Below, piece by piece: positions 1 through 64,000 of a stretch of DNA of 64,000 nt. The notes under the pieces are model-generated. The model had not been told where the DNA came from. It saw nothing but the letters and a program-made list of their open reading frames with translations, and made no database searches. A program made the position numbers and the translations under genes. Source of the stretch: Candidatus Woesearchaeota archaeon CG10_big_fil_rev_8_21_14_0_10_45_16 (GTDB lineage Archaea; Nanobdellota; Nanobdellia; Woesearchaeales; GW2011-AR9); contig PCXY01000003.1 in the NCBI GenBank assembly GCA_002762785.1, positions 134,463 to 198,462 of the forward strand, given 5' to 3'. Position 1 is the stretch's first letter. Every line of letters starts with the position of its first letter.

Positions 1-45
1 TAGCTGGGAAAATATGGCGGCAAAGAACTGTTGGGTAGACATAAC

Positions 46-615
46 ATGAAAAAGAGAAGCAATCCTTTGTCAAGGAAAATGAGACCAGTGTCTAAAAAAA
101 AAGGACAGTTGTCTAAGATATTTGGACAAAAAATACGTGAGTATTATTATGAACACCCCGCAGATGCTATGACCGTCCGTGCTTTAGCGTTAAAATTGAA
201 ATTAAATAGGTCTACAGTGCAATATCATCTCCAACAATTGAGGAAAGAAGGGTTTATTGACAAAAATAACCTCTGGGTTGATTCCTGGTCAAATAAATTG
301 CAAAAATCACACTATTTTACCCTCAAAATTGCGTCTAGCGGCTTGGTTCAGTATCTAGAATCAGAGCTGGGGGTGAGCGCCATCATTCTTTTCGGCAGTT
401 TCAGTAAGGGAGATTCAGTAAAAGAGAGCGATATTGACTTATTTGTAGAATGTGCCAGACAGAAACAGCTTGAACTCCAGAAGTTTGAGCGACTATTGGG
501 CCATAAGATTGAGTTGTTTACAAAAGCCAGAATTTACCAATTGCCAAAACCATTGCTGAATAATGTTGTTAATGGAATTAAATTGAAGGGGTATTTTACA
601 TTAAACAATGAATGA
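46..615 (+). CDS. HTH-nucleotidyltransferase (MNT) antitoxin-type protein, cassette 1
   Basis: Residues about 25-75 form a winged helix-turn-helix (TVRALALKLKLNRSTVQYHL). This is followed by a minimal nucleotidyltransferase domain with LFGSFSKGDSVKESDID, a complete GS-x10-DxD catalytic motif. MNT proteins of this size usually pair with a HEPN partner and, in MntA/HepT systems, AMPylate the toxin. The next gene overlaps by 8 nt and is HEPN-like. The HTH suggests that the protein also autoregulates (inference). I chose ATG 46 over an in-frame TTG at 31. The 5' leader (GGTAGACATAACATG) resembles the leader of the MNT gene at 1919, so both cassettes may share an upstream junction that lies partly outside the window. 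Confidence 0.8.
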   Translation: MKKRSNPLSRKMRPVSKKKGQLSKIFGQKIREYYYEHPADAMTVRALALKLKLNRSTVQYHLQQLRKEGFIDKNNLWVDSWSNKLQKSHYFTLKIASSGLVQYLESELGVSAIILFGSFSKGDSVKESDIDLFVECARQKQLELQKFERLLGHKIELFTKARIYQLPKPLLNNVVNGIKLKGYFTLNNE

Positions 616-1030
616 TCTAATGCCTTGGAAAGAATGCGAACAGAAATTCATCCGTAAAGTCACTGTAGATTTGGTAAAAGTGAGTTCTATCAAGGAGATG
701 GCTTTTAAACGGTGGGAGTTTATCAAGTCAGTTACGACAACTGAGAAAAATGTAAGTTTCGTTTTTGAGGGCTATTATGAAGTTATTAAAGAGCTCCTGG
801 TTGCGTTGTTGTTACAATCAGGCTTCCGTTCTCAAAACCACCAGTGTCTTATCACGTTTTTGAGTAAAGAACATGGTTATGACGCAGAAGTAAATATTAT
901 AAAGCAGATGAACTTCCTCAGGAATAGGTTAAACTATTATGGTGAAGCTGTGGAATTGGCGTATTTCCAGGAAAACTATAAAAGCTTTGAGAAAATCATT
1001 ACATTGGTGCGCAGTTTGCTGAAAAAATGA
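608..1030 (+). CDS. HEPN-like partner protein, cassette 1
   Basis: All-helical 140-residue protein that overlaps the preceding nucleotidyltransferase gene by 8 nt, the usual MNT-HEPN arrangement. Near residue 107 it carries RNRLNYYG, which lines up with the HEPN RNase motif RX4-6H but has Tyr where the His should be. It is therefore either a different HEPN subfamily or catalytically altered. The central helix (GYYEVIKELLVALLLQSGF) fits the HEPN core. The stop codon overlaps the ATG of the orphan signal-peptide fragment at 1027 as ATGA. HEPN assignment is by motif and context only. Confidence 0.65.
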   Translation: MNDLMPWKECEQKFIRKVTVDLVKVSSIKEMAFKRWEFIKSVTTTEKNVSFVFEGYYEVIKELLVALLLQSGFRSQNHQCLITFLSKEHGYDAEVNIIKQMNFLRNRLNYYGEAVELAYFQENYKSFEKIITLVRSLLKK

Positions 1031-1134
1031 AAAAAGCGGTGATGTTGGCATTGGTGTTTTTGGTGCTTCGCAGTATGCTGGTTGCTGCTCAGGAAGAAGC
1101 TCCTGCTGATTATTGCTGGGGGGAAGTCAGATGA
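1027..1134 (+). pseudogene. Orphan 5' head (signal peptide) of the large secreted protein gene, copy A
   Basis: A 35-codon frame that begins with the same 18 nt as the secreted protein gene at 2801 (encoding MKKAVM). It continues as a signal peptide and then QEEAPADYCWGEV, matching QEEEADPCSGFWGTV of the full gene at lower identity. It stops at TGA 1132-1134, which overlaps the ATG of the next HEPN gene. Both ends are ATGA overlaps, so the fragment sits in an unbroken translational chain. I read it as the remnant of a paralogue whose body was replaced by a HEPN-MNT cassette. A functional leader peptide is possible but less likely. Confidence 0.7.
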
Positions 1135-1502
1135 AAGCAGATGTTGAGGTCTGGCTCAAACAAGCCAATAGGGATTATAAAAGCGCGACGAATAGTCTTA
1201 AATCCAATGATTATTATGTTGCCTGTTTATTATCACAACAGGCAGTAGAGAAAGCGTTAAAATTCTTACATCTTTTAAAAGGAAAAGAGTTATTAAGGAT
1301 TCATGATTTAGTTAAATTAGCAAGGGAAATAAACGCGCCGGATGACCTGATCGAAAAATGCGCAAAAATAAACCCCGTGTATGTAGAGGTCAGATATCCG
1401 GAAGGATCTGAAATGCCGGCAGAGAAAGTGAATAAGAAAGAAGCACAAGAAATATTGGAATTGTCTAGGGAAATTTTAAGATGGGTAAAAAAGCAAATCT
1501 AG
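1131..1502 (+). CDS. HEPN domain protein (PF05168 type), cassette 2
   Basis: A 123-residue protein with the classical HEPN signature LLSQQAVEKALKFLHL at about residues 33-48 and the late VEVRYPEG motif. Members of this HEPN class bind the neighbouring MNT protein and lack the RX4-6H RNase site. Here HEPN precedes MNT, the reverse of cassettes 1 and 3, and overlaps it by 22 nt. ATG 1131 overlaps the stop of the orphan head in front. A longer TTG start at 1113 would run inside that head and is not favoured. Confidence 0.85.
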   Translation: MKADVEVWLKQANRDYKSATNSLKSNDYYVACLLSQQAVEKALKFLHLLKGKELLRIHDLVKLAREINAPDDLIEKCAKINPVYVEVRYPEGSEMPAEKVNKKEAQEILELSREILRWVKKQI

Positions 1503-1795
1503 TCAAGGAACTAAGAAAGTTTATGAAAGAGGTTAACCTATCTGTAGATCAGGTTTATTTGTTTGGCTCCCAAGCTACAGGAAAAGCGGGAAAGGGAAGC
1601 GACGTGGATCTGTTATTAGTCTCGAAAAGTTTTGCTGGAAAAAGAAAGCTGAAACGGGCGCCGCCATTCTACCTGAAATGGAATTTAGATTATCCTGTTG
1701 ATTTTATCTGTCTTACTCCTGAAGAATTCCGTCAAAGGAAGAAAGAAACCGGTGTTGTCCAAGAAGCTGTTAAAAAAGGGATAAAAATTGTCTAA
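1481..1795 (+). CDS. Minimal nucleotidyltransferase (MNT), cassette 2
   Basis: A 104-residue pol-beta-like minimal nucleotidyltransferase with VYLFGSQATGKAGKGSDVD, an intact GS-x10-DxD motif, and a third acidic strand at VDFICL. It has no HTH. It overlaps the HEPN gene upstream and ends one base before the ATG of the next orphan head at 1797. It likely forms a complex with the HEPN protein, and AMP transfer to a partner is the expected chemistry for the family. Confidence 0.85.
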   Translation: MGKKANLVKELRKFMKEVNLSVDQVYLFGSQATGKAGKGSDVDLLLVSKSFAGKRKLKRAPPFYLKWNLDYPVDFICLTPEEFRQRKKETGVVQEAVKKGIKIV

Positions 1796-1796
1796 A

Positions 1797-1922
1797 ATGA
1801 AAAAAGCGGTGATGATGGCATTGGTGTTTTTAGTAGTTCTATCTATGCCTGTTACGGCTCAGTTAGGTCAGACTCAAATCAAAAGAATTAAAAATAACAA
1901 TTGTTTGGTAGATATACTATGA
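1797..1922 (+). pseudogene. Orphan 5' head of the secreted protein gene, copy B
   Basis: A 41-codon frame starting with the same 18 nt as copy A and the full gene (MKKAVM). It encodes a signal peptide ending VTAQ, followed by an unrelated 20-residue tail. The stop TGA at 1920-1922 overlaps the ATG of the following nucleotidyltransferase gene. Homology to the complete gene ends soon after the predicted signal-peptidase site, earlier than in copy A, so the breakpoints differ between copies. It is probably a decayed gene start left by cassette insertion. Confidence 0.68.
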
Positions 1923-2326
1923 AAAACCATCTGTTACAATTTATAGATCTATGTAAGAAAGAATTTGGCCGGAAATTAATTTCTGTGATCCTCTTTGGAA
2001 GCCGTGCAAAAGGCCAGTATCATGATCTGAGCGATTTTGATTTTTATATTGTTGTCAAAGAGGAAAATGAACAAAAAAAGTGGAATCTTCTAAAACAATT
2101 TCCATTTAGTTGCGATATCATCATGAGGAAAGAGGAAAATATTGGATACTATCTCAAAAACCTTAGCGCCATCGATCTAGAAGTAATTAATACGGGCAGA
2201 TCCATATATGGAAAAGATATTATCGCTAAATACAAGCCCCTCTTGAGAGATATAACTAAAGAGCATCATCTGGTGAATCGGGAGCATTTAGGAAAGGGGG
2301 TATGGGAAATTGGATTTGCAGGCTAA
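1919..2326 (+). CDS. Minimal nucleotidyltransferase (MNT), cassette 3
   Basis: A 135-residue nucleotidyltransferase with ILFGSRAKGQYHDLSDFD, a full GS-x10-DxD motif, and a third acidic position in SCDIIM. No HTH is seen. ATG 1919 was chosen because it forms an ATGA overlap with the preceding fragment; an in-frame TTG at 1901 lies inside the fragment. The gene overlaps the following HEPN gene by 17 nt. Family, order and spacing match an MNT-HEPN toxin-antitoxin pair. Confidence 0.83.
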   Translation: MKNHLLQFIDLCKKEFGRKLISVILFGSRAKGQYHDLSDFDFYIVVKEENEQKKWNLLKQFPFSCDIIMRKEENIGYYLKNLSAIDLEVINTGRSIYGKDIIAKYKPLLRDITKEHHLVNREHLGKGVWEIGFAG

Positions 2327-2804
2327 GAGAGCCTTAGCCCGGCTTATCGAGGCAGCTGAGGATTTAAAAACAGCAAAGCTATTGTCAGGCAAGCTTCAAA
2401 GTAGGTCCCTGTTTCATTCCCAGCAGTGTGTAGAGAAAGCTTTTAAAGCGGTCTTGAGTAAGGTGATTATCGGTGAAATTAAGTCACATACCGTTATTAA
2501 ATTGATTGAGTTGAAATCACTTCCGGTACTTTCAAAAGAGTTGCAAAAAGAGTTTGTGGCATTGAAAGAAGATGCTTTTTGGGCGGAGCGACGCTGGATT
2601 GATACTCGCTATGAAGAATTGAAACCCGGAGAGAAGATTGAGGTCCCCACATATAAGTTTACAGCAACCGATGCCAAAAGGGGCATAAAAGCGGCGGAGA
2701 AGACGTTATCTTGGTCGATTAGATGCGTTCATGCTCTGTTTGGTGTGGATGTGCCTGAGGATTATAAAATCTTAAAAAATTTTGCCAAAAAATATTTACA
2801 ATGA
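2310..2804 (+). CDS. HEPN domain protein, cassette 3
   Basis: A 164-residue HEPN protein with SLFHSQQCVEKAFKAVL at about residues 33-49 and RWIDTRYEELKPGE in the third-helix region, typical of the PF05168 class without an RX4-6H RNase site. It probably starts at TTG 2310, preceded by a purine-rich GGAAAGGGGG site about 9 nt away; no in-frame ATG exists near it. Its last codon overlaps the ATG of the large secreted protein (ATGA), so the toxin-antitoxin pair and the secreted protein are likely co-translated. Confidence 0.82.
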   Translation: MDLQAKRALARLIEAAEDLKTAKLLSGKLQSRSLFHSQQCVEKAFKAVLSKVIIGEIKSHTVIKLIELKSLPVLSKELQKEFVALKEDAFWAERRWIDTRYEELKPGEKIEVPTYKFTATDAKRGIKAAEKTLSWSIRCVHALFGVDVPEDYKILKNFAKKYLQ

Positions 2805-5497
2805 AAAAAGCGGTGATGTTGGTGTTGGTGTTTTTCGTACTTTTTAGTTCAGTCCTTGCTCAGGAAGAGGAAGCTGATCCTTGTTCTGGCTTCTGGGGAA
2901 CGGTGAAGTGTGTATTGTTCGGCGATCCTAACCGGCAGGCTTTAGTTGGTGAAGCTGCAGCGGTTTCGCAAGAGACTGATGCAAATGGTTATACTTATTT
3001 TGAATACGATGATCCTAATGATGGTCAAAGATCAGAGACAGTTAGGAGAAAAGGTAATGAGGTTCAAGTTTTAACAGCAGGAGAATGGAAGCTAGCTGAT
3101 GAGGCTGTTAGTAGGATAATCACTACTCCAGCGATGTATGCTGCTGCGCTTAAAGAGAATTATCTCGTTCTTCAAACTATAGCTCAAGTGGAAACTTCTT
3201 CTGGTTTGACAATACCTAAAGCAGGTAGTACAGTAACTCCAGAACCTGCGACTGCACCAGCGGCAGCACCGGCTCAAGCAGAAGCTAAACAGTTGTCAGA
3301 GAAACAGAAAGAAAGACTTCCTGCTGAATTAAAAAATAATCCTGATCTTTTAAATCATAAACAAGTTTCTTATTTGGATGGTTTTATTCAACTAGATTCA
3401 AATGGTAAACTTGTGGTTACTGATAGTCTTGGGAATGTAGTGGGAGTTATAAATACTGACGGTACTGATCTCGCCGTAAGTGATTATACGCCTCCAGCAG
3501 AAGGAACAACTCTTCCACCAGCAGCTGCACCCACACCTGTTCCTCCGCCACCTGCTTCACAACCTCTTCTTGATCAGAATAAAGAAGAGGATGTCAAAAA
3601 ATTTCAAGAAGTTTGGATTAGAGTACACTGTCCTGAGAGAAGATGTCCTGCAGGTACTGAATGTATTGGTACATTAGCTAAAAGTATCTGTTCAGCAGAT
3701 GGAGCATTTGGTACTAAGACAAAAGCCGCTTGGGATGATTATTATCTGAATCTTCCTGCTACTCAATCTGCAGCTGATGATGTTGCAGCAGCGCAAAAGC
3801 AAGTTGATGATTCAAGAATGTTCACTTCTTTTGATTCCAAAACAAACAGTGATAAGGCATTTGAGTTAGACGCTGGGGGAAATGGTGCTGTTATTAGATC
3901 TAATTCGGGGGCTATTGTTAGAACTTTTACTCGTGATACTGATACTGGAAAATGGTTTGAAACTACTAATGGGGAAAGGAATGAAGTAATTGGTGACCTA
4001 AAAGATATATTCGATGCTCAATCTAAAAAAGTAAAAGAAGCGCAAAAAAACCTCGAGTTGGTTCGAAGAATAAATAATCTTCAATCTGCTTCTTCTCCTA
4101 ATTTACAAAGTTACAAAACTCCCGCCAACGAGCGTTACACTAGCTCAATTAATGATTTTTTCTCTGACAAAACAGATTTGAATGCCGTCACAGATGAACA
4201 GATCCAGCAATATGTTGACATTCAAGGGTTATCAAAAGATGAGTCAGCTCAACTTAAGAGCGATCTTCAAGACCAATTAGGATTAAGGAGGAAGGGGGTA
4301 CTTCAGGAAGATATCGACACAAGACTTGAATACTATCAGGCGCGAAGAACCAGGGATGATCTTAAACAACAACAACAAGAGAAAGTTAAAGCAGCTCGTG
4401 CATTAAATCAACTTGCTAATCAGAACTTAGAAACGGCTGATAAGTTCCTTGATGATTTTCAGAAGTCTCATCTTAATCTTGATGTAAGAGGTCTCAAATC
4501 TGCTCAGGTAGAGAAATTGCAAGAGCTTAATAATGATGAAAAAGCGGCTCTCAAACAAAATCTTGAACTAAGAGAATCTGCTTTAGCGCAAAGAGCATCA
4601 GCGCAAGAATCACTTAACGCTATTAACAAAGAGTTAGATGCTGCAGAAAAAAAAGCAGAAGAATTACGACGTGAAAGCGTGGAAAGGACGCCATTGACTA
4701 CAACTCAACGCATATCCAACTTCTTAGGTGCATTCGGTCAGTTTGGAGCATTGAGCAATGCTCTTCACATAAGTGATAATAAAGATGCTGATGCGGTCGA
4801 CAAGTGGTTTGCAGGAACAGTATTATCTACTGGATATTGGGAATCGGCTGTTTGTAATGCTGATCCACAAGATTTAGCAGATTCCGGTGCTGCTTTTATC
4901 GTAACACCTTCGGGAACAGAACAGCCTGTGGCTAGCGCCAATGGCGAACGCATCGGCGGCAGAGTGCCTTTGTTATGCACACTCTTAGAGGATCCAGCTG
5001 CTGAAGAGGAACCAGAACCTGCTTGTCCTGGTGAACTGGAATGCCGTGACGACGGTTTCTGCTATGAAGAAGGGAAAGATGTTCCTGCAGAAGGGTTCCT
5101 CTATAGGTTTAGTTGGGGAGTTACTGCTCCAGCAGATGAGCAGATCACTCCTTATCTAGATGAAGATGGCTATGCTATTGAGTTTAATATTGAAGTAGAT
5201 GGTTTCCAGCTTTACGATTTGAATGTAGAACTAAAGAACGGTCAATCTGATAAAGACCTTTGGGCAGAATATGTCTTTGGGGATGATTTAGCTAACAGAG
5301 AAATCTGTATCGTCTGGGAACGAGCGCCTCAAACTTATGGTGAATTGTTTACTGGTCAAACTGATTTACCTGACGTCTGCAACACCATCGTCATCTCGGA
5401 AGAAGGTACTCCAGAGAAGCCAAAACGGCAGAGAAGAGACTTCCGATCTACAGTATCCAGCGGCGAGGTTACCAGAAGAAGCCTGTCATCAAGGTAG
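2801..5497 (+). CDS. Large secreted coiled-coil protein with peptidoglycan-binding-like segment
   Basis: An 898-residue exported protein. The signal peptide (residues 1-20) ends SSVLA-Q. An Ala/Pro-rich linker follows at about 145-165 and again at 230-255. At about 265-315 a segment ending DGAFGTKTKAAWDDYY resembles the end of the PG_binding_1 fold (DGxFGxxTxxA). Residues about 400-630 are charged, Gln/Lys-rich and probably coiled coil. A Cys-rich patch PACPGELECRDDGFCYEEG lies near residue 740, and the protein ends in a basic tail, TRRSLSSR. The 5' end exists as two orphan copies upstream and the 3' end as one copy at 6707. Function is unknown; a cell-surface or adhesion role is inference. 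Confidence 0.8.
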   Translation: MKKAVMLVLVFFVLFSSVLAQEEEADPCSGFWGTVKCVLFGDPNRQALVGEAAAVSQETDANGYTYFEYDDPNDGQRSETVRRKGNEVQVLTAGEWKLADEAVSRIITTPAMYAAALKENYLVLQTIAQVETSSGLTIPKAGSTVTPEPATAPAAAPAQAEAKQLSEKQKERLPAELKNNPDLLNHKQVSYLDGFIQLDSNGKLVVTDSLGNVVGVINTDGTDLAVSDYTPPAEGTTLPPAAAPTPVPPPPASQPLLDQNKEEDVKKFQEVWIRVHCPERRCPAGTECIGTLAKSICSADGAFGTKTKAAWDDYYLNLPATQSAADDVAAAQKQVDDSRMFTSFDSKTNSDKAFELDAGGNGAVIRSNSGAIVRTFTRDTDTGKWFETTNGERNEVIGDLKDIFDAQSKKVKEAQKNLELVRRINNLQSASSPNLQSYKTPANERYTSSINDFFSDKTDLNAVTDEQIQQYVDIQGLSKDESAQLKSDLQDQLGLRRKGVLQEDIDTRLEYYQARRTRDDLKQQQQEKVKAARALNQLANQNLETADKFLDDFQKSHLNLDVRGLKSAQVEKLQELNNDEKAALKQNLELRESALAQRASAQESLNAINKELDAAEKKAEELRRESVERTPLTTTQRISNFLGAFGQFGALSNALHISDNKDADAVDKWFAGTVLSTGYWESAVCNADPQDLADSGAAFIVTPSGTEQPVASANGERIGGRVPLLCTLLEDPAAEEEPEPACPGELECRDDGFCYEEGKDVPAEGFLYRFSWGVTAPADEQITPYLDEDGYAIEFNIEVDGFQLYDLNVELKNGQSDKDLWAEYVFGDDLANREICIVWERAPQTYGELFTGQTDLPDVCNTIVISEEGTPEKPKRQRRDFRSTVSSGEVTRRSLSSR
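5438..5497 (+). repeat. 3'-end module of the secreted gene, intact copy
   Basis: The last 19 codons plus stop (DFRSTVSSGEVTRRSLSSR) recur at 6707-6766 with 49 of 60 nt identical by hand alignment. Most differences are at third codon positions, so the peptide was under selection in both copies before one was orphaned. Confidence 0.8.
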
Positions 5498-5546
5498 GTT
5501 CATTAATCGTAAGATTTATATACCTGTGTATGTTTTAAAAATACAC

Positions 5547-6149
5547 ATGGCTGTTAAAAGAATACAATTCACCAAAATTGAACTTCAGATAGTTACATAC
5601 CTGTTTAAGCATTATAAAGACAAATATAACGCTCGGCAATTAGCTAAATTCTTAAAGATAAACCATGCCCATGCTAATAAATTATGTCATCTTTTGGTAG
5701 ACAAACATCTATTAACTCAACAAGAGCTTGGCAATTCTATCTTTTTCTCTTATAATTATGAATACCCCTTGGCGATTAAATTTATGGAATATACATTGAG
5801 TTTGGAAGACTTTCCTTCATGGTTAAAAATTGTATCTTATAACCTCAATAAATTTAAAGACTGCATTGGTCTTGGTTTGATTTTTGGCTCGTCCATAAAA
5901 TCTAGAGATTTTAATGATATAGATATTTTACTTATGTATGATCCGGAAAAATCAAAAGAAATTAAAAAAATAAAAGATGAAATAAGAAAATCTGAATTAG
6001 TTGAAAAACCGATTAGATATGTAGACATAACCGAAGCGGATATTTTGTTAAATAAAAAAGACAAAATATTTTATAATATATTCTCTGAAAATCTGGTCTT
6101 CCATAATCCTGAAAAATATGTGGAGGTTATCCAAAAATCCCGTACCTAA
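5547..6149 (+). CDS. HTH-nucleotidyltransferase (MNT), cassette 4
   Basis: A 200-residue protein. Residues about 5-70 form a winged HTH (YNARQLAKFLKINHAHANKLC). The nucleotidyltransferase domain contains LIFGSSIKSRDFNDID, a shortened GS-x8-DxD motif, plus an acidic third strand (RYVDITE). The start at ATG 5547 is supported by a TATA-like ATTTATATA at about 5514-5522, roughly 30 nt upstream; longer readings run back into the secreted protein gene in another frame. It is followed directly by a HEPN-like frame. The shortened active-site loop may alter activity. Confidence 0.8.
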   Translation: MAVKRIQFTKIELQIVTYLFKHYKDKYNARQLAKFLKINHAHANKLCHLLVDKHLLTQQELGNSIFFSYNYEYPLAIKFMEYTLSLEDFPSWLKIVSYNLNKFKDCIGLGLIFGSSIKSRDFNDIDILLMYDPEKSKEIKKIKDEIRKSELVEKPIRYVDITEADILLNKKDKIFYNIFSENLVFHNPEKYVEVIQKSRT

Positions 6150-6214
6150 ATAATCATCTGAAATGGTGTCTGAAAGACTCCCAAAGGCTGGTAAAAACAA
6201 AGCCAGACCTGGAT

Positions 6215-6616
6215 TTGGCTCAAAAGCACATCCAGAAATCAGAGTACAATTACGATGTACTGCAAAATCTTGAAAAACTAAAAATATATGATTGGGCATT
6301 CAACGTAGGTTTTTATGCGATTTATCATTGCTTTTTAGCAATCCTTGCCAAAAGCGGTTATGGATCACGAAATCAAGCTTGTATTATAACTGTTCTTCTC
6401 ACGTTGATAGATGAAAAGAAACTTGACTTTGATAAAGACTTGGTCGCTCAATTTGATACTCTTGATGCTGAAAAGAGTATTGCTAGTTCAACAGTAAGAA
6501 AAAACAGAGAAATTTCCACCTATGGCGTTGAAACAAGCATTGATCTGCAACATATTCAGAGAATCAAAGAATTGGTATTAAAAGTGCAAAGAGAAACAAT
6601 AAAAATACTGCAATAA
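6215..6616 (+). CDS. HEPN-like protein, cassette 4 (start codon missing or non-canonical)
   Basis: An all-helical protein with RKNREISTYG near its end, similar to the degenerate HEPN motif of cassette 1 (R...YG without His). The reading frame stays open and looks coding upstream of the TTG at 6215 (YLNNHLKWCLKDSQRL, from about 6143), back to a stop at 6110-6112. No ATG, GTG or TTG lies between that stop and 6215. The true start is therefore a rare codon (ATA, ATC or CTG), a loss of start by mutation, or the internal TTG. Pairing with the MNT gene just upstream supports the family. Confidence 0.6.
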   Translation: MAQKHIQKSEYNYDVLQNLEKLKIYDWAFNVGFYAIYHCFLAILAKSGYGSRNQACIITVLLTLIDEKKLDFDKDLVAQFDTLDAEKSIASSTVRKNREISTYGVETSIDLQHIQRIKELVLKVQRETIKILQ

Positions 6617-6706
6617 TCTAAACATGATATTTAGAGGCGGCAAAGAGTGGATTAAACATGGAAAAATCAAAGAGTTCAAAAGATTTGAAGGATAACAAAA
6701 ATAAAA

Positions 6707-6766
6707 GATTTTAGGGCCACCGTAGCCAGCGGTGAGGGTACCAGAAGAAGCCTGTCGTCAAGGTAG
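6707..6766 (+). pseudogene. Orphan 3' tail of the secreted protein gene
   Basis: Encodes DFRATVASGEGTRRSLSSR followed by TAG, matching the last 19 codons and stop of the 898-residue protein gene. No body of that gene precedes it; upstream is HEPN cassette 4. Together with the intact tail at 5438 it brackets MNT-HEPN cassette 4 as a direct repeat about 1.27 kb apart. At 49/60 nt identity it is an old or paralogous copy, not a recent duplication. Confidence 0.75.
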
Positions 6767-6867
6767 ATGATAAGTATTCGATTTACTTGCTTCATTGAGG
6801 ATCAAAATAAAGTAAATGTTTCTTTAGCAAAAACTACTCAACTGGCAGTGATTAAATAGTTCGCATC

Positions 6868-6985
6868 GTTATTGAGCAAAATAACGATTTTTGCTCATTG
6901 TGATTGAGAATATACGCTGGAAAATTAGATTGTATACCGAAAGACATCAATAATCAAACTTATCTGTTATGCCCAGTATGTATTA
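6868..6985 (+). repeat. 118-nt structured direct repeat, copy 1
   Basis: Starts with an imperfect hairpin (TGAGCAAAAT-AACG-ATTTTTGCTCA) and continues through GTGATTGAGAA, CGCTGGAAAATTAGATT and GAAAGACATCAATAATC, all repeated at 8165-8283. Estimated identity is about 80-85 percent with one single-base indel. The two copies lie in the same orientation on either side of the HepT/MntA cassette at 7067-7866. Confidence 0.7.
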
Positions 6986-7066
6986 AGCTAAGCGCGTGGG
7001 CGCCGCCAATTTTCTCCAAAGCCGCTGAAAAAGAAAGAACCCATATATAGAAGATCAGAGTCTGGT

Positions 7067-7498
7067 CTATAGTTGCTGCGAAGCGAGGCAGGCTTTTATC
7101 TCTTTTTCAAACTGAGAAAAATCATCTATCTCTTCGGTGAGAAATTGATAAGATAGCGCATCATCAATTTCACCATACTTATGAACAAGGATGTTGCGGA
7201 AGCCTTTCATCTGGCGGATCTTCTCTGCAGTTTCCTGGCTTAGGATCTTCTTTTTCTCTATCGTATCAATAAGATCATCTTCACTCTGGGGCAAACCTAA
7301 TTTGTTCGAAGAAACAACTATGGAGATTATAGAGATTACCGCTTCGATAGCAGATTCTACTGTTTTCTCACAGGCTCTTCTGATAGTAAGGTCGCGCAAG
7401 TATTCCCGTTCCTTTTCCGGAAGAATATCTTCTAGTTCCCCTAAATACCTATTCATCTCTTCCAATTTACTGAGGATTTTCTTCTTGGCGTCCATCAT
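7067..7498 (-). CDS. hepT: HepT-type HEPN ribonuclease toxin, cassette 5
   Basis: A 143-residue DUF86/HepT protein. FRNILVHKYG near residue 103 matches the catalytic RX4HXY motif (R-NILV-H-K-Y) of HEPN RNases, and the Tyr is the residue AMPylated by MntA in characterised type VII systems. It overlaps the mntA stop by 4 nt and is transcribed after it. The pair is opposite in orientation to the other cassettes. Expected role: RNase toxin neutralised by MntA. Confidence 0.88.
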   Translation of the reverse strand: MMDAKKKILSKLEEMNRYLGELEDILPEKEREYLRDLTIRRACEKTVESAIEAVISIISIVVSSNKLGLPQSEDDLIDTIEKKKILSQETAEKIRQMKGFRNILVHKYGEIDDALSYQFLTEEIDDFSQFEKEIKACLASQQL

Positions 7499-7866
7499 GC
7501 CTCCATGGCAGCAAAATATTCATTATAATATTTTTCAAAACTGCTAAAGCTCTTAATAACCTTCATGAATTCATCAAAGACAAACTGATAATTATCATAA
7601 TAAAGTACTTTTCCTTTTATCACTTCATTCTGAACCGCCAATGGGAGATCCTGGAAGATATGGAGATCAACCTTATCGGGAAGATGCCCCAGAACTTTAA
7701 TTCTAAACGTAAATCTTTCTTTTGGATTTCCTTCATAGTAGACTGCTATATCAGTATCAGAAAGCGGACCATCTGTCCCTTTCGCAGCACTGCCAAAAAG
7801 GATCACAAAACGGATTTTCGACCTGTCTAAAGAAAGAATCTTAGCTTTTATCTTATCGTTATCCAT
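7495..7866 (-). CDS. mntA: MntA-type nucleotidyltransferase antitoxin, cassette 5
   Basis: A 123-residue MNT protein with VILFGSAAKGTDGPLSDTD (GS-x10-DxD) and KVDLHIFQDLP, the typical third-acid and LP motif of MntA antitoxins. ATG at 7866 was chosen over ATG 7875 because a TATA box (TTTATATA on the minus strand, near 7889-7896) lies 28 nt upstream, giving the leaderless spacing seen across this window. It forms a type VII toxin-antitoxin operon with hepT. Confidence 0.87.
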   Translation of the reverse strand: MDNDKIKAKILSLDRSKIRFVILFGSAAKGTDGPLSDTDIAVYYEGNPKERFTFRIKVLGHLPDKVDLHIFQDLPLAVQNEVIKGKVLYYDNYQFVFDEFMKVIKSFSSFEKYYNEYFAAMEA

Positions 7867-7875
7867 GTGACGCAT

Positions 7876-8495
7876 AAAGAATGGAGATATATAAAGCTTT
7901 ATGTACTTATTTTACGAAATATGTTAGGGAAATATCCAGATTACTAATCAGCAGTTTTAGGTAGGATTAACACATCCAGAAAGCCTGTCAGCTCCGATAA
8001 TTATAAACACTGTAATCTGTCCTCTTTTTGGGTATATGGCAGTTGTTGCAGGAGGTTAGATGTTACTGCAAGCCAAATTTCTTCAAAAGCTCGGCATGCA
8101 ATTCAGCGTGTCTATTAACCCAATTATCCTAGGACCACAAGTATTCACTCCAATCATCCTCATTGCCATTAAGCAAAATCTCCATTATTGCTCATTGTGA
8201 TTGAGAACATCGCTGGAAAATTAGATTATATACTGAAAGACATCAATAATCGAACTTATAAGTCATGCATCTTTATGTATAGTTAAAGCAATCGATGTAC
8301 GAAAATTTAATGCTACCCTATTTCATCTAGAACTTAAAACGTAAGTAATAGGTTAGCTTTGCGAATGATTATAGAATTCAGCCATTTGCTTATAATCTTT
8401 TATCATGATAAACACCTTGCTAGCAATTTATGACCTGGCATATTACGTACACTAAAACAAAATATTAATAAACACTCTTTCTTTCCTTACACCTG
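7876..8495. other. 620-bp region without a confident gene
   Basis: Contains the minus-strand mntA promoter, a 46-codon frame at 8060-8200 preceded by GGAGG (MLLQAKFLQKLGMQFSV...), the second structured repeat at 8165-8283, and the promoter of the membrane protein gene at 8496. The 46-codon frame runs into the repeat and stops there; it could be the decayed start of a gene. I see no homologue for it. Confidence 0.5.
8165..8283 (+). repeat. 118-nt structured direct repeat, copy 2
   Basis: Second copy of the element at 6868. The hairpin arm pair is kept in altered form (AGCAAAAT-CTCC-ATTATTGCT). The block TTGCTCATTGTGATTGAGAA is identical in both copies. One frame of this copy reads IENIAGKLDYILKDINN, so a decayed coding origin is possible; the indel in copy 1 breaks that frame. 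Confidence 0.68.
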
Positions 8496-9290
8496 ATGAA
8501 ATTTCTGGACTCATTCAAGCTGAAGACACCTTTTTTTATCTCGTTAGCCGTTGATGCGGTCAGTTTCAGCCTTCTGGCGTTAGTGTTCTACCTTTTCGCT
8601 CAATACATGCAGACCAAAGCTATCCTCCTCTCAGGAGGACGGACAGCTGAACAGATTCAACAGATGCTGCTTACCGCACCCACGGAGGTTGTGCAATCCT
8701 TTTCAAACGACTTAAAATCATTATTTTACATCATGGTAGTCGGTGGTCTGCTGCTTATCATCGCTTCATTATTTCTCTATACCTTCTCACGAGCATATCT
8801 CTGGAACACTCTGCTTAAGAAAAAATTCAGCAAAAAGAACTACTGGCGCTGGAATGGTCTGTATCTATTGATAATGTTGATCTCTGTGCTTTACGCCGGC
8901 CTTGTTTTTATCGTCTCATTCCTGCTAAGCTCTTTAATAGCCTTGATACCAGAACCGAATACGGTCGCATTATTGACCAAGACTCTCAATTCAGGCTTTT
9001 GGATGCTGTTCCTGATCTTTATCTTCATCACCTCTTATTATTTTGCTAAAAACTACAAAGTCTTCCGCTCTCTGGGAGAAGCTTTCCAATCTTTTAACAA
9101 AAGATGGCCGTCTTTATGGCGGTTGTTTCTGTGGTCGCTTCTGATTCTAGTTGCGTTAGGATTTGTCAATTTTGGTGTTACCAGATATTTGATTTTCCGC
9201 CAGACACCTTTGTTTGTCTATAACTTTATCATAACCATCCTTTACCTCAGCTGGTTAAGACTTTATGTCTTCAAGTCTCTTTCTCAATAA
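8496..9290 (+). CDS. Integral membrane protein of unknown function
   Basis: A 264-residue protein with about five to six hydrophobic segments (near residues 15-38, 70-95, 120-150, 165-185, 205-225 and 235-258). The N-terminus MKFLDSFKLKTPFFISLAVD resembles small polytopic proteins common in DPANN genomes. No catalytic motif is seen. It is monocistronic with an AT-rich promoter (AATATTAATAAACA near 8460). Its stop codon lies inside the 22-nt repeat that is duplicated at 10179. I cannot assign a function. Confidence 0.75.
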   Translation: MKFLDSFKLKTPFFISLAVDAVSFSLLALVFYLFAQYMQTKAILLSGGRTAEQIQQMLLTAPTEVVQSFSNDLKSLFYIMVVGGLLLIIASLFLYTFSRAYLWNTLLKKKFSKKNYWRWNGLYLLIMLISVLYAGLVFIVSFLLSSLIALIPEPNTVALLTKTLNSGFWMLFLIFIFITSYYFAKNYKVFRSLGEAFQSFNKRWPSLWRLFLWSLLILVALGFVNFGVTRYLIFRQTPLFVYNFIITILYLSWLRLYVFKSLSQ

Positions 9291-9300
9291 GCTTTATAAA
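9279..9300 (+). repeat. 22-nt direct repeat with TATA box, copy 1
   Basis: Contains CTCAATAAGCTTTATAAA: the last codons and stop of the membrane protein gene followed by the TATA box of mntA (cassette 6). It matches 10179-10200 at 21 of 22 positions. Confidence 0.85.
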
Positions 9301-9322
9301 GATGGAAGCTTCTCTGGATTAC

Positions 9323-9685
9323 ATGAAAGATTCACTGAAAAGCCTGCTCGGCAAGCTCCAGAAAGAGAATACAGTTTTGGCAGTCTATCTCTTCGGTTCG
9401 CATGGTACAGAGAAGGAAACTCCTCTCTCAGACATAGACCTCTGCCTCTTTACTGCTCCATTATCAAACAAAGAATATCTTAACCTTATGTCTTATGGTA
9501 CGGACAAGATAGATATCAGTATTTTCGATAAGCTGCCTTATAATATCAAAGTAGAAGTTTTTAAAGGAAAACCTTTGTATGTTAAAGATAAAGATTTTGT
9601 CATTCGTCAATACGCTATCTCTCTTCGTCAGTATTACGATTCTCACAAATATTATACCAAATATTTTGAGGCGGTTTCGGCATGA
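9323..9685 (+). CDS. mntA: MntA-type nucleotidyltransferase antitoxin, cassette 6
   Basis: A 120-residue MNT protein with VYLFGSHGTEKETPLSDID (GS-x10-DxD) and KIDISIFDKLPYNIK, the MntA third-acid/LP motif. ATG 9323 was chosen because the TATA box TTTATAAA at 9293-9300 lies exactly 30 nt upstream; the in-frame ATG at 9302 would sit directly on the TATA box. It overlaps hepT by 4 nt. Its expected role is AMPylation and neutralisation of HepT. Confidence 0.87.
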   Translation: MKDSLKSLLGKLQKENTVLAVYLFGSHGTEKETPLSDIDLCLFTAPLSNKEYLNLMSYGTDKIDISIFDKLPYNIKVEVFKGKPLYVKDKDFVIRQYAISLRQYYDSHKYYTKYFEAVSA

Positions 9686-10092
9686 AAAAGTCTAGTCTCT
9701 TCGATGACTTGCATCGCTACCTTGCAGATCTTGACGAAATGCTTCCTGAAGAAGACGAATTTTTAGCTAGCAAGATGAATCAGTACAGTGTTTCTATGGT
9801 GATGATGAACATCATCAACACTTGTATCGATATCGCTCATGAGATTATCGCTAGGAAAAAGTTAGGGTACCCCGGAACTTATCGAGAAGCTTTCACTCTT
9901 CTGGCAAAAAACAAGATAATCTCCGTTCCGCTCTCGAAAAAGATGATGGCGTTGGTCGGTCTTCGTAATATTCTCGCTCACGAATATGGAGAAGTTAATC
10001 TGGAACTGTTATATGAACAGGCTTCTGATTTACTGTTCATTAATGATTACATCAAATCTGCTGCTGCTCTTTCTCAGAAGGTATTTAGTTAG
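9682..10092 (+). CDS. hepT: HepT-type HEPN ribonuclease toxin, cassette 6
   Basis: A 136-residue DUF86/HepT protein with LRNILAHEYGEV near residue 95, an intact RX4HXY catalytic motif including the AMPylatable Tyr. It overlaps the mntA stop by 4 nt. With mntA it makes a canonical type VII toxin-antitoxin operon. The cassette is bracketed by a 22-nt direct repeat that holds the TATA box of the gene on each side. Confidence 0.88.
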   Translation: MKKSSLFDDLHRYLADLDEMLPEEDEFLASKMNQYSVSMVMMNIINTCIDIAHEIIARKKLGYPGTYREAFTLLAKNKIISVPLSKKMMALVGLRNILAHEYGEVNLELLYEQASDLLFINDYIKSAAALSQKVFS

Positions 10093-10178
10093 CCTGCACG
10101 GCACGATTACGGGAGCAGATTTACATAATCAATTTAGGCTCCCGTGTGCCTCAATGGGCAAGGTAACTAAATACGTAC

Positions 10179-10200
10179 CTTTCTCAGTAAGCTTTATAAA
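10179..10200 (+). repeat. 22-nt direct repeat with TATA box, copy 2 (promoter of 10224)
   Basis: Contains CTCAGTAAGCTTTATAAA. The TATA box TTTATAAA at 10193-10200 is 31 nt before ATG 10224, so it is the promoter of the secreted operon. The same sequence ends the membrane protein gene at 9279-9300, exactly 900 bp away. Confidence 0.85.
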
Positions 10201-10223
10201 TGTAAATCTCCTCATTCTTTCTA

Positions 10224-11003
10224 ATGCAAAAAAGAGGACAGGTGACGGTTTTTGTAATTGTTGCGCTATTGGTATTAGGGCTTAGTGCGCTTATCTTTGT
10301 CTTAAATGAGAGGATCACACCAGAGATAAAGCCTGTTGATACAGCTCCAGTTCAGCAGTTTGTTGAAAGTTGTCTTCAAAAAACTCTTAGCGAAGGGATT
10401 TCATTCATCGCTGAAAATGGAGGATATAACCATCTTCCTGAACTGTCTTCGAGCGATGCTTTTCATAATGCTCCTTATTATGTCTATCTTGGAGAAGATA
10501 CTTCACCCACCCTGCAGAGTATCCAGCGGCAGCTAGCGGATTATATCACCAGTCAATTACCGTTCTGCATTCAACAATTTAAAGCTTTTCCCTATACAAT
10601 CAGTTTTTCTGAGATCAGCACCCGTGTTTCAATACTTCTGGGAATGGTTGATGCGGATATCTCTTTTCCAATAACAATTGAGCAAGGAGAACAGCAGGCG
10701 ACTCTCGATACTTTTAGGGTATCCCAGCCATCTTCTCTTTTTGAAATGTACAGTGCCAGCCAGGAAATTGTGGACTATACTCTTCTCTTTGACAATGCCA
10801 TCTGCTTCGACTGCATAGATGATACGGCCCAGAAGAACAATCTTCAGATAAGTGTTTTAGAGTTTAAACTTGATGAACTATTTTATATTATCGAGGACCT
10901 TGACAAAGAGCTGGTGTATCGATTTGCCAGTAAGCATCAAGATCTGCCGGAGAGCGATATTGTCAACTATAATTTTATACCTGGAGAGATACCATGGGAA
11001 TAA
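10224..11003 (+). CDS. Membrane-anchored extracellular protein with class III-like leader
   Basis: A 259-residue protein beginning MQKRGQVTVFVIVALLVLG, the N-terminus typical of a widespread DPANN family: a basic KRGQ followed by a hydrophobic helix, resembling a type IV pilin leader. The rest is soluble and presumably outside the cell, with two Cys pairs (SCLQK; CFDCID). It is the first gene of a three-gene operon with 10-nt and 7-nt overlaps. The leaderless start is fixed by the TATA box at 10193. Function unknown. Confidence 0.75.
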   Translation: MQKRGQVTVFVIVALLVLGLSALIFVLNERITPEIKPVDTAPVQQFVESCLQKTLSEGISFIAENGGYNHLPELSSSDAFHNAPYYVYLGEDTSPTLQSIQRQLADYITSQLPFCIQQFKAFPYTISFSEISTRVSILLGMVDADISFPITIEQGEQQATLDTFRVSQPSSLFEMYSASQEIVDYTLLFDNAICFDCIDDTAQKNNLQISVLEFKLDELFYIIEDLDKELVYRFASKHQDLPESDIVNYNFIPGEIPWE

Positions 11004-13108
11004 AGATAGCTATAATTATTTTGCTGTTGTTGTCTGGAGTAGTCATCGGCCAGGAAGAGAGTTATACCTCAGAACAGCCAGAAAGATGGAATTATGATGA
11101 TCAGACTTTCTATGACCAGATCGATTATTCTCAATGGGATTGGAGTCAGATCAATGGTTGTTCCAGCTGCATAGACAACGCTTTAGGAGCCCTGGAGAAG
11201 AAGGGAGTACTGCAAGGAGGCAATTTTTATGATGAGACTGCCGCTTCTCAATTCTACCATAGTTCTGCTTTCTCGCAGTTTTTAGCTACCTTACCAGATG
11301 ACAAAGTAGAAAAGATTGATGCGAAACTGATTATCGAAGCTGGCGACGGCAAGCTGCTGGAGGAGAAACACATCCGTGCCAATATCGATGAAGTTCCCGA
11401 TCTGAAAGAACTTGATAGTTCTCAATTTAATGATTATATGGAGTCCGATTTTGGAGTCAAGTCTGTCGATCTTTCTCATTGCCAGAAAAATTCCTGCATC
11501 CTCCAGGAAGGGACTCTCAAAAATAGAGGTCCAGAAGCTGAAAACCTTCCTTTAGAAGACGTGAAGCTATCTAACAGCAAGATCATCATGACACCTGAGG
11601 GGCGGATTATCGTCAAAGCTGACACAGAAACCATCTCTAATTATGAATTTAGTTCTTCTCCAGGAGCTAAATATACTGTAGCAATAATCAATGATAATCG
11701 CCATTTTACTCTTTTATCTGATGGTCATGATGTCGGCGCAGCTCAAACAGGAATATTTCAGTTTGATGATGGAAAAGTCTTTATCGAGCCTGAGACAACA
11801 GCCATCATAGACGGTTTAGGAACTATTGAGATAAAGAAAGGTCAGAAAGTAGAATTATCACCTAAACCGTTAGATAAAGCATCTTTTGAGAATAAGATCT
11901 ATGTTGGCGAGAAAGCTATAGAGATGACCGGTCAGGGATATGCTGTCCTCTATGAAGATACCATAGAACATATCACAGATAACACCAGAAACGGTTATCG
12001 TCTGGTCATGTCTCCAAAAGCCAATGAAAGAATTGAATCCCCCTCTAAAATCAGTTACAATAAAGAAACGCGGCAGATGATCATAGCTGGAGATGCTCAG
12101 ATAATCAACGGCAACAATCAGATAGCAGTACAACAAGGCCATTTTCTGTCAGAATTAAGAGGCCCTAAAGGGATTATTTCAGAAGATACACAGACATATA
12201 ATCTCTATGATCTAGCTATGTCTTTGGAAGATTCCGATAAAAGTCTCGTTTTTGATAATAACAAAATCAGCACAAAAAATTCTGCATTCTATTCATTACA
12301 ATATAATGAAGGTCCCGCAGGTTTTGTGAATAGCGGCTTGGTAATCGATAGGATAACTGATCTTGGAAGGGGCGAAGTCCAGGATCCTGACATTGTGGTC
12401 ATTTCCCCCCGCCACTTAGGAATAGACGTAGAAACGAAGCAGTGGCAGCGTTATGAAGATTTTTGGTTAAAGAACAGCCAGGATAATCCAACTTTTATCG
12501 TTAATTTTGATCAACAAACCTATTCAGCTCCACAGTTTGGTCTTGACGATAATGGGAGACCAGTCACAGTGAAAGGCAGTAATGAAGTTTTTATGGAGCA
12601 GTTACTGGAGAAGCGCCGCAGTCAGACTTTTGGAAAACAAACGCAAATCTACTTCATGGGTCATTCTGGTTATGATGGTGAGAAAAGGGAGTATTCTTTT
12701 GACGTTAACAATGATAAAATTAATGACATCGAAAAAAAGTACGGTGATGAGATTACCAGCGCTTTTGGCAATCCCGTAAGCCTGAAAAATAACAAGCCTT
12801 CTGTGATAATCCCAGAAAATCAGTTAGGAGGGCATGATGTACATGATCCTGTCATCGCTGGCTGTGCCAGCGCGGACTTTCTAGAGAGAGAGGAGCTTAA
12901 TTTTGAAGGACAAGGTGATTTATTTACAGCATATCTTGTTTCACAAGCTAAGTATGGGGTTGATAATTGGCAGGATTTCATTCAGAAAGTAAGAGATAAA
13001 CAAATTATCTGGCCCGATACTAAGACCTGTCAGAGTTCCTTGCAATATCTTTCAGGAGTTACTATAATCACACCACAAGAAGTGGAGGACTTGCGGACAA
13101 AATGTTAA
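10994..13108 (+). CDS. Secreted protein with candidate caspase-like His/Cys dyad
   Basis: A 704-residue exported protein with a signal peptide (MGIKIAIIILLLLSG...) cleaved near residue 19. The middle part (about 180-420) is rich in beta-strand-like repeats with Gly-Asp turns. In the C-terminal third, IYFMGHSGYDG (His557) and VIAGCASADF (Cys624) each follow a hydrophobic strand, the geometry of the His/Cys dyad in caspase/CHAT-like peptidases. Assignment to that clan is inference from two motifs. It overlaps its neighbours on both sides, so all three proteins probably work together at the surface. Confidence 0.72.
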   Translation: MGIKIAIIILLLLSGVVIGQEESYTSEQPERWNYDDQTFYDQIDYSQWDWSQINGCSSCIDNALGALEKKGVLQGGNFYDETAASQFYHSSAFSQFLATLPDDKVEKIDAKLIIEAGDGKLLEEKHIRANIDEVPDLKELDSSQFNDYMESDFGVKSVDLSHCQKNSCILQEGTLKNRGPEAENLPLEDVKLSNSKIIMTPEGRIIVKADTETISNYEFSSSPGAKYTVAIINDNRHFTLLSDGHDVGAAQTGIFQFDDGKVFIEPETTAIIDGLGTIEIKKGQKVELSPKPLDKASFENKIYVGEKAIEMTGQGYAVLYEDTIEHITDNTRNGYRLVMSPKANERIESPSKISYNKETRQMIIAGDAQIINGNNQIAVQQGHFLSELRGPKGIISEDTQTYNLYDLAMSLEDSDKSLVFDNNKISTKNSAFYSLQYNEGPAGFVNSGLVIDRITDLGRGEVQDPDIVVISPRHLGIDVETKQWQRYEDFWLKNSQDNPTFIVNFDQQTYSAPQFGLDDNGRPVTVKGSNEVFMEQLLEKRRSQTFGKQTQIYFMGHSGYDGEKREYSFDVNNDKINDIEKKYGDEITSAFGNPVSLKNNKPSVIIPENQLGGHDVHDPVIAGCASADFLEREELNFEGQGDLFTAYLVSQAKYGVDNWQDFIQKVRDKQIIWPDTKTCQSSLQYLSGVTIITPQEVEDLRTKC

Positions 13109-13710
13109 AAAAAATCCTACTAGTGTTACTGCTCTTTGCGACTATGTCTTCAGCACAGCTATCTCAATATTATGATCTACAATTACATTATGACGGTACA
13201 CAGTTTCGTCTCAAAAGTATGGCGGTAGAACCGCTTGATGGTACCGTTAGCTTCCCAGAAGCTGGAGACAAGGAATATCTGATCATTGATTCAAGCGGAA
13301 ATATAATCTATCGGGGTCATTTCTACCTGCAGGATTCGTTCTTTCTGGAAGGCGATCTGATTGATGTTCCAGATCAAGAGACTCCTTTTTTAAGTTCAGC
13401 CGCCAAGTTGTCTCAGTACAATCTAAATTTGAACATCCCATATGTTCCTGGTCAAAAAATTCAGCTTCGTGATAATGGTAAAACAATATATGAAGCAGAT
13501 ATTGGGAGTCTTGATATCGGAAAAACATCTAATACTGATGCGCTGCACGTAGATCTTCAGAATAATATTATTGCAACGAGACCATCCACCCAGGGAGCTG
13601 TTGAGAAACCATCTGGAAAAGAATTTTTCAGGGTAATTACTATTCTAATTATAGCAATCTTGGTGCTGATACTGTTATTTTTTTTAATGCGTTTGAAAAG
13701 AAAGTCCTAA
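13102..13710 (+). CDS. Exported protein with C-terminal membrane anchor
   Basis: A 202-residue protein with a signal peptide (MLKKILLVLLLFATMSSA, then QLSQ), an extracellular domain of about 150 residues with beta-sandwich-like alternation, and a C-terminal transmembrane helix (VITILIIAILVLILLFFLM) followed by basic RLKRKS, so the C-terminus faces the cytoplasm. Third gene of the secreted operon, overlapping the previous one by 7 nt. It may anchor or present the 704-residue protein (inference). Its 3' end overlaps the convergent gene at 13684. Confidence 0.72.
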   Translation: MLKKILLVLLLFATMSSAQLSQYYDLQLHYDGTQFRLKSMAVEPLDGTVSFPEAGDKEYLIIDSSGNIIYRGHFYLQDSFFLEGDLIDVPDQETPFLSSAAKLSQYNLNLNIPYVPGQKIQLRDNGKTIYEADIGSLDIGKTSNTDALHVDLQNNIIATRPSTQGAVEKPSGKEFFRVITILIIAILVLILLFFLMRLKRKS

Positions 13711-14226
13711 TTGTTCTTTTGCAAATGTTACTTCCTGTCTAAAAGTATTATCGTTGGGGTGTAGATGGTCATAACACCTGACAGCTTTTTGATAGGACTC
13801 GTCTCTTAATTTCTGATATGCTTCAACCTTTTGAGAACTCGGTTCAAACCTTCCGGTCATGATCCCTGCCATATCAGCCTTAGTCTGATAAGATTGACCT
13901 AACCGAACGTACATGATAATCGCTAGTGGATCTATTTTATCAGCGCCTATTTCTTCCATAAGCTCAACTGCTCGTTCTAACCGATACGAAGCAATGTTTC
14001 TGTGGAGATAATCGCTAAAAGCACAGTATGCTTCTTGATATTTACCGAGATTTTCCGGTGCGATCATATGAAAAGCTTTACCTTTATGATAGAAAGATTC
14101 TAACTTTTGTTTTTCTCTGGAAGGAACATTGCAGCCTAGTACTTTTGAATTAATGGATGGTTCAGCTGCCTGAGCAACATTCAAAAGGGCAGCTCCAATC
14201 AGAGCTGCTAAAGTCTTCTTCATCAT
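13684..14226 (-). CDS. Exported helical protein of unknown function
   Basis: A 180-residue protein with a signal peptide MMKKTLAALIGAALLNVAQA. The mature part is helical, with TPR-like spacing (YQKLRDESYQKAVRCYDHLH). TATA box TTTATAAA near 14250 on the minus strand gives the start. A TACTTTTAAGTG near-palindrome lies upstream of the promoter at 14275-14286. It converges with and overlaps the 13102 gene by 27 bp. No family is recognised. Confidence 0.65.
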   Translation of the reverse strand: MMKKTLAALIGAALLNVAQAAEPSINSKVLGCNVPSREKQKLESFYHKGKAFHMIAPENLGKYQEAYCAFSDYLHRNIASYRLERAVELMEEIGADKIDPLAIIMYVRLGQSYQTKADMAGIMTGRFEPSSQKVEAYQKLRDESYQKAVRCYDHLHPNDNTFRQEVTFAKEQLGLSFQTH

Positions 14227-14274
14227 GTTTTATGAGGAAAGCTGGCTTTCTTTTATAAATCTTTCTTTGATTAC

Positions 14275-14286
14275 TACTTTTAAGTG
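14275..14286. promoter_or_regulatory. CACTTnnAAGTG-like near-palindrome
   Basis: TACTTTTAAGTG, one mismatch from the perfect palindrome at 16033, located just upstream of the TATA box of the exported protein gene at 14226. Candidate operator. Confidence 0.35.
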
Positions 14287-14347
14287 TCAATCTCTTCAAA
14301 ACCAAGAGCCAGCGCTTCCGCTTCACCACTTTAATCTAAAAGAAACT

Positions 14348-14545
14348 TTACCCTCGTTTAAATTCGCCAGCCACGTCTATAAGCTCTACGTGTCCCAGCA
14401 TGATGCCGCGGCAGCAGTAACGTTCAAGACCTAAAGAATCAAGCACTTTCTTCGGATTTTCACCTTTATCAATCTGCTCTTTAAACTCTTCGTAGAGGTG
14501 GCCGACTGGTTTTCCGCATGAGAAACATCGAATTGGGATAATCAT
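14348..14545 (-). CDS. rpo10: DNA-directed RNA polymerase subunit Rpo10 (RpoN)
   Basis: A 65-residue zinc-binding polymerase subunit with the invariant [18 protein letters not shown] start and the [19 protein letters not shown]-terminal motif, so all four zinc Cys are present (CxxC and CC). It has its own TATA box (TTTATAAA at about 14568-14575), giving a leaderless ATG at 14545. In most archaea rpo10 directly follows uS9; here two GGDEF-family genes separate it from the ribosomal operon. Confidence 0.95.
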
Positions 14546-14577
14546 AGAGCATCAAGACTAGGTTTTATTTATAAACT

Positions 14578-15147
14578 TTACGGAGTGTATTCAACACAAA
14601 GGAGCTGGTGCGGGGCCGTTTTTGCGCTTTCAGCCAGATGAATAGCTTTTTCAAGCAGACCCTCTACATTTGGATTCCCTGATTGATAGGCAACGCCGAC
14701 CCGAACTGTTACATGATATGGATCAAGAGCGACTGTCCGACCGTCAACTTCAACAGTTTCTGGTTGAAGACTAACTTGATTAGGAATAATAGTTTTATTT
14801 AGATTTTCTTGAAGGCCTTGGCCTATCTCTCCAGCTCTATCTGTTGGACCAAGATAGCCAAGAACGTATTTATCATTGGAATACCGTCCTACAAATTTTA
14901 GACCAGACGCTTCTCGCATGGCAGCATTCCATAATGTTTCGTATCTGATTATAGTACTAAAATGAACGTCCATAACCACTTCTCCATCACCAGCAGCGTA
15001 GCGATCTGCCCATGGTTTTAGATCATTGGCATCTGTTAAAATTACAGTTAATTTCGAAGCTTCTCTCGAAGCTCTCGCCCCTCTTAAATGATCGTGTAGA
15101 GTTATTTTGATTTCGTCTAAACTGCGAGAGGGGATTTTTTGCTCCAT
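14578..15147 (-). CDS. Degenerate GGDEF-like protein
   Basis: A 189-residue protein whose C-terminal half follows the GGDEF fold. GRYSNDKYVLGY replaces RYGGDEF, and VRVGVAYQSG...LLEKAIHLAESAK matches the SIGVA...LLxxAxxALxxAK end of diguanylate cyclases. The catalytic GG(D/E)EF signature is lost, so c-di-GMP synthesis is not expected; a binding or regulatory role beside the intact GGDEF gene upstream is plausible. TATA box TTTATAAA near 15178-15185. Confidence 0.6.
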   Translation of the reverse strand: MEQKIPSRSLDEIKITLHDHLRGARASREASKLTVILTDANDLKPWADRYAAGDGEVVMDVHFSTIIRYETLWNAAMREASGLKFVGRYSNDKYVLGYLGPTDRAGEIGQGLQENLNKTIIPNQVSLQPETVEVDGRTVALDPYHVTVRVGVAYQSGNPNVEGLLEKAIHLAESAKTAPHQLLCVEYTP

Positions 15148-15220
15148 ATCTAATCAAGAGCAGAAATAAGCGTTAATTTATAAATATTTTGTCATTTACT
15201 ACTTATTGATGAATATTTAC

Positions 15221-16027
15221 TTACTCTAAACTGTAGAGAACAACTCTATTCCGACCCGCATTTTTTGCTTGGTATAAAGCATCGTCTGCTCTCTTGAAAA
15301 GTTTATCAGAAGTCATTTCCTTTTCGTAGGCAGCAACGCCGATGCTGATGGTAACTGGAATAGATTGTTCATTATAGATAACAGGAGTTTCATAAACAAG
15401 TTTACGCACATTTTCAGCAAGTACCGAAGCGCCTTCCAGAGCAGTTTTCTGAGCGATAATGGCTATCTCTTCTCCACCGAAGCGGGCTGCGACATCTCCT
15501 CCCTGGCGAGTCCCTTCGTTGATACGTCTCGCGACTTCTTTAAGTACGAAGTCTCCGCCGGCATGACCGTATGTGTCATTAACTTGTTTGAAATGATCAA
15601 TATCGATTATAAGAAGACTTAAAGGGTCATTATAACGACTAGCAACGTTTAATGCTTCCTCTAGGCGAGCTTCATATCCCCTTCTGTTAAGAAGACCAGT
15701 AAGCTCGTCACTTAATGCGTATTGCCTCAATGCTTCTTTTTCTCTTGCTCCCACGATACGTTCTGCAACCAAAGTATCGTTTAATTTTTGATAAGCGTCT
15801 CTTTCATTAACTACATTATCTCTCTCTGCATATGCCTGATTTCTTTCTCCGATAGCTCTCTGAATTCGAGATTCATAAAGACCTGCTATATGTGCTGCAA
15901 TAGCTGCTAGTTGCTCATAAGGAACATCAGGAGCAAGATCTCTTGGAAGTTCTTCAATAACACTTTCTAGTCCGGTATCTAGGTTAGGTCTAAGTGGAAT
16001 TATTTTCCCTCTACTTTCTTCAGCCAT
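15221..16027 (-). CDS. GGDEF-domain diguanylate cyclase
   Basis: A 268-residue protein with a soluble N-terminus, a charged coiled-coil stretch (about residues 50-100), then a complete GGDEF domain: DELTGLLNRRGYE, IDIDHFKQVNDTYGH (metal and nucleotide binding) and RFGGEEIAI at residues 182-190, ending ADDALYQAKNAGRNRV. The active-site loop is intact (GGEE). The RxxD inhibitory site is not in the canonical position (QGGD). ATG 16027 was chosen because TTTATATA lies about 33 nt upstream; a longer reading from 16078 would run over the promoter. Diguanylate cyclases are rare in archaea. Confidence 0.88.
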   Translation of the reverse strand: MAEESRGKIIPLRPNLDTGLESVIEELPRDLAPDVPYEQLAAIAAHIAGLYESRIQRAIGERNQAYAERDNVVNERDAYQKLNDTLVAERIVGAREKEALRQYALSDELTGLLNRRGYEARLEEALNVASRYNDPLSLLIIDIDHFKQVNDTYGHAGGDFVLKEVARRINEGTRQGGDVAARFGGEEIAIIAQKTALEGASVLAENVRKLVYETPVIYNEQSIPVTISIGVAAYEKEMTSDKLFKRADDALYQAKNAGRNRVVLYSLE

Positions 16028-16032
16028 TTTAT

Positions 16033-16044
16033 CACTTAAAAGTG
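16033..16044. promoter_or_regulatory. Perfect 12-bp palindrome CACTTAAAAGTG class between TATA box and start
   Basis: CACTTAAAAGTG/CACTTTTAAGTG lies between the TATA box and ATG 16027 of the GGDEF gene, where a bound regulator would block transcription. Related sites lie at 14275, 23474 and 38172. Confidence 0.4.
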
Positions 16045-16131
16045 GTGTTTTATATATAAACTTTTCCCATAAAATCATCTATCAAAACAAAATATAAGAA
16101 ATGATGCTCCCTAATTGGGAAGGTAAAAAAT

Positions 16132-16524
16132 CTACCTGTACGATTTCTGCCGTTTTGCGCGGGCTTTGGAATCGTTCGGCTTGCGGGTCTCTTTCCTGCG
16201 GACATCAGCTACCAGCAGCAGTCTGTCATACTCGTCAAAAACTTTTTTAAGCTTCTTGTCATGCTGCATCAAAGCTCTGGCAATAGCCAGACGTATTGCA
16301 TCTGCTTGTCCGTTGGCGCCGCCGCCGTTGCTGATGACGGAAAGATCGACGGTCTTCATAGTTTCAGCAGCTAGGATCATCGGTTCTGAGATCCTTAACC
16401 TTAGATTTTCGGTGCCAAAATTCTCAAAGAACTGACCATTGACAAGAACCTTGCCTTTCCCATCCCGGAGGGTGGCTCTGGCAATGGCTCGTTTGCGTTT
16501 TCCTTGGGTCTGGATAAGTTTCAT
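16132..16524 (-). CDS. rpsI: Ribosomal protein uS9
   Basis: A 130-residue 30S protein with the uS9 start QTQGKRKRAIARATLRDGKGKV, the central SNGGGANGQADAIRLAIARAL and the basic C-terminal tail KARAKRQKSYR that reaches the P-site tRNA. Overlaps uL13 by 4 nt as the last gene of the ribosomal/RNA polymerase operon before the GGDEF insertion. Confidence 0.96.
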   Translation of the reverse strand: MKLIQTQGKRKRAIARATLRDGKGKVLVNGQFFENFGTENLRLRISEPMILAAETMKTVDLSVISNGGGANGQADAIRLAIARALMQHDKKLKKVFDEYDRLLLVADVRRKETRKPNDSKARAKRQKSYR

Positions 16525-16946
16525 TGTTTACCACCTAAGCTTTTGCAGGTTTCACCGATAGTGGTGTATTTGAGAGTAGGAAGTTTCTTGGCAGAAGCCT
16601 GTTCAGGAGCAATAGTCTCTTTTCCAGATAACTCACCAGGAACACCGATATAGCACATGATGCGCTTGAATGCAGTTTTGCCGCGTTCTTGTTTCCAAGG
16701 CAGCATACCTCTGATGGTACGGCGGACAAATCTATCTGGCAATCGTGAAAATTTAGCGCTTTTTAAAGGATAGCCTTTACGATCTCGTCTCTGTTTTTCA
16801 CGAGCGACAGTATTTTCTTTACGGCCGCTGATAACAATTTTATCACAGTTGATGACCTTAACTTCTTCCCCTAAAAGAGCATCTTTAGCGACAAGACTAG
16901 CTAATCGCCCTAATATAAGCCCCTTCCCGTCGTAGATTTTAGTCAT
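16521..16946 (-). CDS. rplM: Ribosomal protein uL13
   Basis: A 141-residue 50S protein with IYDGKGLILGRLASLVAK, VKVINCDKIVISG and the RTIRGMLPWKQERGKTAFKR motif of archaeal uL13. Four-nt overlaps with eL18 upstream and uS9 downstream show tight translational coupling. Confidence 0.96.
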   Translation of the reverse strand: MTKIYDGKGLILGRLASLVAKDALLGEEVKVINCDKIVISGRKENTVAREKQRRDRKGYPLKSAKFSRLPDRFVRRTIRGMLPWKQERGKTAFKRIMCYIGVPGELSGKETIAPEQASAKKLPTLKYTTIGETCKSLGGKQ

Positions 16947-17296
16947 CCTACAATCCTCACTTTCTTTCCTTCTGGGTTTTTTTGAAGTAATTCTTGAATG
17001 CTAAGAGCTTGGCCTTTAGCTTCTTCAATCTTTCGTTTGGCATCAGCAGAAAACTGGAACGCAGCCACGTCAATCTTCTTGCTTAATGATCCGAGGCTTA
17101 ACACTTTTCCAGGAACGACGATAGTCTCTCCATCACGGGCTTGCTGGTCAATCTTGTACATATTGACACTGCGCCTTTGTCGGGACGGCTTGTTTAAGTC
17201 TTTATGGATCCTTTTCCAGAAAGCGTTTTCTCTGGCTTTCTCTTCCAGCTGAGTTAAAAGTCCTTGTAATTGATAGTTGGTCGTCCCGTGTCTCAT
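16943..17296 (-). CDS. rpl18e: Ribosomal protein eL18
   Basis: A 117-residue archaeal/eukaryotic L18e protein with NKPSRQRRSVNMYKID and VVPGKVLSLGSLSKKIDVAAFQFS. It lies between Rpo3 and uL13 with 4-nt overlaps on both sides, its usual archaeal position. Confidence 0.95.
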   Translation of the reverse strand: MRHGTTNYQLQGLLTQLEEKARENAFWKRIHKDLNKPSRQRRSVNMYKIDQQARDGETIVVPGKVLSLGSLSKKIDVAAFQFSADAKRKIEEAKGQALSIQELLQKNPEGKKVRIVG

Positions 17297-18075
17297 AGTA
17301 AGCTTTCCATCTCAGCGGCTTTTTCAACCAGGATCTCGCTGCTTTTCTGCAATATTTGCTTGCAGCTTAGCTGGCCCCAGCTTTCGACGGTGAAGATGAT
17401 GTTATCAGTATATTCGTAAGTGATGCCCTTGTCTAGATCAGCATAGTACTCAATTAGGCTGCTTTCAGGGACTTTCTCTTGGTTTAGTTGGAGCTTGCCG
17501 GATTTCATGCTAAAGACGCCGTCAGGAGAATTAGCAGCCACAAGTTCTGGGTTTTCGACTTTTCCCATATTTATTTTTGCTTCTTTTTTGTAGAAAGCCC
17601 AGCCTGGGGACCATTTGGTGTGTACTTTGCCTTGTCCCATGACTGCCGTCATATTAACGTCGATTTTCTGTTTTGCCAGAAGCTTGACGACCGGCATCTT
17701 TGGATAGACGAAAGTGCACTTTGGATCGCTGCTTTCTGCTTCTTCAGCATAGACGTACCCTTTCTTGGAAGCTTTAAGCTTGATCTGAAGCGTGCAGCGG
17801 GCGCTGCGTTCTTTGACTTCATCTTCATTTTCTGGTAATCGGTAGCTTGATAAGTCTGTCTTGATCGGGACAAGTCCTAGGCGGAGAGCCAACATCTCAT
17901 CATATAAAGCGCTATTATTATCTTTGATCTCGATATCTTCAACAGCCAGAGTAGGAACTTCTTCGACGATCAGGCGTCTGATGGTGTTAGCAAAAGCTTC
18001 ATCAGCGCCTTTTATCATAAACGTAAAACTGTTGTTCTTCTTCTGTTCTTTGATCTTTTCGAGTTTTAATGCCAT
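17293..18075 (-). CDS. rpo3: DNA-directed RNA polymerase subunit Rpo3 (RpoD)
   Basis: A 260-residue alpha-like polymerase subunit with FANTIRRLIVEEVPTLAVEDIEI and LRLGLVPIKTDL, the assembly-platform signature. It partners Rpo11, whose intact gene is at 26187. The extra Fe-S Cys set of some archaeal Rpo3 proteins is not evident. It sits between uS11 and eL18 as in other archaea. Confidence 0.95.
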   Translation of the reverse strand: MALKLEKIKEQKKNNSFTFMIKGADEAFANTIRRLIVEEVPTLAVEDIEIKDNNSALYDEMLALRLGLVPIKTDLSSYRLPENEDEVKERSARCTLQIKLKASKKGYVYAEEAESSDPKCTFVYPKMPVVKLLAKQKIDVNMTAVMGQGKVHTKWSPGWAFYKKEAKINMGKVENPELVAANSPDGVFSMKSGKLQLNQEKVPESSLIEYYADLDKGITYEYTDNIIFTVESWGQLSCKQILQKSSEILVEKAAEMESLL

Positions 18076-18078
18076 GTT

Positions 18079-18549
18079 TTAGACCCTTCTTCCTCGTCTA
18101 CCGCCTTTTGCCCGGCAGCCGTTGTGTGGTTCTGGTGTCACTTCTTCGATCTTACCGATCCTGATGCCGATCCTGGATAAAGCTCTGATTGCTGCTTGGG
18201 CGCCAGGTCCAGGGTTTTTCTGACCGTTATGGCCTCCTCGAGCCCGTACCCTGATATATAATCCGTTGATGCCTTTCTCTTTGCAGATCTCGGCAACTTT
18301 CTTAGCGCAACCCATAGCTGCTCCTGGAGAGCTTTCCAATCGGTCTGACTTGACCATCTGGCCTCCTGAAGCTCTTGCAAGAGTTTCAGTGCCAGTGATA
18401 TCGGTGACGGTGATGATAGTATTGTTATAGGTGGCTAGAATGTGAGCGATCCCCCAGCGCATCTTCTTCTGCGGATAAGGAGAAGAGCCATAAGCTGGTC
18501 TGCGGTTTTCTCTTGGTTTCGGAGCGTGATCTGAATTTTCTGTTCTCAT
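18079..18549 (-). CDS. rpsK: Ribosomal protein uS11
   Basis: A 156-residue 30S protein with [34 protein letters not shown] and the C-terminal [16 protein letters not shown]. The N-terminal extension of about 25 residues ([17 protein letters not shown]) is longer than in many archaea. Overlaps uS4 by 4 nt. Confidence 0.96.
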
Positions 18550-19172
18550 TCTTCATCCTGCGGTTCTTCTAATTCTACCGCTTCCTCTTCCAACTGAGTT
18601 TTGACATCTGCTTTTTTCTTGATCTCTTTTAATTCAGACGTCTCATTGGCTTCTTTCTTGATGACAACCCTTTCTGGGTGGTCTTCGCTGACCATCGGTG
18701 ATCTACCTTTGAAATTAACCACCATCTCTTCTTCTAAAGTGACCAGATATGAGGGGGAAGTGATCTCCTTACTGCCAACCTGAACGTGCCTATGGACGAT
18801 AAACTGTCGAGCTTGTTTCATGGTCCGGCTTAACCCTTTACGATGAAGGACGCTTTGCAGACGGCGGTTAAGTATGTCTCTGGACTGTAAGGCTAGAATC
18901 TGATCCAGACCGGAGTCTGCCGACAGAAGACCTAATGATTGTAATTTATGAAGAACTTGAGCTGTCTCTTTCTCTGCTTGAACGGTCTTAGTAGCGATAA
19001 GCGCTTTAGCGATATTTTTATATTTTTTAAGGAAAGAGTTGGCAATCATGATCTCCTTTTTCTTGACCAGGCCGTATTCATGCTTAAGCGTCTTTTCCTG
19101 TTCGATTGCGACAGCACTCCAAGGATGTCTTGGTGTCCAGTATTTTTTCTTTAATTTCTTTGGATCTCCCAT
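18546..19172 (-). CDS. rpsD: Ribosomal protein uS4
   Basis: A 208-residue 30S protein with the N-terminal archaeal motif [18 protein letters not shown], and an S4 RNA-binding domain ([20 protein letters not shown]...[16 protein letters not shown]). The acidic C-terminal tail is a lineage feature. It follows uS13 after 5 nt. Confidence 0.96.
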
Positions 19173-19177
19173 TGTTC

Positions 19178-19654
19178 TTATTTACCTGATTTTGCCGGAG
19201 CTTTCTTCTTGGCTACGCCGACAACCTTGCCTTTGCTGCGGCGGAAGTTTGAACGTGTTCTTTGTCCTCGCACCGGCAGACCCTTTTGATGTCTGATACC
19301 TCTTAAGGATTTAATCTTCTTAAGGCGTTTAAGATCGTTTTCCTGAACGAAGTTAAGAGTTCCTGTCAACAGGTGCTTATCCTCGCCCGTCTCATAATCT
19401 TCTCTTCGGTTAAGCATCCAGATAGGAAGTCCAGCTTCTTTTGGCTTAATGATAACCTCATTGAGCCTGCTAATACTAGCATCGTCTAGATCACCAGCTT
19501 TCTGGGTCTTTTTAACGCCTGCCAAAGTACAGATAGAATCAGCAAAATTTATGCCGACACCTTTAATCTTGGTTAGGGCGATACGTACGGTTTTTTCGCC
19601 GGGAACGTCAACATTTGCGATACGTACGATGTGTCTAAATTGTTTTTCTGCCAT
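19178..19654 (-). CDS. rpsM: Ribosomal protein uS13
   Basis: A 158-residue 30S protein with FRHIVRIANVDVPGEKTVRIAL, the LRGIRHQKGLPVRGQRTRSN helix and a basic tail. ATG 19654 is preferred over an upstream GTG at 19681. First gene of the operon: a TATA box TTTATAAA at about 19742-19751 implies a leader of some 60 nt, unlike the leaderless neighbours, so leader-based control is possible. Confidence 0.95.
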   Translation of the reverse strand: MAEKQFRHIVRIANVDVPGEKTVRIALTKIKGVGINFADSICTLAGVKKTQKAGDLDDASISRLNEVIIKPKEAGLPIWMLNRREDYETGEDKHLLTGTLNFVQENDLKRLKKIKSLRGIRHQKGLPVRGQRTRSNFRRSKGKVVGVAKKKAPAKSGK

Positions 19655-19741
19655 TCTTCTATAGTATCCAGAATTCACCAAGACTGTGGTAGCCCTATAA
19701 TCGCGTGAACTCGGACTGAATGCTTTCAGGAAAAGCAGGTT

Positions 19742-19809
19742 ATTTATAAAGGTATCGTTTAGTTAGCAGTGTTACTGACGGGTGGTTAATCTGTCGAAAA
19801 GTTTATAAG
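19742..19809. promoter_or_regulatory. Divergent TATA boxes for the ribosomal operon and the 19832 gene
   Basis: TTTATAAA at about 19742-19751 (minus) drives the uS13 operon. TTTATAAG at about 19801-19808 lies 31 nt before ATG 19832 (plus). Both match the archaeal TATA pattern used throughout the window. Confidence 0.65.
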
Positions 19810-19831
19810 CCTCTAATTAGGCTGATCTTAT

Positions 19832-20488
19832 ATGGCAGTAGAAAATCCTGGGGACTTCATTCCTTCTTTAACTCTATCTTATGGACATCATTACCACCCT
19901 TATTGTCGGGTTAATAGTTTAGATCAGCCGATTTTAACTCGAGAGCTTGACGGAAGTCCCGGAATCGATAATCTTTTAGTTCCGGCTCAGATTACTTACC
20001 GCACTCCTGTTGCAAGAAATCTTATTGGATTAGCTATGGCTAAAGTTATTTCTCTTTCTGATCAAGAAAGAGTTTCGGGAGATGAGCTTACAAGAAATGT
20101 TCGAGATACTTTTATAGGAAGAGTTCCTCGATTAGTTCTCTATAGAAATAGATTATTCATGAAAGTTAATCCGGCTGATGTTGATCCGGGTCCTAATGAA
20201 GCCCCTTTTCTTATCTACCGGCCTGTTGAAAAAGGAAAGTTAGTCCAGCCTTTAGAAAGAACTGATTATGTGGCTTGCTTGCCGATAGTTCATCAGTACC
20301 TGGAAATGATGATCCCTAAGATTGATGATAAACCTCTAAAAAAAGAATTTACTAGATATAGGAATAGTGGCGCTATAACTCATTTCAGGATAGATTTTGA
20401 AGAAGCTGGGTTACACAGAGGGGATGTTGTGCGTCACCCTCAAGTTTATCTTCTTTCAGAACTTAATGATTGGATTAGAAATTTGTAA
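19832..20488 (+). CDS. Conserved-looking soluble protein of unknown function
   Basis: A 218-residue soluble protein with no signal peptide or membrane helix. It begins MAVENPGDFIPSLTLSYGHH and has a GIDNLLVPAQITYRTPVARNL region and RVPRLVLYRNRLFMKVNP. No motif is recognised. Leaderless start from TATA at 19801. It ends one base before the convergent primase gene. Codon use resembles that of other short orphan genes here (14578, 54213, 55246, 60468). Confidence 0.65.
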   Translation: MAVENPGDFIPSLTLSYGHHYHPYCRVNSLDQPILTRELDGSPGIDNLLVPAQITYRTPVARNLIGLAMAKVISLSDQERVSGDELTRNVRDTFIGRVPRLVLYRNRLFMKVNPADVDPGPNEAPFLIYRPVEKGKLVQPLERTDYVACLPIVHQYLEMMIPKIDDKPLKKEFTRYRNSGAITHFRIDFEEAGLHRGDVVRHPQVYLLSELNDWIRNL

Positions 20489-21838
20489 TTAATTCTCTTC
20501 CTTTTTCTCTTTCCCTTCTTCCTCTTCTTTCATCCTGAGGTGCCGCTTCCATTTCAACAGGGTATAATTCACCGGGTTCTTGATCCTGGAGCAGAGATGA
20601 TCTGGCTGGCAGACACCGATGCCTTTGGCATAGCCTTCATTATCGCAGTTGGGCGGCAGTTTCTCGCCGGCTTTGAAACTGTACATCTGTCCTTTGATAT
20701 AGACTTCCCGCAGCGGTTCGGGATTTTTCTTGTTCCATTCTTTCAGAAAAGCGGCGATCTCGTCTTTGTTCCAGCCGATCTTGCCCAGGAAGTTGCTGAG
20801 GATGAAGATAGCTCTCTTTTTCCCGTCAGCTACGCCTGAAAGGATATTCTTGACACAAGGAGGAAAAAATTCTTCGGTGATCGGCGAGGTTATCTCTACC
20901 TCTTCATATTTCTTTTCAGGTTCCCGGTCTTCGGTGATCTTGACTTCAAAATCTAAGGCTTGAGCCAGTAATCGTTGGGCGCTCTCGCCGGAAACTTCGC
21001 GGTCTAAAAACTTATGCGAAGAAACTTTGATAGTATCAGGATGAGCCATCGTTTTCTCGAACTGCAGTACTTTTTCCGGATCAAACGGCAGGCTGGCCAG
21101 TCCCGATTTTTCATGGAGACTGTAAGGCATCCGGTAAAGATGCCGGGAAGCGATGAGGATGGTGTCTATCTCTAGAAAAGGATCTACTTTCAGCATCGGG
21201 ATCGGCGTCCCCATCTTATCTTTTTTATAATAGATGATATCATTCTTTTCAGAGTTGGTCTTTTCCCGGATGGCGTTGAAATTGCCGTTCTCAAATTCCA
21301 TGATCTTCCTTGCAAGCTCTTCCTTGATATTCTCGGTAACATAGGCCGCGATCTTTCTGGCGGCGTCCGGAAACATCTCTCTAGTCTTCTGATTTCCTAC
21401 CTGCTTGGGAAAAGCTTCAAACGGCACGCCGATATGGAAACCTTTGTTTCCCGAAAATTTCACCGAATGATCTTTCACGCCGCAATATTTCAGAAATTCG
21501 ATCACTAAATAAGCGCAGATCCGGCTGTATTCAAAGACCGCGCAGTCGATATCAAGTACTAAGTCCCAGGCGATGCGGAGTTTTGTAAGATCTTCTCGGC
21601 TAAGGTTACTGCTGATGGCCAGGGGATTGGACCAGCGTTCTTCGGAAGAATGGAACGAAGTAGTACCTCGCAAGGTCAGTTCCAGGACTTCCCGGGGATA
21701 TTTGATAATATCTGGTCTCTTCCCGAACCCGTCGCCGTATCTGACGCCGATCTCTTTGTCTATAGCGTGTTCAACGATGGCATCCTGGACGTCTCTTCGC
21801 TTGTAGAATTTCAGGGTGACGCTTTTATCGAGAGGCAT
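20489..21838 (-). CDS. priSL: Fused archaeo-eukaryotic primase (PriS-PriL CTD)
   Basis: A 449-residue single-chain primase. The N-terminal two-thirds is the PriS catalytic domain: the DIDC acidic motif, then VKFSGNKGFHIGVPFEAF (the SGNKG-H nucleotide-binding motif) and LEIDTILIASRHLYRMPYSLH. The C-terminal part (from PPCVKNILSG) looks like the PriL iron-sulfur domain, with Cys in PPC, PPNC and GVCQPDHLC, enough for a 4Fe-4S cluster. Most archaea encode the two subunits separately; fused primases are known from Nanoarchaeum. Leaderless start at 21838 from TTTAAACT. Confidence 0.9.
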   Translation of the reverse strand: MPLDKSVTLKFYKRRDVQDAIVEHAIDKEIGVRYGDGFGKRPDIIKYPREVLELTLRGTTSFHSSEERWSNPLAISSNLSREDLTKLRIAWDLVLDIDCAVFEYSRICAYLVIEFLKYCGVKDHSVKFSGNKGFHIGVPFEAFPKQVGNQKTREMFPDAARKIAAYVTENIKEELARKIMEFENGNFNAIREKTNSEKNDIIYYKKDKMGTPIPMLKVDPFLEIDTILIASRHLYRMPYSLHEKSGLASLPFDPEKVLQFEKTMAHPDTIKVSSHKFLDREVSGESAQRLLAQALDFEVKITEDREPEKKYEEVEITSPITEEFFPPCVKNILSGVADGKKRAIFILSNFLGKIGWNKDEIAAFLKEWNKKNPEPLREVYIKGQMYSFKAGEKLPPNCDNEGYAKGIGVCQPDHLCSRIKNPVNYTLLKWKRHLRMKEEEEGKEKKEEN

Positions 21839-21978
21839 GGAAGCTTGAGAACCGGCTAGTTTAAATTATTTGTTGTGGTTTTTGAGTTTCTGTAGAAAGT
21901 GCAGCTCTTCTGCCCGTTTTTGAGGTAATCTTATATAGTTTAAAATAATTCTCATCATAAAAAGATGTGGTTATTCAG

Positions 21979-22278
21979 ATGGAGCTTGAAACGGTTTTAG
22001 TCTCTTTGGATTTTATCTTTAGCTTCCTGGCAGTGGTCTTCATCTGCTATGCTTTGGTGCGGCTTCGTACCGTGAAACACATATTGCTGGTGCTCCTCAG
22101 TTTCCTGGGCGTGGCTGTTCTCCTGGTGACTCATGTGGCCATCGAATTCTTTGAATTGGGGGAAGTCATCTATGCTCTTTCAGCCTTGCTGGCCACGCTC
22201 CTACTGGGCGCTGTGATCCTGCTGCTTCGACGGGAAAGTTCCATACCGATGATGAAGTCAAGGAGGGTGAGACGATGA
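21979..22278 (+). CDS. Small three-helix membrane protein of the sensory cluster
   Basis: A 99-residue protein with three hydrophobic helices (about residues 8-28, 33-55 and 60-85) and a basic C-terminus (MKSRRVRR) expected in the cytoplasm. The start is ATG 21979 or GTG 21967; TTATATAG at about 21931 is the likely TATA box. It overlaps the next membrane protein gene by 4 nt. It heads a run ending in a KaiC-like protein, so it may be a sensor or anchor (inference). Confidence 0.65.
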   Translation: MELETVLVSLDFIFSFLAVVFICYALVRLRTVKHILLVLLSFLGVAVLLVTHVAIEFFELGEVIYALSALLATLLLGAVILLLRRESSIPMMKSRRVRR

Positions 22279-22568
22279 TGCTGTGGGAAGAGATCATCTT
22301 TTATGCAACGTTTGTCATCAGTGTGGTGATTTTCTGGTACGGCTTTGCCCTCTACCGTCGGATAAAAGGCAGCCCTTTGGCCGCTGCTGTGCTTTTCGCA
22401 TCTCTCTGCGCGTTGATCTTCAGCCTCCATCATCTTGGCGAAGTGGTATTTGAAGTCCTGCTGATGGACCATGTCCTTAACTATTTCCTGGAGATCCTGG
22501 CTTCCCTATTCCTGCTGTTGGCAGTCTACTACGTCTATAAAACTTCCAGGGAGGTCTTTGTTGCCTGA
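22275..22568 (+). CDS. Small membrane protein of the sensory cluster
   Basis: A 97-residue protein with three hydrophobic helices and charged HLGE in the second loop, similar in build to the gene before it, so they may be diverged duplicates. Overlap upstream is 4 nt and the KaiC-like gene begins 3 nt downstream. Function unknown. Confidence 0.65.
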   Translation: MMLWEEIIFYATFVISVVIFWYGFALYRRIKGSPLAAAVLFASLCALIFSLHHLGEVVFEVLLMDHVLNYFLEILASLFLLLAVYYVYKTSREVFVA

Positions 22569-22570
22569 CG

Positions 22571-23131
22571 ATGGGCAAGACAACTCTCGGCAAGGCTCTG
22601 GAAAAGATCGATTACAAAGACGGCGGTGCCTATCTTTTTATCTCCGGGTCAAAACAGCATGATGCCGTCACTGTCGCTATCCTCAAGGACCAGACTAAAA
22701 GATTAGGCCATAATGGTATCTATGTCTCTTTAAACAAAGGTTATGAGTTTATCAGCAAGAATCTTCGTGACAGTGGCTGTGATCCATCTCATCTTTATTT
22801 CATCGACTGCGTGACCATGTCGCAGAGAAAAGTGGTGGACCGGGACTGCTGCGCGTTTATCTCTAATCCTTCTATGCTGACATCATTATCCTTGGCTATC
22901 ACCACGGCCATCAAGACCAGGCAGTTTGACTTCCTGTTCTTCGATTCGATAAATTCTTTGGCGGTGTACAACAAACTGCCGACGACCAAACGCTTCCTGC
23001 ATTATCTGATAGGCAAGTTACGAGAAGCTGGTGTGAAGGGCCTCTTGTTCTGCATCAAAGAAGAAGAGATCGACGGTCTTATCCCCATCATCTCGCATTT
23101 CTGCGATGCTACGATAGATCTTAGATCCTAG
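22571..23131 (+). CDS. RecA/KaiC-like protein lacking a Walker A motif
   Basis: A 186-residue protein with the KaiC/RecA fold pattern: strand YLFISGSK, then ...GHNGIYVSLNKGYEFI, and a Walker B-like FDFLFFDSINSLAVYN followed by FLHYLIGKLREAGVKGLLFC. The P-loop position reads SGSKQHDAVT and has no GxxxxGK(T/S), so ATP hydrolysis is doubtful. Proteins of this type accompany archaeal signal-transduction genes. It follows two membrane proteins in an apparent operon. Confidence 0.7.
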   Translation: MGKTTLGKALEKIDYKDGGAYLFISGSKQHDAVTVAILKDQTKRLGHNGIYVSLNKGYEFISKNLRDSGCDPSHLYFIDCVTMSQRKVVDRDCCAFISNPSMLTSLSLAITTAIKTRQFDFLFFDSINSLAVYNKLPTTKRFLHYLIGKLREAGVKGLLFCIKEEEIDGLIPIISHFCDATIDLRS

Positions 23132-23428
23132 TCATTCCAGATAACTGGTGTCGTGGACAACGCCGACTCTGATCGGTTTCTCTTCGATCTCGACCAGATT
23201 GCTGGGGCTCAGAGAAGAACCATAGTGCGCTTCGTCCATATGGCTAAGATACCGTAATATTGCTCCAGGGAGAGCAGTTTCAGCTATCGTAACTTCATGC
23301 ATTCCGTAACCTGGTTTGTGTGTGAAAACATACAGTCGGACTTCTCCCTCGGGAATTGCTGTTTTAGATGGAACGATGTTTGCTCCATCTACTCTCCAGA
23401 GGTCATCCAAGTAATCTTCAAGTGCCAT
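23132..23428 (-). CDS. Small soluble protein of unknown function
   Basis: A 98-residue acidic protein beginning MALEDYLDDLWRV. The leaderless ATG at 23428 is supported by TTTATAAA 30 nt upstream; a longer GTG reading from 23476 would run through the promoter. No known motif. It is convergent with and abuts the KaiC-like gene. A CACTTGTAAGTG palindrome lies upstream of its promoter at 23474-23485. Confidence 0.55.
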   Translation of the reverse strand: MALEDYLDDLWRVDGANIVPSKTAIPEGEVRLYVFTHKPGYGMHEVTIAETALPGAILRYLSHMDEAHYGSSLSPSNLVEIEEKPIRVGVVHDTSYLE

Positions 23429-23472
23429 AAGCTTACTAAAATTGTCTTTATTTATAAAAGTTTCTCTATTAA

Positions 23473-23607
23473 TCACTTGTAAGTGGTCAAACCTTTGGTG
23501 TTGATTTTTTGTAATTCAGCCTTAAGAAGGTTGCAGAAAGTATGGGTCTTGCCTTTCAGCTTGAACACCAGCTTGGTCTTGCTTTCTTCGAGAATGTTGA
23601 GTTCCAT
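23473..23607 (-). pseudogene. rpo11: Truncated copy of rpo11 (rpoL)
   Basis: The first 35 codons (MELNILEESKTKLVFKLKG...) are almost identical to intact rpo11 at 26187-26456, then the frame ends after nine unrelated codons (NTKGLTTYK). The duplicated block is 23511-23647 against 26360-26496: 137 nt with 7 mismatches by hand count. The TATA box of the intact copy (TTTATAAA) is TCCATAAA here, so the promoter has decayed. The missing part includes the dimerisation helix needed to pair with Rpo3. Not functional. Confidence 0.88.
23474..23485. promoter_or_regulatory. Palindrome CACTTGTAAGTG
   Basis: 12-bp inverted repeat (CACTT-GT-AAGTG) upstream of the TATA box of the 23428 gene and across the end of the rpo11 fragment. 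Same class as 16033. Confidence 0.35.
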
Positions 23608-23647
23608 GCAACTCCGTTTAGGGAGTTTATTTATGGATGTGTCTCTG
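23511..23647 (-). repeat. 137-nt direct repeat from the rpo11 5' end, copy 1
   Basis: About 95 percent identical to 26360-26496, same orientation. It covers the promoter and first 35 codons of rpo11. The two copies bracket the histidine kinase, receiver and folK genes. Confidence 0.9.
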
Positions 23648-23723
23648 AGTTTGTTTTTAGTACAGGCCATTCGAAACGCAACATTTATAAATCACTACAA
23701 TCTAATATTAAAAAGGTGATTCG

Positions 23724-23897
23724 ATGGTGGAATGGGATTTTTTTTCAGGTTCATTAAGAGATCTTTTTTATGATCCCGTAACGGGGAAGATTACTGTTTT
23801 GCACATCATCTCTGATCTGGCTCTTGTCTTGATCCCGGTAGTTATCGTGGTCTTATTGTGGTGGTGGATACGAAAAAAGACTAAAGGGAGTGGATGA
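23724..23897 (+). CDS. 57-residue single-pass membrane protein
   Basis: MVEWDFFSGSLRDLFYDP..., then one hydrophobic helix (LALVLIPVVIVVLLWWWI) and a basic end RKKTKGSG. ATG 23724 is preceded by AAAAGGTGATTCG, a GGTGA ribosome-binding site. The stop is followed within 80 nt by the histidine kinase gene, so it may be an accessory subunit or small regulator of the kinase (inference). Confidence 0.65.
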   Translation: MVEWDFFSGSLRDLFYDPVTGKITVLHIISDLALVLIPVVIVVLLWWWIRKKTKGSG

Positions 23898-23974
23898 TGA
23901 GAATAAAAAAATCTGATAGGTGGCATTTATGATCGTTGTTTTAGCCGACTTACCGCACTGGGTGTGATTTATCT

Positions 23975-25231
23975 ATGGACAAAAGAAAACAAAAGATCAT
24001 CACGATTATCTTGGTAGTGGCAGCTTTGATCACCGGAATCATCGTGTTCTTCCTCTCATTTTCGCTTAATGCTCAATATGATTATAGTGATCTGGGCGTG
24101 GTCTTTGACGGGGACAAAGCTCTTTTGTGGACGCACGTTATCACCAATCTCTTTATCGGTATCGCGTATATGTTCATCCCCATCACTTTGTTACGTTTGG
24201 TCAAGAAGACAGGGCATAAGATACCGTTCACCTGGACCTTCTTTGCTTTTGGAGGGTTTATCATCGCCTGTGGGGTAACTCATTTTATGGCTTCGCTGAC
24301 AACTTGGGTAGCAGTATGGTGGGTGGCGCAGATCATCAACTGGGCCACTGTTATCGTCTCCATGGGTACGGCCATTGCCATCGTCCCTTTAGTCCCTGAG
24401 GTAGTAGGATTGGTCGAGTCGGCTGCTCTCTCCGGGCAACGCAAGTCTGAACTGGAAGAAGCCAACAAGAAACTACAAGCAGAGATCAGGAATGCAAAGA
24501 AGGCTCGGCAAGATGTTGTCTTCTTGGGACAACTCAACAAACAGAAAGATCTATTCCTCTCTCAGGTTTCTCATGAGATCAAGACGCCGATCGTACCGAT
24601 CATGGGTTACGTGGAGATGATCAGTTCTGGCGAATATGGCAAGATCAGTAAAAAACAGAAAGAAAAGCTGGCTATCGTCTATCGTAACGTCCAACAGCTG
24701 CGGGATCTTATCAATGATATGCTCGACGCTTCCCGGCTTGACCTCAAGCGTCTGGAGCTTCATTTTACAAAGGTTGACCTCGCCGTTCTTGTTCATGATC
24801 TACGGGAAAATTTTCTGACGATGGCAAAACAGTTCAAGACTACGGTAACGTTGGATTGTCCTGCTAAAATTTTTATCACCTGTGACAAGGATCGCATCAG
24901 TCAGGCTGTCCAGAACATCATTAAGAATGCTATCGAGAACGGAAAGAAAGGGCAGAAGAATCAGATAACTATAACAGTCAAAGACCAGGGTGGATCGGTC
25001 ATGGTTGAGATTATCGATAAAGGAAAGGGGATCCCTAAAAAAGAGGTTAGGAAACTGTTCAACAAGTTTGAACGGACTGATCAAGCGGTCCATTCTGGCA
25101 CCACCGGCTCCGGGTTAGGATTGTATATATCTAAAGGGCTGGTGGAAGCTCATGGCGGGACGATCACGTTGAAGAGCAAAGAAGGGGTCGGCAGCGCGTT
25201 TACGATAACTCTTCCAAAGAAAACAAAATGA
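23975..25231 (+). CDS. Histidine kinase with ethylene-receptor-like sensor domain
   Basis: A 418-residue membrane kinase. Helix 1 is at residues 8-30. Residues 50-140 resemble the three-helix ethylene-binding domain of ETR1: ITNLFIGIAY (Tyr65 matches ETR1 Tyr32), FTWTFFAFGGFIIACGVTHF with Cys99 and His103 spaced like the copper ligands Cys65/His69. The ETR1 Asp25 position is Asn58. A coiled coil follows (150-190), then HisKA with SHEIKTP (His200) and HATPase_c with NAIENG, DKGKGIP and GSGLGLYIS. All catalytic boxes are intact. The receiver protein is the next gene. Confidence 0.9.
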   Translation: MDKRKQKIITIILVVAALITGIIVFFLSFSLNAQYDYSDLGVVFDGDKALLWTHVITNLFIGIAYMFIPITLLRLVKKTGHKIPFTWTFFAFGGFIIACGVTHFMASLTTWVAVWWVAQIINWATVIVSMGTAIAIVPLVPEVVGLVESAALSGQRKSELEEANKKLQAEIRNAKKARQDVVFLGQLNKQKDLFLSQVSHEIKTPIVPIMGYVEMISSGEYGKISKKQKEKLAIVYRNVQQLRDLINDMLDASRLDLKRLELHFTKVDLAVLVHDLRENFLTMAKQFKTTVTLDCPAKIFITCDKDRISQAVQNIIKNAIENGKKGQKNQITITVKDQGGSVMVEIIDKGKGIPKKEVRKLFNKFERTDQAVHSGTTGSGLGLYISKGLVEAHGGTITLKSKEGVGSAFTITLPKKTK

Positions 25232-25240
25232 GGTGGGAAC

Positions 25241-25636
25241 ATGACAACAGTTTTAGTCGTTGAAGATCGCTCTGATACCCGAAATATGGTGGTAGAAGCT
25301 TTACGAAAATCAGGATATGCGGTGCTGGAAGCTGAAGATGGTGAAAAAGCGCTGGAGATCGTAGGTTCTAAGAATGTGGATTGTATCCTTCTTGATATCC
25401 TTCTTCCTAAAAAAGACGGGGGGCAGGTGTTGACGGCAGTCAGGGCCAATAAGAAGAATGATCATATCAAGATAGTGATGATTACAGCTGCCAAAGCGAC
25501 GCCGGCAACCATCAGATTGTATAAGAAGAATGGAGCTAATGGCTTCTTGTTAAAACCTTTGCAGGTTAAAGAGATCAGGGATGAGATCGGCCGAGTGTTG
25601 AAAATGACCAAAAAAAAATCTGCGCATAGTCTGTAA
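25241..25636 (+). CDS. Stand-alone response regulator receiver (CheY-like)
   Basis: A 131-residue receiver domain: VLVVEDRSDTR (acid pocket), ILLDILLPKKDGG (phospho-Asp near residue 52), MITAAKA (Thr switch) and FLLKPLQ (Lys). No output domain, so it must act by protein-protein contact. ATG 25241 follows a GAGGTGGGAAC ribosome-binding site and lies 9 nt after the kinase stop; kinase and receiver are a cognate pair. Confidence 0.93.
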   Translation: MTTVLVVEDRSDTRNMVVEALRKSGYAVLEAEDGEKALEIVGSKNVDCILLDILLPKKDGGQVLTAVRANKKNDHIKIVMITAAKATPATIRLYKKNGANGFLLKPLQVKEIRDEIGRVLKMTKKKSAHSL

Positions 25637-25779
25637 GAAGAAACACTGCAATTATGGCTGATGGTTGCCGAAGGCTTAGAAAAATTCATAAGCAATTAAA
25701 CATTAAAATAAACATGTCAAGCGACAGCGTAACCTTGCACCGGGTTCGAAGCGCCTTAGTCAATGTCAGCTTCTTTTTT

Positions 25780-26190
25780 TTATGATCGCCACGCGTCTTT
25801 TACCAGTCCCGGCGCGATCTCCGCCAGCGGTTCCAGGACAAACCTCCTTTGGTAAAGACGAGGATGCGGTATCGTCAGCCCTGGCTCATCAATCTTCTGG
25901 TCATGGTAAAAAAGGATGTCGATGTCTATCGTCCTGGCTTTGCTCTTCCCTTTATCGGTCCGTCCCAATCTTTTTTCTATATCCTGGGTAAATAACAACA
26001 GTTCTCTTGGTGTCAAAGATGTTTTTATCTCAATCACCATGTTCAAAAATAAGCCACCGTCACAATCGACAGGTTCAGTAATATGTTCAGAAGACTTTTT
26101 CAGGATAGGACATCGTTCGCCGATACGTTTCAAAGCAACAGCTATATTCTTTTCCTTGTCGATGTTAGAACCTAAAGAAAGCAAGATCAT
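25780..26190 (-). CDS. folK: HPPK: 6-hydroxymethyl-7,8-dihydropterin pyrophosphokinase
   Basis: A 136-residue FolK protein. MILLSLGSNIDKEKNI is the start motif, SKARTIDIDILFYHDQ holds the metal-binding DxD, and LTIPHPRLYQRRFVLEPLAEIAP is the HPPK signature loop. It transfers pyrophosphate from ATP to 6-hydroxymethyl-dihydropterin in folate/pterin biosynthesis. It overlaps the rpo11 stop by 4 nt, so it is co-transcribed with a polymerase subunit. Bacterial-type FolK is unusual in archaea, most of which use an unrelated kinase; transfer is likely. Confidence 0.92.
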   Translation of the reverse strand: MILLSLGSNIDKEKNIAVALKRIGERCPILKKSSEHITEPVDCDGGLFLNMVIEIKTSLTPRELLLFTQDIEKRLGRTDKGKSKARTIDIDILFYHDQKIDEPGLTIPHPRLYQRRFVLEPLAEIAPGLVKDAWRS

Positions 26191-26456
26191 AATGCCTTAG
26201 CTTCTTTCTGGAACTCTTCTGCTTTCTTCTTGATAGATTTCAGAGCATCTTTCAGCGCTTTTCTTGGCTCAAGACCTTTAGTCTCCAGGAGGAACTGCGG
26301 TACACCGACTAAAGGGTGATCGACCCTGTAAGTGGCGATGACGATGCCGTCTATCTTCTGTAATTCAGTCTTAAGAAGGTTGCAGAAAGTATGGGTCTCG
26401 CCTTTCAGCTTGAACACCAGCTTGGTCTTGCTTTCTTCGAGAATGTTGAGTTCCAT
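26187..26456 (-). CDS. rpo11: DNA-directed RNA polymerase subunit Rpo11 (RpoL)
   Basis: An 89-residue full-length Rpo11 with MELNILEESKTKLVFKLKG, HTFCNLLKTELQ, ATYRVDHPLVGVPQFLLET and a C-terminal amphipathic helix that packs on Rpo3. TATA box TTTATAAA 30 nt before ATG 26456. The 5' end and promoter are duplicated as a decayed copy at 23511. Confidence 0.95.
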   Translation of the reverse strand: MELNILEESKTKLVFKLKGETHTFCNLLKTELQKIDGIVIATYRVDHPLVGVPQFLLETKGLEPRKALKDALKSIKKKAEEFQKEAKAL

Positions 26457-26496
26457 GCAACTCTATTTAGGGAGTTTATTTATAAATGTTTCTCTG
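26360..26496 (-). repeat. 137-nt direct repeat from the rpo11 5' end, copy 2 (intact)
   Basis: Parent or functional copy of the repeat at 23511-23647; it keeps the consensus TATA box. Confidence 0.9.
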
Positions 26497-26509
26497 TCTT
26501 GGAGTAAAC

Positions 26510-27550
26510 TTAAGCGCATGCCAATTCCTTCTCCCATAATGTCGCTCCTGGCTTTCTCTCGCCAGTATCGGTATAAAGCCCATTGTTCTGGAAGATCGTG
26601 AACGGATATTCATCGGGCAGTTTATTAAAGTAAAGATTCGCATCTTCTTTAAAGAACCACACGACGGCTTGTAGATCATACCTCTCTTTTAGTCTGAATA
26701 ATGTCGTCAACAACGAATCCTGGAAATCGGGTTGTATGCCTGTTTCAGAGATGAACAATATTTTATCGTCTATAGGGATCATGAAATCCTCAAAATTATA
26801 ATGGTTGATACTAACCTGCTCGGTGCTGGCAGGGTCAAAAAGATGAGGGTAGGTTGAGAAAGCAAAACCTTCTCCTAGTGAATCCCATTCAATCTTTTGA
26901 GGGTTTTTCTTATAAAACTCCCATTGAGTCGTCGGACCTATGACTATTGTTGTATCTTTGTTCTCTTCTTTGATCTCTTTCAGTAAGGATAGAAGGCTGT
27001 CAAAATCCTCTTTATCCGCATACATGTTGAACTCGATCGCCTGAGAAAGATAATCTGGTTTAAACTTTGAAACGAGATATCTGACCCATCTTTTGTAAAG
27101 CGTCCTGATCTGTTGGTCATTAAAATTATTTCCCGGCGGCACATACCCCAAGTTTCTTTCGGTTTCCCAGTTTGTCGCGACTCCGTTCCGGTCATTGTTG
27201 ATGGGGCTGACAGCCAGATAAACCTTTTTTTGAGATGCTCTTGTATGCAAAGCCAGGTTCTCGACCAACGTTTTGAATCCATCGTAGGCGGCGGCATCAT
27301 CTCCTGATAAGATACAATTATCGATATCCTCGCATTTACGGAGAATCTCCCATGGAACACTATCGCCGAAATGTAGAAGGATGAGATTCTCATCGTAACC
27401 ATTTACGTAACTGTTGGCGTCTGAGCTTATCAAAGCTCCTGGATAGAAAGCAGATCCTAACAAGATACACTCGTCAGGTTTCTCTTTAAGCGTAAGTATA
27501 CTTATGATGATTATGATCAAAGATAACAGGATGATCCATTTAAACTTCAT
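26510..27550 (-). CDS. Membrane-anchored extracellular glycosidase-like protein
   Basis: A 346-residue protein with one N-terminal transmembrane helix (FKWIILLSLIIIIISILTL) and an extracellular TIM-barrel-like domain. FAFSTYPHLFDP and ILFISETGIQPDF resemble the late strands of clan A glycosidases, where a conserved Glu (in SETG) is the nucleophile. The substrate cannot be read from sequence. ATG 27550 was chosen from the TATA box TTTATATA 29 nt upstream; an 18-residue longer reading exists. It lies upstream of rpo11 and is read in the same direction, but rpo11 has its own promoter. Confidence 0.68.
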   Translation of the reverse strand: MKFKWIILLSLIIIIISILTLKEKPDECILLGSAFYPGALISSDANSYVNGYDENLILLHFGDSVPWEILRKCEDIDNCILSGDDAAAYDGFKTLVENLALHTRASQKKVYLAVSPINNDRNGVATNWETERNLGYVPPGNNFNDQQIRTLYKRWVRYLVSKFKPDYLSQAIEFNMYADKEDFDSLLSLLKEIKEENKDTTIVIGPTTQWEFYKKNPQKIEWDSLGEGFAFSTYPHLFDPASTEQVSINHYNFEDFMIPIDDKILFISETGIQPDFQDSLLTTLFRLKERYDLQAVVWFFKEDANLYFNKLPDEYPFTIFQNNGLYTDTGERKPGATLWEKELACA

Positions 27551-27644
27551 GGAATCATGATTGAAAATAGATATATAAATCTTCCCAGCCCTATCTGTAT
27601 CCATTTCCGTTACTTTTTTATATGATTGTCAAAACTGTTTTATC

Positions 27645-28118
27645 ATGTCTTCCATGATCCTGGGACGAAGCAAGGTCGGCAAGGCCGTTTTTGCAGGGAG
27701 AGATTTTGTTAAAGGTGAGATGATCATCGAGTTTACCGGTCCGTTGCTGAAGAAAAAAGATCTTCCAAAACGGCTGAAACCGGAAGACGACCGCTATGTG
27801 CAGATCAGCAAGGACGAGTTCATGGGCGCTTCCGATGATTTTGATGATTACATCAACCATTCCTGCGACCCTAATTCTGGATTGAAAGAGATCAAAGGGA
27901 AACTGATCCTTTTTACGATCAAGGATATCAAAAAAGGAGAGGAGATCACCTGGGATTACTCCACGACGATGGCGGAAGACGATTGGGTGATGGCTTGCAA
28001 ATGTGGAGGTCCCAACTGCCGGAAAAAGATCGGCGATTTTAAAGATCTGCCTAAAGATCTACAGCAGAAATATATCCAGCTGGGTATCGTCCCGCAGTTT
28101 GCGCTTGATGAAGCTTAA
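27645..28118 (+). CDS. SET-domain lysine methyltransferase
   Basis: A 157-residue SET protein: VFAGRDFVKGEMIIEFTGPLL, YINHSCDPNSGL (the NHSCxPN cofactor-binding motif), then EEITWDYSTT with the catalytic Tyr. A post-SET-like cysteine cluster CKCGGPNCRKKIGDF follows, which can bind zinc with a SET-pocket Cys. Archaeal SET proteins may methylate chromatin proteins or other targets; the target here is unknown. Leaderless start from TTTATATG 28 nt upstream. Confidence 0.9.
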   Translation: MSSMILGRSKVGKAVFAGRDFVKGEMIIEFTGPLLKKKDLPKRLKPEDDRYVQISKDEFMGASDDFDDYINHSCDPNSGLKEIKGKLILFTIKDIKKGEEITWDYSTTMAEDDWVMACKCGGPNCRKKIGDFKDLPKDLQQKYIQLGIVPQFALDEA

Positions 28119-28162
28119 GGATACCCATATCTATATAAATCAAACCTAGTTTTTAATCTCTT

Positions 28163-29296
28163 ATGTCTGATGCAATTGATCTTCATCGAAAGTATAAAGG
28201 AAAATTAGAGATAAAGTCTAAAGTTCCTCTTAAAGACAAGGATGATCTTTCGCTAGCTTACACCCCTGGCGTCGCTGAAGTATCTCTGGCGATCGCTGAA
28301 GATAAAACTTTAGCTTATGAATTAACTTCTAAATGGAACATGGTTGCTGTTGTCAGCGATGGTACTGCCGTTCTTGGCTTAGGTGATATCGGGCCTGTTG
28401 CCGCATTGCCGGTGATGGAAGGCAAAGCAGTCTTGTTTAAAGAATTTGGCGGGGTCGATGCCATCCCTATCTGTCTGGACACTAAAGATACTGAAGAGAT
28501 AATAAAGACAGTGAAGTATCTTGAACCTTCCTTTGGCGGTATCAACCTGGAAGATATCTCGGCGCCGCGATGTTTTGAGATTGAAGAGAGATTGAAAAAA
28601 GAACTGAATATCCCTGTATTTCATGATGATCAGCATGGCACCGCTATTGTTGTCCTGGCTGGATTGATCAATGCACTAAAGATCGTCAAGAAAGATGTTT
28701 CTGCTATCAAAGTCGTTGTCAATGGCGCCGGAGCCGCTGGTATCGCCATATCCCGGTTATTACTTAGTTATGGAGTTAAGGATCTACTTCTCGTCGATTC
28801 AAAAGGGATTGTCTCAAAAGGTCGAGACGGAACAAATAGATATAAGCTGGAAGTGGTCGAGAAAAGTGATTATCATAAGGAAGGAAGCTTATCTGATGCT
28901 TTAATTGGCGCTGATGTTTTCATAGGTGTCTCTAAAGGTAACATCGTTACGGAAAAGATGGTCCGATCGATGGCCGAGAGGTCGATAATCTTTGCCATGG
29001 CTAATCCTACCCCGGAGATCTTTCCTGAGAAGGCTCATGCTGCTGGAGCGGCCGTTGTCGCTACTGGCAGAAGTGATTATCCGAACCAGATAAATAATGT
29101 CTTGGTGTTTCCTGGAATCTTTCGCGGCGTCTTGGATGCTCGTGTTAAGCAGATTACGGAAAAGATGAAACTGGCGGCGGCTAAAGCTTTGGCTAGTTTA
29201 GTGGAAAAACCTACGGCTGAGAAGATCATACCTGGGCCTTTTGAGAAAGGCGTGGCAGATGCTATTGCTGATGCTGTCAAAAGCTGTGTTAGGTGA
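28163..29296 (+). CDS. maeB: NAD(P)-dependent malic enzyme
   Basis: A 377-residue malic enzyme of the short bacterial/archaeal type: SLAYTPGVAEV, TDGTAVLGLGDIGPVAALPVMEGKAVL-type region, VFHDDQHGTAIVVLAGLINAL and a Rossmann GAGAAGIAISRLL. It decarboxylates malate to pyruvate with reduction of NAD(P). The phosphotransacetylase-like domain of long MaeB forms is absent. TATA box TATATAAA 31 nt before ATG 28163. It overlaps the next gene's upstream region. Confidence 0.95.
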   Translation: MSDAIDLHRKYKGKLEIKSKVPLKDKDDLSLAYTPGVAEVSLAIAEDKTLAYELTSKWNMVAVVSDGTAVLGLGDIGPVAALPVMEGKAVLFKEFGGVDAIPICLDTKDTEEIIKTVKYLEPSFGGINLEDISAPRCFEIEERLKKELNIPVFHDDQHGTAIVVLAGLINALKIVKKDVSAIKVVVNGAGAAGIAISRLLLSYGVKDLLLVDSKGIVSKGRDGTNRYKLEVVEKSDYHKEGSLSDALIGADVFIGVSKGNIVTEKMVRSMAERSIIFAMANPTPEIFPEKAHAAGAAVVATGRSDYPNQINNVLVFPGIFRGVLDARVKQITEKMKLAAAKALASLVEKPTAEKIIPGPFEKGVADAIADAVKSCVR

Positions 29297-29301
29297 GTTT
29301 G

Positions 29302-29523
29302 ATGCCGGGGCACAAGATACCGGACGATCTAAGAAATGTCTTACGTTCTTCACTCCTTGACAGATGGAATGATCTTACGCCCCTGGCGCGCAACGAATGG
29401 ATCTGCTGGGTCATATCTGTCAAGAAACCGGAGACCAGGGAGCAGCATATCCGGAGATTATGTGAAGACCTTCTCAAAGGAAAGAAGAGACCTTGCTGCT
29501 GGCCTGGCTGTAAGCACCGGTGA
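29302..29523 (+). CDS. YdeI/OmdA C-terminal-like small protein
   Basis: A 73-residue protein with the helical YdeI/OmdA pattern (IPDDLRNVLRSS...WNDLTPLARNEWICWV...KKPETREQHIRRLCEDLLKGKKRPC). It ends with CCWPGCKHR, a possible metal site. ATG 29302 follows an AGGTGA ribosome-binding site at 29291-29296 that overlaps the malic enzyme stop, so it is translated from the same message. Function is poorly defined for the family. Confidence 0.72.
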   Translation: MPGHKIPDDLRNVLRSSLLDRWNDLTPLARNEWICWVISVKKPETREQHIRRLCEDLLKGKKRPCCWPGCKHR

Positions 29524-29548
29524 GTGTTTGGTGTGTGGCATTAAATGA

Positions 29549-29559
29549 GGGAATCGGGT
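29549..29559 (+). repeat. Left end of 11-bp inverted repeat GGGAATCGGGT
   Basis: GGGAATCGGGT here is the exact reverse complement of ACCCGATTCCC at 34491-34501. The pair brackets the AT-rich nuclease/methyltransferase genes and may mark the ends of a mobile island. No transposase is present between them. Confidence 0.5.
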
Positions 29560-29638
29560 TTTTAAATGGCAAGTTATATAATAAATTAATAATATCTATA
29601 AAAAAATACAAATTATGCTTATTTACTAGAGAAATAAA

Positions 29639-30778
29639 ATGGATAAAGAAACAATAAAGAAGCTTTACGATGAATTTTTAAACGAGTACGATGCCGATAA
29701 AAAGGACCAAATTTGGCAAGAACAAAGTAAAATGTTTAGAGAATTTTGGACTGATTTTCTTCTAAATGATAACGTTAAGGAATTAAATGAATCACAGATT
29801 GATGAAATTGTTAAAATATTGGACAAAAATGCAAAAGGCAGTACTAAAGAAGATGAGGCTGTTGCAAAAGCAATGATCCCTCAAGGTGTTTGGAGGAGAA
29901 TGTTTAACGAGATTAAAGAAAATAAAGAGATTCGGGAAAAACTTTTCAAAATTATTAGCAGTGAAAATGATGAGGAAGTCATCTCAGCGGTAAATCACTT
30001 ATACAAAATCAATGAGGGAAGAAAGAATAGCTTAACTGGTAAAAGTGCAAATGCTATTTGTGCTATGATGTTTTCTTATAATCCAAAAAGGAACTTGTCT
30101 GTAATTTCTCTTAATAGTAGAGAAAGGATAATCCCATTTTTTGGATTTGAAAGCGTTGATTTTGAAAATGAAAGTCCTGGCGACAAAATCATAAAATCAA
30201 ATAAATCAATTATTAAAGGATTTAAATCTCTAGGAATATTTGATAGTCCTAGAACAATTTCTTGTTTTATCTATTGGAATCCAGTTATTGATGAAATGAG
30301 GAAAACCGGTCAAGCTGAAGAAGAAGTATCCACACCAACAGAAGAATCAGAGGACATTAGTTCAACAGAGAATTATCTTTTTTATATGGAAAAAGAATTA
30401 GAAAATTTCTTAATTGAAAATTGGGATAAAACAGAATTAGGTAAAAAATATGAATTAATAGAAGAAAATGGAGATTTAGTAAGTCAACAATATAGGACTG
30501 AGATTGGAATAATTGATATTCTTGTTAAGGATAAAGAAACAGGTCAATATGTGATTATTGAATTAAAGAAAAATCAAACCAGTGATGATACTATTGGACA
30601 ACTTACTAGGTATATGGGTTGGTTGGAAGAAAAAAAGACAAATGGCGAACCAACTAAAGGGATAATCATCGCCGCAAAATGGGACAAGAGGTTACATTAT
30701 GCCCTTAAAAAAGTAAAAGATGTAGAGGTATATCTCTACCAAGTAGATTTTAGATTAAACGAATTTAAACAAAAATGA
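29639..30778 (+). CDS. NucS-like PD-(D/E)XK nuclease with long N-terminal domain
   Basis: A 379-residue protein. Residues about 245-375 match the NucS/DUF91-type nuclease domain: ELENFLIENWDKTELG, a GIIDILVKDKETGQYVIIELKK core (D...ExK) and GQLTRYMGWLEEKK. The N-terminal 240 residues are charged and helical with a TPR-free pattern and are not recognised. It overlaps the next nuclease gene by 4 nt. Low GC and Lys/Asn-rich composition set it apart from the flanking genes. Likely defence or repair nuclease. Confidence 0.78.
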   Translation: MDKETIKKLYDEFLNEYDADKKDQIWQEQSKMFREFWTDFLLNDNVKELNESQIDEIVKILDKNAKGSTKEDEAVAKAMIPQGVWRRMFNEIKENKEIREKLFKIISSENDEEVISAVNHLYKINEGRKNSLTGKSANAICAMMFSYNPKRNLSVISLNSRERIIPFFGFESVDFENESPGDKIIKSNKSIIKGFKSLGIFDSPRTISCFIYWNPVIDEMRKTGQAEEEVSTPTEESEDISSTENYLFYMEKELENFLIENWDKTELGKKYELIEENGDLVSQQYRTEIGIIDILVKDKETGQYVIIELKKNQTSDDTIGQLTRYMGWLEEKKTNGEPTKGIIIAAKWDKRLHYALKKVKDVEVYLYQVDFRLNEFKQK

Positions 30779-32211
30779 AACCATTATCAAAATCAGACTA
30801 TACAATCGGGATGGAATGCCCTGGACATTTATGGCTGAAGTATAATGATAAAGAGAAAATTCCACCACATCCGCCTGGTGTATTAAAGAGATTTGAACAG
30901 GGAACTATGGTTGGTCAATTAGCAAAGAAACTTTTTCCTGATGGCGTGGATATTCCTGAAGAAGATTTTAAAGAGAATTTAGAAAAATCAAAAGAATTGC
31001 TTAAGGAAAGAAAAGTATTGTTTGAAGTTGCCATTCAAGTTGATAATCTCTATGGCAGAGCAGATATTCTTGTTCCTATTGGAAAAGATGAATGGGATGT
31101 TATTGAAGTTAAAAGTAGCACCAAAGTTGATAAGAAAAAACATTATTGGGATGTTTCATTTCAACTTTATGTTTATAGGAAAGCTGGTTTGAAGATTAGA
31201 AGATGTTTCTTAATGCATCTTAACAAAGAATATGTGCGAGATGGAGAAATTGAAGTTGAAAAATTGTTCGCTAAAGAAGATATTACTGCCGAAGTTGAGA
31301 AATTACAATCAGAAGTTCCTGAGAATATAGAATTTTTATGGGAAATTGTTAAATCTCCAAAATTTCCAAACACAGCAGAGAAAAACTATTGCACGCTTCC
31401 TAAGGAATGCCATGTTAAAGAACATTGTTGGGGATATCTGCCTGAACATCATGTTTTCCATTTGTACAATGGAAGAAAAAATAGAGAATTATATAACGAA
31501 GGGATTATTCATTTACATGATGTTCCTGATGAAAGATTATCTAATCCGCAACAGGCAATTCAGAAGAAAGGAAAAGTTCATATTGATAAGAAACAGCTTA
31601 AGGGGTGGTTAATCACTCTTGATAAAGTAGAATTACATCTTGACTTTGAAACTTGCTCTTTTGCAATTCCCAAATTTGATGGAACAAGACCATATCAACG
31701 ACTACCATTCCAGTTTTCTCTGCATGTAGTTCCTGGAGAACATTTTGAATACTTGCATGATGGAAATGATGATCCACGTCCAGCATTTTTGAAAGCATTG
31801 AAAGAGATGTTACCTGTAAAAGGTTCAGTAATTGTCTTCTCACAAGGCTTTGAAAGTTCAGTATTAAAAGAATTAGCAAGAGATTTTCCTGAGTATCAAG
31901 ATTGGGTCAAGAATGTTCTTTCACGAATGGTTGATTTAAGAGTTCCATTCAGCAAATTTTGGTATTATGATCCTGTGCAGAAAGGTTCAGCTTCCATTAA
32001 GAAGGTTTTACCGGCTATGACTGGAAAAGGTTACGGAGAAATGGCAATATCAGATGGAGATTGCGCTTCCATTGCTTATTTAGATATGAATTTTGGAGAG
32101 ATGAGTAAATCAAAGAAAGAACAGACAAGGAAGGATTTACTTGCATATTGTGAATTGGATACGGAAGCTATGGTTTGGATTGTTGAGAAACTAAAAGCTT
32201 TAATAGATTAA
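30775..32211 (+). CDS. Cas4/RecB-like nuclease fused to DUF2779 exonuclease domain
   Basis: A 478-residue protein. The N-terminal part is a Cas4-like PD-(D/E)XK nuclease (GRADILVPIG...WDVIEVKSSTK...FQLYVYR), with Cys in GMECPGH and YCTLPKECHVKEHC that could hold an iron-sulfur cluster. The C-terminal part is DUF2779, an RNase H-like 3'-5' exonuclease with LDFETCSF and late YCELDTEAMVW acidic motifs. Coupled to the NucS-like gene by a 4-nt overlap, so the two nucleases likely act together. Confidence 0.82.
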   Translation: MKPLSKSDYTIGMECPGHLWLKYNDKEKIPPHPPGVLKRFEQGTMVGQLAKKLFPDGVDIPEEDFKENLEKSKELLKERKVLFEVAIQVDNLYGRADILVPIGKDEWDVIEVKSSTKVDKKKHYWDVSFQLYVYRKAGLKIRRCFLMHLNKEYVRDGEIEVEKLFAKEDITAEVEKLQSEVPENIEFLWEIVKSPKFPNTAEKNYCTLPKECHVKEHCWGYLPEHHVFHLYNGRKNRELYNEGIIHLHDVPDERLSNPQQAIQKKGKVHIDKKQLKGWLITLDKVELHLDFETCSFAIPKFDGTRPYQRLPFQFSLHVVPGEHFEYLHDGNDDPRPAFLKALKEMLPVKGSVIVFSQGFESSVLKELARDFPEYQDWVKNVLSRMVDLRVPFSKFWYYDPVQKGSASIKKVLPAMTGKGYGEMAISDGDCASIAYLDMNFGEMSKSKKEQTRKDLLAYCELDTEAMVWIVEKLKALID

Positions 32212-32225
32212 TTAAACTACTTTTT

Positions 32226-32460
32226 AGGTGTAAGAAACATTTAAATATGGGTGTAACTAATGGTTAACAATATGTTACAAAGAGGTTAAAGATGGGTGTA
32301 GTAAGGGTTGATGATAAGCTAATTAAAGATGTTCAAGAATGGCTTGACGATAATGGTAATAAATACAAACATCCAAGTATTTCGGCTTTTGTAAATAATG
32401 CAATTTATGAAAAGTTGAAAGAAGTAAAATTAAAAAAATAGGTGTAACAGATGTCAAATA
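32226..32460 (+). promoter_or_regulatory. Repeated GGTGTA motifs around the small RHH gene
   Basis: GGTGTA occurs near 32226, 32250, 32295 and 32441. The stretch GTAACTAATGGTTAACA near 32254-32270 is an imperfect palindrome. The spacing around the RHH regulator and methyltransferase starts fits autoregulatory operators of a restriction-modification controller, though GGTG also serves as a ribosome-binding site. Confidence 0.35.
32292..32441 (+). CDS. Small ribbon-helix-helix (CopG-like) regulator
   Basis: A 49-residue protein. VVRVDDKLIKDVQEWL is the beta-strand plus first helix, and KHPSISAFVNNAIYEKLKEV is the second helix of a MetJ/Arc fold. It sits 9 nt before the cytosine methyltransferase gene, the position of a controller protein of a restriction-modification system. 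Likely dimeric DNA binder that regulates itself and the methyltransferase. Confidence 0.72.
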   Translation: MGVVRVDDKLIKDVQEWLDDNGNKYKHPSISAFVNNAIYEKLKEVKLKK

Positions 32461-33401
32461 ATCTTAAAACCATAGATTTATTCGCTGGAGTAGGCGGAGT
32501 TAGGTTAGGATTTGAAAAGGCAGGTTTTTCTACAGTTTTTGCTAATGATTTTGAGCCTGCTTGTAAACCAACTTATGATTTAAATTCTAATGATGTAAAA
32601 TTAACTGTTGCGGATATAAACTTATTAAAGATTAGTAAATTGCCTGAGTTTGATCTATTACTTGGAGGGTTTCCCTGCCAGGCATTTAGCATTGCCGGAT
32701 ATAGAAAAGGATTTAAGGACGAAAAAGGAAGAGGAAATTTGTTTTTTAGAATAGCAGATATTGTGGCGGAAAGAAAACCAAAAGCCATTTTTCTTGAAAA
32801 TGTGAAAAATCTAAAAAACCATGATAAAGGTAAAACATTCAAACTAATCAAGAAAACCTTAGAAGAATTAGGGTATTATGTTAAGGCGGAAGTTCTTAAT
32901 AGTATGCTACATGGCAATGTTCCGCAAAATAGAGAGCGAATTTTTATTGTTGGATTTAGGGATAAAAAACATTTTGATAGGTTTAAATTTCCAGATGAGA
33001 TTGAATTAAAGACAAATTTTAGAGATTTATTAGAAGATAATGTAAGTGGTAGATTTTATTATAATGGAAAACCGTTGTATAGCAGAATTAAAAATGATAT
33101 AACTAGCAAAGAAACAGTATATCAATGGAGAAGGAGATACGTAAGAGCAAACAAGAGCGGAGTTGTTCCAACTTTGACTGCTAATATGGGAACTGGCGGG
33201 CATAATGTTCCAATAATCTTAGATGATAAGGGTATAAGGAAACTTACACCAAAAGAATGTTTTTTAATACAGGGATTTCCGAAAGATTTTAAACTTCCAA
33301 AAATGCCTGATTCAAAATTATATCAGCAAGCAGGAAATAGTGTTTCTGTTCCAGTTATAGAAAGGATAGCTAAAAATATCTCAGAAGCAATGAAAAATTA
33401 A
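32451..33401 (+). CDS. DNA (cytosine-5) methyltransferase
   Basis: A 316-residue m5C methyltransferase with the family blocks in order: motif I TIDLFAGVGGVRLGFE, motif IV GGFPCQAFSIAG with catalytic Cys, motif VI FLENVKNL, motif VIII QNRERIFIVGF, and motifs IX-X (RKLTPKECFLIQGFP...YQQAGNSVSVPV). The target recognition region (about 190-250) is short. The convergent neighbour is a candidate cognate nuclease. AT-rich coding suggests acquisition by transfer. Confidence 0.95.
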   Translation: MSNNLKTIDLFAGVGGVRLGFEKAGFSTVFANDFEPACKPTYDLNSNDVKLTVADINLLKISKLPEFDLLLGGFPCQAFSIAGYRKGFKDEKGRGNLFFRIADIVAERKPKAIFLENVKNLKNHDKGKTFKLIKKTLEELGYYVKAEVLNSMLHGNVPQNRERIFIVGFRDKKHFDRFKFPDEIELKTNFRDLLEDNVSGRFYYNGKPLYSRIKNDITSKETVYQWRRRYVRANKSGVVPTLTANMGTGGHNVPIILDDKGIRKLTPKECFLIQGFPKDFKLPKMPDSKLYQQAGNSVSVPVIERIAKNISEAMKN

Positions 33402-34432
33402 ACAAGCTTATCAAATTTATCTATCAGTTCATTGGTTGAATTTTCAGCAATTACTTCAAAAACTTTTTTATCCCCAATAAACTCTTTCTTCTTGGAACTT
33501 CTGTCAAATTTTTTGAACATTATTTTGAAGTAACCAGAATCTACGACTTCTCCATTCAAATTTGCTTTTCCATCAATTTTCACTACAAAATAACTTTTCA
33601 GTTTTTTAACAATAGTAATAGAAGAATTTTCGCTTGGTTTCATGAAGAATGGCACAAATTCTAAATCTTCTTTATAGATTATGTTGGTAAATTGCTCTTC
33701 TGTCTTATGCTCAATTGGGTCTATTCTCTCTACTTCACTAAAATATCTTGGCTTTAATGGTTTTCCGGTCTCATCAACTCCAACAAGAATAGAATATTTT
33801 TTTACTATATCCCCTCTGAAAATTCCTAATAATTTGAAATAACCAAGCTCTTCATCAACTTTAATTTCTCTTAAAGGGATAATTTGGTTTTTTGAGTCTG
33901 ATTTAATAAATTCTTTATTTCCAAGAAGACTCTCAAAAATTCTTTTATCAAAGACATTTTGTTTGAAGAGAGTAATTAAATAATCATGCCTGACATGAGA
34001 TTCTACAAAGACGTAATAATTATCTTCTTCCATTTGTGTATCTCCTACAGCACTAAGAGATTGAGTTTTCCTAAAGGTCTTAACCTCAATTTGAGGCATA
34101 TCATCAATTTTTTCCCAATCTCCATCATTAAACACAGAGAATTTAACTAAAATATTCCCCTCATTATCTTTTAACCCAACTATGTCAGGAGCATTTTTCT
34201 TTGTATCTTGACCATAAAGAAAATTATCAATGGCAACATCATAGCTTTTATCTTTAAGAAGTTCTCTAAATATCAAAAATTCTGGTGCTCTATTAAACCA
34301 TCTATCCAAAAATCCACCAATTAGATCACTTTTTGCAGAAGCGGCTTGATGGTGAAATTCATCTTCTTTAAATTTACATACTATCCAGTAGATTAGCTTG
34401 TGCAAGTCATCTTTTTCAAATTTTACTTCCAT
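33398..34432 (-). CDS. Candidate type II restriction endonuclease
   Basis: A 344-residue protein convergent with the methyltransferase and overlapping it by 4 nt. Residues about 85-135 contain APDIVGLKDNEGNILVKFS...PQIEVKTFRK, which fits a PD-(D/E)XK core (D...EVK). The C-terminal half is beta-rich and may serve recognition. I do not recognise a named family; the call rests on the motif, the position and shared base composition. Other possibilities are an uncharacterised defence protein. Confidence 0.6.
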   Translation of the reverse strand: MEVKFEKDDLHKLIYWIVCKFKEDEFHHQAASAKSDLIGGFLDRWFNRAPEFLIFRELLKDKSYDVAIDNFLYGQDTKKNAPDIVGLKDNEGNILVKFSVFNDGDWEKIDDMPQIEVKTFRKTQSLSAVGDTQMEEDNYYVFVESHVRHDYLITLFKQNVFDKRIFESLLGNKEFIKSDSKNQIIPLREIKVDEELGYFKLLGIFRGDIVKKYSILVGVDETGKPLKPRYFSEVERIDPIEHKTEEQFTNIIYKEDLEFVPFFMKPSENSSITIVKKLKSYFVVKIDGKANLNGEVVDSGYFKIMFKKFDRSSKKKEFIGDKKVFEVIAENSTNELIDKFDKLV

Positions 34433-34781
34433 TTATTATCCAAAATGTTTGGCTTATTTAAGTAGTTTTATATTTTTTTTCTTTAATTTTACCCGATTCC
34501 CCCCAGTTTAGATTCATTAAAAAAATTTGGGAGAACGAAGTGAACCGTTTATACAATGTTATATCCAGTTACGAAGCGATTGGATTTCCCGTCTATAAAG
34601 TAGTAAGAAAATATAACTTTACCGTCGTAAAAGCAATGGAAAAATTTCTCTTAACATCGGTTCCTGTTATATTCGTCTGACCAACGGGAAGACCTAAAAT
34701 TTAGTGCAACGATGCCGAAGGCAAAATTTAAGAGTAAGCGGGCGTAGAAAACTTTAATAATTATATCAATATTTAGTATTT
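34433..34781. other. 349-bp region without a confident gene
   Basis: Contains the right inverted repeat ACCCGATTCCC, a weak 46-codon frame at 34540-34680 (GTG start after GGGAG) and a GCCGAAGGC hairpin near 34712. I see no tRNA or recognisable gene remnant. Confidence 0.45.
34491..34501 (-). repeat. Right end of 11-bp inverted repeat ACCCGATTCCC
   Basis: Exact inverse of 29549-29559; placed just beyond the start of the candidate restriction endonuclease gene. Confidence 0.5.
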
Positions 34782-35225
34782 ATGGGATACTTTTGTAACA
34801 AATGCAATTCAACAATTACAGAACAAGAATTTGATTATTCAAAAAGAAACTTTTTTAAACCTCTATGTAGAAAATGCCAACCTACAAACGAGGCAAAAGA
34901 ATTAGGGCATTTATTGAAAAATTTGGGTTGGTTTGTTGAGTTTGAAAAAGATGATGGTTACAAACGTATTGATATTGCAATTGTTGAGGCAAAAGTAAAT
35001 ATTGAAGTAGATGGTAGTCATCATAATCTTAAACCTGAACAAGCATTGGCAGATTTGAAAAGAACATTCTATTCATTTAAGAAAGGTTTTTTAACATTAA
35101 GAGTTCCAAATTCTTTGGTGAGAGATGAAGCGTCAATTCAAAAAACTGCAAAATTCATTGATAAATTCTTAAATGAAAGTATTGACCAACTTGAAGATGA
35201 CGCCGGTGACGATTTCTGGTTGTAG
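34782..35225 (+). CDS. Zinc-ribbon DUF559/Vsr-like endonuclease
   Basis: A 147-residue protein. An N-terminal zinc ribbon (FCNKCNS ... LCRKCQP) is followed by a Vsr/DUF559-type nuclease: RIDIAIVEAKVNIEVDGSHH with the acidic active site, then ADLKRTFYSFKKGFLTLRVPNSLV. Vsr nucleases repair T:G mismatches made by deamination of m5C, so location beside an m5C methyltransferase makes that role attractive (inference). It lies outside the inverted repeat pair but shares the AT-rich composition. Confidence 0.75.
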   Translation: MGYFCNKCNSTITEQEFDYSKRNFFKPLCRKCQPTNEAKELGHLLKNLGWFVEFEKDDGYKRIDIAIVEAKVNIEVDGSHHNLKPEQALADLKRTFYSFKKGFLTLRVPNSLVRDEASIQKTAKFIDKFLNESIDQLEDDAGDDFWL

Positions 35226-35329
35226 CCCGCCTGCTTATTGAACACAACCACCCATCAAGCAAGTTCAACCCCACCATCATTTCAGAAACACTTAAATACC
35301 ACCAAATAATCCTCCAACCAGGTGATAGG

Positions 35330-36031
35330 ATGAAGTTGATTCTAAAAAAGAGACCAAAAAACGTTACCATCATAGAAGGTTTTCCCGGCTTCGGGCTGAT
35401 CGGAACCATCGCAACTGAGTATCTTCTTGACCATCTGGAGACCGAGAAGATCGGGCTGATCCAGATCGATGAGATCCCGGCCATGATCGCTATCCATCAA
35501 AATAAGGTCGTAGAACCGATCTCATTGCATTATAATAAAAAATACAATCTGGTCATCGTCCACGCTATCAACATCGGCAAGAACATGGGCTGGCAGCTGG
35601 CAGAAGTCATCGATGACCTGGCTAAACAACTTACAGCTAAAGAAGTGATCTCATTAGAAGGTGTCGGTTCACCAAATACTGAAGGGGGACGGGTATTCTA
35701 CTATTCCAGCCAAAAACAAGTCAAGAAGCTGGAAAATGTGGCCAAACCGTTGATGGAAGGTATCATTGTCGGCGTCACCGGCGCCTTACTTGCTAGGGAC
35801 ATGTCTACGCCCGTCGTAGCGCTGTTTGCTGAAGCGAGAAGCAACTTACCCGATAGTAAGGCTGCCGCCAGCATAATTCAAGCCCTGGACGTCTATTGCG
35901 GTCTCCAGATCGATGCTGCGCCATTGATGAAACAAGCCCAGATGTTTGAGAAAAAGCTGAAGGATATCATCAAAAAAGGCAATCAGGCTGAAGTTGTCAA
36001 TGAAGACAAGCGCTTAAGTTACGTGGGATAA
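35330..36031 (+). CDS. PAC2-family proteasome assembly chaperone-like protein
   Basis: A 233-residue PAC2 protein with VTIIEGFPGFGLIGTIATEYLLDHL, LVIVHAINIG, and VISLEGVGSPNTEGG. Archaeal PbaA/PbaB relatives bind the C-terminal tails of proteasome subunits. ATG 35330 follows CCAGGTGATAGG (GGTGA site). It runs into the small membrane protein gene 1 nt later. Confidence 0.9.
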   Translation: MKLILKKRPKNVTIIEGFPGFGLIGTIATEYLLDHLETEKIGLIQIDEIPAMIAIHQNKVVEPISLHYNKKYNLVIVHAINIGKNMGWQLAEVIDDLAKQLTAKEVISLEGVGSPNTEGGRVFYYSSQKQVKKLENVAKPLMEGIIVGVTGALLARDMSTPVVALFAEARSNLPDSKAAASIIQALDVYCGLQIDAAPLMKQAQMFEKKLKDIIKKGNQAEVVNEDKRLSYVG

Positions 36032-36032
36032 G

Positions 36033-36278
36033 ATGGCTAAGGAAAAGATCGCTCAAGCACCGAAACAAGCGGTCCACCATTCTTCTTTTCCAGTATTTTG
36101 GATGGTCTATGCCGTCATAATAATCGCTGTCGGCGTGGTCAATTATCTGTCGATCTTTGCCCTTCCTTCCTACGTTTTAGACGGTCTGCTGATACTTTCT
36201 GGGCTGAAGATGCTGCATTGGTCTCTGGCGAAAGGCTTTGGCGAACAACGGAAAGAGCTTCTTAAGAAATACATTTAG
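36033..36278 (+). CDS. Small two-helix membrane protein
   Basis: An 81-residue protein with two hydrophobic helices (FWMVYAVIIIAVGVVNYLSI and the LDGLLILSGLKMLHW region) and a charged C-terminal FGEQRKELLKKYI. Starts 1 nt after the PAC2 stop, so co-transcribed. No family recognised. Confidence 0.65.
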   Translation: MAKEKIAQAPKQAVHHSSFPVFWMVYAVIIIAVGVVNYLSIFALPSYVLDGLLILSGLKMLHWSLAKGFGEQRKELLKKYI

Positions 36279-36290
36279 ATTTGATTAAAT
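36278..36290 (+). repeat. Left 13-bp repeat GATTTGATTAAAT
   Basis: Exact inverse of ATTTAATCAAATC at 38284-38296; a further copy ATTTGATTAAATC is at 36358-36370. These bracket the tyrosine recombinase and the lipoprotein pair. AT-rich sequence lowers the weight of the match. Confidence 0.4.
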
Positions 36291-36442
36291 ATTTTAATTT
36301 CTTAAGTTTTAATTTTAAATCAATTCTTCTATTTGTATTTTTAATCAAAAATAAACTATTTGATTAAATCTAACTGCGATAAATAATTTAATCAATAACT
36401 TAATATTTCAAAACACAAGATTAAAATCAAAAACATAACTTT

Positions 36443-37063
36443 CTATCCAAAAACATCTCCCATCTTCTCTTTCAACTCTAGGTCCATGTCAGAAATGCTC
36501 TTTGTTCCGTATAAATCCATGGTCGTCTTATACGAAAGGTGTCCTAAGACCTTCTGGACAACCTCTAAACTAAGTCCTCTGTCTTTCAATATACGGGCGC
36601 AGCTGTGCCGTAATATGTGTGGATTTACGTTCTTCAACCCTGGAACCGGGTTATTTATCTGTGCTCTGTGGCCGGCTTTCGCCACGATCCTGTTGATCTG
36701 GGTCGCCGTAATGTGTCCTTGCTCATTTAAGCTGGAAACTGCCGGAAAGAGGTAGCCTTTCTTCAATCCACCTAAGACATATTGCATGTAGATCTTCAGA
36801 TCTTCTAATAATTGGTCTGAAAAGATGGTGGCCAATCGATCGATGCTCTTCTTTCCCAGGATCTGGATCTTTCTGGTTTCGAAGTTGATATCTTCTATCT
36901 TGATCTTGGCCAATTCAAAACGCCGTAACCCGCAGTAGGCCAGCAGCTTGATGACGACCTTGTCCCGTAATTTGTCGGCATGCTTGATCAATTGCTTGAT
37001 CTGGTCCTCCGAAAGATGGAACTGGCTGCGAGAAAGTGCTTTTTTCACCTTTACCTCTTTCAT
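36443..37063 (-). CDS. Tyrosine recombinase (XerA-like catalytic domain)
   Basis: A 206-residue integrase-family protein with the active-site residues in order: Arg in AYCGLRRFELAK, Lys near GKKSIDR, HILRHSCAR (HxxR), LGHLSYKTTMDLYG (His and nucleophile Tyr). The N-terminal core-binding domain is short, so it is smaller than usual XerA (about 280 residues). TTTAAATA 28 nt upstream supports ATG 37063. A GTTACCTTT...AAAGTAAC inverted repeat in its upstream region (about 37095-37135) could be a binding or crossover site. Confidence 0.88.
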   Translation of the reverse strand: MKEVKVKKALSRSQFHLSEDQIKQLIKHADKLRDKVVIKLLAYCGLRRFELAKIKIEDINFETRKIQILGKKSIDRLATIFSDQLLEDLKIYMQYVLGGLKKGYLFPAVSSLNEQGHITATQINRIVAKAGHRAQINNPVPGLKNVNPHILRHSCARILKDRGLSLEVVQKVLGHLSYKTTMDLYGTKSISDMDLELKEKMGDVFG

Positions 37064-37288
37064 GGGTCTAGAAAACGTAATGGATTATTTAAATGTTACC
37101 TTTTCGGCATATTTTATGACATTTAAAGTAACGTTCTGTATAAAGTGTGACCTAATCGCTCCGAGGGCCACTTTTGGCCAAAAAGCCCAAGGTTTCAGAA
37201 GAAAATATGGTGCTGGATTTTAAATGAAATATTTAGCAGATGATCAAAAGTTTTAGCAAAGGAAAAATTAAAGAGTTGATTAAAAGTT

Positions 37289-37597
37289 TCAGTTCACGCC
37301 AGCATCAAGATCCGATACTCCATATCCTGCTCTGGCATCTAATGCGTACTGGCCGTCTCTTGGAGCTGCATCAACTGGTGGCTGGTAGTCGTGAGGTACG
37401 ATTCTGTATTGTGCTGGTTGTTCTGCCCTTCCTTCTCCGATCGGCTTGTTTGCGCATTGGTGCAAACCCATGGCGATGCCGCCTGCTATGAACAAAGCCC
37501 CTACTCTTGCTAGCAGTTTGATTTCTGGAATCTCGACTCTATTTAGTTCTGTTTTTTTAGTCAGATCTTCTAATCCTGGTTTGTTGTCTTGTGTCAT
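37289..37597 (-). CDS. Small single-pass membrane protein, partner of lipoprotein
   Basis: A 102-residue protein with one hydrophobic helix (LLARVGALFIAGGIAMGL) after about 25 cytoplasmic residues and a polar C-terminal domain (YRIVPHDYQPPVDAAPRDGQ). It overlaps the lipoprotein gene by 4 nt. Low homology signal; coding is supported by the overlap and composition. Function unknown. Confidence 0.55.
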   Translation of the reverse strand: MTQDNKPGLEDLTKKTELNRVEIPEIKLLARVGALFIAGGIAMGLHQCANKPIGEGRAEQPAQYRIVPHDYQPPVDAAPRDGQYALDARAGYGVSDLDAGVN

Positions 37598-38124
37598 GGT
37601 TGTCTCTTTACTTTTTTAGGTTTTGCTTTAGGTTTCTTCTCTTTCTTCTTGGCGCCGGCATCCGCGGGAACTCCTCCGTCGGGACCGCCATCGGCTGCTT
37701 TTTTCTCTTCTGGCTTGGGAGCATCAGCTGGTTTGTGGCCAGTGCTCCCTGTTAGTGTTTTGTAAGCCTCTTCCAAGTTAACTTGTTTCGGGGCATCTAT
37801 TGGGGTATAATCGAACTTCTTCTGCTCGGCTTCAACAAGCTTACCCCTTACATATAGGTCTATTCCTTTCTTGTCTTTTGGCGTTCCATCTGGGGTGTAA
37901 TATACTATTTTAATATCGTCTCTACAGACAACGCGTGAGGCAGTTACTCCTTCCAAGCCCGGGACTGCTTCTGGTTTGACAAGCACCAGGGTCTCTGAAC
38001 AACCGACGGCCTTTTCCAGGTCGCTCTTCTTCTGTTCAGCTTCGCTTTTGCCGCAGCCCGTAGTCAAAGCTAGATATGCTGCAAAAACTGGCTTCAAGAC
38101 CATATTTGTGAGGTATTTACTCAT
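37594..38124 (-). CDS. Lipoprotein-like exported protein with Lys/Pro/Ala tail
   Basis: A 176-residue protein with a signal segment MVLKPVFAAYLALTTGC whose TTGC resembles a lipobox. The domain that follows has SETLVLVKPEAVPGL. The C-terminal 50 residues are repetitive (KKKEKKPKAKPKK). ATG 38124 was chosen from TTTATAAA 31 nt upstream. First gene of a two-gene unit. No known domain. Confidence 0.6.
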   Translation of the reverse strand: MSKYLTNMVLKPVFAAYLALTTGCGKSEAEQKKSDLEKAVGCSETLVLVKPEAVPGLEGVTASRVVCRDDIKIVYYTPDGTPKDKKGIDLYVRGKLVEAEQKKFDYTPIDAPKQVNLEEAYKTLTGSTGHKPADAPKPEEKKAADGGPDGGVPADAGAKKKEKKPKAKPKKVKRQP

Positions 38125-38171
38125 ATCTTGCTTCGAAATGAACATTATTTATAAACTTTCTGTTGGTTTCT

Positions 38172-38183
38172 CACTTAACAGTG
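38172..38183. promoter_or_regulatory. CACTTAACAGTG near-palindrome
   Basis: Lies upstream of the lipoprotein promoter. The wider context CACTTAAMAGTGGTGTTTTA is shared with the GGDEF gene promoter at 16033. Confidence 0.38.
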
Positions 38184-38283
38184 GTGTTTTAATCAAATGG
38201 TTCTTTACATCTAAGATTAAAAGTTTCAGTCTAGTTTTATTCTGGTTCTTTTGATTTAATACTAAACATATTATTTCTAAAAC

Positions 38284-38296
38284 ATTTAATCAAATC
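38284..38296 (-). repeat. Right 13-bp repeat ATTTAATCAAATC
   Basis: Inverse of 36278-36290; directly before the 25-nt repeat that starts the VapBC cassette. Confidence 0.4.
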
Positions 38297-38304
38297 AAAG
38301 TAGT

Positions 38305-38329
38305 TTCAGAAAGAAAACTTTAAATAGTA
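38305..38329 (+). repeat. 25-nt direct repeat with TATA-like box, copy 1
   Basis: Contains AGAAAACTTTAAATAGTA and is identical over 25 nt to 39005-39029, exactly 700 bp away. Here it is the likely vapBC promoter region. The two copies bracket the vapBC genes. Confidence 0.9.
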
Positions 38330-38367
38330 AATATGTTATTTATACTAAAAATAACAAAGGTGATCTG

Positions 38368-38592
38368 ATGGGAACTGTATCTGTCTCGGTTGAAGATGGT
38401 CTGAAAACAAGGATGAATCAGCTGCAGGAGATCAATTGGTCGGCGGTAGCCAGGAAAGCATTTGAGGAGAAATTAAGAGAGGTAGAGATCCTTAAAGAAC
38501 TGGCCGGCAAGAGCAAATTGACTGCTAAAGATGCGCAGGAATTATCCGAAAAGATCAACGAAGCTATGTCGAAAAAGTTTAGGGGCATGTGA
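38368..38592 (+). CDS. vapB: VapB-type antitoxin
   Basis: A 74-residue protein with a ribbon-helix-helix-like N-terminus (TVSVSVEDGLKTRMNQLQEINWSAVA) and a helical C-terminal part (ELSEKINEAMSKKF) that would wrap the toxin. ATG 38368 is preceded by AAAGGTGATCTG (GGTGA). The stop overlaps the start region of the PIN toxin gene. Confidence 0.82.
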   Translation: MGTVSVSVEDGLKTRMNQLQEINWSAVARKAFEEKLREVEILKELAGKSKLTAKDAQELSEKINEAMSKKFRGM

Positions 38593-39023
38593 TGATGCGT
38601 GTCGTTATCGACGCTAACATCTTGATAGCGATGCTGGTGAAACCGGGTCTGCCCATTGACCTTTTTTTTGATACTCGTCTAAGTCTCTTAGCCCCACGGC
38701 TGCTTTTTGAGGAATTGGAAAGCCATAAAGAAGAAATTCTGCAAAAATCTGGCTTTACAAAAGAAGAATTCGATTGGTTATTTCTCGTCTTAAAACACAA
38801 CATAACGGTGGTTTCTGAACAGGATTTTCTACAATGTCGAGAAGAGGCAGTCTCAGTCTGTCCTGACCCCAAAGATGTTATCTATTTTGCTTTAGCTCTT
38901 TATCAAAAGTGTCCAATTTGGTCGAATGAGAAGGGACTGAAAAAACAGGAGAAAGTTATAGTCTATGCGATGCACGACCTGATCAGTTTATTTGGTTTGT
39001 CGTCTTCAGAAAGAAAACTTTAA
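38592..39023 (+). CDS. vapC: VapC-type PIN-domain ribonuclease toxin
   Basis: A 143-residue PIN protein with the acidic site VVIDANILIA, LLFEELESH, DPKDVIYFALAL and a final WSNEKGLKK region. Expected to cleave a structured RNA such as tRNA or rRNA. ATG 38592 overlaps the vapB TGA; ATG 38595 is also possible. Its last codons (SERKL and stop) are encoded by copy 2 of the 25-nt repeat, so the repeat supplies both the toxin's C-terminus and the next gene's promoter. Confidence 0.87.
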   Translation: MMRVVIDANILIAMLVKPGLPIDLFFDTRLSLLAPRLLFEELESHKEEILQKSGFTKEEFDWLFLVLKHNITVVSEQDFLQCREEAVSVCPDPKDVIYFALALYQKCPIWSNEKGLKKQEKVIVYAMHDLISLFGLSSSERKL

Positions 39024-39029
39024 ATAGTA
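39005..39029 (+). repeat. 25-nt direct repeat, copy 2 (vapC end plus next promoter)
   Basis: Identical to 38305-38329. Encodes the end of VapC and includes CTTTAAATA, about 35-40 nt before the PhoU-like gene at 39058. Confidence 0.9.
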
Positions 39030-39057
39030 CCTATATAGCCTAAATAGATTATAGAAA

Positions 39058-39933
39058 ATGGACATCCGCAACGTACAGAAGACTGGGGACATGTTTTACC
39101 TCTATCTGCCGACGAGATGGTGCAAAAAGTTCAACATCTCCGGCAAGTCAAAGGTAGGCGTCCAGGTCAACAAGGACGGCTCTTTAGCTATCTATCCTCA
39201 GGCCAAAACAGAAAAACCAGTCCATCTTTCATTGAAGACCAACGGCGAGATGGCGCAGTCATTGCACAAGCTGATAATCGCCAGCTACATCAGTCCAGCC
39301 AACTCATTCAAAATTACGGTCGACAAAGAGCTCGATTATGCGACGATCCTTAACCAGAAAAACCTGGTCAGCCTGGAACTGGTAGAGATCGACGGCAAGC
39401 ATATCACTTGTGAATCTTCTATCAAAGTAGCCGATCCGTCAGCCCTGCTGGTGACGATGATCAGAAAGGTTAGGAACCTGCTGTTGGTGATGAGCAAAGG
39501 CGCGCCGCAGGAGCTTATCGACCGTTATGAGAGCGAGATCGACCGCAGCAAACTGTTGATCGAACGTTCTGTCATCGCTTCCTTTGTAAACCCCGCAGAG
39601 TCGCAAAATACGACCGTGGAGCTGCATTTTACATCCCTCATATCCAAAGAGCTGGAACGGCTGGTAGATCACGTCATCGCGTTAAAAAAGCCTACTGCGG
39701 TGTTCCTGAAGACCATCGGCAAAATTCTGGCCGATCTGCAGGATCTATTGCAAGACTCTTTTAAGAACCTTGACCCAGAACGGGCCGTCGCTTTCTGCAA
39801 CCAAGTGGATGGACAGCAAGGTATCGAGGTAAAAAGCATTGAGACTTATGATCTGAGAAGAAGCGTACGAGCTTTGAACGCGATTTCAGAAGTGGTCATC
39901 GACTGGGCTGTCATCAGGCAGATGGAACGCTGA
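39058..39933 (+). CDS. AbrB-PhoU phosphate uptake regulator-like protein
   Basis: A 291-residue protein. The N-terminus (residues 1-45, VQKTGDMFYLYLPTRWCKKFNISG...GVQVNKDGSLAIYP) is a SpoVT/AbrB-like DNA-binding swapped hairpin. The rest is a PhoU-type helical bundle. This archaeal architecture is linked to phosphate uptake control, but no transporter genes are nearby. The last 20 bp overlap the convergent gene at 39914. Confidence 0.85.
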   Translation: MDIRNVQKTGDMFYLYLPTRWCKKFNISGKSKVGVQVNKDGSLAIYPQAKTEKPVHLSLKTNGEMAQSLHKLIIASYISPANSFKITVDKELDYATILNQKNLVSLELVEIDGKHITCESSIKVADPSALLVTMIRKVRNLLLVMSKGAPQELIDRYESEIDRSKLLIERSVIASFVNPAESQNTTVELHFTSLISKELERLVDHVIALKKPTAVFLKTIGKILADLQDLLQDSFKNLDPERAVAFCNQVDGQQGIEVKSIETYDLRRSVRALNAISEVVIDWAVIRQMER

Positions 39934-40297
39934 TCTCAATAACATATTGTCTTCTGGGGAAGTCAATATTATAGGTGAACGTCGTCTCTTTTTCTCCGAT
40001 AGCCTGTGTTCTTAGGACGATATCTGAGGGAAAACCGCATTCCCCCAACAAGCCTGCAAGACTGCTTTCATTATGTGGTTCTGCGAACATGAACCCGTAT
40101 TCGGCGACAAAATTACCATCTCTACTTTTATGCCCCAATGGGAAAAAAGGCCGTGTCGTTGAATATATCGCTGGATATAGACCCAGATTTTCAATGGCGC
40201 CAAGAACCTGTAGATCGTCAACAGTCAGCCCCATCTCTCTAGAAAGGAAAGTGTTAAAGACTTCTCGTCCTTGGGAAATAGTATCGTCGAGGGTCAT
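39914..40297 (-). CDS. Small soluble protein of unknown function
   Basis: A 127-residue protein beginning MTLDDTISQGREVFNTFLSREMG, with a later YPAIYSTTRPFFPLGHKSRDGNF segment. ATG 40297 was selected from TTTAAAAA 30 nt upstream rather than a TTG at 40312. The N-terminal helix plus VDDLQVLGAIENLG has a winged-helix look, but this is weak. No function assigned. Confidence 0.55.
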   Translation of the reverse strand: MTLDDTISQGREVFNTFLSREMGLTVDDLQVLGAIENLGLYPAIYSTTRPFFPLGHKSRDGNFVAEYGFMFAEPHNESSLAGLLGECGFPSDIVLRTQAIGEKETTFTYNIDFPRRQYVIEISVPSA

Positions 40298-40373
40298 GTT
40301 TGCGTCTGACAAAAGCCTCTTTTTAAAGATTGTGGAGTAAAATATATAATCTAATGGTTATATTTACCTAAAA

Positions 40374-40688
40374 ATGGCAAAAACAACTGTAACTCAAACA
40401 TCTGCGCCTGTAAAAAAGCCTGCTGTCGCTAGGACGGTCTCTGACGTGAAAGAGGACCTTTCAAGGACTCAGGCCAGAAACAGCAAACCGACCAAGGCTG
40501 TCAAGAAAGAAGATACCTACAGCTACAAAGGCTGGCTGGTCTCTGATCGATTTTTGAAGAGATGCTTCGCAATCCTCGGACATAGTCTCGTCGCTTCGTT
40601 GATCATCTACGGCATCATCATGGCTGTGTGCCTCGTCTTCTTCATGATCTTTGGCTTCTCAGCTCTGGTCGCAGCGTTGATCCATTGA
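40374..40688 (+). CDS. Small membrane protein with basic N-terminal region
   Basis: A 104-residue protein. The first 60 residues are Lys/Thr/Pro-rich (VTQTSAPVKKPAVARTV), then one long hydrophobic stretch (ASLIIYGIIMAVCLVFFMIFG region) that could span once or as a hairpin. ATATATAA about 31 nt upstream fits a leaderless start. It precedes the ATP synthase operon but has its own promoter. Confidence 0.6.
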   Translation: MAKTTVTQTSAPVKKPAVARTVSDVKEDLSRTQARNSKPTKAVKKEDTYSYKGWLVSDRFLKRCFAILGHSLVASLIIYGIIMAVCLVFFMIFGFSALVAALIH

Positions 40689-40770
40689 TTCTTTTTGTTT
40701 TCTCAATTTTCTTTTCATCTTAATTCTTCTCAATTTCTCACCCTGCCTATATAGTCTATTTAGGTGAGGC

Positions 40771-40812
40771 TTATATAAAGAGCCTAAACTCATCCACCTA
40801 TAGGTGAACAAT
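40771..40812 (+). promoter_or_regulatory. ATP synthase operon promoter and ribosome-binding site
   Basis: TTATATAAAG at 40771-40780 is the TATA box. AGGTGA at 40802-40807 lies 5 nt before TTG 40813, which supports that codon as the atpH start. Confidence 0.6.
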
Positions 40813-41121
40813 TTGAAAGAGATCCAAGACATCCTAAATACAGAAAAAGAAGCGATAAAGATCATCGAAAAATCTGATAAAAGAGGCGAGAAGATCCTGG
40901 CTGATGCCCGGCAGAAAGCTCTCGACCTTATCGCTGAAAGTAAGGAAAAGATCGATGAGGAGATCGACCAGAAAGTCAAGCAGCGAAGTTCCGAACTAGA
41001 CAAAGAAAGAGAGAAGATTCTCGCAGCTTCTGAAAAGAAAGCAGATAAATTACGTTCGGCAGCAGCAAAAAACGCAGCCAAAGCTGAAAAACTGATTCTT
41101 GAGGCGGTATTAAAGAAGTAG
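40813..41121 (+). CDS. atpH: A-type ATP synthase subunit H (peripheral stalk)
   Basis: A 102-residue, fully helical, Lys/Glu/Ala-rich coiled coil (EIQDILNTEKEAIKIIEKSD...ADARQKALDLIAESKEKI) typical of AhaH. It forms the right-handed peripheral stalk with subunit E. TTG 40813 is preferred because AGGTGA is correctly spaced before it; GTG 40804 is the alternative. First gene of H-I-K-E-C-F-A-B-D. Confidence 0.85.
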   Translation: MKEIQDILNTEKEAIKIIEKSDKRGEKILADARQKALDLIAESKEKIDEEIDQKVKQRSSELDKEREKILAASEKKADKLRSAAAKNAAKAEKLILEAVLKK

Positions 41122-41123
41122 AG

Positions 41124-43079
41124 ATGAGACCAGAACGGATGGTTAAGCTGCGGTTGGCAGCGCCTAAATCAAGACAGAGCGCGGTTATCGATACACTATA
41201 TGATCTGGGATTATACCATGTCACGCCGCATGTCAAAGGGAAATATGAACTTGATTTAGGGAATCCTTTAGCAGATGCGGAAGAACTATCGTCGATGATC
41301 GTCAAGATCAGCAGCGTCCTTTCACGGTTTCCCGACGGAAAAACGAAAAAACTGCCGCCGTTGAACCAGAAATTATTGTCAGCAGCCAAGAAAGGCGTCA
41401 CCAAGTTATATGCTGATTTCCTTCAGGTCGAAGAAGGCCTGCAAAAGATAAAAGCTGAGAAAGAGACCATCGACGCCCGGAAAAAATGGCTTAAGGTGCT
41501 CTCAGCGGCCAGGATCGATATTAGACAACTGAAACAGTCCATGACCTTATGTCATTTCTTTGGCGCCGTGCAGAAAAAAATGGAGTGCGAAGCTGTCCTG
41601 AAAGAAAACGACGACGTCAATTACATCTTGAAAGATAATATCCTCTTGGTGATCGGCAAGAAAGCAGAAGAGAAAGCTATCGCTGATCTTCTAAACGATC
41701 ATAACTTTACAGCGATCTCACTGGAAGAGGTCAACGACGCGGAGGCAGAACTGACTGACCTGGACCTGCGTTCAGCTAAGCTGATCCAACAGGAGAATCT
41801 TCTACAACAGAGATGGAAGAAGATCGAAAGCGAGACGCCTACCATCCGAGCTTTAGAAGATCAGTTTAAAGAAGAAGTGAAAAAACAAGAGCTTCCATTA
41901 CAGTTTGGAACTACGACCAGCTCATTTATCGCAGAGGGCTGGATCCCTAAAAGAGATCAAGAGCGGGTGCAGAAAGCTTTGGAAGATTCTACTAAAAGAT
42001 CGATCTTCTTGGAATTCAGCGAACCGGACAAGAAAGAAGCACCGCCGGTCAAGCTGCATAACAATATGTTTGCGAAACCGTTTGAGTTTCTGATCGAGAT
42101 GTTCAGCCTGCCATCGTATAAAGAATTTGATCCGACAATGTTATTGCTCCTAACGTTCCCGTTCTTCTTCGGCTTCATGCTGGGAGATCTGGGTTACGGC
42201 GTAGTCTTGCTTATCGCATTTTACATCTTAAAGAAAAAAGTGCCGGCCGCGGCGGAAGCAGCTAAAGTGTTGATGTTTGCCGCTTTCGTCTCGATGCTGT
42301 TCGGCCTCGTCTACGGAGAAGTCTTCGGTTTTGAACACGTCTCGATCGAGACCGGAAAAAGCTGGTGCGATAGTCTTAGCATCTGCCTGCCGCAGCATAC
42401 GCTGGAAGTACACGGCCAGGAACATCTGGTGGCCGATTTCCCCAGATTATTGAATCGGGCGCACAGCCATACTAACGTTTTCGGCTTTGAGATACTGACC
42501 GTGCTAGTCATAGGGGCGATCATCGGCTTTATCCATCTTAACTTTGGTTTTATCCTAGGATTCCTCAACGAACTGAAAAGTCACGGGTTTAAGCACGCGC
42601 TGGAAGCAAAGCTGAGCTGGATGATAATTGAACTGGGAGCGATCCTGGCTGTGATGTCAGTCTTAGGGATGCTGTCATTTTCATATTGGATCGGTACGAT
42701 CATCGCGATCCTTGGTGTCGTCCTGCTGGCAAAAGGTGAAGGCATCCAGGGTATCGTGGAACTGCCGGCCTTGATCTCGCAGACCTTAAGCTACATGCGT
42801 CTCGGAGCTGTAGGACTAGCCAGCGTCGGCCTGGCCGTTGTCGTCAATGAAAATCTAGCCATGCCGTTCATCGAACGCGGCGGTTTTTACATCATCATCG
42901 CTATCATCATCATGTTATTTGGACATCTCATCAACTTATTGTTGGGTGTGATCGGTCCGTTTTTACATGGCATCAGGCTCCATTACGTGGAGTTCTTCTC
43001 CAAGTTTTTCCATGGTGGAGGAGTTGAATACAGACCATTTAAGAAAGAACAAAAAAACAAACCTTTGGAGGTACAATAA
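41124..43079 (+). CDS. atpI: A-type ATP synthase subunit I (a-type stator)
   Basis: A 651-residue subunit. The soluble N-terminal half (1-330) starts MRPERMVKLRLAAPKSRQSAVIDTLYDLG. The membrane half has about eight helices, including LISQTLSYMRLGAVGLASVGLA, which holds the essential Arg that faces the c-ring, and LGDLGYGVVLLIAFYIL. It carries the ion half-channels. Starts 2 nt after the atpH stop. Confidence 0.95.
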   Translation: MRPERMVKLRLAAPKSRQSAVIDTLYDLGLYHVTPHVKGKYELDLGNPLADAEELSSMIVKISSVLSRFPDGKTKKLPPLNQKLLSAAKKGVTKLYADFLQVEEGLQKIKAEKETIDARKKWLKVLSAARIDIRQLKQSMTLCHFFGAVQKKMECEAVLKENDDVNYILKDNILLVIGKKAEEKAIADLLNDHNFTAISLEEVNDAEAELTDLDLRSAKLIQQENLLQQRWKKIESETPTIRALEDQFKEEVKKQELPLQFGTTTSSFIAEGWIPKRDQERVQKALEDSTKRSIFLEFSEPDKKEAPPVKLHNNMFAKPFEFLIEMFSLPSYKEFDPTMLLLLTFPFFFGFMLGDLGYGVVLLIAFYILKKKVPAAAEAAKVLMFAAFVSMLFGLVYGEVFGFEHVSIETGKSWCDSLSICLPQHTLEVHGQEHLVADFPRLLNRAHSHTNVFGFEILTVLVIGAIIGFIHLNFGFILGFLNELKSHGFKHALEAKLSWMIIELGAILAVMSVLGMLSFSYWIGTIIAILGVVLLAKGEGIQGIVELPALISQTLSYMRLGAVGLASVGLAVVVNENLAMPFIERGGFYIIIAIIIMLFGHLINLLLGVIGPFLHGIRLHYVEFFSKFFHGGGVEYRPFKKEQKNKPLEVQ

Positions 43080-43081
43080 AA

Positions 43082-43306
43082 ATGGCAGAAGCAGCAGGTT
43101 TAATTGCAATAGGAGCCGGTCTGGCGATCGGCTTGAGTGCTCTCGCAGCAGCGTGGGCAGAGAGTTCCATCGGGACCGCAGCGGTCGGTGCGATGGCTGA
43201 GAAAGAAAGCCTTTTCGGTAAGGGTCTTATCTTGACCGTCATTCCGGAAACGATCGTCATCTTTGGCTTAGTAGTTGCTATCTTGATCATCGGACTGGCT
43301 GGATAA
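43082..43306 (+). CDS. atpK: A-type ATP synthase subunit K (c-ring)
   Basis: A 74-residue two-helix proteolipid: LIAIGAGLAIGLSALAAAWAE and GLILTVIPETIVIFGLVVAI, with the ion-carrying Glu in IPETIVIFG. It is a single hairpin, not the duplicated form of some archaea. GGAGGT lies 10 nt before ATG 43082; a strong site fits the high copy number of this subunit. Confidence 0.95.
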   Translation: MAEAAGLIAIGAGLAIGLSALAAAWAESSIGTAAVGAMAEKESLFGKGLILTVIPETIVIFGLVVAILIIGLAG

Positions 43307-43334
43307 GATTGACCAGCAGGAAGGTGAAACACAG

Positions 43335-43886
43335 ATGGCATTAGCACAGGTTCAAGCCGAGATCGTCGTGGAAGCAGAGAAAAAAGCTGTCGAGGCGACG
43401 AAGCAGGCTGAAAAAGAAGCGCAGGAAGTCCTGAAGAAAGCGAAGGACGAAGTCTCTCAGTACAAGAAAGATGCTGAGAAACAGGCAGCGACGCTGCTGG
43501 AAGCCATGGAACGTAAAGTCCTGGCAGCAGCTCGTTCTGACGCGCAGCGACTGGAGATGAACGCCCGTAAAGAGATCATGGATGATCTTTTTGACAACGC
43601 AGCAGCTAGTCTTCAGAAACTTGGTAAGACGGAGAAACAGAAATTTCTTCAATCTCTTTTAGAGAAAGCTGAGAAAGAGATCAAAGTCGATACAGTCTAT
43701 GCAGCGGCTGCTGACACGTCTCTTGTCAAAGGCGTCAAGAACGTCAAAGAGGCGCCGATCTCAGGCGGCTTGATGGCCGAGACCAAGGAAGGCGACATCA
43801 GCGTCAACCTTAGCGTGGAAGAGCTTCTCGCTTCACTACGAGAGGAACTGTCGATGAAACTAAGTGAGGTCTTGTTCAATGAGTGA
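43335..43886 (+). CDS. atpE: A-type ATP synthase subunit E (peripheral stalk)
   Basis: A 183-residue protein with an Ala/Lys/Glu-rich N-terminal coiled coil (VVEAEKKAVEATKQAEKEAQ) and a globular C-terminal domain (GGLMAETKEGDISVNLSVEELL) that binds the catalytic head. Preceded by AGGAAGGTGAAACACAG. Its end overlaps the atpC start. Confidence 0.93.
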   Translation: MALAQVQAEIVVEAEKKAVEATKQAEKEAQEVLKKAKDEVSQYKKDAEKQAATLLEAMERKVLAAARSDAQRLEMNARKEIMDDLFDNAAASLQKLGKTEKQKFLQSLLEKAEKEIKVDTVYAAAADTSLVKGVKNVKEAPISGGLMAETKEGDISVNLSVEELLASLREELSMKLSEVLFNE

Positions 43887-44937
43887 GAGCAGTCTGATGG
43901 ATAGGAACGCAAGGACGATGAGAAAAGTAAAAGTTCAATTTTCTCCGTATACATATGCCCGAGTAGCGGCGATGAAGTCTTCTCTCCTCTCGAAAGAAGA
44001 TTACGACCGTCTGCTGAAGATGGGCTACCATGAGATACTGCGTTCTCTCCAAGACTCTGCTTATGAACAGGAGATCGATAAATATGATGTTTCCACCCAG
44101 GGATTGAAAGTCATCGAGCAGGCTTTGAATGCTAATCTTTTAAGGATCTGCTTGAAACTGCACCGCATCTCGCTGGGCGGCATGAAAGAAGCCATAGCAA
44201 AGTATCTGCTGCGCTACGACCTTGAAAATATCAAAGCTATCATCAGGAGCACCCAGGCTGGCATCGCAGCTGATGAAGTGCGGCCGCTGTTGTATGAATC
44301 GGTCAATTATCCGGCTGAGTTCTGGGAAAAGATACTGGCGAAAGATAAGATAGAAGATATCGTGGCTTTACTGCCTTTCCTGAAAAATTATGGCAGAGAT
44401 GGCGGAAAAAAAGACGGCAGTGAACTGAAAGAACTGTTTGAGATCGAAAATGCGCTTGATACTTATTACGTAGAGACGGTCATGTCTTTTGCATCCTCAG
44501 TAAGAGGACAAGGAAAAGTACTGAAAGAATTATGGGAAGAAGAGATCGAGACCATGAACATCAAGACAATATTACGGTTGCTGGAAGAAAAGGAATATGA
44601 TGCAGCTGATTACCTTATCAAGCCCAGCAAGCTGGTGCTAAAGATGGCTAAGCTGCGTTCCATCGAAGAGATCGTTGCTCTTCTGCGAAAAGACAAGAGG
44701 ACCGAACTGAAAGGCGATGAAGATGACATCCTCGCCAGATTAGAGATAGATCTGGAAAAGACCTTATTGCAGAAAGAACGGCAGCTGATGCACCGCAACC
44801 TGCTCAGCGCCAATTACGTCCTGGGCTTTCTCTTCGCTAAAGAGATCGAAGTCAGGAACCTCAAGATCCTGGTCAAAGGCAGGAAACTGTCGCTGCCTGA
44901 CGATTATATCCAAAAGATGATGGTGGTCGCCGCATGA
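43879..44937 (+). CDS. atpC: A-type ATP synthase subunit C
   Basis: A 352-residue subunit of the V-type d family, the socket between the c-ring and the central stalk, with YARVAAMKSSLLSKEDYDRLL and LLRYDLENIKAIIRS repeated helical units. ATG 43879 is favoured by the AAGTGAGGT site and ATGA-type overlap with atpE; a TTG-like longer reading exists. Overlaps atpF by 4 nt. Confidence 0.93.
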   Translation: MSESSLMDRNARTMRKVKVQFSPYTYARVAAMKSSLLSKEDYDRLLKMGYHEILRSLQDSAYEQEIDKYDVSTQGLKVIEQALNANLLRICLKLHRISLGGMKEAIAKYLLRYDLENIKAIIRSTQAGIAADEVRPLLYESVNYPAEFWEKILAKDKIEDIVALLPFLKNYGRDGGKKDGSELKELFEIENALDTYYVETVMSFASSVRGQGKVLKELWEEEIETMNIKTILRLLEEKEYDAADYLIKPSKLVLKMAKLRSIEEIVALLRKDKRTELKGDEDDILARLEIDLEKTLLQKERQLMHRNLLSANYVLGFLFAKEIEVRNLKILVKGRKLSLPDDYIQKMMVVAA

Positions 44938-45227
44938 GATCGATAGCTATCGTCGGAGAGCCGGAATTCACGCTGGGTTTCAGGCTGGCTGGGATCCGCC
45001 AGGTCGTCGGCAAGGAAAATATTAAAGAACTGTTGGACGATAAGACAGTAGGCATCGTCATCATCGATGAAGCTACCATGCAGGATCTTGATCCACGGTT
45101 GAAAGATGATATCGTGGCATCAGTAGACCCAGTCTTTGTCGTCGTCTCAGAGACAGCAAAACAAGAAGAATTACGGAAGATGATCATCCAATCTATCGGA
45201 GTTGACTTACTTAAGGAAGGTGAATAA
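44934..45227 (+). CDS. atpF: A-type ATP synthase subunit F
   Basis: A 97-residue Rossmann-like central-stalk subunit: [32 protein letters not shown] and DPVFVVVSE. Overlaps atpC by 4 nt; 2 nt before atpA. It binds subunit D and activates ATP turnover. Confidence 0.94.
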
Positions 45228-45229
45228 TC

Positions 45230-46993
45230 ATGGCTACAGACAAAAAACAGACAAACAAGAAACAGATCGGAAAATTATACCGGATCGCCGGCCCCGTCGT
45301 GGTGGCCCGGGGACTGCAGGCACGGATGTATGATGTTGTCCGTGTCGGAAACGAACGCCTGATGGGCGAAGTTATCAAGATCGATGGCGAAGACACGATC
45401 ATCCAGGTCTATGAAGATACTACTGGGATCACACCGGGCGAACCGGTAGAAAACACTGGAGAACGCTTATCAGTTGAACTTGGTCCAGGACTGCTGACCT
45501 CTATCTACGACGGTATCCAGCGTCCTTTACCGGTATTACAAGCAGAGATGGGAGATTTCATCTTCCGCGGTGTCGATGCTCCGGGACTTGATCACAAAAA
45601 AAGATGGGACTTCAAAGCACTGGTCAATAAAGGTGAAGCTGTCAAAGGCGGCGATGTCATCGGTGAAGTTAAAGAGACCGAAACGTTCACCCATAAGATC
45701 ATGGTGCCTCCTTCCATGGAAGGCAAGGTTAAAGAGATCAAATCTGGAAAATTCACGGTCGATGAGATTGTCTGTGTTCTTGATAATGATAAAGAGATCA
45801 TGATGATGCAGAAATGGCCGGTGCGTATGCCAAGACCTTACCGCAAGAAACAGGCCCCCAGCGCGCCATTGTTGACGGGACAGAGGATCTTTGATGTCTT
45901 CTTTCCGGTTGCCAAAGGCGGCGCCGCCGCTATCCCTGGTCCGTTCGGAGCCGGCAAGACCGTCTCCCAGCAGCAGTTAGCAAAATGGTGCGATGCTGAC
46001 ATCATCGTCTACGTCGGCTGCGGCGAAAGAGGAAACGAGATGACCGAAGTATTGACAGAGTTTCCGCATCTGAAAGACCCGCGGACCAACGGTCCTTTGA
46101 TGAACAGAACCGTCCTAATCGCTAACACCTCAAACATGCCGGTAGCAGCAAGGGAAGCCAGCGTCTATACGGGCGCAACCATTGCAGAATATTTCCGTGA
46201 CATGGGCTTACATGTGGCGATGATGGCTGATTCCAGCTCCCGTTGGGCGGAAGCCATGAGAGAGATCTCTTCACGTCTGGAAGAGATGCCTGGTGAAGAA
46301 GGCTATCCTGCTTACTTAGCGACAAGACTGGCAGAGTTCTATGAAAGAGCCGGCATGGTCGAACCCTTGGGGGTCGATAATGAAGGTTCAGTCACCCTTA
46401 TCGGGGCCGTCTCGCCGCCTGGTGGAGACTTCTCGGAACCAGTTACCCAGAACACCCTGCGTGTTACCAAGACTTTCTGGGCGCTAGACGCAAAATTGGC
46501 CCAAAGAAGACACTTCCCATCCGTCAACTGGCTGACCAGCTACACTTTGTACATGGATTCACTTGAACCATGGTTTGCTAAGAATGTGGCTGCCGAATGG
46601 CGGTCATTGGTCAGCACCATGATGAAGATCCTCCAGGAAGAAGACAAGCTATTGGAGATCGTCCAGCTGGTCGGTTCCGACTCTCTTCCGCCAAAGCAGC
46701 AATTGACGTTAGAAGTAGCCCGTCTGATCCGTGAGTTCGTCTTGCAGCAGAACGCTTTCCATGACATCGATACATACTGTGAACTGAAGAAGAGCTACAC
46801 CCTGATGAAGACTATCCTGCTGTATGCTGATCTGGCCCAGTCCGCTTTAGACGACCAGGGAGCAAGAGTACAGGATCTTCTCGCTATCAAAGCGAAAGAT
46901 AGGATCGGCGAAGCGAAGTTCGAGAAAGATTATCAGAAACTGCTGAAAGAAGTGCAGGCTGAGATGGAAACTGAATTCAAGCAATTAAGGTGA
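45230..46993 (+). CDS. atpA: A-type ATP synthase catalytic subunit A
   Basis: A 587-residue catalytic subunit. P-loop [17 protein letters not shown] near residue 240 is the archaeal form. GCGERGNEM and [17 protein letters not shown] follow, and the archaeal non-homologous insert lies before the P-loop. AAGGAAGGTGAATAATC precedes the start. Stop overlaps the atpB ribosome-binding site. Confidence 0.97.
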
Positions 46994-46998
46994 TTATC

Positions 46999-48378
46999 AT
47001 GACAACGATGAAAGAATATAAAACGATCACAAGGGTGGCCGGACCTTTGGTCTTCGTCGAGAAGACAGAACCTATCGGCTACGGAACACTTGTAAAAGTT
47101 ACTCTAGTAGACGGATCTGTAAAGTCAGGACAGGTTCTTGATTCCAGCGATGACCTGGTCGTCGTCCAGATCTTTGAAGGCACCAGCGGTATCAGCAAGG
47201 ATGCTAAAGTCAAGTTCCTAAAAGAGAACATTACCCTGCCAGTAAGCAAAGACATGCTTGGCCGTGTCTTCAACGGCGCAGGCAAGCCGATCGACGGCGG
47301 TTCTAGTATCGTCGCTAAAAAGAAAATAGATATCAACGGAGCAGCAATTAATCCTTATGCACGAGCTTCTCCTGCAGATTTTATCCAGACCGGTATCAGT
47401 ACGATCGATGTTACAAATACCTTGGTCAGAGGGCAGAAACTGCCGATCTTCTCCGGTTCCGGCCTGCCGCATAACGAGATCGCCTTGCAGATCGCCCGTC
47501 AGGCTAAAGTCGTCGGCAGCAAAGAGAAATTTATTGTTGTCTTCGCAGCCATGGGTATCACCAACGAAGAAGCACAGTACTTCATGAAAGACTTTGAAGA
47601 GACCGGCGCTCTGGAAAGAAGCGTGGTCTTCTTAAATCTGGCTGACGACCCGGCTGTTGAAAGATTAGTCACCCCGCGCATGGCTTTGACGGCAGCGGAG
47701 TATTTCGCCTACGAAGAAGATGCTCACGTTCTGGTAATCCTGACGGATATGACCAACTACTGTGAATCATTACGAGAGATCGGCGCTGCTAGGGAAGAAG
47801 TTCCCGGTAGAAGAGGGTATCCTGGTTACATGTATACTGACTTAGCCATGATCTATGAACGAGCTGGTATGATCAAAGGCAGAAAAGGATCTGTCACTCA
47901 GATTCCGATCCTGACTATGGTCGGCGATGACATCACCCATCCGATACCGGACCTTACTGGTTACATCACCGAAGGGCAGATTGTCCTGAACAGGGAGCTT
48001 CATCGTAAAGGAGTCTATCCGCCGATCAACGTTCTTCCATCTTTGTCACGATTGATGAACATGGGTATAGGTGGTACTAAAACTAGAGATGATCACAAGA
48101 ACGTTTCAGACCAGATGTATGCCAACTACGCTGAAGGCGTCGATCTTCGTGGATTAGTCGCTATCGTCGGTGAAGAAGCTTTGTCTGAGAAAGACAGGTT
48201 ATTGCTGAAGTTCGGCGACCTCTTTGAAGAGAAGATCGTTACCCAGAGCAAGAAGGAAGACCGTTCGATATCGCAGTCATTAGATATCTGCTGGCAATTG
48301 CTAGGTACTATTCCAGAAAGGATGCTGACTAGGGTCAGTCCTGAGCTGAAGAAAAAGTATTACAAAGAGATGAAGTAG
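46999..48378 (+). CDS. atpB: A-type ATP synthase regulatory subunit B
   Basis: A 459-residue non-catalytic subunit with [19 protein letters not shown] in place of the P-loop, the [10 protein letters not shown] and [16 protein letters not shown] motifs, and [21 protein letters not shown] 46999 is chosen because GGTGAT at 46989-46994 is its ribosome-binding site; GTG 46990 lies within that site. Confidence 0.97.
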
Positions 48379-48413
48379 GGAAAGTAAAGTAAAAGTGAAG
48401 AATCAATAAAAAC

Positions 48414-49034
48414 ATGGCACTCGACATCAAACCGACGCGAAGCGAACTGCTGAAGCTGAAAGTACAGATCAAGCTGGCCAAATCAGGCCACTCCTTGCTG
48501 AAAAAGAAGCGGGATGGCTTGATCTTGGAATTCTTTGAACTGCTGAAGAAAGCCAAGAACGCTCGGCTGGAATTGGCTAAGACTTATTCAGGAGCAGTTC
48601 AGAAGCTGAATGTTGCCAGAGTCATGCACACTGATGTTAAATTGCAATCTCTTGCTTTTGCTATCAAACAAAGTCCTGAAATCAATCTGGAGAAGAAGAA
48701 CATCATGGGTGTACAGGTGCCGAAGATCGATCCTTCAAAAGTACGCAAGACGTTGATGGAAAGAGGTATCGGTATGGCCGGCAGCTCTCCTGTCATAGAC
48801 ACTTCGATCGATGAGTATGAAAAAGTTGTCGAAGCTGTCGTGGTAGTGGCAGAAGCTGAGACGGCAATGAAAAAGTTACTCTCAGAGATCGAGAAGACCA
48901 AGAGAAGGGTCAATGCTCTGGAGTTCAGCCGCATCCCGGCCATGGAAGAAGCAAGGAAGTTTATCACGCTTAGGCTGGAAGAGATGGAGCGCGAGAACGT
49001 TTTCCGGCTGAAACGGATCAAGGGCAATGGATAA
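48414..49034 (+). CDS. atpD: A-type ATP synthase subunit D (central rotor shaft)
   Basis: A 206-residue coiled-coil rotor subunit: IKPTRSELLKLKVQIKLAKSGHSLLKKKRDGLI and a C-terminal RRVNALEFSRIPAMEEARKFI helix. Last gene of the operon, 35 nt after atpB. Confidence 0.95.
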   Translation: MALDIKPTRSELLKLKVQIKLAKSGHSLLKKKRDGLILEFFELLKKAKNARLELAKTYSGAVQKLNVARVMHTDVKLQSLAFAIKQSPEINLEKKNIMGVQVPKIDPSKVRKTLMERGIGMAGSSPVIDTSIDEYEKVVEAVVVVAEAETAMKKLLSEIEKTKRRVNALEFSRIPAMEEARKFITLRLEEMERENVFRLKRIKGNG

Positions 49035-49065
49035 GATTTTTAAGTAGTTTAATCTTTTTAGGTTT

Positions 49066-49368
49066 ATGGATGGGAATGATGATAAAGTACTGCACCACAA
49101 TCTACCTTCTGAAGATGTTTTAAAGTCAAAAACTGTGACCCTAAGCGGGATAAAAGATAAGATCCATACGATCCGCGGAATGCAGGTTATGCTTGATAGT
49201 GATCTGGCTGCGTTTTATGGAGTTGAAACAAAAAGGCTGAATGAGCAGGTAAGAAGAAATAGCGAGAGATTCCCACCTGATTTCATGTTTCAGCTGGCTG
49301 AAAATGAAGCAGAAATCTTGAGGACGCATTTTGCGACCTCAAGTGAGAATTGGGGAGGGAGGCTTTAG
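49066..49368 (+). pseudogene. Truncated ORF6N-domain protein
   Basis: A 100-residue protein with the ORF6N domain: IKDKIHTIRGMQVMLDSDLAAFYGVETKRLNEQVRRN and FPPDFMFQLAENEAEILRTHFAT. Family members continue well past NWGGR with a conserved FTEQGV region; here the frame stops after GGRL. It is probably a 3'-truncated virus- or plasmid-derived gene. Residual DNA binding by the intact N-terminus is possible. Confidence 0.7.
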
Positions 49369-49386
49369 CTTTTCTGGAGGAGATCG

Positions 49387-49503
49387 ATGCTTACAAAGAA
49401 TAAAAAACTAATCTGGATCCGTATCGCTATCTCGATCTTTAACCTTCTTCTGGTATTAGCTGTCATTATCTATGCTTATATTAAGCTGAAAGGGAAGCTG
49501 TAA
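49387..49503 (+). CDS. 38-residue single-pass membrane peptide
   Basis: MLTKNKKLIWIRIAIS followed by one hydrophobic helix (IFNLLLVLAVIIYAYI) and KLKGKL. A strong GGAGGA ribosome-binding site lies 5 nt before ATG 49387. Single-helix micropeptide; function unknown. Confidence 0.55.
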   Translation: MLTKNKKLIWIRIAISIFNLLLVLAVIIYAYIKLKGKL

Positions 49504-49576
49504 ATTATTCCAAAACATTTATATTGTAGACTGTATATCAAAGACCTAGAGGCCGGTTTCTGAGTTGCATTTAAAC

Positions 49577-49957
49577 ATGAAAAAATACTATCTGTTGCTG
49601 GTACTTTGCCTCTTCCTTGTAAGTTGCGCAGAAAAGATTGAACCTACAGTTTCGGTAGAAACTATCGCACCGATCAGCAATTTTGATACTCTAAATCTAC
49701 AGGCATTGGAAGGCCAGGAGGTTTTCATCTTCGGCAATGCCAGTCCATATTATATCAACATCAGAGAAGCTGATTCTCCGTTTTATATGTTCAGTGATCA
49801 AGAAGGGATGAAAGTTCCGGTCCTGCCTTACAGGAAACTGCAGGAAGACAGGGATTATACTATCAGCGGTATCGTCATGAAAGGCACGAAGACGGCTTGT
49901 CGTATCGAATCTGGTTACTGTTATTTCTATTATGTTAAAGAGATGGTTCCAAAGTAA
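49577..49957 (+). CDS. Lipoprotein with OB-fold-like domain
   Basis: A 126-residue exported protein. MKKYYLLLVLCLFLVSC ends in a lipobox-like LVSC. The mature part (LQALEGQEVFIFGNASPYYINIRE...YTISGIVMKG) has the strand pattern of an OB fold, like small exported nucleic-acid-binding-type domains. ATG 49577 starts the signal peptide; a TTG at 49565 is less likely. Confidence 0.65.
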   Translation: MKKYYLLLVLCLFLVSCAEKIEPTVSVETIAPISNFDTLNLQALEGQEVFIFGNASPYYINIREADSPFYMFSDQEGMKVPVLPYRKLQEDRDYTISGIVMKGTKTACRIESGYCYFYYVKEMVPK

Positions 49958-50028
49958 GGTTAGCTCTGATATAGAAGAGTATCCATCACCGAAATCTATT
50001 TAAAGACGCTATTTTCCCCCTCTCCATC

Positions 50029-51411
50029 ATGATCAAACGACGAAATATCTTGACTGTTATCGCATTATTACTTGCTGTCTTTATCACCACCAACGTTTTC
50101 GGCTCTTCCGGAGAAGCGGCAGAAGGGCATGATTTTGCCAAGACTTTTCTCTGGATAGCGATCATCCTCATCGCTGCAAAATTGTCCAGCCTCGTTGAAA
50201 AATACGGCCAGCCGGCAGTTCTGGGCGAACTGGTGATCGGTGTTATCCTGGGAAACCTTGTATTGTTAGGATTCCATGGGTTAGAGCCTATCAAAGCAGA
50301 TGCTATAATCGCTTTCTTGGCTGAACTGGGAGTCGTAATCCTCCTGTTCCAGATCGGTCTGGAGTCAAACATGAAAGAGATGAGTAAAGTCGGCTTTAAA
50401 GCAGGTATCGTGGCCGTTCTGGGCGTCATCGTCCCTTTTGTCTTAGGAACCTGGGTCGTCGGACCATGGTTATTACCTGGCTTGACTTTCAACGCCTATC
50501 TTTTCCTTGGAGCTACATTAACTGCAACCTCCGTCGGCATCACCGCCAGGGTCTTTAAAGATCTCAATAAGCTAAAGACAAAAGAGGCCCAGATCGTCCT
50601 CGGGGCAGCAGTTATCGATGATGTTCTCGGTCTGATCATATTGGCTGTCGTCTCTGCTATCGTCACCGCTGGATCTGTCAGCGCCGGAACCATCGGCCTG
50701 ATCTTTGGAAAAGCAGTTTTATTTCTGGTAGGATCGATTGTTGTGGGCCAATTGACAGCTCCTGGCATCAGCCGGATCTTTGCTAAGATCAATGCCGGCG
50801 TCGGCATGAAATTCACTCTGGCGATCTGTTTCGGCCTATTGTTTGCTTATTTCGCCAGCGTCATCGGTCTGGCTCCTATCGTGGGAGCTTTCGCTGCCGG
50901 CTTGGTATTAGACGCGGTCCATTTCAAATATTTCAAGGATCCCAAAATTGTAGCAGATATAAAGAAGCATTTTAAAGAACATCATGCCGAAGAGAACGGC
51001 GTCTCAGAGATCCTCCACAAGCACTCTGAACGTCATGTTGAAGAGATCGTCGAACCGATCGGCTTGTTCCTGGTGCCGATCTTCTTCGTGATGACTGGTT
51101 TCGCTGTCGATCTGACTACTTTGTTTAACCTGAAGGTTCTTTTGGTCGCTTTAGGGATAACCATCGTTGCTATCTTGGGCAAGTTGGTCGTGGGCTTAGT
51201 GGCCGGCAAGGTCAATAAATGGGTTGTCGGCTGGGGCATGGTGCCTCGCGGTGAAGTAGGCCTGATCTTCGCCACTATCGGAAAAGGATTAGGTGTCGTC
51301 GATGATTCGGTATTTTCGGTGATCGTCATCGTAGTTATCTTGACAACATTGATACCACCGGTCGTACTGAACCTGCTGCTGAGGAAGGAGACTAAAGAAC
51401 AACATTTATAA
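50029..51411 (+). CDS. CPA2-family cation/proton antiporter
   Basis: A 460-residue membrane protein with about 12-13 helices, of the Kef/NapA (CPA2) type: QPAVLGELVIGVILGN, ELGVVILLFQIGLES, and AAVIDDVLGLIILAVV with the double-Asp ion site. Residues around 310-345 form a charged His-rich cytoplasmic loop (KKHFKEHHAEENG, KHSERHVEE) that may sense ions or pH. No TrkA domain. Leaderless start from TTTAAAGA about 32 nt upstream. Confidence 0.93.
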   Translation: MIKRRNILTVIALLLAVFITTNVFGSSGEAAEGHDFAKTFLWIAIILIAAKLSSLVEKYGQPAVLGELVIGVILGNLVLLGFHGLEPIKADAIIAFLAELGVVILLFQIGLESNMKEMSKVGFKAGIVAVLGVIVPFVLGTWVVGPWLLPGLTFNAYLFLGATLTATSVGITARVFKDLNKLKTKEAQIVLGAAVIDDVLGLIILAVVSAIVTAGSVSAGTIGLIFGKAVLFLVGSIVVGQLTAPGISRIFAKINAGVGMKFTLAICFGLLFAYFASVIGLAPIVGAFAAGLVLDAVHFKYFKDPKIVADIKKHFKEHHAEENGVSEILHKHSERHVEEIVEPIGLFLVPIFFVMTGFAVDLTTLFNLKVLLVALGITIVAILGKLVVGLVAGKVNKWVVGWGMVPRGEVGLIFATIGKGLGVVDDSVFSVIVIVVILTTLIPPVVLNLLLRKETKEQHL

Positions 51412-51434
51412 ACGCTGTTCCTGTCCTTTTTCCT

Positions 51435-53156
51435 ATGAAACAAGAGCCTTGGGACTTATCTACTATCCATTCCGGCAATCTGGCAGGATCGCTTAAGATC
51501 ATCGAAAAAAGGGCTGCTGTCCTGGAAAAATGGAAAACTAAACTGACACCTGGCATCCCAGCAAAAACTTTTCTCCAGCTGCTTAAAGAGATTGAGGATT
51601 TCCATAAGATCGGACTGAAGACAGCTGTCTATGCGCAATTACGCTTCTCAGAAAACGCCAACGACCAGAAAGCCCTGGCTGAGATGTCAACTGTGGAGAC
51701 AGCTCTTACGGCTATCAATAACCGACTGTTGTTTTTCTCGTTATGGTTCAAAGATCTGCCAGATAAAAAAGCGACAGAATTGATCAAAGTTAGTGAAAAA
51801 TATCATTATTATCTAGAGATGCTGCGAAAAAACAAGAGGTACACTCTTAAGGAAGAAGAAGAGAAGATCATCAACATCAAAGATACTACGGGAGCGTCTG
51901 CCCTTGATAATATCTATAACCTGCTTACCTCTAACTTTATCTATCAAGTTGATGGAAAGAAGCGGACTCAGGAAGAGATGGTGACATTTGTCCGATCGTC
52001 TTCTCCAAAAGTAAGAGAAACGGCCTATCGCGCTTTACTGACGCCATATAAGAACAATAAAGAAGTCATCGGCGAGATCTATAAGAATATCATCAACGAC
52101 TGGCGGGAGGAAAATGTTACGTTAAGAGGTTACAAAAGCCCTATCTCTGTCCGTAATGTTGTCAATGATATCCCTGATGAAGCAGTAGAAGCCCTGCTTA
52201 CTGTCTGTGAAAAAAATCAGTCTTTGTTCCATCGTTTCTTTGAGATCAAACGCAAACGGTTAGGACTAAAGAAGCTACGTCGTTTTGATCTTTATGCTCC
52301 ATTAGAAGAAGAGAAAGAGAACATCCCCTACGAAAAAGGATTGTCTACGGTCCTGGAAACATTTGATGAGTTCTCAGCAGAATTTGGTCTGGCTGCCAGA
52401 AAGATCGTTGAAGCCAGGCATATCCATTCTACGGTCTACAAAGGCAAGAGAAGCGGTGCTTTCTGCTGTTCTGTAACAACTGAACATCCACCGTATGTCT
52501 TCCTGAGCTATACTGAAAAATATCGCGACGTGTCAACTTTAGCTCACGAGCTTGGTCATGGTGTCCATGCCGTGCTGGCTTCGATCCAGACAGAATTTAC
52601 CCATGAAGCCTGTCTGCCGCTGGCTGAAACAGCTTCTATCTTCAGCGAGATGTTATTATCTGAGAAGATGATGAAAGATAATCCTAAAGCAGCGAAGGAG
52701 ATGCTGTTCACCCAGATCGATAATCTTTATGCTTCCATAACCAGACAGGCTGGGTTTGTCATGTTTGAAAAGAAAGCCCACCAGATGATGAAAGAAGGCA
52801 AGACCATCGATGAGATGTCGACAGTATATTTAGCTGATCTGAAAAAACAATTAGGTCCGAAAGTGGATGTAGACGAAATATTTGCTTACGAGTGGGCCTA
52901 TATCCCGCATATCTTCCACACCCCGTTCTATTGTTATGCTTATGCCTTTGGCAACCTGTTGACACTCGCTTTGTATGAGATGTATAAAGAGAAGGGCAGC
53001 AAGTTTGTTCCGAAGATCATCGAGATGCTGTCAAAAGGCGGCGGTGAAAGTCCGCTGGAGATCACTAAAGCTGTCGGTGTTGACATAACTTCGGAAAAGT
53101 TCTGGCAGAAAGGTTTTGATGTGATAGAGAAGATGATAAAAAAGGTTGATAGTTAA
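51435..53156 (+). CDS. pepF: Oligoendopeptidase F (M3B metallopeptidase)
   Basis: A 573-residue cytosolic peptidase with zinc site LAHELGHGVHAVLAS (HExxH) and the downstream Glu in LPLAETASIFSEML. TTTATAAA at 51404-51411 lies within the end of the antiporter gene, 31 nt before ATG 51435, so the promoter is inside the neighbouring coding sequence. Hydrolyses short peptides. Confidence 0.95.
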   Translation: MKQEPWDLSTIHSGNLAGSLKIIEKRAAVLEKWKTKLTPGIPAKTFLQLLKEIEDFHKIGLKTAVYAQLRFSENANDQKALAEMSTVETALTAINNRLLFFSLWFKDLPDKKATELIKVSEKYHYYLEMLRKNKRYTLKEEEEKIINIKDTTGASALDNIYNLLTSNFIYQVDGKKRTQEEMVTFVRSSSPKVRETAYRALLTPYKNNKEVIGEIYKNIINDWREENVTLRGYKSPISVRNVVNDIPDEAVEALLTVCEKNQSLFHRFFEIKRKRLGLKKLRRFDLYAPLEEEKENIPYEKGLSTVLETFDEFSAEFGLAARKIVEARHIHSTVYKGKRSGAFCCSVTTEHPPYVFLSYTEKYRDVSTLAHELGHGVHAVLASIQTEFTHEACLPLAETASIFSEMLLSEKMMKDNPKAAKEMLFTQIDNLYASITRQAGFVMFEKKAHQMMKEGKTIDEMSTVYLADLKKQLGPKVDVDEIFAYEWAYIPHIFHTPFYCYAYAFGNLLTLALYEMYKEKGSKFVPKIIEMLSKGGGESPLEITKAVGVDITSEKFWQKGFDVIEKMIKKVDS

Positions 53157-53298
53157 AGAAGATGAAAAATGAGAAACAGAACTTTAATCAATTCGTATTT
53201 ACTAAAAAACGTATTTACTAAAAAACCATTTTACTAATAGGAATTACAAAGCAACCATCGTTTCATTTGAATCTTCTAACAATAAAAATAATAAAAAA

Positions 53299-54189
53299 TT
53301 ACTTCTTGCCTTTCAACGGCAGCACTCCAGAGAGGTCGCCGATGACATTCACCAGTTCTGAATCGGTCGGAACGACGATCTTGGCATTATTCATCAGAGA
53401 TCTTTCAACGGTCTCCAGTTTCTTGAGAGCCTGAGCATTGCCGACGAAGTACTTATTAGCCGCCTCGTTGACCAGCTTGATAGCCTCCGCTTCTCCCTGC
53501 GCTTCCAGGATCCTGGCTTGCCTTGAACCTTCTGCTTCCTTGATGTGAGCCATCCTGATACCATCAGCTTCGGTCTGTTTGGCGAGGGCGAAATCCTTTG
53601 CCGCTATCTTCTCGTTTTCAGCTTTGACGACCTTGTTCATGGTGTCCTGGACATCTTTCGGCGGATCGATCTCTTTCAATTCAGTTCTTACAACTTCGAT
53701 ACCCCATTTATGGGTCTCTTTCTCAAGGGTCTTCATCAGTTCAGTGTTGATCTTATCTCTCTCGCTGTTGGCTGATTTTAAAGTTAGAGTACCGATGATA
53801 TTTCTCAGGGTTGTTCTCGCTAGGTTGACAATCTGCCGTTGATAATTATGGACTGCGTACTGTGAAGCCTTGACATCAGCTTCAGACGGTTTTACCCTAA
53901 AATAGACCTGGGCATCCACTCTGGCATTAAGATTGTCGTTGGTGATGATCTCCTGCGGCTCTGCATCGACCATCTGTTCTGTTATGTTCACTTTAGTCAA
54001 CTTATCGATGAACGGGATGATCCAATGAAATCCCGGCTTGCAGAATTTCTTGTATTTTCCCAGCCTTTCTTTAAGGCCGCAGTGTGTTGGTCTGATTACC
54101 CTGATGCCTGCAAAGAAGATGATGCCAGCCAGGATGATGAACATTTTTAGCCCACCGGGCAATGCCATAAATAATGTTACGATTCCCAT
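53299..54189 (-). CDS. SPFH/stomatin-like membrane protein (slipin)
   Basis: A 296-residue protein with one N-terminal membrane hairpin (LFMALPGGLKMFIILAGIIFFAGI), band 7 domain (GLKERLGKYKKFCKPGFHWIIPFID) and a coiled coil (AKQTEADGIRMAHIKEAEGSRQARI region). Forms oligomeric membrane scaffolds. No NfeD partner gene is adjacent, which is atypical. Confidence 0.92.
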   Translation of the reverse strand: MGIVTLFMALPGGLKMFIILAGIIFFAGIRVIRPTHCGLKERLGKYKKFCKPGFHWIIPFIDKLTKVNITEQMVDAEPQEIITNDNLNARVDAQVYFRVKPSEADVKASQYAVHNYQRQIVNLARTTLRNIIGTLTLKSANSERDKINTELMKTLEKETHKWGIEVVRTELKEIDPPKDVQDTMNKVVKAENEKIAAKDFALAKQTEADGIRMAHIKEAEGSRQARILEAQGEAEAIKLVNEAANKYFVGNAQALKKLETVERSLMNNAKIVVPTDSELVNVIGDLSGVLPLKGKK

Positions 54190-54212
54190 ACTTCTATCTG
54201 GGGTTTGAGACT

Positions 54213-55133
54213 TTAAAAGGCTTTTGGTGATATTAAAGAAGGAGGCAAAATTCTTAAAAGTTCTTCAATGGGATAGTGGGAAGCGGCATCGATCAACCCG
54301 CGGTCGTTGCTGTGGATGGCAATGATGCCGAGTTCTTGGTTACGTTCAATTTCAAGAGGATAACCAAGGTTATAGTTCCTATGGGCAAAATCCTGCGGGC
54401 GTGTAAAATAAGCTTTACCATCGGCTTCCGTGACAAAATAGCGTCTGGGAAAACCTGCATCTGTCTGTTCTAAAAGAACTGCTACTTCCCGACCGTCAGG
54501 AATTAGGTAACGTATGCCTTCAAGAACTTCAACACGGTGCAGACCCGGATGACGGATCGGCCGAAATCCGATCCTTCTGATAGTTCCATCTTCTTCACAA
54601 TGATACACGCCGGTGCGAGATGCAAGATTCCGTTTTCTAGCATCTCTTCTGTTGATAGCAAATTCGTATGCTCTTTGAATATCACCATCACGGCTCACTA
54701 TACAGCCGGTATTCCCTTCAGGAAGATTTTTTAACAAGCCAACGACCAGACCGATATCTGTTGAGGAGACATTTCTTATCTCAAAAGGCGTCTCTCCAGG
54801 ATCAAGAAGGTTCATTTCCCAGATGAGCCTATCCCTCGCATCAGCAAGAGCACGCAAACCACGAGCTGCACTTTTTCTTCCCCTAGCTTCATATTTGCAG
54901 AATTCAGTATATCTTGCGCTTTCTCTTTGAACTTCTGGCGTTGTATAACCTACAGTTCTAAATAAACCAGAGGAAGAAAGCTGTCTGAGATGAGCCAATT
55001 CTAGCCTGATTCTTTTTGCTACAATATCTGGATTTCGGGATGTAAGATCGTTAGTGGGCCGCCCACAGCTGGAGAAAGCCCCGGAATCGAAAACGACCAT
55101 TCCATGCCTATCAATAATCTCAGCCAGATCCAT
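54213..55133 (-). CDS. PIN-like-domain protein of unknown function
   Basis: A 306-residue soluble protein. MVVFDSGAFSSCG gives an early Asp on a strand, and NVSSTDIGLVVGLLKN plus CIVSRDGDIQRAY supply the later acidic positions of a PIN-like nuclease fold. The C-terminal 130 residues (VEVLEGIRYLIPDGREVAVL) are beta-rich. The start is ATG 55133 from TTTTTAAA 30 nt upstream; ATG 55139 is the alternative. PIN assignment is inference. Confidence 0.55.
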   Translation of the reverse strand: MDLAEIIDRHGMVVFDSGAFSSCGRPTNDLTSRNPDIVAKRIRLELAHLRQLSSSGLFRTVGYTTPEVQRESARYTEFCKYEARGRKSAARGLRALADARDRLIWEMNLLDPGETPFEIRNVSSTDIGLVVGLLKNLPEGNTGCIVSRDGDIQRAYEFAINRRDARKRNLASRTGVYHCEEDGTIRRIGFRPIRHPGLHRVEVLEGIRYLIPDGREVAVLLEQTDAGFPRRYFVTEADGKAYFTRPQDFAHRNYNLGYPLEIERNQELGIIAIHSNDRGLIDAASHYPIEELLRILPPSLISPKAF

Positions 55134-55245
55134 CTTCATGCCAGAATGACAACTGTTTAAAAAGATTATTGTGGCAATATAGTATACTTATTATCCAGTA
55201 GTGATCCTGGAAAAATTTATAAAATAAATTAGGAAAGTGGGAAGG

Positions 55246-56067
55246 ATGTCATCTACCGATTGGTTCAATGGACAATTTGGGAAGAAAAGGGATCCTCTGG
55301 CAAAAGTAGAAGCGAAGCCTAAGACTAAACCAGAAATGATTCCGCCTCTTGTCAGGGCAGGATATGAACAGATCAGGAAACAAGCAACAAAGGATGAATT
55401 TGAGCCTGCTTTGTATATCTACGATACTCTCTGCAAGCAATTTCCAGAATCACGTGATCGACATGAGTCGGTTCTTACAGGCGCTTTTGAAGCTTATACT
55501 ACCCTTCAAAGGAGGATAGCCTGGGCGTTCGGCAGCCTTGGTGACTATGACCGGGCACATAAACATCTGAAAGAAGCTGCTTCTGGCTTTTGGTTAGATG
55601 GGAATAAAAAACTGGTTCCAGAAATAACCCAAAGGGAATACGATAATACCCGAAGGCATATCTTCAATCATACCCCTGCGGAGTTTTTCGCTCGGCGCCT
55701 TTGGGAGACAGCAGAAAGCGGAGAGATTGATTTTTGGGATTATCAAAGTACATGTCGGGTTCCCAATCTAACTTTTGAAAAGTATATGCAGCCGTTGGTA
55801 TTGGCCTTTGAAAGAGATGGCCTGGTTGGTAATGATTATATTAAAGAAAGGTCAATCAGCCACTTGGAGCTGCTTGAAAGAATAAATCTTCTTCACCGGC
55901 AAGCCTACCTAACGGCGATGCGTAACACCTGGGGTGAGAAACTAGAAAAGCATCCTTTGGTTTCTCCGTTCCCGATCGGTTCTAAAGTTCTTACGCAAAG
56001 AGAGCAGAAATATCGAGATTTGCTCTTTGAATATGCTCATCTTTTCACAGATCATCTAAGGGACTGA
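55246..56067 (+). CDS. TPR-like soluble protein of unknown function
   Basis: A 273-residue helical protein; YEQIRKQATKDEFEPALYIYDTLCKQFP and AWAFGSLGDYDRAHKHLKEAA have the spacing of tetratricopeptide repeats. ATG 55246 is set by TTTATAAA at 55216-55223. No catalytic motif seen. Stands alone with divergent neighbour 54213. Confidence 0.6.
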   Translation: MSSTDWFNGQFGKKRDPLAKVEAKPKTKPEMIPPLVRAGYEQIRKQATKDEFEPALYIYDTLCKQFPESRDRHESVLTGAFEAYTTLQRRIAWAFGSLGDYDRAHKHLKEAASGFWLDGNKKLVPEITQREYDNTRRHIFNHTPAEFFARRLWETAESGEIDFWDYQSTCRVPNLTFEKYMQPLVLAFERDGLVGNDYIKERSISHLELLERINLLHRQAYLTAMRNTWGEKLEKHPLVSPFPIGSKVLTQREQKYRDLLFEYAHLFTDHLRD

Positions 56068-56101
56068 AACATTTATATATTCTATAAGCGATAGTTAACG
56101 C

Positions 56102-57448
56102 ATGACAAAGGTTCTCGCATTTATCCTGATCTTATCAATATTCATCGCTGGCTGCAGCAGTGCTGAACAAGAAATACCTTTAGAAGAACCTTCAATAGTT
56201 GAAGAACAGCCAGTGATGGAAAGTCCTGTTACAGAAATCATTGAAACTAGTTCAAATGTACCTTCTCCCTTAGAAACATCGACGAAAACATTGCAGCCTT
56301 CCGATATTGAATACTTGGGAGCATTCAGATTACCAGAAGCTTCCGGTGGTTCAAACTGGGAATTCAGCGGCTATGCCGCAACATTCTACCCAGAAGGCGA
56401 TCAGGCTTCTAACGACAATTATCCCGGTTCATTATTTGCCATAGGTCATGATCATCATCAGATGGTCTCAGAGGTGAGTATTCCTACGCCAGTCATCAGC
56501 AAGAACGTAGAAGACCTTAACACTGCGGAAACATTGCAGCCGTTTGCTGACATCAGAGGAAATCTGTACGGTGAACAAGAGATCCCTCGCGCCGGAATTG
56601 TATATCACAAAGACAAATTATATTTCTCCTGGGGCCAGCATTTCGAGTTTGAGATTACACCGACGCACGGCCGTAGTAGTCTTGACCTATCTGATCCACA
56701 GACAGAAGGATTATGGCGCATTGAGAATTATCCAAATTACATCCTCAACGATTACATGTTTGAGATCCCAGCATCTTGGTATCAGAAGAATACGCCTGGC
56801 AAAACATTAGCTACAGGCAGATTTAGGGATGGCTTGTGGTCAGGAAGAGGTCCTGCTTTATTGGCTATCAATGACGAGCCAGGGAACAATGTTCTGGAAG
56901 CGACGCCTCTCCTATTATACGGAACCGTTGAACCTGGCAATCCAGAAATAATCCAATCGGAAGATATTGCTATGGATGGTTTCAGTGAACCTGATGAATG
57001 GTCAGGAGCTGAATGGTTGACGGCTGAAGATAAAGCAGCAGTCATTTTCGTCGGCACCAAAGCTGTCGGCAAGAGCTGGTATGGTTTTGCCAACGGTATT
57101 GTCTATCCTACTTCTGGAGATGAGGATGAAGTTTACCCAGACGTGCCGGACTGGCCCTATGATGAACGCGGCTGGTGGTCTGAAGACATCCAGGCTCAGA
57201 TGATCTTCTATGACCCAGCTGACCTGGCTGCCGTCGCTCAAGGACAGATGGAAACCTGGGAACCGCAGCCCTATGCTGTTTTTAATCTAGATCCATATCT
57301 CATCAATCCTGGATTCAATTATGAAGCTGGAAAACGATATCTGGTCGGTGCTGTTGCTTATGACCGTGAGAATGAGTATCTGTATGTCTTTGAAAGACTG
57401 GCTGACGGTGACGGGAAAAGCGTGGTTCACGTTTTTAAAGTAGGATAA
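56102..57448 (+). CDS. Large exported lipoprotein, likely beta-propeller-like
   Basis: A 448-residue lipoprotein with signal MTKVLAFILILSIFIAGCSS (lipobox FIAGC). An acidic linker follows (20-65). The globular domain has repeated Gly/Trp/Tyr-rich strands (YLGAFRLPEASGG, LFAIGHDHHQMV, AGIVYHKDKLYFSWGQH), in the manner of a beta-propeller. No active site recognised. TTTATATA 32 nt before ATG 56102. Confidence 0.68.
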   Translation: MTKVLAFILILSIFIAGCSSAEQEIPLEEPSIVEEQPVMESPVTEIIETSSNVPSPLETSTKTLQPSDIEYLGAFRLPEASGGSNWEFSGYAATFYPEGDQASNDNYPGSLFAIGHDHHQMVSEVSIPTPVISKNVEDLNTAETLQPFADIRGNLYGEQEIPRAGIVYHKDKLYFSWGQHFEFEITPTHGRSSLDLSDPQTEGLWRIENYPNYILNDYMFEIPASWYQKNTPGKTLATGRFRDGLWSGRGPALLAINDEPGNNVLEATPLLLYGTVEPGNPEIIQSEDIAMDGFSEPDEWSGAEWLTAEDKAAVIFVGTKAVGKSWYGFANGIVYPTSGDEDEVYPDVPDWPYDERGWWSEDIQAQMIFYDPADLAAVAQGQMETWEPQPYAVFNLDPYLINPGFNYEAGKRYLVGAVAYDRENEYLYVFERLADGDGKSVVHVFKVG

Positions 57449-57462
57449 GTGATTTTAATTTA

Positions 57463-57669
57463 TTATTCTTTTATTATTCCTTCTTTAAGTGTGTAACAGA
57501 TTTTTCCATCACTGCAATAGACCTCAGCAATTTCTAAAGAACCATCTTCCGGCAAGTCTGCTGCAATCTCTTCAAGGGTCCGTCGTAATTCGCCGATGGT
57601 TTGGGGATTGCCGATGATATAATCAGTTCCGCTAAATATTTCAGTGATATAATCTTTCTTTTCTACCAT
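57463..57669 (-). CDS. Small acidic protein of unknown function
   Basis: A 68-residue protein MVEKKDYITEIFSGTDYIIG..., with ELRRTLEEIAADLPEDGSLEI. It has its own TATA box (TTTAAATA 28 nt upstream). No motif known. Confidence 0.5.
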   Translation of the reverse strand: MVEKKDYITEIFSGTDYIIGNPQTIGELRRTLEEIAADLPEDGSLEIAEVYCSDGKICYTLKEGIIKE

Positions 57670-57732
57670 AGAACTATCATTTTAATCGCTATTTAAAAAA
57701 TTAAGTAAAGAAAAAGAAAAAATTAGGAAAAA

Positions 57733-58308
57733 TCAAGCTTTCTCGAACCTTTCCTGGACAACTTTCCAGTCGATGGCATCGATAAACGCTTTGATATACG
57801 CTGCCCGATCCATGCCGTAATCGGTGACGAAAGCATGCTCAAAGACGTCCATCACCAACAGTGGAACACAGCCTGCCAGATGGCCGACGTCATGCTCGTT
57901 GATCCAGACATTGAAGATTTGGTCTGCCTGTTTGTCGTAGCACATCACGACCCAGCCGATACCACGTAATTTGCCGGTATTGACAAAATTCTCATGGCAG
58001 GCTTGTCCGGAACCGAACGTGGCGACCATCTTCTTGAACAGAGCAGAATCTTCCGGTAATGAAGATTTCTCCTTGTTCATGTTGCCGAAATATAACTCAT
58101 GCAACCTCATGCCGTTAAACTCCCAGCCGAATCTTCGTTTGATCTCAGCCCACTGTGGAGTTCCCGGTTCTAATGTTTTTAATAATTCGATGGCTTTGTT
58201 GGTATTGGCAACATAGCCAGAGTACAGTTTAAAGTGAGCTTGCAGCAACTTGTCGCTGAAACCAGCTGTTCCTATCAATCCGCTGAAATCTAATTCTTTG
58301 TATGTCAT
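57733..58308 (-). CDS. sodA: Fe/Mn superoxide dismutase
   Basis: A 191-residue SOD. Metal ligands: His in LLQAHFKLY (about 25), His in RLHELYFGN, Asp and His in LLVMDVFEHAFVTDYG. The ACHENFVNTG segment and NEHDVGHLAG are close to archaeal/bacterial variants. Ribosome-binding site GGAGG precedes ATG by 6-7 nt; last gene of the oxidative-stress operon. Confidence 0.9.
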   Translation of the reverse strand: MTYKELDFSGLIGTAGFSDKLLQAHFKLYSGYVANTNKAIELLKTLEPGTPQWAEIKRRFGWEFNGMRLHELYFGNMNKEKSSLPEDSALFKKMVATFGSGQACHENFVNTGKLRGIGWVVMCYDKQADQIFNVWINEHDVGHLAGCVPLLVMDVFEHAFVTDYGMDRAAYIKAFIDAIDWKVVQERFEKA

Positions 58309-58318
58309 TTTTTGCCTC

Positions 58319-58708
58319 CTAGGTCATTGAATGTATTGAGATCCTGTTGCCTTCTGTGTCAGCCACCACACACATGAAACCATGTTCGTCACTGATCTTT
58401 TTTCTTTGGATGATTATCTTTCCTCCAGCTTCTTCTACCACTTTTAGGTCATCGTCAAGATTACCGGTTGGAGTGGTGAAGTAGATCAAGATCCCATCAC
58501 CGGATGGAGTATAGAACTCTTCATTCTTGACTAAAGATCCTCCAGCTCCTTGACCATCACTATGGGGAAAAATACTCATCTTAATATTTGGCAGATCCAT
58601 CCTTTCAAGAGAACATTTGAACACTTTCTCATAAAACGAAACAGCCCTATCCATATCTTTTACTGGAATTTCAAACCAGCCGACTGGATTTTTCTTTTTA
58701 TCTTCCAC
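58319..58708 (-). CDS. VOC (glyoxalase/dioxygenase superfamily) protein
   Basis: A 129-residue single-domain VOC protein: VGWFEIPVKDMDRAVSFYEKVF and GDGILIYFTTPTGNLDDDLKVVEEAGGKII, ending MCVVADTEGNRISIHS. Starts at GTG 58708, overlapping the ahpC stop region. The metal ligands and substrate cannot be stated. Sits between ahpC and sodA, so a redox or detoxification role is likely. Confidence 0.85.
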   Translation of the reverse strand: MEDKKKNPVGWFEIPVKDMDRAVSFYEKVFKCSLERMDLPNIKMSIFPHSDGQGAGGSLVKNEEFYTPSGDGILIYFTTPTGNLDDDLKVVEEAGGKIIIQRKKISDEHGFMCVVADTEGNRISIHSMT

Positions 58709-58709
58709 T

Positions 58710-59282
58710 TTAAATCTTCCCCACCAGATCTAGACCCGGCTTCAATGTTTTCTGTCCAGGTTCCCAGCTGGCCGGGCAGACTTCGCCGCCGTTCTCTCGG
58801 ACAAACTGGGCAGCTTTGACTTTCCTGATCAGTTCTTTTGCGCTTCTACCGATGCTGTTGTCATTTAATTCTATTGTCTTTAGAATCCCATCAGGATCGA
58901 TTATAAACGTTCCCCGTAAGCTAAGGCCTTCCATCGGGATCATCGTGCCATAGGCATTGCAGATCTGTCCGGCCGGATCAGCGACCATCGGGAACTTGAT
59001 CTTTTTGATAGTATCTGAGTTATCATGCCAGGCTTTGTGGACAAAGACGGTATCAGTGCTGACGCTCAACACTTCCACGCCAAGCTGCTGTAGTTCTGCG
59101 TAATGATCAGCCATCTCTCCTAATTCTGTCGGACAGATGAACGTGAAATCCGCTGGGTAGAAAAAGAGGACAACCCATTTTCCTTTGTAGTCTGACAGCT
59201 TTACTTTGGTTATCTGTCCGTTGTGGAACGCCTGCGCTTCAAAAGCCGGCGCGTTTTCATTTATTGCTAACTTATTTTCCAT
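58710..59282 (-). CDS. ahpC: AhpC-type 2-Cys peroxiredoxin
   Basis: A 190-residue peroxiredoxin with FFYPADFTFICPTELGEM (peroxidatic Cys near 50) and GGEVCPASW (resolving Cys). ATG 59282 is preceded by GGAGGGA, which fixes the start; longer in-frame readings would begin in the leader. A 23-codon frame (MEDIKKQRFFEIP...) overlaps the leader and start out of frame, perhaps a coupling peptide. Confidence 0.94.
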   Translation of the reverse strand: MENKLAINENAPAFEAQAFHNGQITKVKLSDYKGKWVVLFFYPADFTFICPTELGEMADHYAELQQLGVEVLSVSTDTVFVHKAWHDNSDTIKKIKFPMVADPAGQICNAYGTMIPMEGLSLRGTFIIDPDGILKTIELNDNSIGRSAKELIRKVKAAQFVRENGGEVCPASWEPGQKTLKPGLDLVGKI

Positions 59283-59346
59283 CAAAAATCCCTCCGTGAT
59301 TTTTGGGGATTTCAAAAAATCTTTGTTTTTTGATATCTTCCATTTT

Positions 59347-59610
59347 TTACACCTCGTCAAATGTTATCGTTATTGAGTTTTGTCTTATCTGAGTCTGACA
59401 GGCCAACCTATGTTTCCGGTCTCTGTCCATCGATTCTTCTTCTGGTGTCAGTTCAGTAAGGTTATTCTCACCTTCTTCAATGGTGATCATGCAAGTGCCG
59501 CATAACCCGGAACGGCAGCCGAAAGGAACGCCCAGCTGTTCACAAGCGTCCCTGATCGGTTCACCATCTTCAACAGGTATTACCGTATCTTTAAACTTGA
59601 CTGCACCCAT
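59347..59610 (-). CDS. Plant-type [2Fe-2S] ferredoxin
   Basis: An 87-residue ferredoxin with GCRSGLCGTC (C-x4-C-x2-C) and the fourth Cys in RLACQTQ. Likely donates electrons to the peroxiredoxin or another redox partner of the same operon. First gene; TTTAAATA about 40 nt upstream and GAGG before ATG. Confidence 0.93.
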   Translation of the reverse strand: MGAVKFKDTVIPVEDGEPIRDACEQLGVPFGCRSGLCGTCMITIEEGENNLTELTPEEESMDRDRKHRLACQTQIRQNSITITFDEV

Positions 59611-59704
59611 AGAAGAATTTACCTCTACTGATTGAGAAAGACGATTTTATTTAAAGGTTATGGTACTGATTTTTCATTGTGTTATCGCGTGTCTAGAATC
59701 TGGT

Positions 59705-60385
59705 TCACTTTTTCAGATACTCTTTCCTCTTTGGCTCATCAAATTTCTCGATGGCATATCTAAGCATGGTCCGGGGCATGACTTTATGATACCTTCGCAG
59801 GAACTTCTCTTCAACTTCCTGGTCTCTCTTGCCAACCTCCCTTAGCATCCAGCCCACAGCCTTATGGATCAAGTCATGCTTGTCAGGAAGCAGTATCTCT
59901 GATATCTTTAAAGTGTCATCAAAATCGTTATTCTTGATGAAAGCAAAAGTGGAAATTACCGCGATGCGTTTCTCCCAAAGGTCATCAGATCTAGCAAGCT
60001 TATACAATAGTTCCCTGTCTTTGTCTAAAAGATAATCTCCCAACAATCCCGGAGCAGAGCTGTCTACCAGATCCCAGTTGTTGACATGCTTAAGATTGTC
60101 AAGATACACTTTTATGATCTTATCTTTATCATTCCTATACTGAAACATAAGGATGAATAAAGCGGTAAGGCGGTGTTCATGAAACTTGCTTCTGAGAAGC
60201 GTCTCGACATCTTCCAACGGTAGATCTTTGTATCTTTTGGCGATCTTTCTCTGCTCCGGTACAGTCAGGCCCAGAAAAATATCACCCTCACCATATTGCC
60301 CTTTCCCGGTCTTGAAGAAACGTTGGAAGAGCGGGGCTTTTTGTGGATCAGCTGCCGTTTGCAATTCTGATTCTATAGGAAGCAT
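59705..60385 (-). CDS. alkD: AlkD-like DNA alkylation repair protein
   Basis: A 226-residue HEAT-like glycosylase-family protein: LGLTVPEQRKIAKRYKDL, NNWDLVDSSAPGLLG, DLWEKRIAVISTFAFI and HDLIHKAVGWMLREVGKRD, with the Trp/Asp residues that hold alkylated bases. ATG 60385 was selected from a TATA box 33 nt upstream; a reading from 60439 would include the promoter. Confidence 0.9.
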   Translation of the reverse strand: MLPIESELQTAADPQKAPLFQRFFKTGKGQYGEGDIFLGLTVPEQRKIAKRYKDLPLEDVETLLRSKFHEHRLTALFILMFQYRNDKDKIIKVYLDNLKHVNNWDLVDSSAPGLLGDYLLDKDRELLYKLARSDDLWEKRIAVISTFAFIKNNDFDDTLKISEILLPDKHDLIHKAVGWMLREVGKRDQEVEEKFLRRYHKVMPRTMLRYAIEKFDEPKRKEYLKK

Positions 60386-60467
60386 AGCAATCGGATGCCG
60401 CGATGCTTTAAAAATATATCTTTGAAAGACAGAATCCATTTAAACCATCTGTTTGTCTCACCCTAAG

Positions 60468-60983
60468 ATGGAACTAGAAGAGGCGATAGAGAGATTTAAT
60501 GAAATATTTACCGTCCTTCGAAGGACCAGACTTTTAGAAGGCAGAACTTTTCTTCAGGCTTTCCCATTAGATCTAAAAAGAGTTAATGAAGGTTTAGAAG
60601 CTCTTTTACCATACGCTTATTGCAGTCCACATCGGATGATCAACAGGAATGGAAAGAACGGAGACAGGGTTATCATAGACGACATCAATGTTTATTTTGC
60701 TCCTCCAAGAACGCACGAATATAATGGAAAAGACAGGATTCCTGGAACTGGTTATTATGTTGCAGTGCAAGTCCACTCTAAAGAGAATCTTGCCAAGGTA
60801 GAAAGGGTTCTTAAAAGAACCGGTCTTACACCCCGTAAAGAAAAACCAGGAGAATACAAAGGATTTATGGTCTACGCTGCTCTTAACTCTTTACTTTTAA
60901 CACAACCTTCTCTTCCAGTGGGAGATTCAGCGCAAACTCCTGTCGATAGGCAAGGCCGTACCTTAAACACATCTCGGCTTTGA
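60468..60983 (+). CDS. Soluble protein of unknown function with overprinted 3' end
   Basis: A 171-residue protein starting MELEEAIERFNEIFTVLRR, with YYVAVQVHSKENLAKVERVLKR. Leaderless start from TTTAAACC 29 nt upstream. Its last 33 codons (60883-60983) lie antisense to the end of the DUF4346-like gene, an unusually long convergent overlap; the end may have been created by loss of an earlier stop. No family known. Confidence 0.58.
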   Translation: MELEEAIERFNEIFTVLRRTRLLEGRTFLQAFPLDLKRVNEGLEALLPYAYCSPHRMINRNGKNGDRVIIDDINVYFAPPRTHEYNGKDRIPGTGYYVAVQVHSKENLAKVERVLKRTGLTPRKEKPGEYKGFMVYAALNSLLLTQPSLPVGDSAQTPVDRQGRTLNTSRL

Positions 60984-61254
60984 AAAGCTCCTTGCCAAGA
61001 TAGGCGGCGTGTTCCAGCCGAGTTAATAATTTCTGCCTGACGATGGTATTGTAGATCTCGATGGCATTCTTGCCGGTGATCGTCTTTGTGATTATGTGTT
61101 TGTTGGTGACGAAGCCTACCTCTATCTGTTTGCCCTTCAGCCTGATCAAAAAATAGCCTTTAGGATCCTGATTCCATTCTTTATAGGGATCATGGCTGGC
61201 TTTGATCTTCTTGGTAACGTTCACTTTCTGCTTTGCCCAGACATATTTAGCCAT
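60883..61254 (-). CDS. DUF4346-like protein
   Basis: A 123-residue protein with DPKGYFLIRLKGKQIEVGFVTNKHIITKTITGKNAIEIYNTIV and RLEHAAYLGKELFKAEMCLR-type helix, resembling DUF4346, a domain also found attached to dihydropteroate-synthase-like proteins. A link to pterin metabolism (with folK at 25780) is speculative. Leaderless start at 61254 from TTATAAAC. Confidence 0.68.
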   Translation of the reverse strand: MAKYVWAKQKVNVTKKIKASHDPYKEWNQDPKGYFLIRLKGKQIEVGFVTNKHIITKTITGKNAIEIYNTIVRQKLLTRLEHAAYLGKELFKAEMCLRYGLAYRQEFALNLPLEEKVVLKVKS

Positions 61255-61331
61255 AAAGCCCCTGTTGGAAGATATAGTTTATAATAGTTTCCTCTGAAAA
61301 CATTTAAAAGCTAGCTCTCTCTAAACACAAG

Positions 61332-62495
61332 ATGAAGAAAGAGATCGTCGTCATCGGCGACGTGGAAATCGGCGGGGGCACCCTTACGGACGATTTTATC
61401 AGCGATAAAGCTCTTTCTGCTTTCATCGGCACTCTTACCAGAAAAAAGACTCCTGTTGACTTCATCCTCAACGGAGATAGTTTTGATTTCATGAAATGTC
61501 CTTACATCGTCAAAGGGAAAAATACCTACCCCAGACACATCACAGAAAAGATCTCCCTGGCTAAATTAAAGTTGATGGAAGAAGCTCATGCGCCGGTGTT
61601 TGAAGCGTTGAGAAGGTTTGTTTCGCATAAAAAGAATCGGCTTTTTTTTACCATCGGCAACCATGATCATGACCTTTTCTATGAAGGGGTGCAGGAACGC
61701 ATAAAAGAACTGCTGAAGAGCAAGGAAAACGTCTTTTTCCGTCTGCAATACCATTTTCATGGTGTCTATGCGGAACATGGCCAGCAGTATGATTTCCTTA
61801 ACAAGATCAATCCAAAGAGAGCTTTCATCACTTATCGCGGCGAGAAGATCCTGAACATCCCCTGGCTGGCTTTTGGTCTTATCAGCCGTTTCATGACCAT
61901 CAAGGAAGAGCATCCGTTTATGGAAAGGATTAAACCATATCCGACGATGTTCTCGCATCATAAAGCCGTCCTGCAGAAGATTAACCGGCGTTCTATCGAA
62001 TACGTGCTGAAGAGTATCATCTACTACCCGCTGCGTTATTTCTACGATCCGACCTATACTATCCCCCGGGAGATTTTTCGGGAGTTATATAGAAGGTTAA
62101 AGAACCGCCATTGGGACATCGACAATATCGTCCCTGTATTCAAGCGGCGGCAGAGGTGGCGGGCTAACCTTAGGAACAAGATCCATGTCCTTGGACACGT
62201 CCATGAACATTATCTGGAACAGAAAGGCGGCTGGATCATCATCCATCCCGATACCTGGCGGGATGAATATACCTTTGACGAGACCAACGGGAAATTATAC
62301 CATAAACCAAAAAAATATGTCCACATCCTGGTAGAAGATGACGATTCATTGCAGTGGGAAGTCAAGGATTATCCGATCAAGAGAAGCGTACTGCGATTTG
62401 ACGACGTCTTGAAAGACGAAGTCGGCTGGGTCAAGAAAGCGGCCGCCGAAGAAGGCTATCCTATCGAAAAGTTTCTAGCTAGAGATCCATCCTGA
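61332..62495 (+). CDS. Calcineurin-like metallophosphoesterase
   Basis: A 387-residue phosphoesterase: VVIGDVEIGGG, DFILNGDSFDFM, FFTIGNHDHDLFY (GNHDH), VYAEHGQQYD and HVLGHVHEHYLE supply the two-metal site. Related to the LpxH/YbbF-like class, but the substrate is unknown in an organism that would not make lipid A. The C-terminal 60 residues are an extra domain. TTTAAAAG about 31 nt upstream. Confidence 0.9.
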   Translation: MKKEIVVIGDVEIGGGTLTDDFISDKALSAFIGTLTRKKTPVDFILNGDSFDFMKCPYIVKGKNTYPRHITEKISLAKLKLMEEAHAPVFEALRRFVSHKKNRLFFTIGNHDHDLFYEGVQERIKELLKSKENVFFRLQYHFHGVYAEHGQQYDFLNKINPKRAFITYRGEKILNIPWLAFGLISRFMTIKEEHPFMERIKPYPTMFSHHKAVLQKINRRSIEYVLKSIIYYPLRYFYDPTYTIPREIFRELYRRLKNRHWDIDNIVPVFKRRQRWRANLRNKIHVLGHVHEHYLEQKGGWIIIHPDTWRDEYTFDETNGKLYHKPKKYVHILVEDDDSLQWEVKDYPIKRSVLRFDDVLKDEVGWVKKAAAEEGYPIEKFLARDPS

Positions 62496-62805
62496 ATTCT
62501 TTGCCGTGGTCCTTGAAGCCGAAGCGTTCGTAGAGCTGATGGACCCGTTTCCGTTCATGCCGGCTGGTGCCGATGATCTTGTAGCAGCCGTGTTTCTTAG
62601 CCAGATCGATAGCAGCATTGACCAGCTGGCTGCCATAGCCGAAACCACGAGCTTCTTCCTCGACGAAAAGGTCTTCAAACAAAGCGTAAGGCCGGTCATG
62701 GTCAAGATCGTTCTCGATCAGATAGATACGGGCTCTTCCCACTTCTTTTCCTTCTACTTTCAACGAGAGACGGATGCCCTTGCTGCTGATCTCCTGGATG
62801 TTCAT
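62479..62805 (-). CDS. GNAT-family N-acetyltransferase
   Basis: A 108-residue GNAT domain: FEDLFVEEEARGFGYGSQLVNAAIDLAKKHG is motif A (acetyl-CoA pyrophosphate loop), KIIGTSRHERKRVHQLYERFGF is motif B. Compact, near the minimum for the fold. Convergent with and overlapping the phosphoesterase gene by 17 bp. Substrate unknown. Confidence 0.88.
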   Translation of the reverse strand: MNIQEISSKGIRLSLKVEGKEVGRARIYLIENDLDHDRPYALFEDLFVEEEARGFGYGSQLVNAAIDLAKKHGCYKIIGTSRHERKRVHQLYERFGFKDHGKEFRMDL

Positions 62806-63082
62806 AACCGGAAAAAGAAAGCTGGGGTTAATAACGTTTGTGGATTAGAAGATGATTTACACGAAAGGATGAAAAGACATTCAGAGATCCGCTGGAGTGA
62901 AATTGTCTCCCTGAAGACTGGTAATATGGTGCTCATACTATAAACCAAAATTTGATCCCGCAATTTCACCACTCCATTGCAATCAGTAATCTTTATATAA
63001 GCATGAATTTCTTAGATCAGCATAGGGGGATGAGATCATTTTAGAAGAAAAATTTCACGAAGAAAGTAATTTTAGAGAGGTC

Positions 63083-63577
63083 ATGAGTATAGAGGAAGCT
63101 ATCGGTCTCATCAGCAAGCTTCCTGAACCTATCTCTGATAAATCTTTAGAAGATGAGATCAAGAATCCCGAAGAGCTTCTGGAAGATTTCGGGTTTGATG
63201 AAAAAGCAGCCAGCAGCGATGTGGAATATTCTTTTGCTGATGAGGAATTGTTCAAGCAATTATACGGCACAAGATTAGATTACAATCAGTTATGGTACGG
63301 TGAAAAAAGAGCATCCTCATCATTTGAACCAGAAGAGGAATACTGGACCGGCGATGCTAGAGATTCCGATGTTGAATCAGAGATGATGACCGACATGGAA
63401 GCAAAGGATGCTTTCGTCAATATCCAGTATGCGACGGCTTTAGGAGCGGCAACAGAAATTAACTTCAAGGAAAGACGTAAGTTTGATATGTGGATCAAAT
63501 TTAACCGGTCAACATTCCATGCGTTTGAACTGCAGTATTCTTTCACCAGGGATATCGATTACGGAAAAGCAGCCTGA
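63083..63577 (+). CDS. Acidic protein of unknown function
   Basis: A 164-residue, very acidic protein (MSIEEAIGLISKLPEP..., FEPEEEYWTGDARDSDVESEMM) with a basic C-terminal patch (FKERRKFDMWIKFNRS). The frame is open back to 63029 without an ATG, so a non-ATG start (ATC/ATT near 63035-63038 after GGGGATGAG) is possible. TTTATATA at 62992. Function unknown. Confidence 0.6.
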   Translation: MSIEEAIGLISKLPEPISDKSLEDEIKNPEELLEDFGFDEKAASSDVEYSFADEELFKQLYGTRLDYNQLWYGEKRASSSFEPEEEYWTGDARDSDVESEMMTDMEAKDAFVNIQYATALGAATEINFKERRKFDMWIKFNRSTFHAFELQYSFTRDIDYGKAA

Positions 63578-64000
63578 TTGAGCATCTCTTCTTCGACAAA
63601 ATGCAGTTTTCCGGGAATGATAAGACAATATGGTGGTTTGCCAAAATCAAGCTTTTTGATCTCTTTCAATGTTCCTGATCTTATCGAAGGATCAGTAGAA
63701 CCAAGACGGGCGCAGCCCACTACCAACAGATCATCGCTGATAAGACTCTCTTTCTTCCTCTCTTCGATAGTTTCCAATATCTGTAAAGCTTCCGGGATGG
63801 TCAGGAACCTGTTCTCGCCTGGTTTGAGATCAAGCAAACATAACGTATGAGCTCCCCTTTCTTTGTTCTCTTTGATGATGTTGTAAGGTGTTTCCAGCTG
63901 CGGATGGTCTTCTATGAAAGGGATGGAGGTAGTCTTGCCAAACTTGTATAATTGCAGACCGGTGATGCCGACCGCAGTCAATATAGAAGCATTATGGATC
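63559..64000 (-). CDS. dph5: Diphthine synthase, 3' part (cut by the window end)
   Basis: C-terminal 146 residues of a DphB/Dph5 methyltransferase: HNASILTAVGITGLQLYKFGKTTSIPF, then a TPYNIIKENKERGAHTLCLLDL segment and LLVVGCARLGS with PPYCLIIPGKLHFVEEEML. It trimethylates the modified His of elongation factor 2 in the diphthamide pathway. The N-terminal half lies beyond position 64000. Confidence 0.93.
   Translation of the reverse strand, partial: IHNASILTAVGITGLQLYKFGKTTSIPFIEDHPQLETPYNIIKENKERGAHTLCLLDLKPGENRFLTIPEALQILETIEERKKESLISDDLLVVGCARLGSTDPSIRSGTLKEIKKLDFGKPPYCLIIPGKLHFVEEEMLNQAAFP

Follow-up and report, generated by a model that had tools for sequence, protein, structure and literature searches.

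The window analysed here is a stretch of 64,000 nucleotides from Candidatus Woesearchaeota archaeon CG10_big_fil_rev_8_21_14_0_10_45_16 (contig PCXY01000003.1, positions 134,463 to 198,462). It carries several putative HEPN/MNT toxin-antitoxin cassettes around the gene of an 898-residue secreted protein, here called gene 3 (Table 1). Gene 3 belongs to a conserved operon consisting of metG, the pilin-like gene 1, gene 2, gene 3, and a gene for a membrane protein. Neither Pfam nor NCBIfam gave a match to gene 3 above the cut-off, and the structural model of its C-terminus was of low confidence (mean pLDDT 62.6) with no significant fold match. For gene 2, no NCBIfam match above the cut-off and no match to a solved structure were obtained, and an Rfam search of positions 1-9500 revealed no structured RNA.

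Table 1. Features at the locus, in coordinates of the window.
Feature	Position	Strand	Remarks
Head 0, 3' end	1..49	+	41 aa ORF; TGA stop overlaps ATG of MNT at 46
Cassette 1 HTH-MNT nucleotidyltransferase (putative antitoxin)	46..615	+	Pfam Polbeta/NTP_transf_2 + HTH; PADLOC PDC-M05A, PDC-S09
Cassette 1 HEPN-like partner	608..1030	+	PDC-M05B E 1e-4; no Pfam HEPN match; -8 overlap with MNT
Orphan head A, 35 aa	1027..1134	+	ATGA overlap at each end
Cassette 2 HEPN	1131..1502	+	PF05168 E 1.6e-27
Cassette 2 MNT (MNT2)	1481..1795	+	PF01909 E 7e-15
Orphan head B, 41 aa	1797..1922	+	Start 1 nt past MNT2 stop; 3' ATGA overlap with downstream MNT
Cassette 3 MNT	1919..2326	+	Polbeta E 1e-9
Cassette 3 HEPN	2310..2804	+	PF05168 E 1.2e-15
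Gene 3 (head C + body), 898-aa secreted protein	2801..5497	+	C-terminal region conserved in relatives
Gene 3 tail, duplicated downstream	5434..5497	+	
Cassette 4 HTH-MNT	5547..6149	+	TTTATATA box upstream
Cassette 4 HEPN	6215..6616	+	Weak PF05168, below cut-off
Orphan tail (gene 3 3'-end repeat)	6703..6766	+	81% over 64 nt
Left copy of ~118-nt direct repeat flanking minus-strand HEPN/MNT pair	6855..6972		
Cassette 5 HEPN (7067-7498) and MNT (7495-7875)	7067..7875	-	ORFs; clusters 9, 12 common to relatives
Right copy of ~118-nt direct repeat	8152..8268		

The 5' end of gene 3 is repeated upstream of the gene. As the initial annotation had reported, the 18 nt ATGAAAAAAGCGGTGATG occur exactly at 1027, 1797, and 2801, where chance would give 0.13 matches with up to three mismatches, and the similar but diverged region behind them extends the similarity to ~92 nt at 66-72% identity. 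Its observations that only the copy at 2801 continues into a full protein and that ATGA junctions link head A to its neighbors on both sides and head B on the 3' side were borne out as well. The three heads are thus real, but the set was incomplete: a fourth, head 0, starts at C2:134386, 77 nt before the window, is ATGA-coupled on its 3' side and overlaps the stop codon of an upstream MNT gene. Head C, the start of gene 3 itself, overlaps the stop codon of the upstream HEPN gene by ATGA. The 3' end of gene 3 is also duplicated, behind the next MNT/HEPN pair, and two further inserts in the window are likewise flanked by direct repeats. Among the cassette genes, MNT1-3 match PF01909/PF18765, and MNT4 falls below the Pfam cut-off and matches PDC-M05A. 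HEPN2 and HEPN3 match PF05168, HEPN1 matches only PDC-M05B, and HEPN4 remains below the cut-off.

The head pattern is not a local oddity and recurs at the same locus across the family. In 49 genomes of one Woesearchaeota family searched at this locus, about 35 orphan heads separate cassettes in arrays, a number in which broken heads are under-counted because detection used an open-frame profile. A possible remnant of a broken head lies at L047 360-600. A contig scan with gene 3 alone found nothing; gene 2 worked as the query. The locus and its logic are repeated in about 15 genomes, and the cargo between the orphan heads comprises MNT/HEPN, DUF1016 (YhcG), SLFN_AlbA_2, and PIN genes. Almost all head-profile matches with E < 1e-6 lie at this operon; an order-wide search of 288 genomes yielded one match at 1e-6 outside the family, in G267.

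It seems rather probable that the heads arose by duplication of the 5' end of gene 3, that they mark the entry points of mobile defence-type cassettes, and that they persist as leader ORFs. Between genera, the cassettes are 60-85% identical, compared to 32-36% for gene 2; the median identity of MetG is 56%. Moreover, one head (6426 in G008) is a mosaic of three sources: its 5' part is 80-90% like G020, its middle 97% like the gene 3 of G008 itself, and its 3' part 80% like the other orphans of that genome. A search for attC R''/R' pairs, by a simple pattern and not a structure model, found none in four of five arrays, including that of the window, and two in G010 (0.4 expected). The genome's three tyrosine recombinases are encoded at C5:54 kb, C2:78 kb, and C2:171 kb, and no integrase is encoded at the locus. 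Integron arrays can occur without a neighboring integrase. An integron was nevertheless rejected, since attC-like pairs were not above chance in four of the five arrays and the recombinases are not local. Taken together, the identities of cassettes and operon, the mosaic head and the lack of attC-like sites suggest that units of a cassette plus a gene end enter by homologous recombination. From these sequence comparisons we conclude that entry probably occurred in Campbell style, with the flanking gene end being left behind as a direct repeat. In a first step, for which there is direct support, a cassette with an adjacent gene 3 end would recombine homologously with the matching resident end. 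A single crossover with a putative circle would produce the order head-cassette-head-body or body-tail-cassette-tail, so that gene 3 stays intact and an orphan end remains. Circles, strain pairs, or an insertion in progress were not seen.

The initial annotation had suggested, as one possibility, a serial replacement of the gene body by cassettes. In such a scenario, gene 3 would once have existed in tandem copies whose upstream bodies, and that of a downstream copy which left its tail, were displaced by cassettes. This scenario explains upstream orphan heads and downstream orphan tails alike, and sequential displacement that leaves orphan partners is known from Vibrio T6SS modules (PMC5361080). 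Full tandem copies do exist, but in just two genomes, namely G033, where an MNT/HEPN pair lies between copies of 1055 and 813 aa, and a partial contig of G035; elsewhere the orphan positions hold fragments. In addition, most orphans break off shortly behind one and the same short region, and the movement of a ready unit is a more likely cause of this than four or five independent replacements that shared almost identical endpoints. Empty sites, where gene 2 directly abuts a single gene 3, are found in G009, G015, G023, and G037. Orphan heads are often one fewer than cassettes (G000, G010, G012, and G038), as predicted by the insertion of units beside an existing cassette; in these genomes, the first cassette is not preceded by a head. 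The direct repeats around the other inserts of the window are not copies of gene 3; besides gene 3 tails (48 nt at 90% in G000, 179 nt at 93% in G010, 65 nt at 74% in G012), an intergenic stretch and an rpoL-like 5' end are duplicated around inserts. Unit insertion therefore fits better than body replacement as an account of the scars. What remains of the earlier proposal is that the heads are scars of cassette acquisition, and the replacement of gene bodies itself appears unlikely.

The second suggestion of the initial annotation, that the heads are selected leaders which keep the translation of the cassettes coupled, agrees with the geometry of the junctions. In 31 of 37 cases, the stop codon of the orphan is located at -8 to +9 nt relative to the ATG of the cassette, compared to 4% of shifted frames, a lenient control because shifted frames end early; for all three orphans of the genome described here the distance is -4. 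Coupling operates in a range of -8 to +10 nt, is nearly abolished at ~20 nt, and needs no more of the upstream gene than its last 15 nt (PMC10666635). In most orphan heads, a frame that begins with an ATG at the upstream stop codon, or downstream of a TATA-like box, stays open until a stop near the cassette start. Such boxes precede 11 of the 31 heads that do not abut a stop codon (background 3%). A Shine-Dalgarno sequence provided by the 3' end of the head (ggtgggg by the stop) looked attractive by eye; its value of -7.4 hardly exceeds the -6.6 of shuffled sequences, and thus no such role is claimed.

Many orphans retain an intact signal peptide and the conserved segment CxGFWGSIxCFLWG, and might accordingly be short secreted peptides with an extracellular role of their own. 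However, within the window the full segment occurs only in head C, and heads at the same positions elsewhere still bridge to the cassette although their signal peptide or Cys/Trp segment is gone. Among them are mini-heads of 10-31 aa (including forms of 22, 12, and 10 aa) whose signal peptide is no longer intact. Frames are open almost to the cassette start also in heads with large internal deletions. Since the frames stay open even after deletion of the signal peptide, the heads are most likely leader ORFs and not secreted peptides, for which we see very little probability.

Functionless scars would be another explanation, with heads that persist through recent insertion and through recombination with the intact head of gene 3. 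The closest relative of a head came from the same genome in 39 of 48 cases (3.1 expected), the mosaic head points in the same direction, and the heads of the window itself showed no significant constraint at the codon level except for A versus C (P 0.022). The identity of the heads could stem from recent copying instead of selection. On the other hand, the frame of nearly all orphans, heads with large internal deletions included, ends no more than a few nt from the cassette start, and orphan-orphan pairs sharing a derived junction had pN/pS values of 0.24 (P 2e-5) and 0.36 (P 0.03). Codon-level purifying selection was significant in four of the five orphan-orphan pairs tested from relatives; free variation with frameshifts, the outcome that would have spoken against selected leaders, was not observed. 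We therefore regard purely passive scars as doubtful, though slightly more probable than body replacement. Based on stop-to-start spacing and bridging mini-heads, the orphan heads most likely act as leader ORFs for translational coupling, even though amino-acid constraint is significant in some relatives and not in the window's own orphans. In this second step, which the geometry suggests, orphan heads within the operon would persist because a ribosome finishing the previous cassette, or starting at the ATG behind the TATA-like box, translates the head, stops a few nt from the cassette start, and re-initiates there.

If both steps apply, Woesearchaeota may possess a recombinase-free, integron-like cassette system, a tentative idea in which the translation start region of a host gene serves as homology arm for the exchange of defence cassettes between species and, once duplicated, as leader ORF. 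Cassette acquisition and expression would then both be derived from one coding repeat, which seems to combine recombination arm and expression adaptor in a tight operon without free space for insertions. This bears on the exchange of defence genes among small archaea whose genomes are reduced and in which mobile elements are not visible. The signature is searchable, since insertions into other operons could be recognized by orphan gene ends that bridge -8 to +9 nt to the start codon of a foreign gene.

Several known systems share parts of this organization. Integron arrays, including those of archaea (PMC9668308), also have ordered same-strand cassettes with one repeat each, repeats more similar within than between genomes, toxin-antitoxin cargo, and one fixed locus. 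Here, however, the repeats are protein-coding 5' gene ends and not folded attC sites, the locus lacks an integrase, and the sequences that flank nearby inserts are different local ones. Vibrio T6SS immunity arrays (PMC5361080) and Rhs loci similarly grow by homology-driven addition of horizontally acquired modules without an integrase and leave orphans behind, but at the present locus the resident gene stays whole, the orphans are fragments of its N-terminal part or its tail, and the cargo consists of genes of toxin-antitoxin or defence type that act inside the cell and bear no relation to the resident gene. Termination-reinitiation coupling (PMC6728339, PMC10666635) has the same spacing, often with -4 overlaps, whereas the putative coupling described here would use as bridges the duplicated pieces of a host gene that is unrelated. 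Finally, HEPN/MNT toxin-antitoxin systems place an MNT nucleotidyltransferase beside a HEPN gene in overlapping frames, as do the putative pairs described here; in this operon, several different pairs occur together, each bounded by heads of gene 3.

The initial annotation had reported that heads, i.e., copies of the 5' end of the secreted-protein gene (gene 3), start with the same 18 nt at 1027 (head A), 1797 (head B), and 2801 (head C, the start of the full gene). These three exact copies are real, their agreement being far beyond chance, and the junctions between heads and defence-type gene units (cassettes) are also as it had described them. The window's heads share 66–72% identity across 92 nt, with the first block matching at 16–18 of 18 positions and identity dropping after that. 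A search of the genome to which the window belongs (1.18 Mb in six contigs) recovered a fourth head (MNKAVTMFVLFMLLGSMIVAAQEE...; head 0) 77 nt upstream of the window. Its start overlaps the stop of an upstream MNT gene, and at its 3' end an ATGA overlap joins its stop to the start of MNT1. At the other end of gene 3, its last 20 codons (the tail) are repeated behind the next MNT/HEPN pair.

Gene order at the gene 3 locus and direct repeats in the window (window positions; tail', repeated tail)
Feature	Position	Description
Locus order, 5' part		gene 1, gene 2, MNT0, head 0, MNT1-HEPN1, head A, HEPN2-MNT2, head B
Locus order, 3' part		MNT3-HEPN3, head C-gene 3-tail, MNT4-HEPN4, tail', repeat, HEPN/MNT (-), repeat, membrane protein
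Gene 1		771 aa; pilin-like N-terminus
Gene 2		1068 aa
~118-nt intergenic direct repeat	6855-6972 and 8152-8268	flanks minus-strand HEPN/MNT pair 7067-7875
144-nt direct repeat, 94%	23504-23647 and 26353-26496	duplicated 5' end of minus-strand gene
Insert within 144-nt repeat		histidine kinase and response regulator (two-component pair), folK-like gene

Homologues of gene 3 were found by protein search in 43 of 96 related genomes (G-numbers), many with additional short head ORFs, and nearly all strong matches of a head profile in 49 family genomes fall at one conserved locus. A comparison of locus layouts, for which 40 loci were read, gave a consistent picture: gene 2 leads straight to gene 3 in the cassette-free genomes G009, G015, G023, and G037, a single cassette is usually placed between genes 2 and 3 without an orphan head, and in multi-cassette genomes a head separates nearly all cassettes. 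G008 and G020 each contain five cassettes and five orphan heads, and the several cassettes of G036 are accompanied by four complete heads plus one remnant of 22 aa.

Four facts suggest that units of a cassette plus a gene end entered the locus by homologous recombination. Firstly, one cassette family occupies different array positions across genera with exactly the same junction to the next head; HEPN type 7 has an ATGA overlap with the following head in G000, G036, G008, and G044, and the DUF1016-head spacer (G008, G036, G020) measures 28 nt at four of five junctions and 27 nt at the fifth. Secondly, cassettes are much closer between genera than the operon genes (85% for DUF1016 of G020 vs. 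G008); gene 2 of the relatives has 32–36% identity to the window's, and the median for MetG is 56%. Thirdly, the G008 head at 6426 is a mosaic, whose 5' part, together with the end of the upstream DUF1016 gene, is 80–90% like G020, whose middle is 97% like G008 gene 3, and whose 3' part is 80% like the G008 orphan at 8755. Fourthly, the same duplication surrounds other inserts, with tails in G000, G010, and G012 and, in the window, the 118-nt intergenic repeat around the minus-strand HEPN/MNT pair and the 144-nt repeat around the two-component pair and folK-like gene. If a circle bearing a cassette and gene end underwent one crossover with that end of the resident gene, exactly the observed structures would result and the gene would stay whole. 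Joining of a new unit to a locus already holding a cassette would also account for the frequent lack of a head at the first cassette behind gene 2. Replacement of the gene body in tandem gene 3 paralogues is a possible alternative, as tandem full copies are present in G033; the insertion of units is backed by several independent lines of sequence evidence.

By its sequence, the gene whose 5' end is duplicated at 23504 and 26353 resembles that for RNA polymerase subunit L, and this repeat follows the logic of the heads, here with a housekeeping gene. The 118-nt repeat contains a hairpin-like GAGCAAAA..TTTTGCTC. In G010, gene 3 tail copies (179 nt at 93%; 10559–10737 and 12154–12332 of the excerpted locus L050) enclose a minus-strand 429-aa ORF resembling an ATPase, and this insert looks like the freshest insertion found. 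A 162-nt direct repeat in G016 (83%; L051 9424–9582 and 10253–10412) surrounds an AbrB-like gene and an adjacent short gene behind gene 3.

The geometry of the orphan heads suggests that they serve as leader ORFs for translational coupling. In 31 of 37 cases, the distance between their stop and the start of the cassette is within -8 to +9 nt, compared with 4% for shifted frames. In Haloferax and E. coli, coupling ranges from -8 to +10 nt, is nearly abolished by a spacing of ~20 nt, and needs no more of the upstream gene than its final 15 nt (PMC10666635). Heads without the signal peptide or the head middle still bridge to the cassette; the 22-aa G036 mini-head retains its start and 3' end and forms ATGA with PIN, and other bridging mini-heads have 31 aa (G039, G032), 12 aa (G007), and 10 aa (G017). 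Head starts either adjoin the upstream stop or sit 27–150 nt after it, and a strict TATA-like motif occurs between -40 and -18 in 11 of the 31 heads not abutting a stop (background 3%). A TATA-like box ahead of the start is expected for leaderless archaeal transcripts, with which these motifs would be consistent.

Within arrays, identity peaks in the first 12 nt (0.81), compared with 0.60–0.65 deeper in the head and 0.46 upstream of it. Purifying selection is seen in orphan pairs that share a derived junction in G030 (pN/pS 0.24, P 2e-5) and G020 (0.36, P 0.03), and the G036 orphan pairs agree (0.28 and 0.38); in the pN/pS test it was not significant for the G033 pair or for the window's own orphan heads. 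Because the latter lack significant constraint, we limit the claim for the window to selection on the frame, not the peptide; the window's own heads may be pure scars.

Gene 3 has a variable body and a C-terminal region conserved across the family, and no recognisable fold was found in it. (N/A)LVGEA-like motifs are repeated shortly after the signal peptide in the family's proteins, and many orphan heads end at such a motif. Beginning at its head, the G020 gene is broken into several frames (L044 13654–17755) and may be a pseudogene or an assembly error.

The cassettes comprise several kinds of MNT/HEPN pairs, MNT/HepT, DUF1016-YhcG, SLFN_AlbA_2-HATPase, and PIN-like genes, with PIN and HepT assigned solely from the resemblance of their sequences, as neither has a Pfam match. 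Several cassette genes match the PADLOC candidate phage defence components PDC-M05, PDC-S09, and PDC-S02; PDC-M05, the HEPN/nucleotidyltransferase pair, is an archaeal-enriched candidate defence in a 2026 survey (PMC12988326). Palindromes near MNT gene starts (L012 13790–13860 and window 90–140; TTAGACATATGTCTAA; TTGTCTAAGATATTTGGACAA) are putative operators for HTH-MNT proteins.

No description of such arrays was found in a search of openly licensed full texts. The locus anatomically resembles an integron array but differs in that it does not pass a simple pattern-search test for attC and no local integrase is present. Its growth resembles that of displacement arrays, e.g., the T6SS immunity arrays (PMC5361080), except that here the resident gene survives and the leftovers are ends of that gene.
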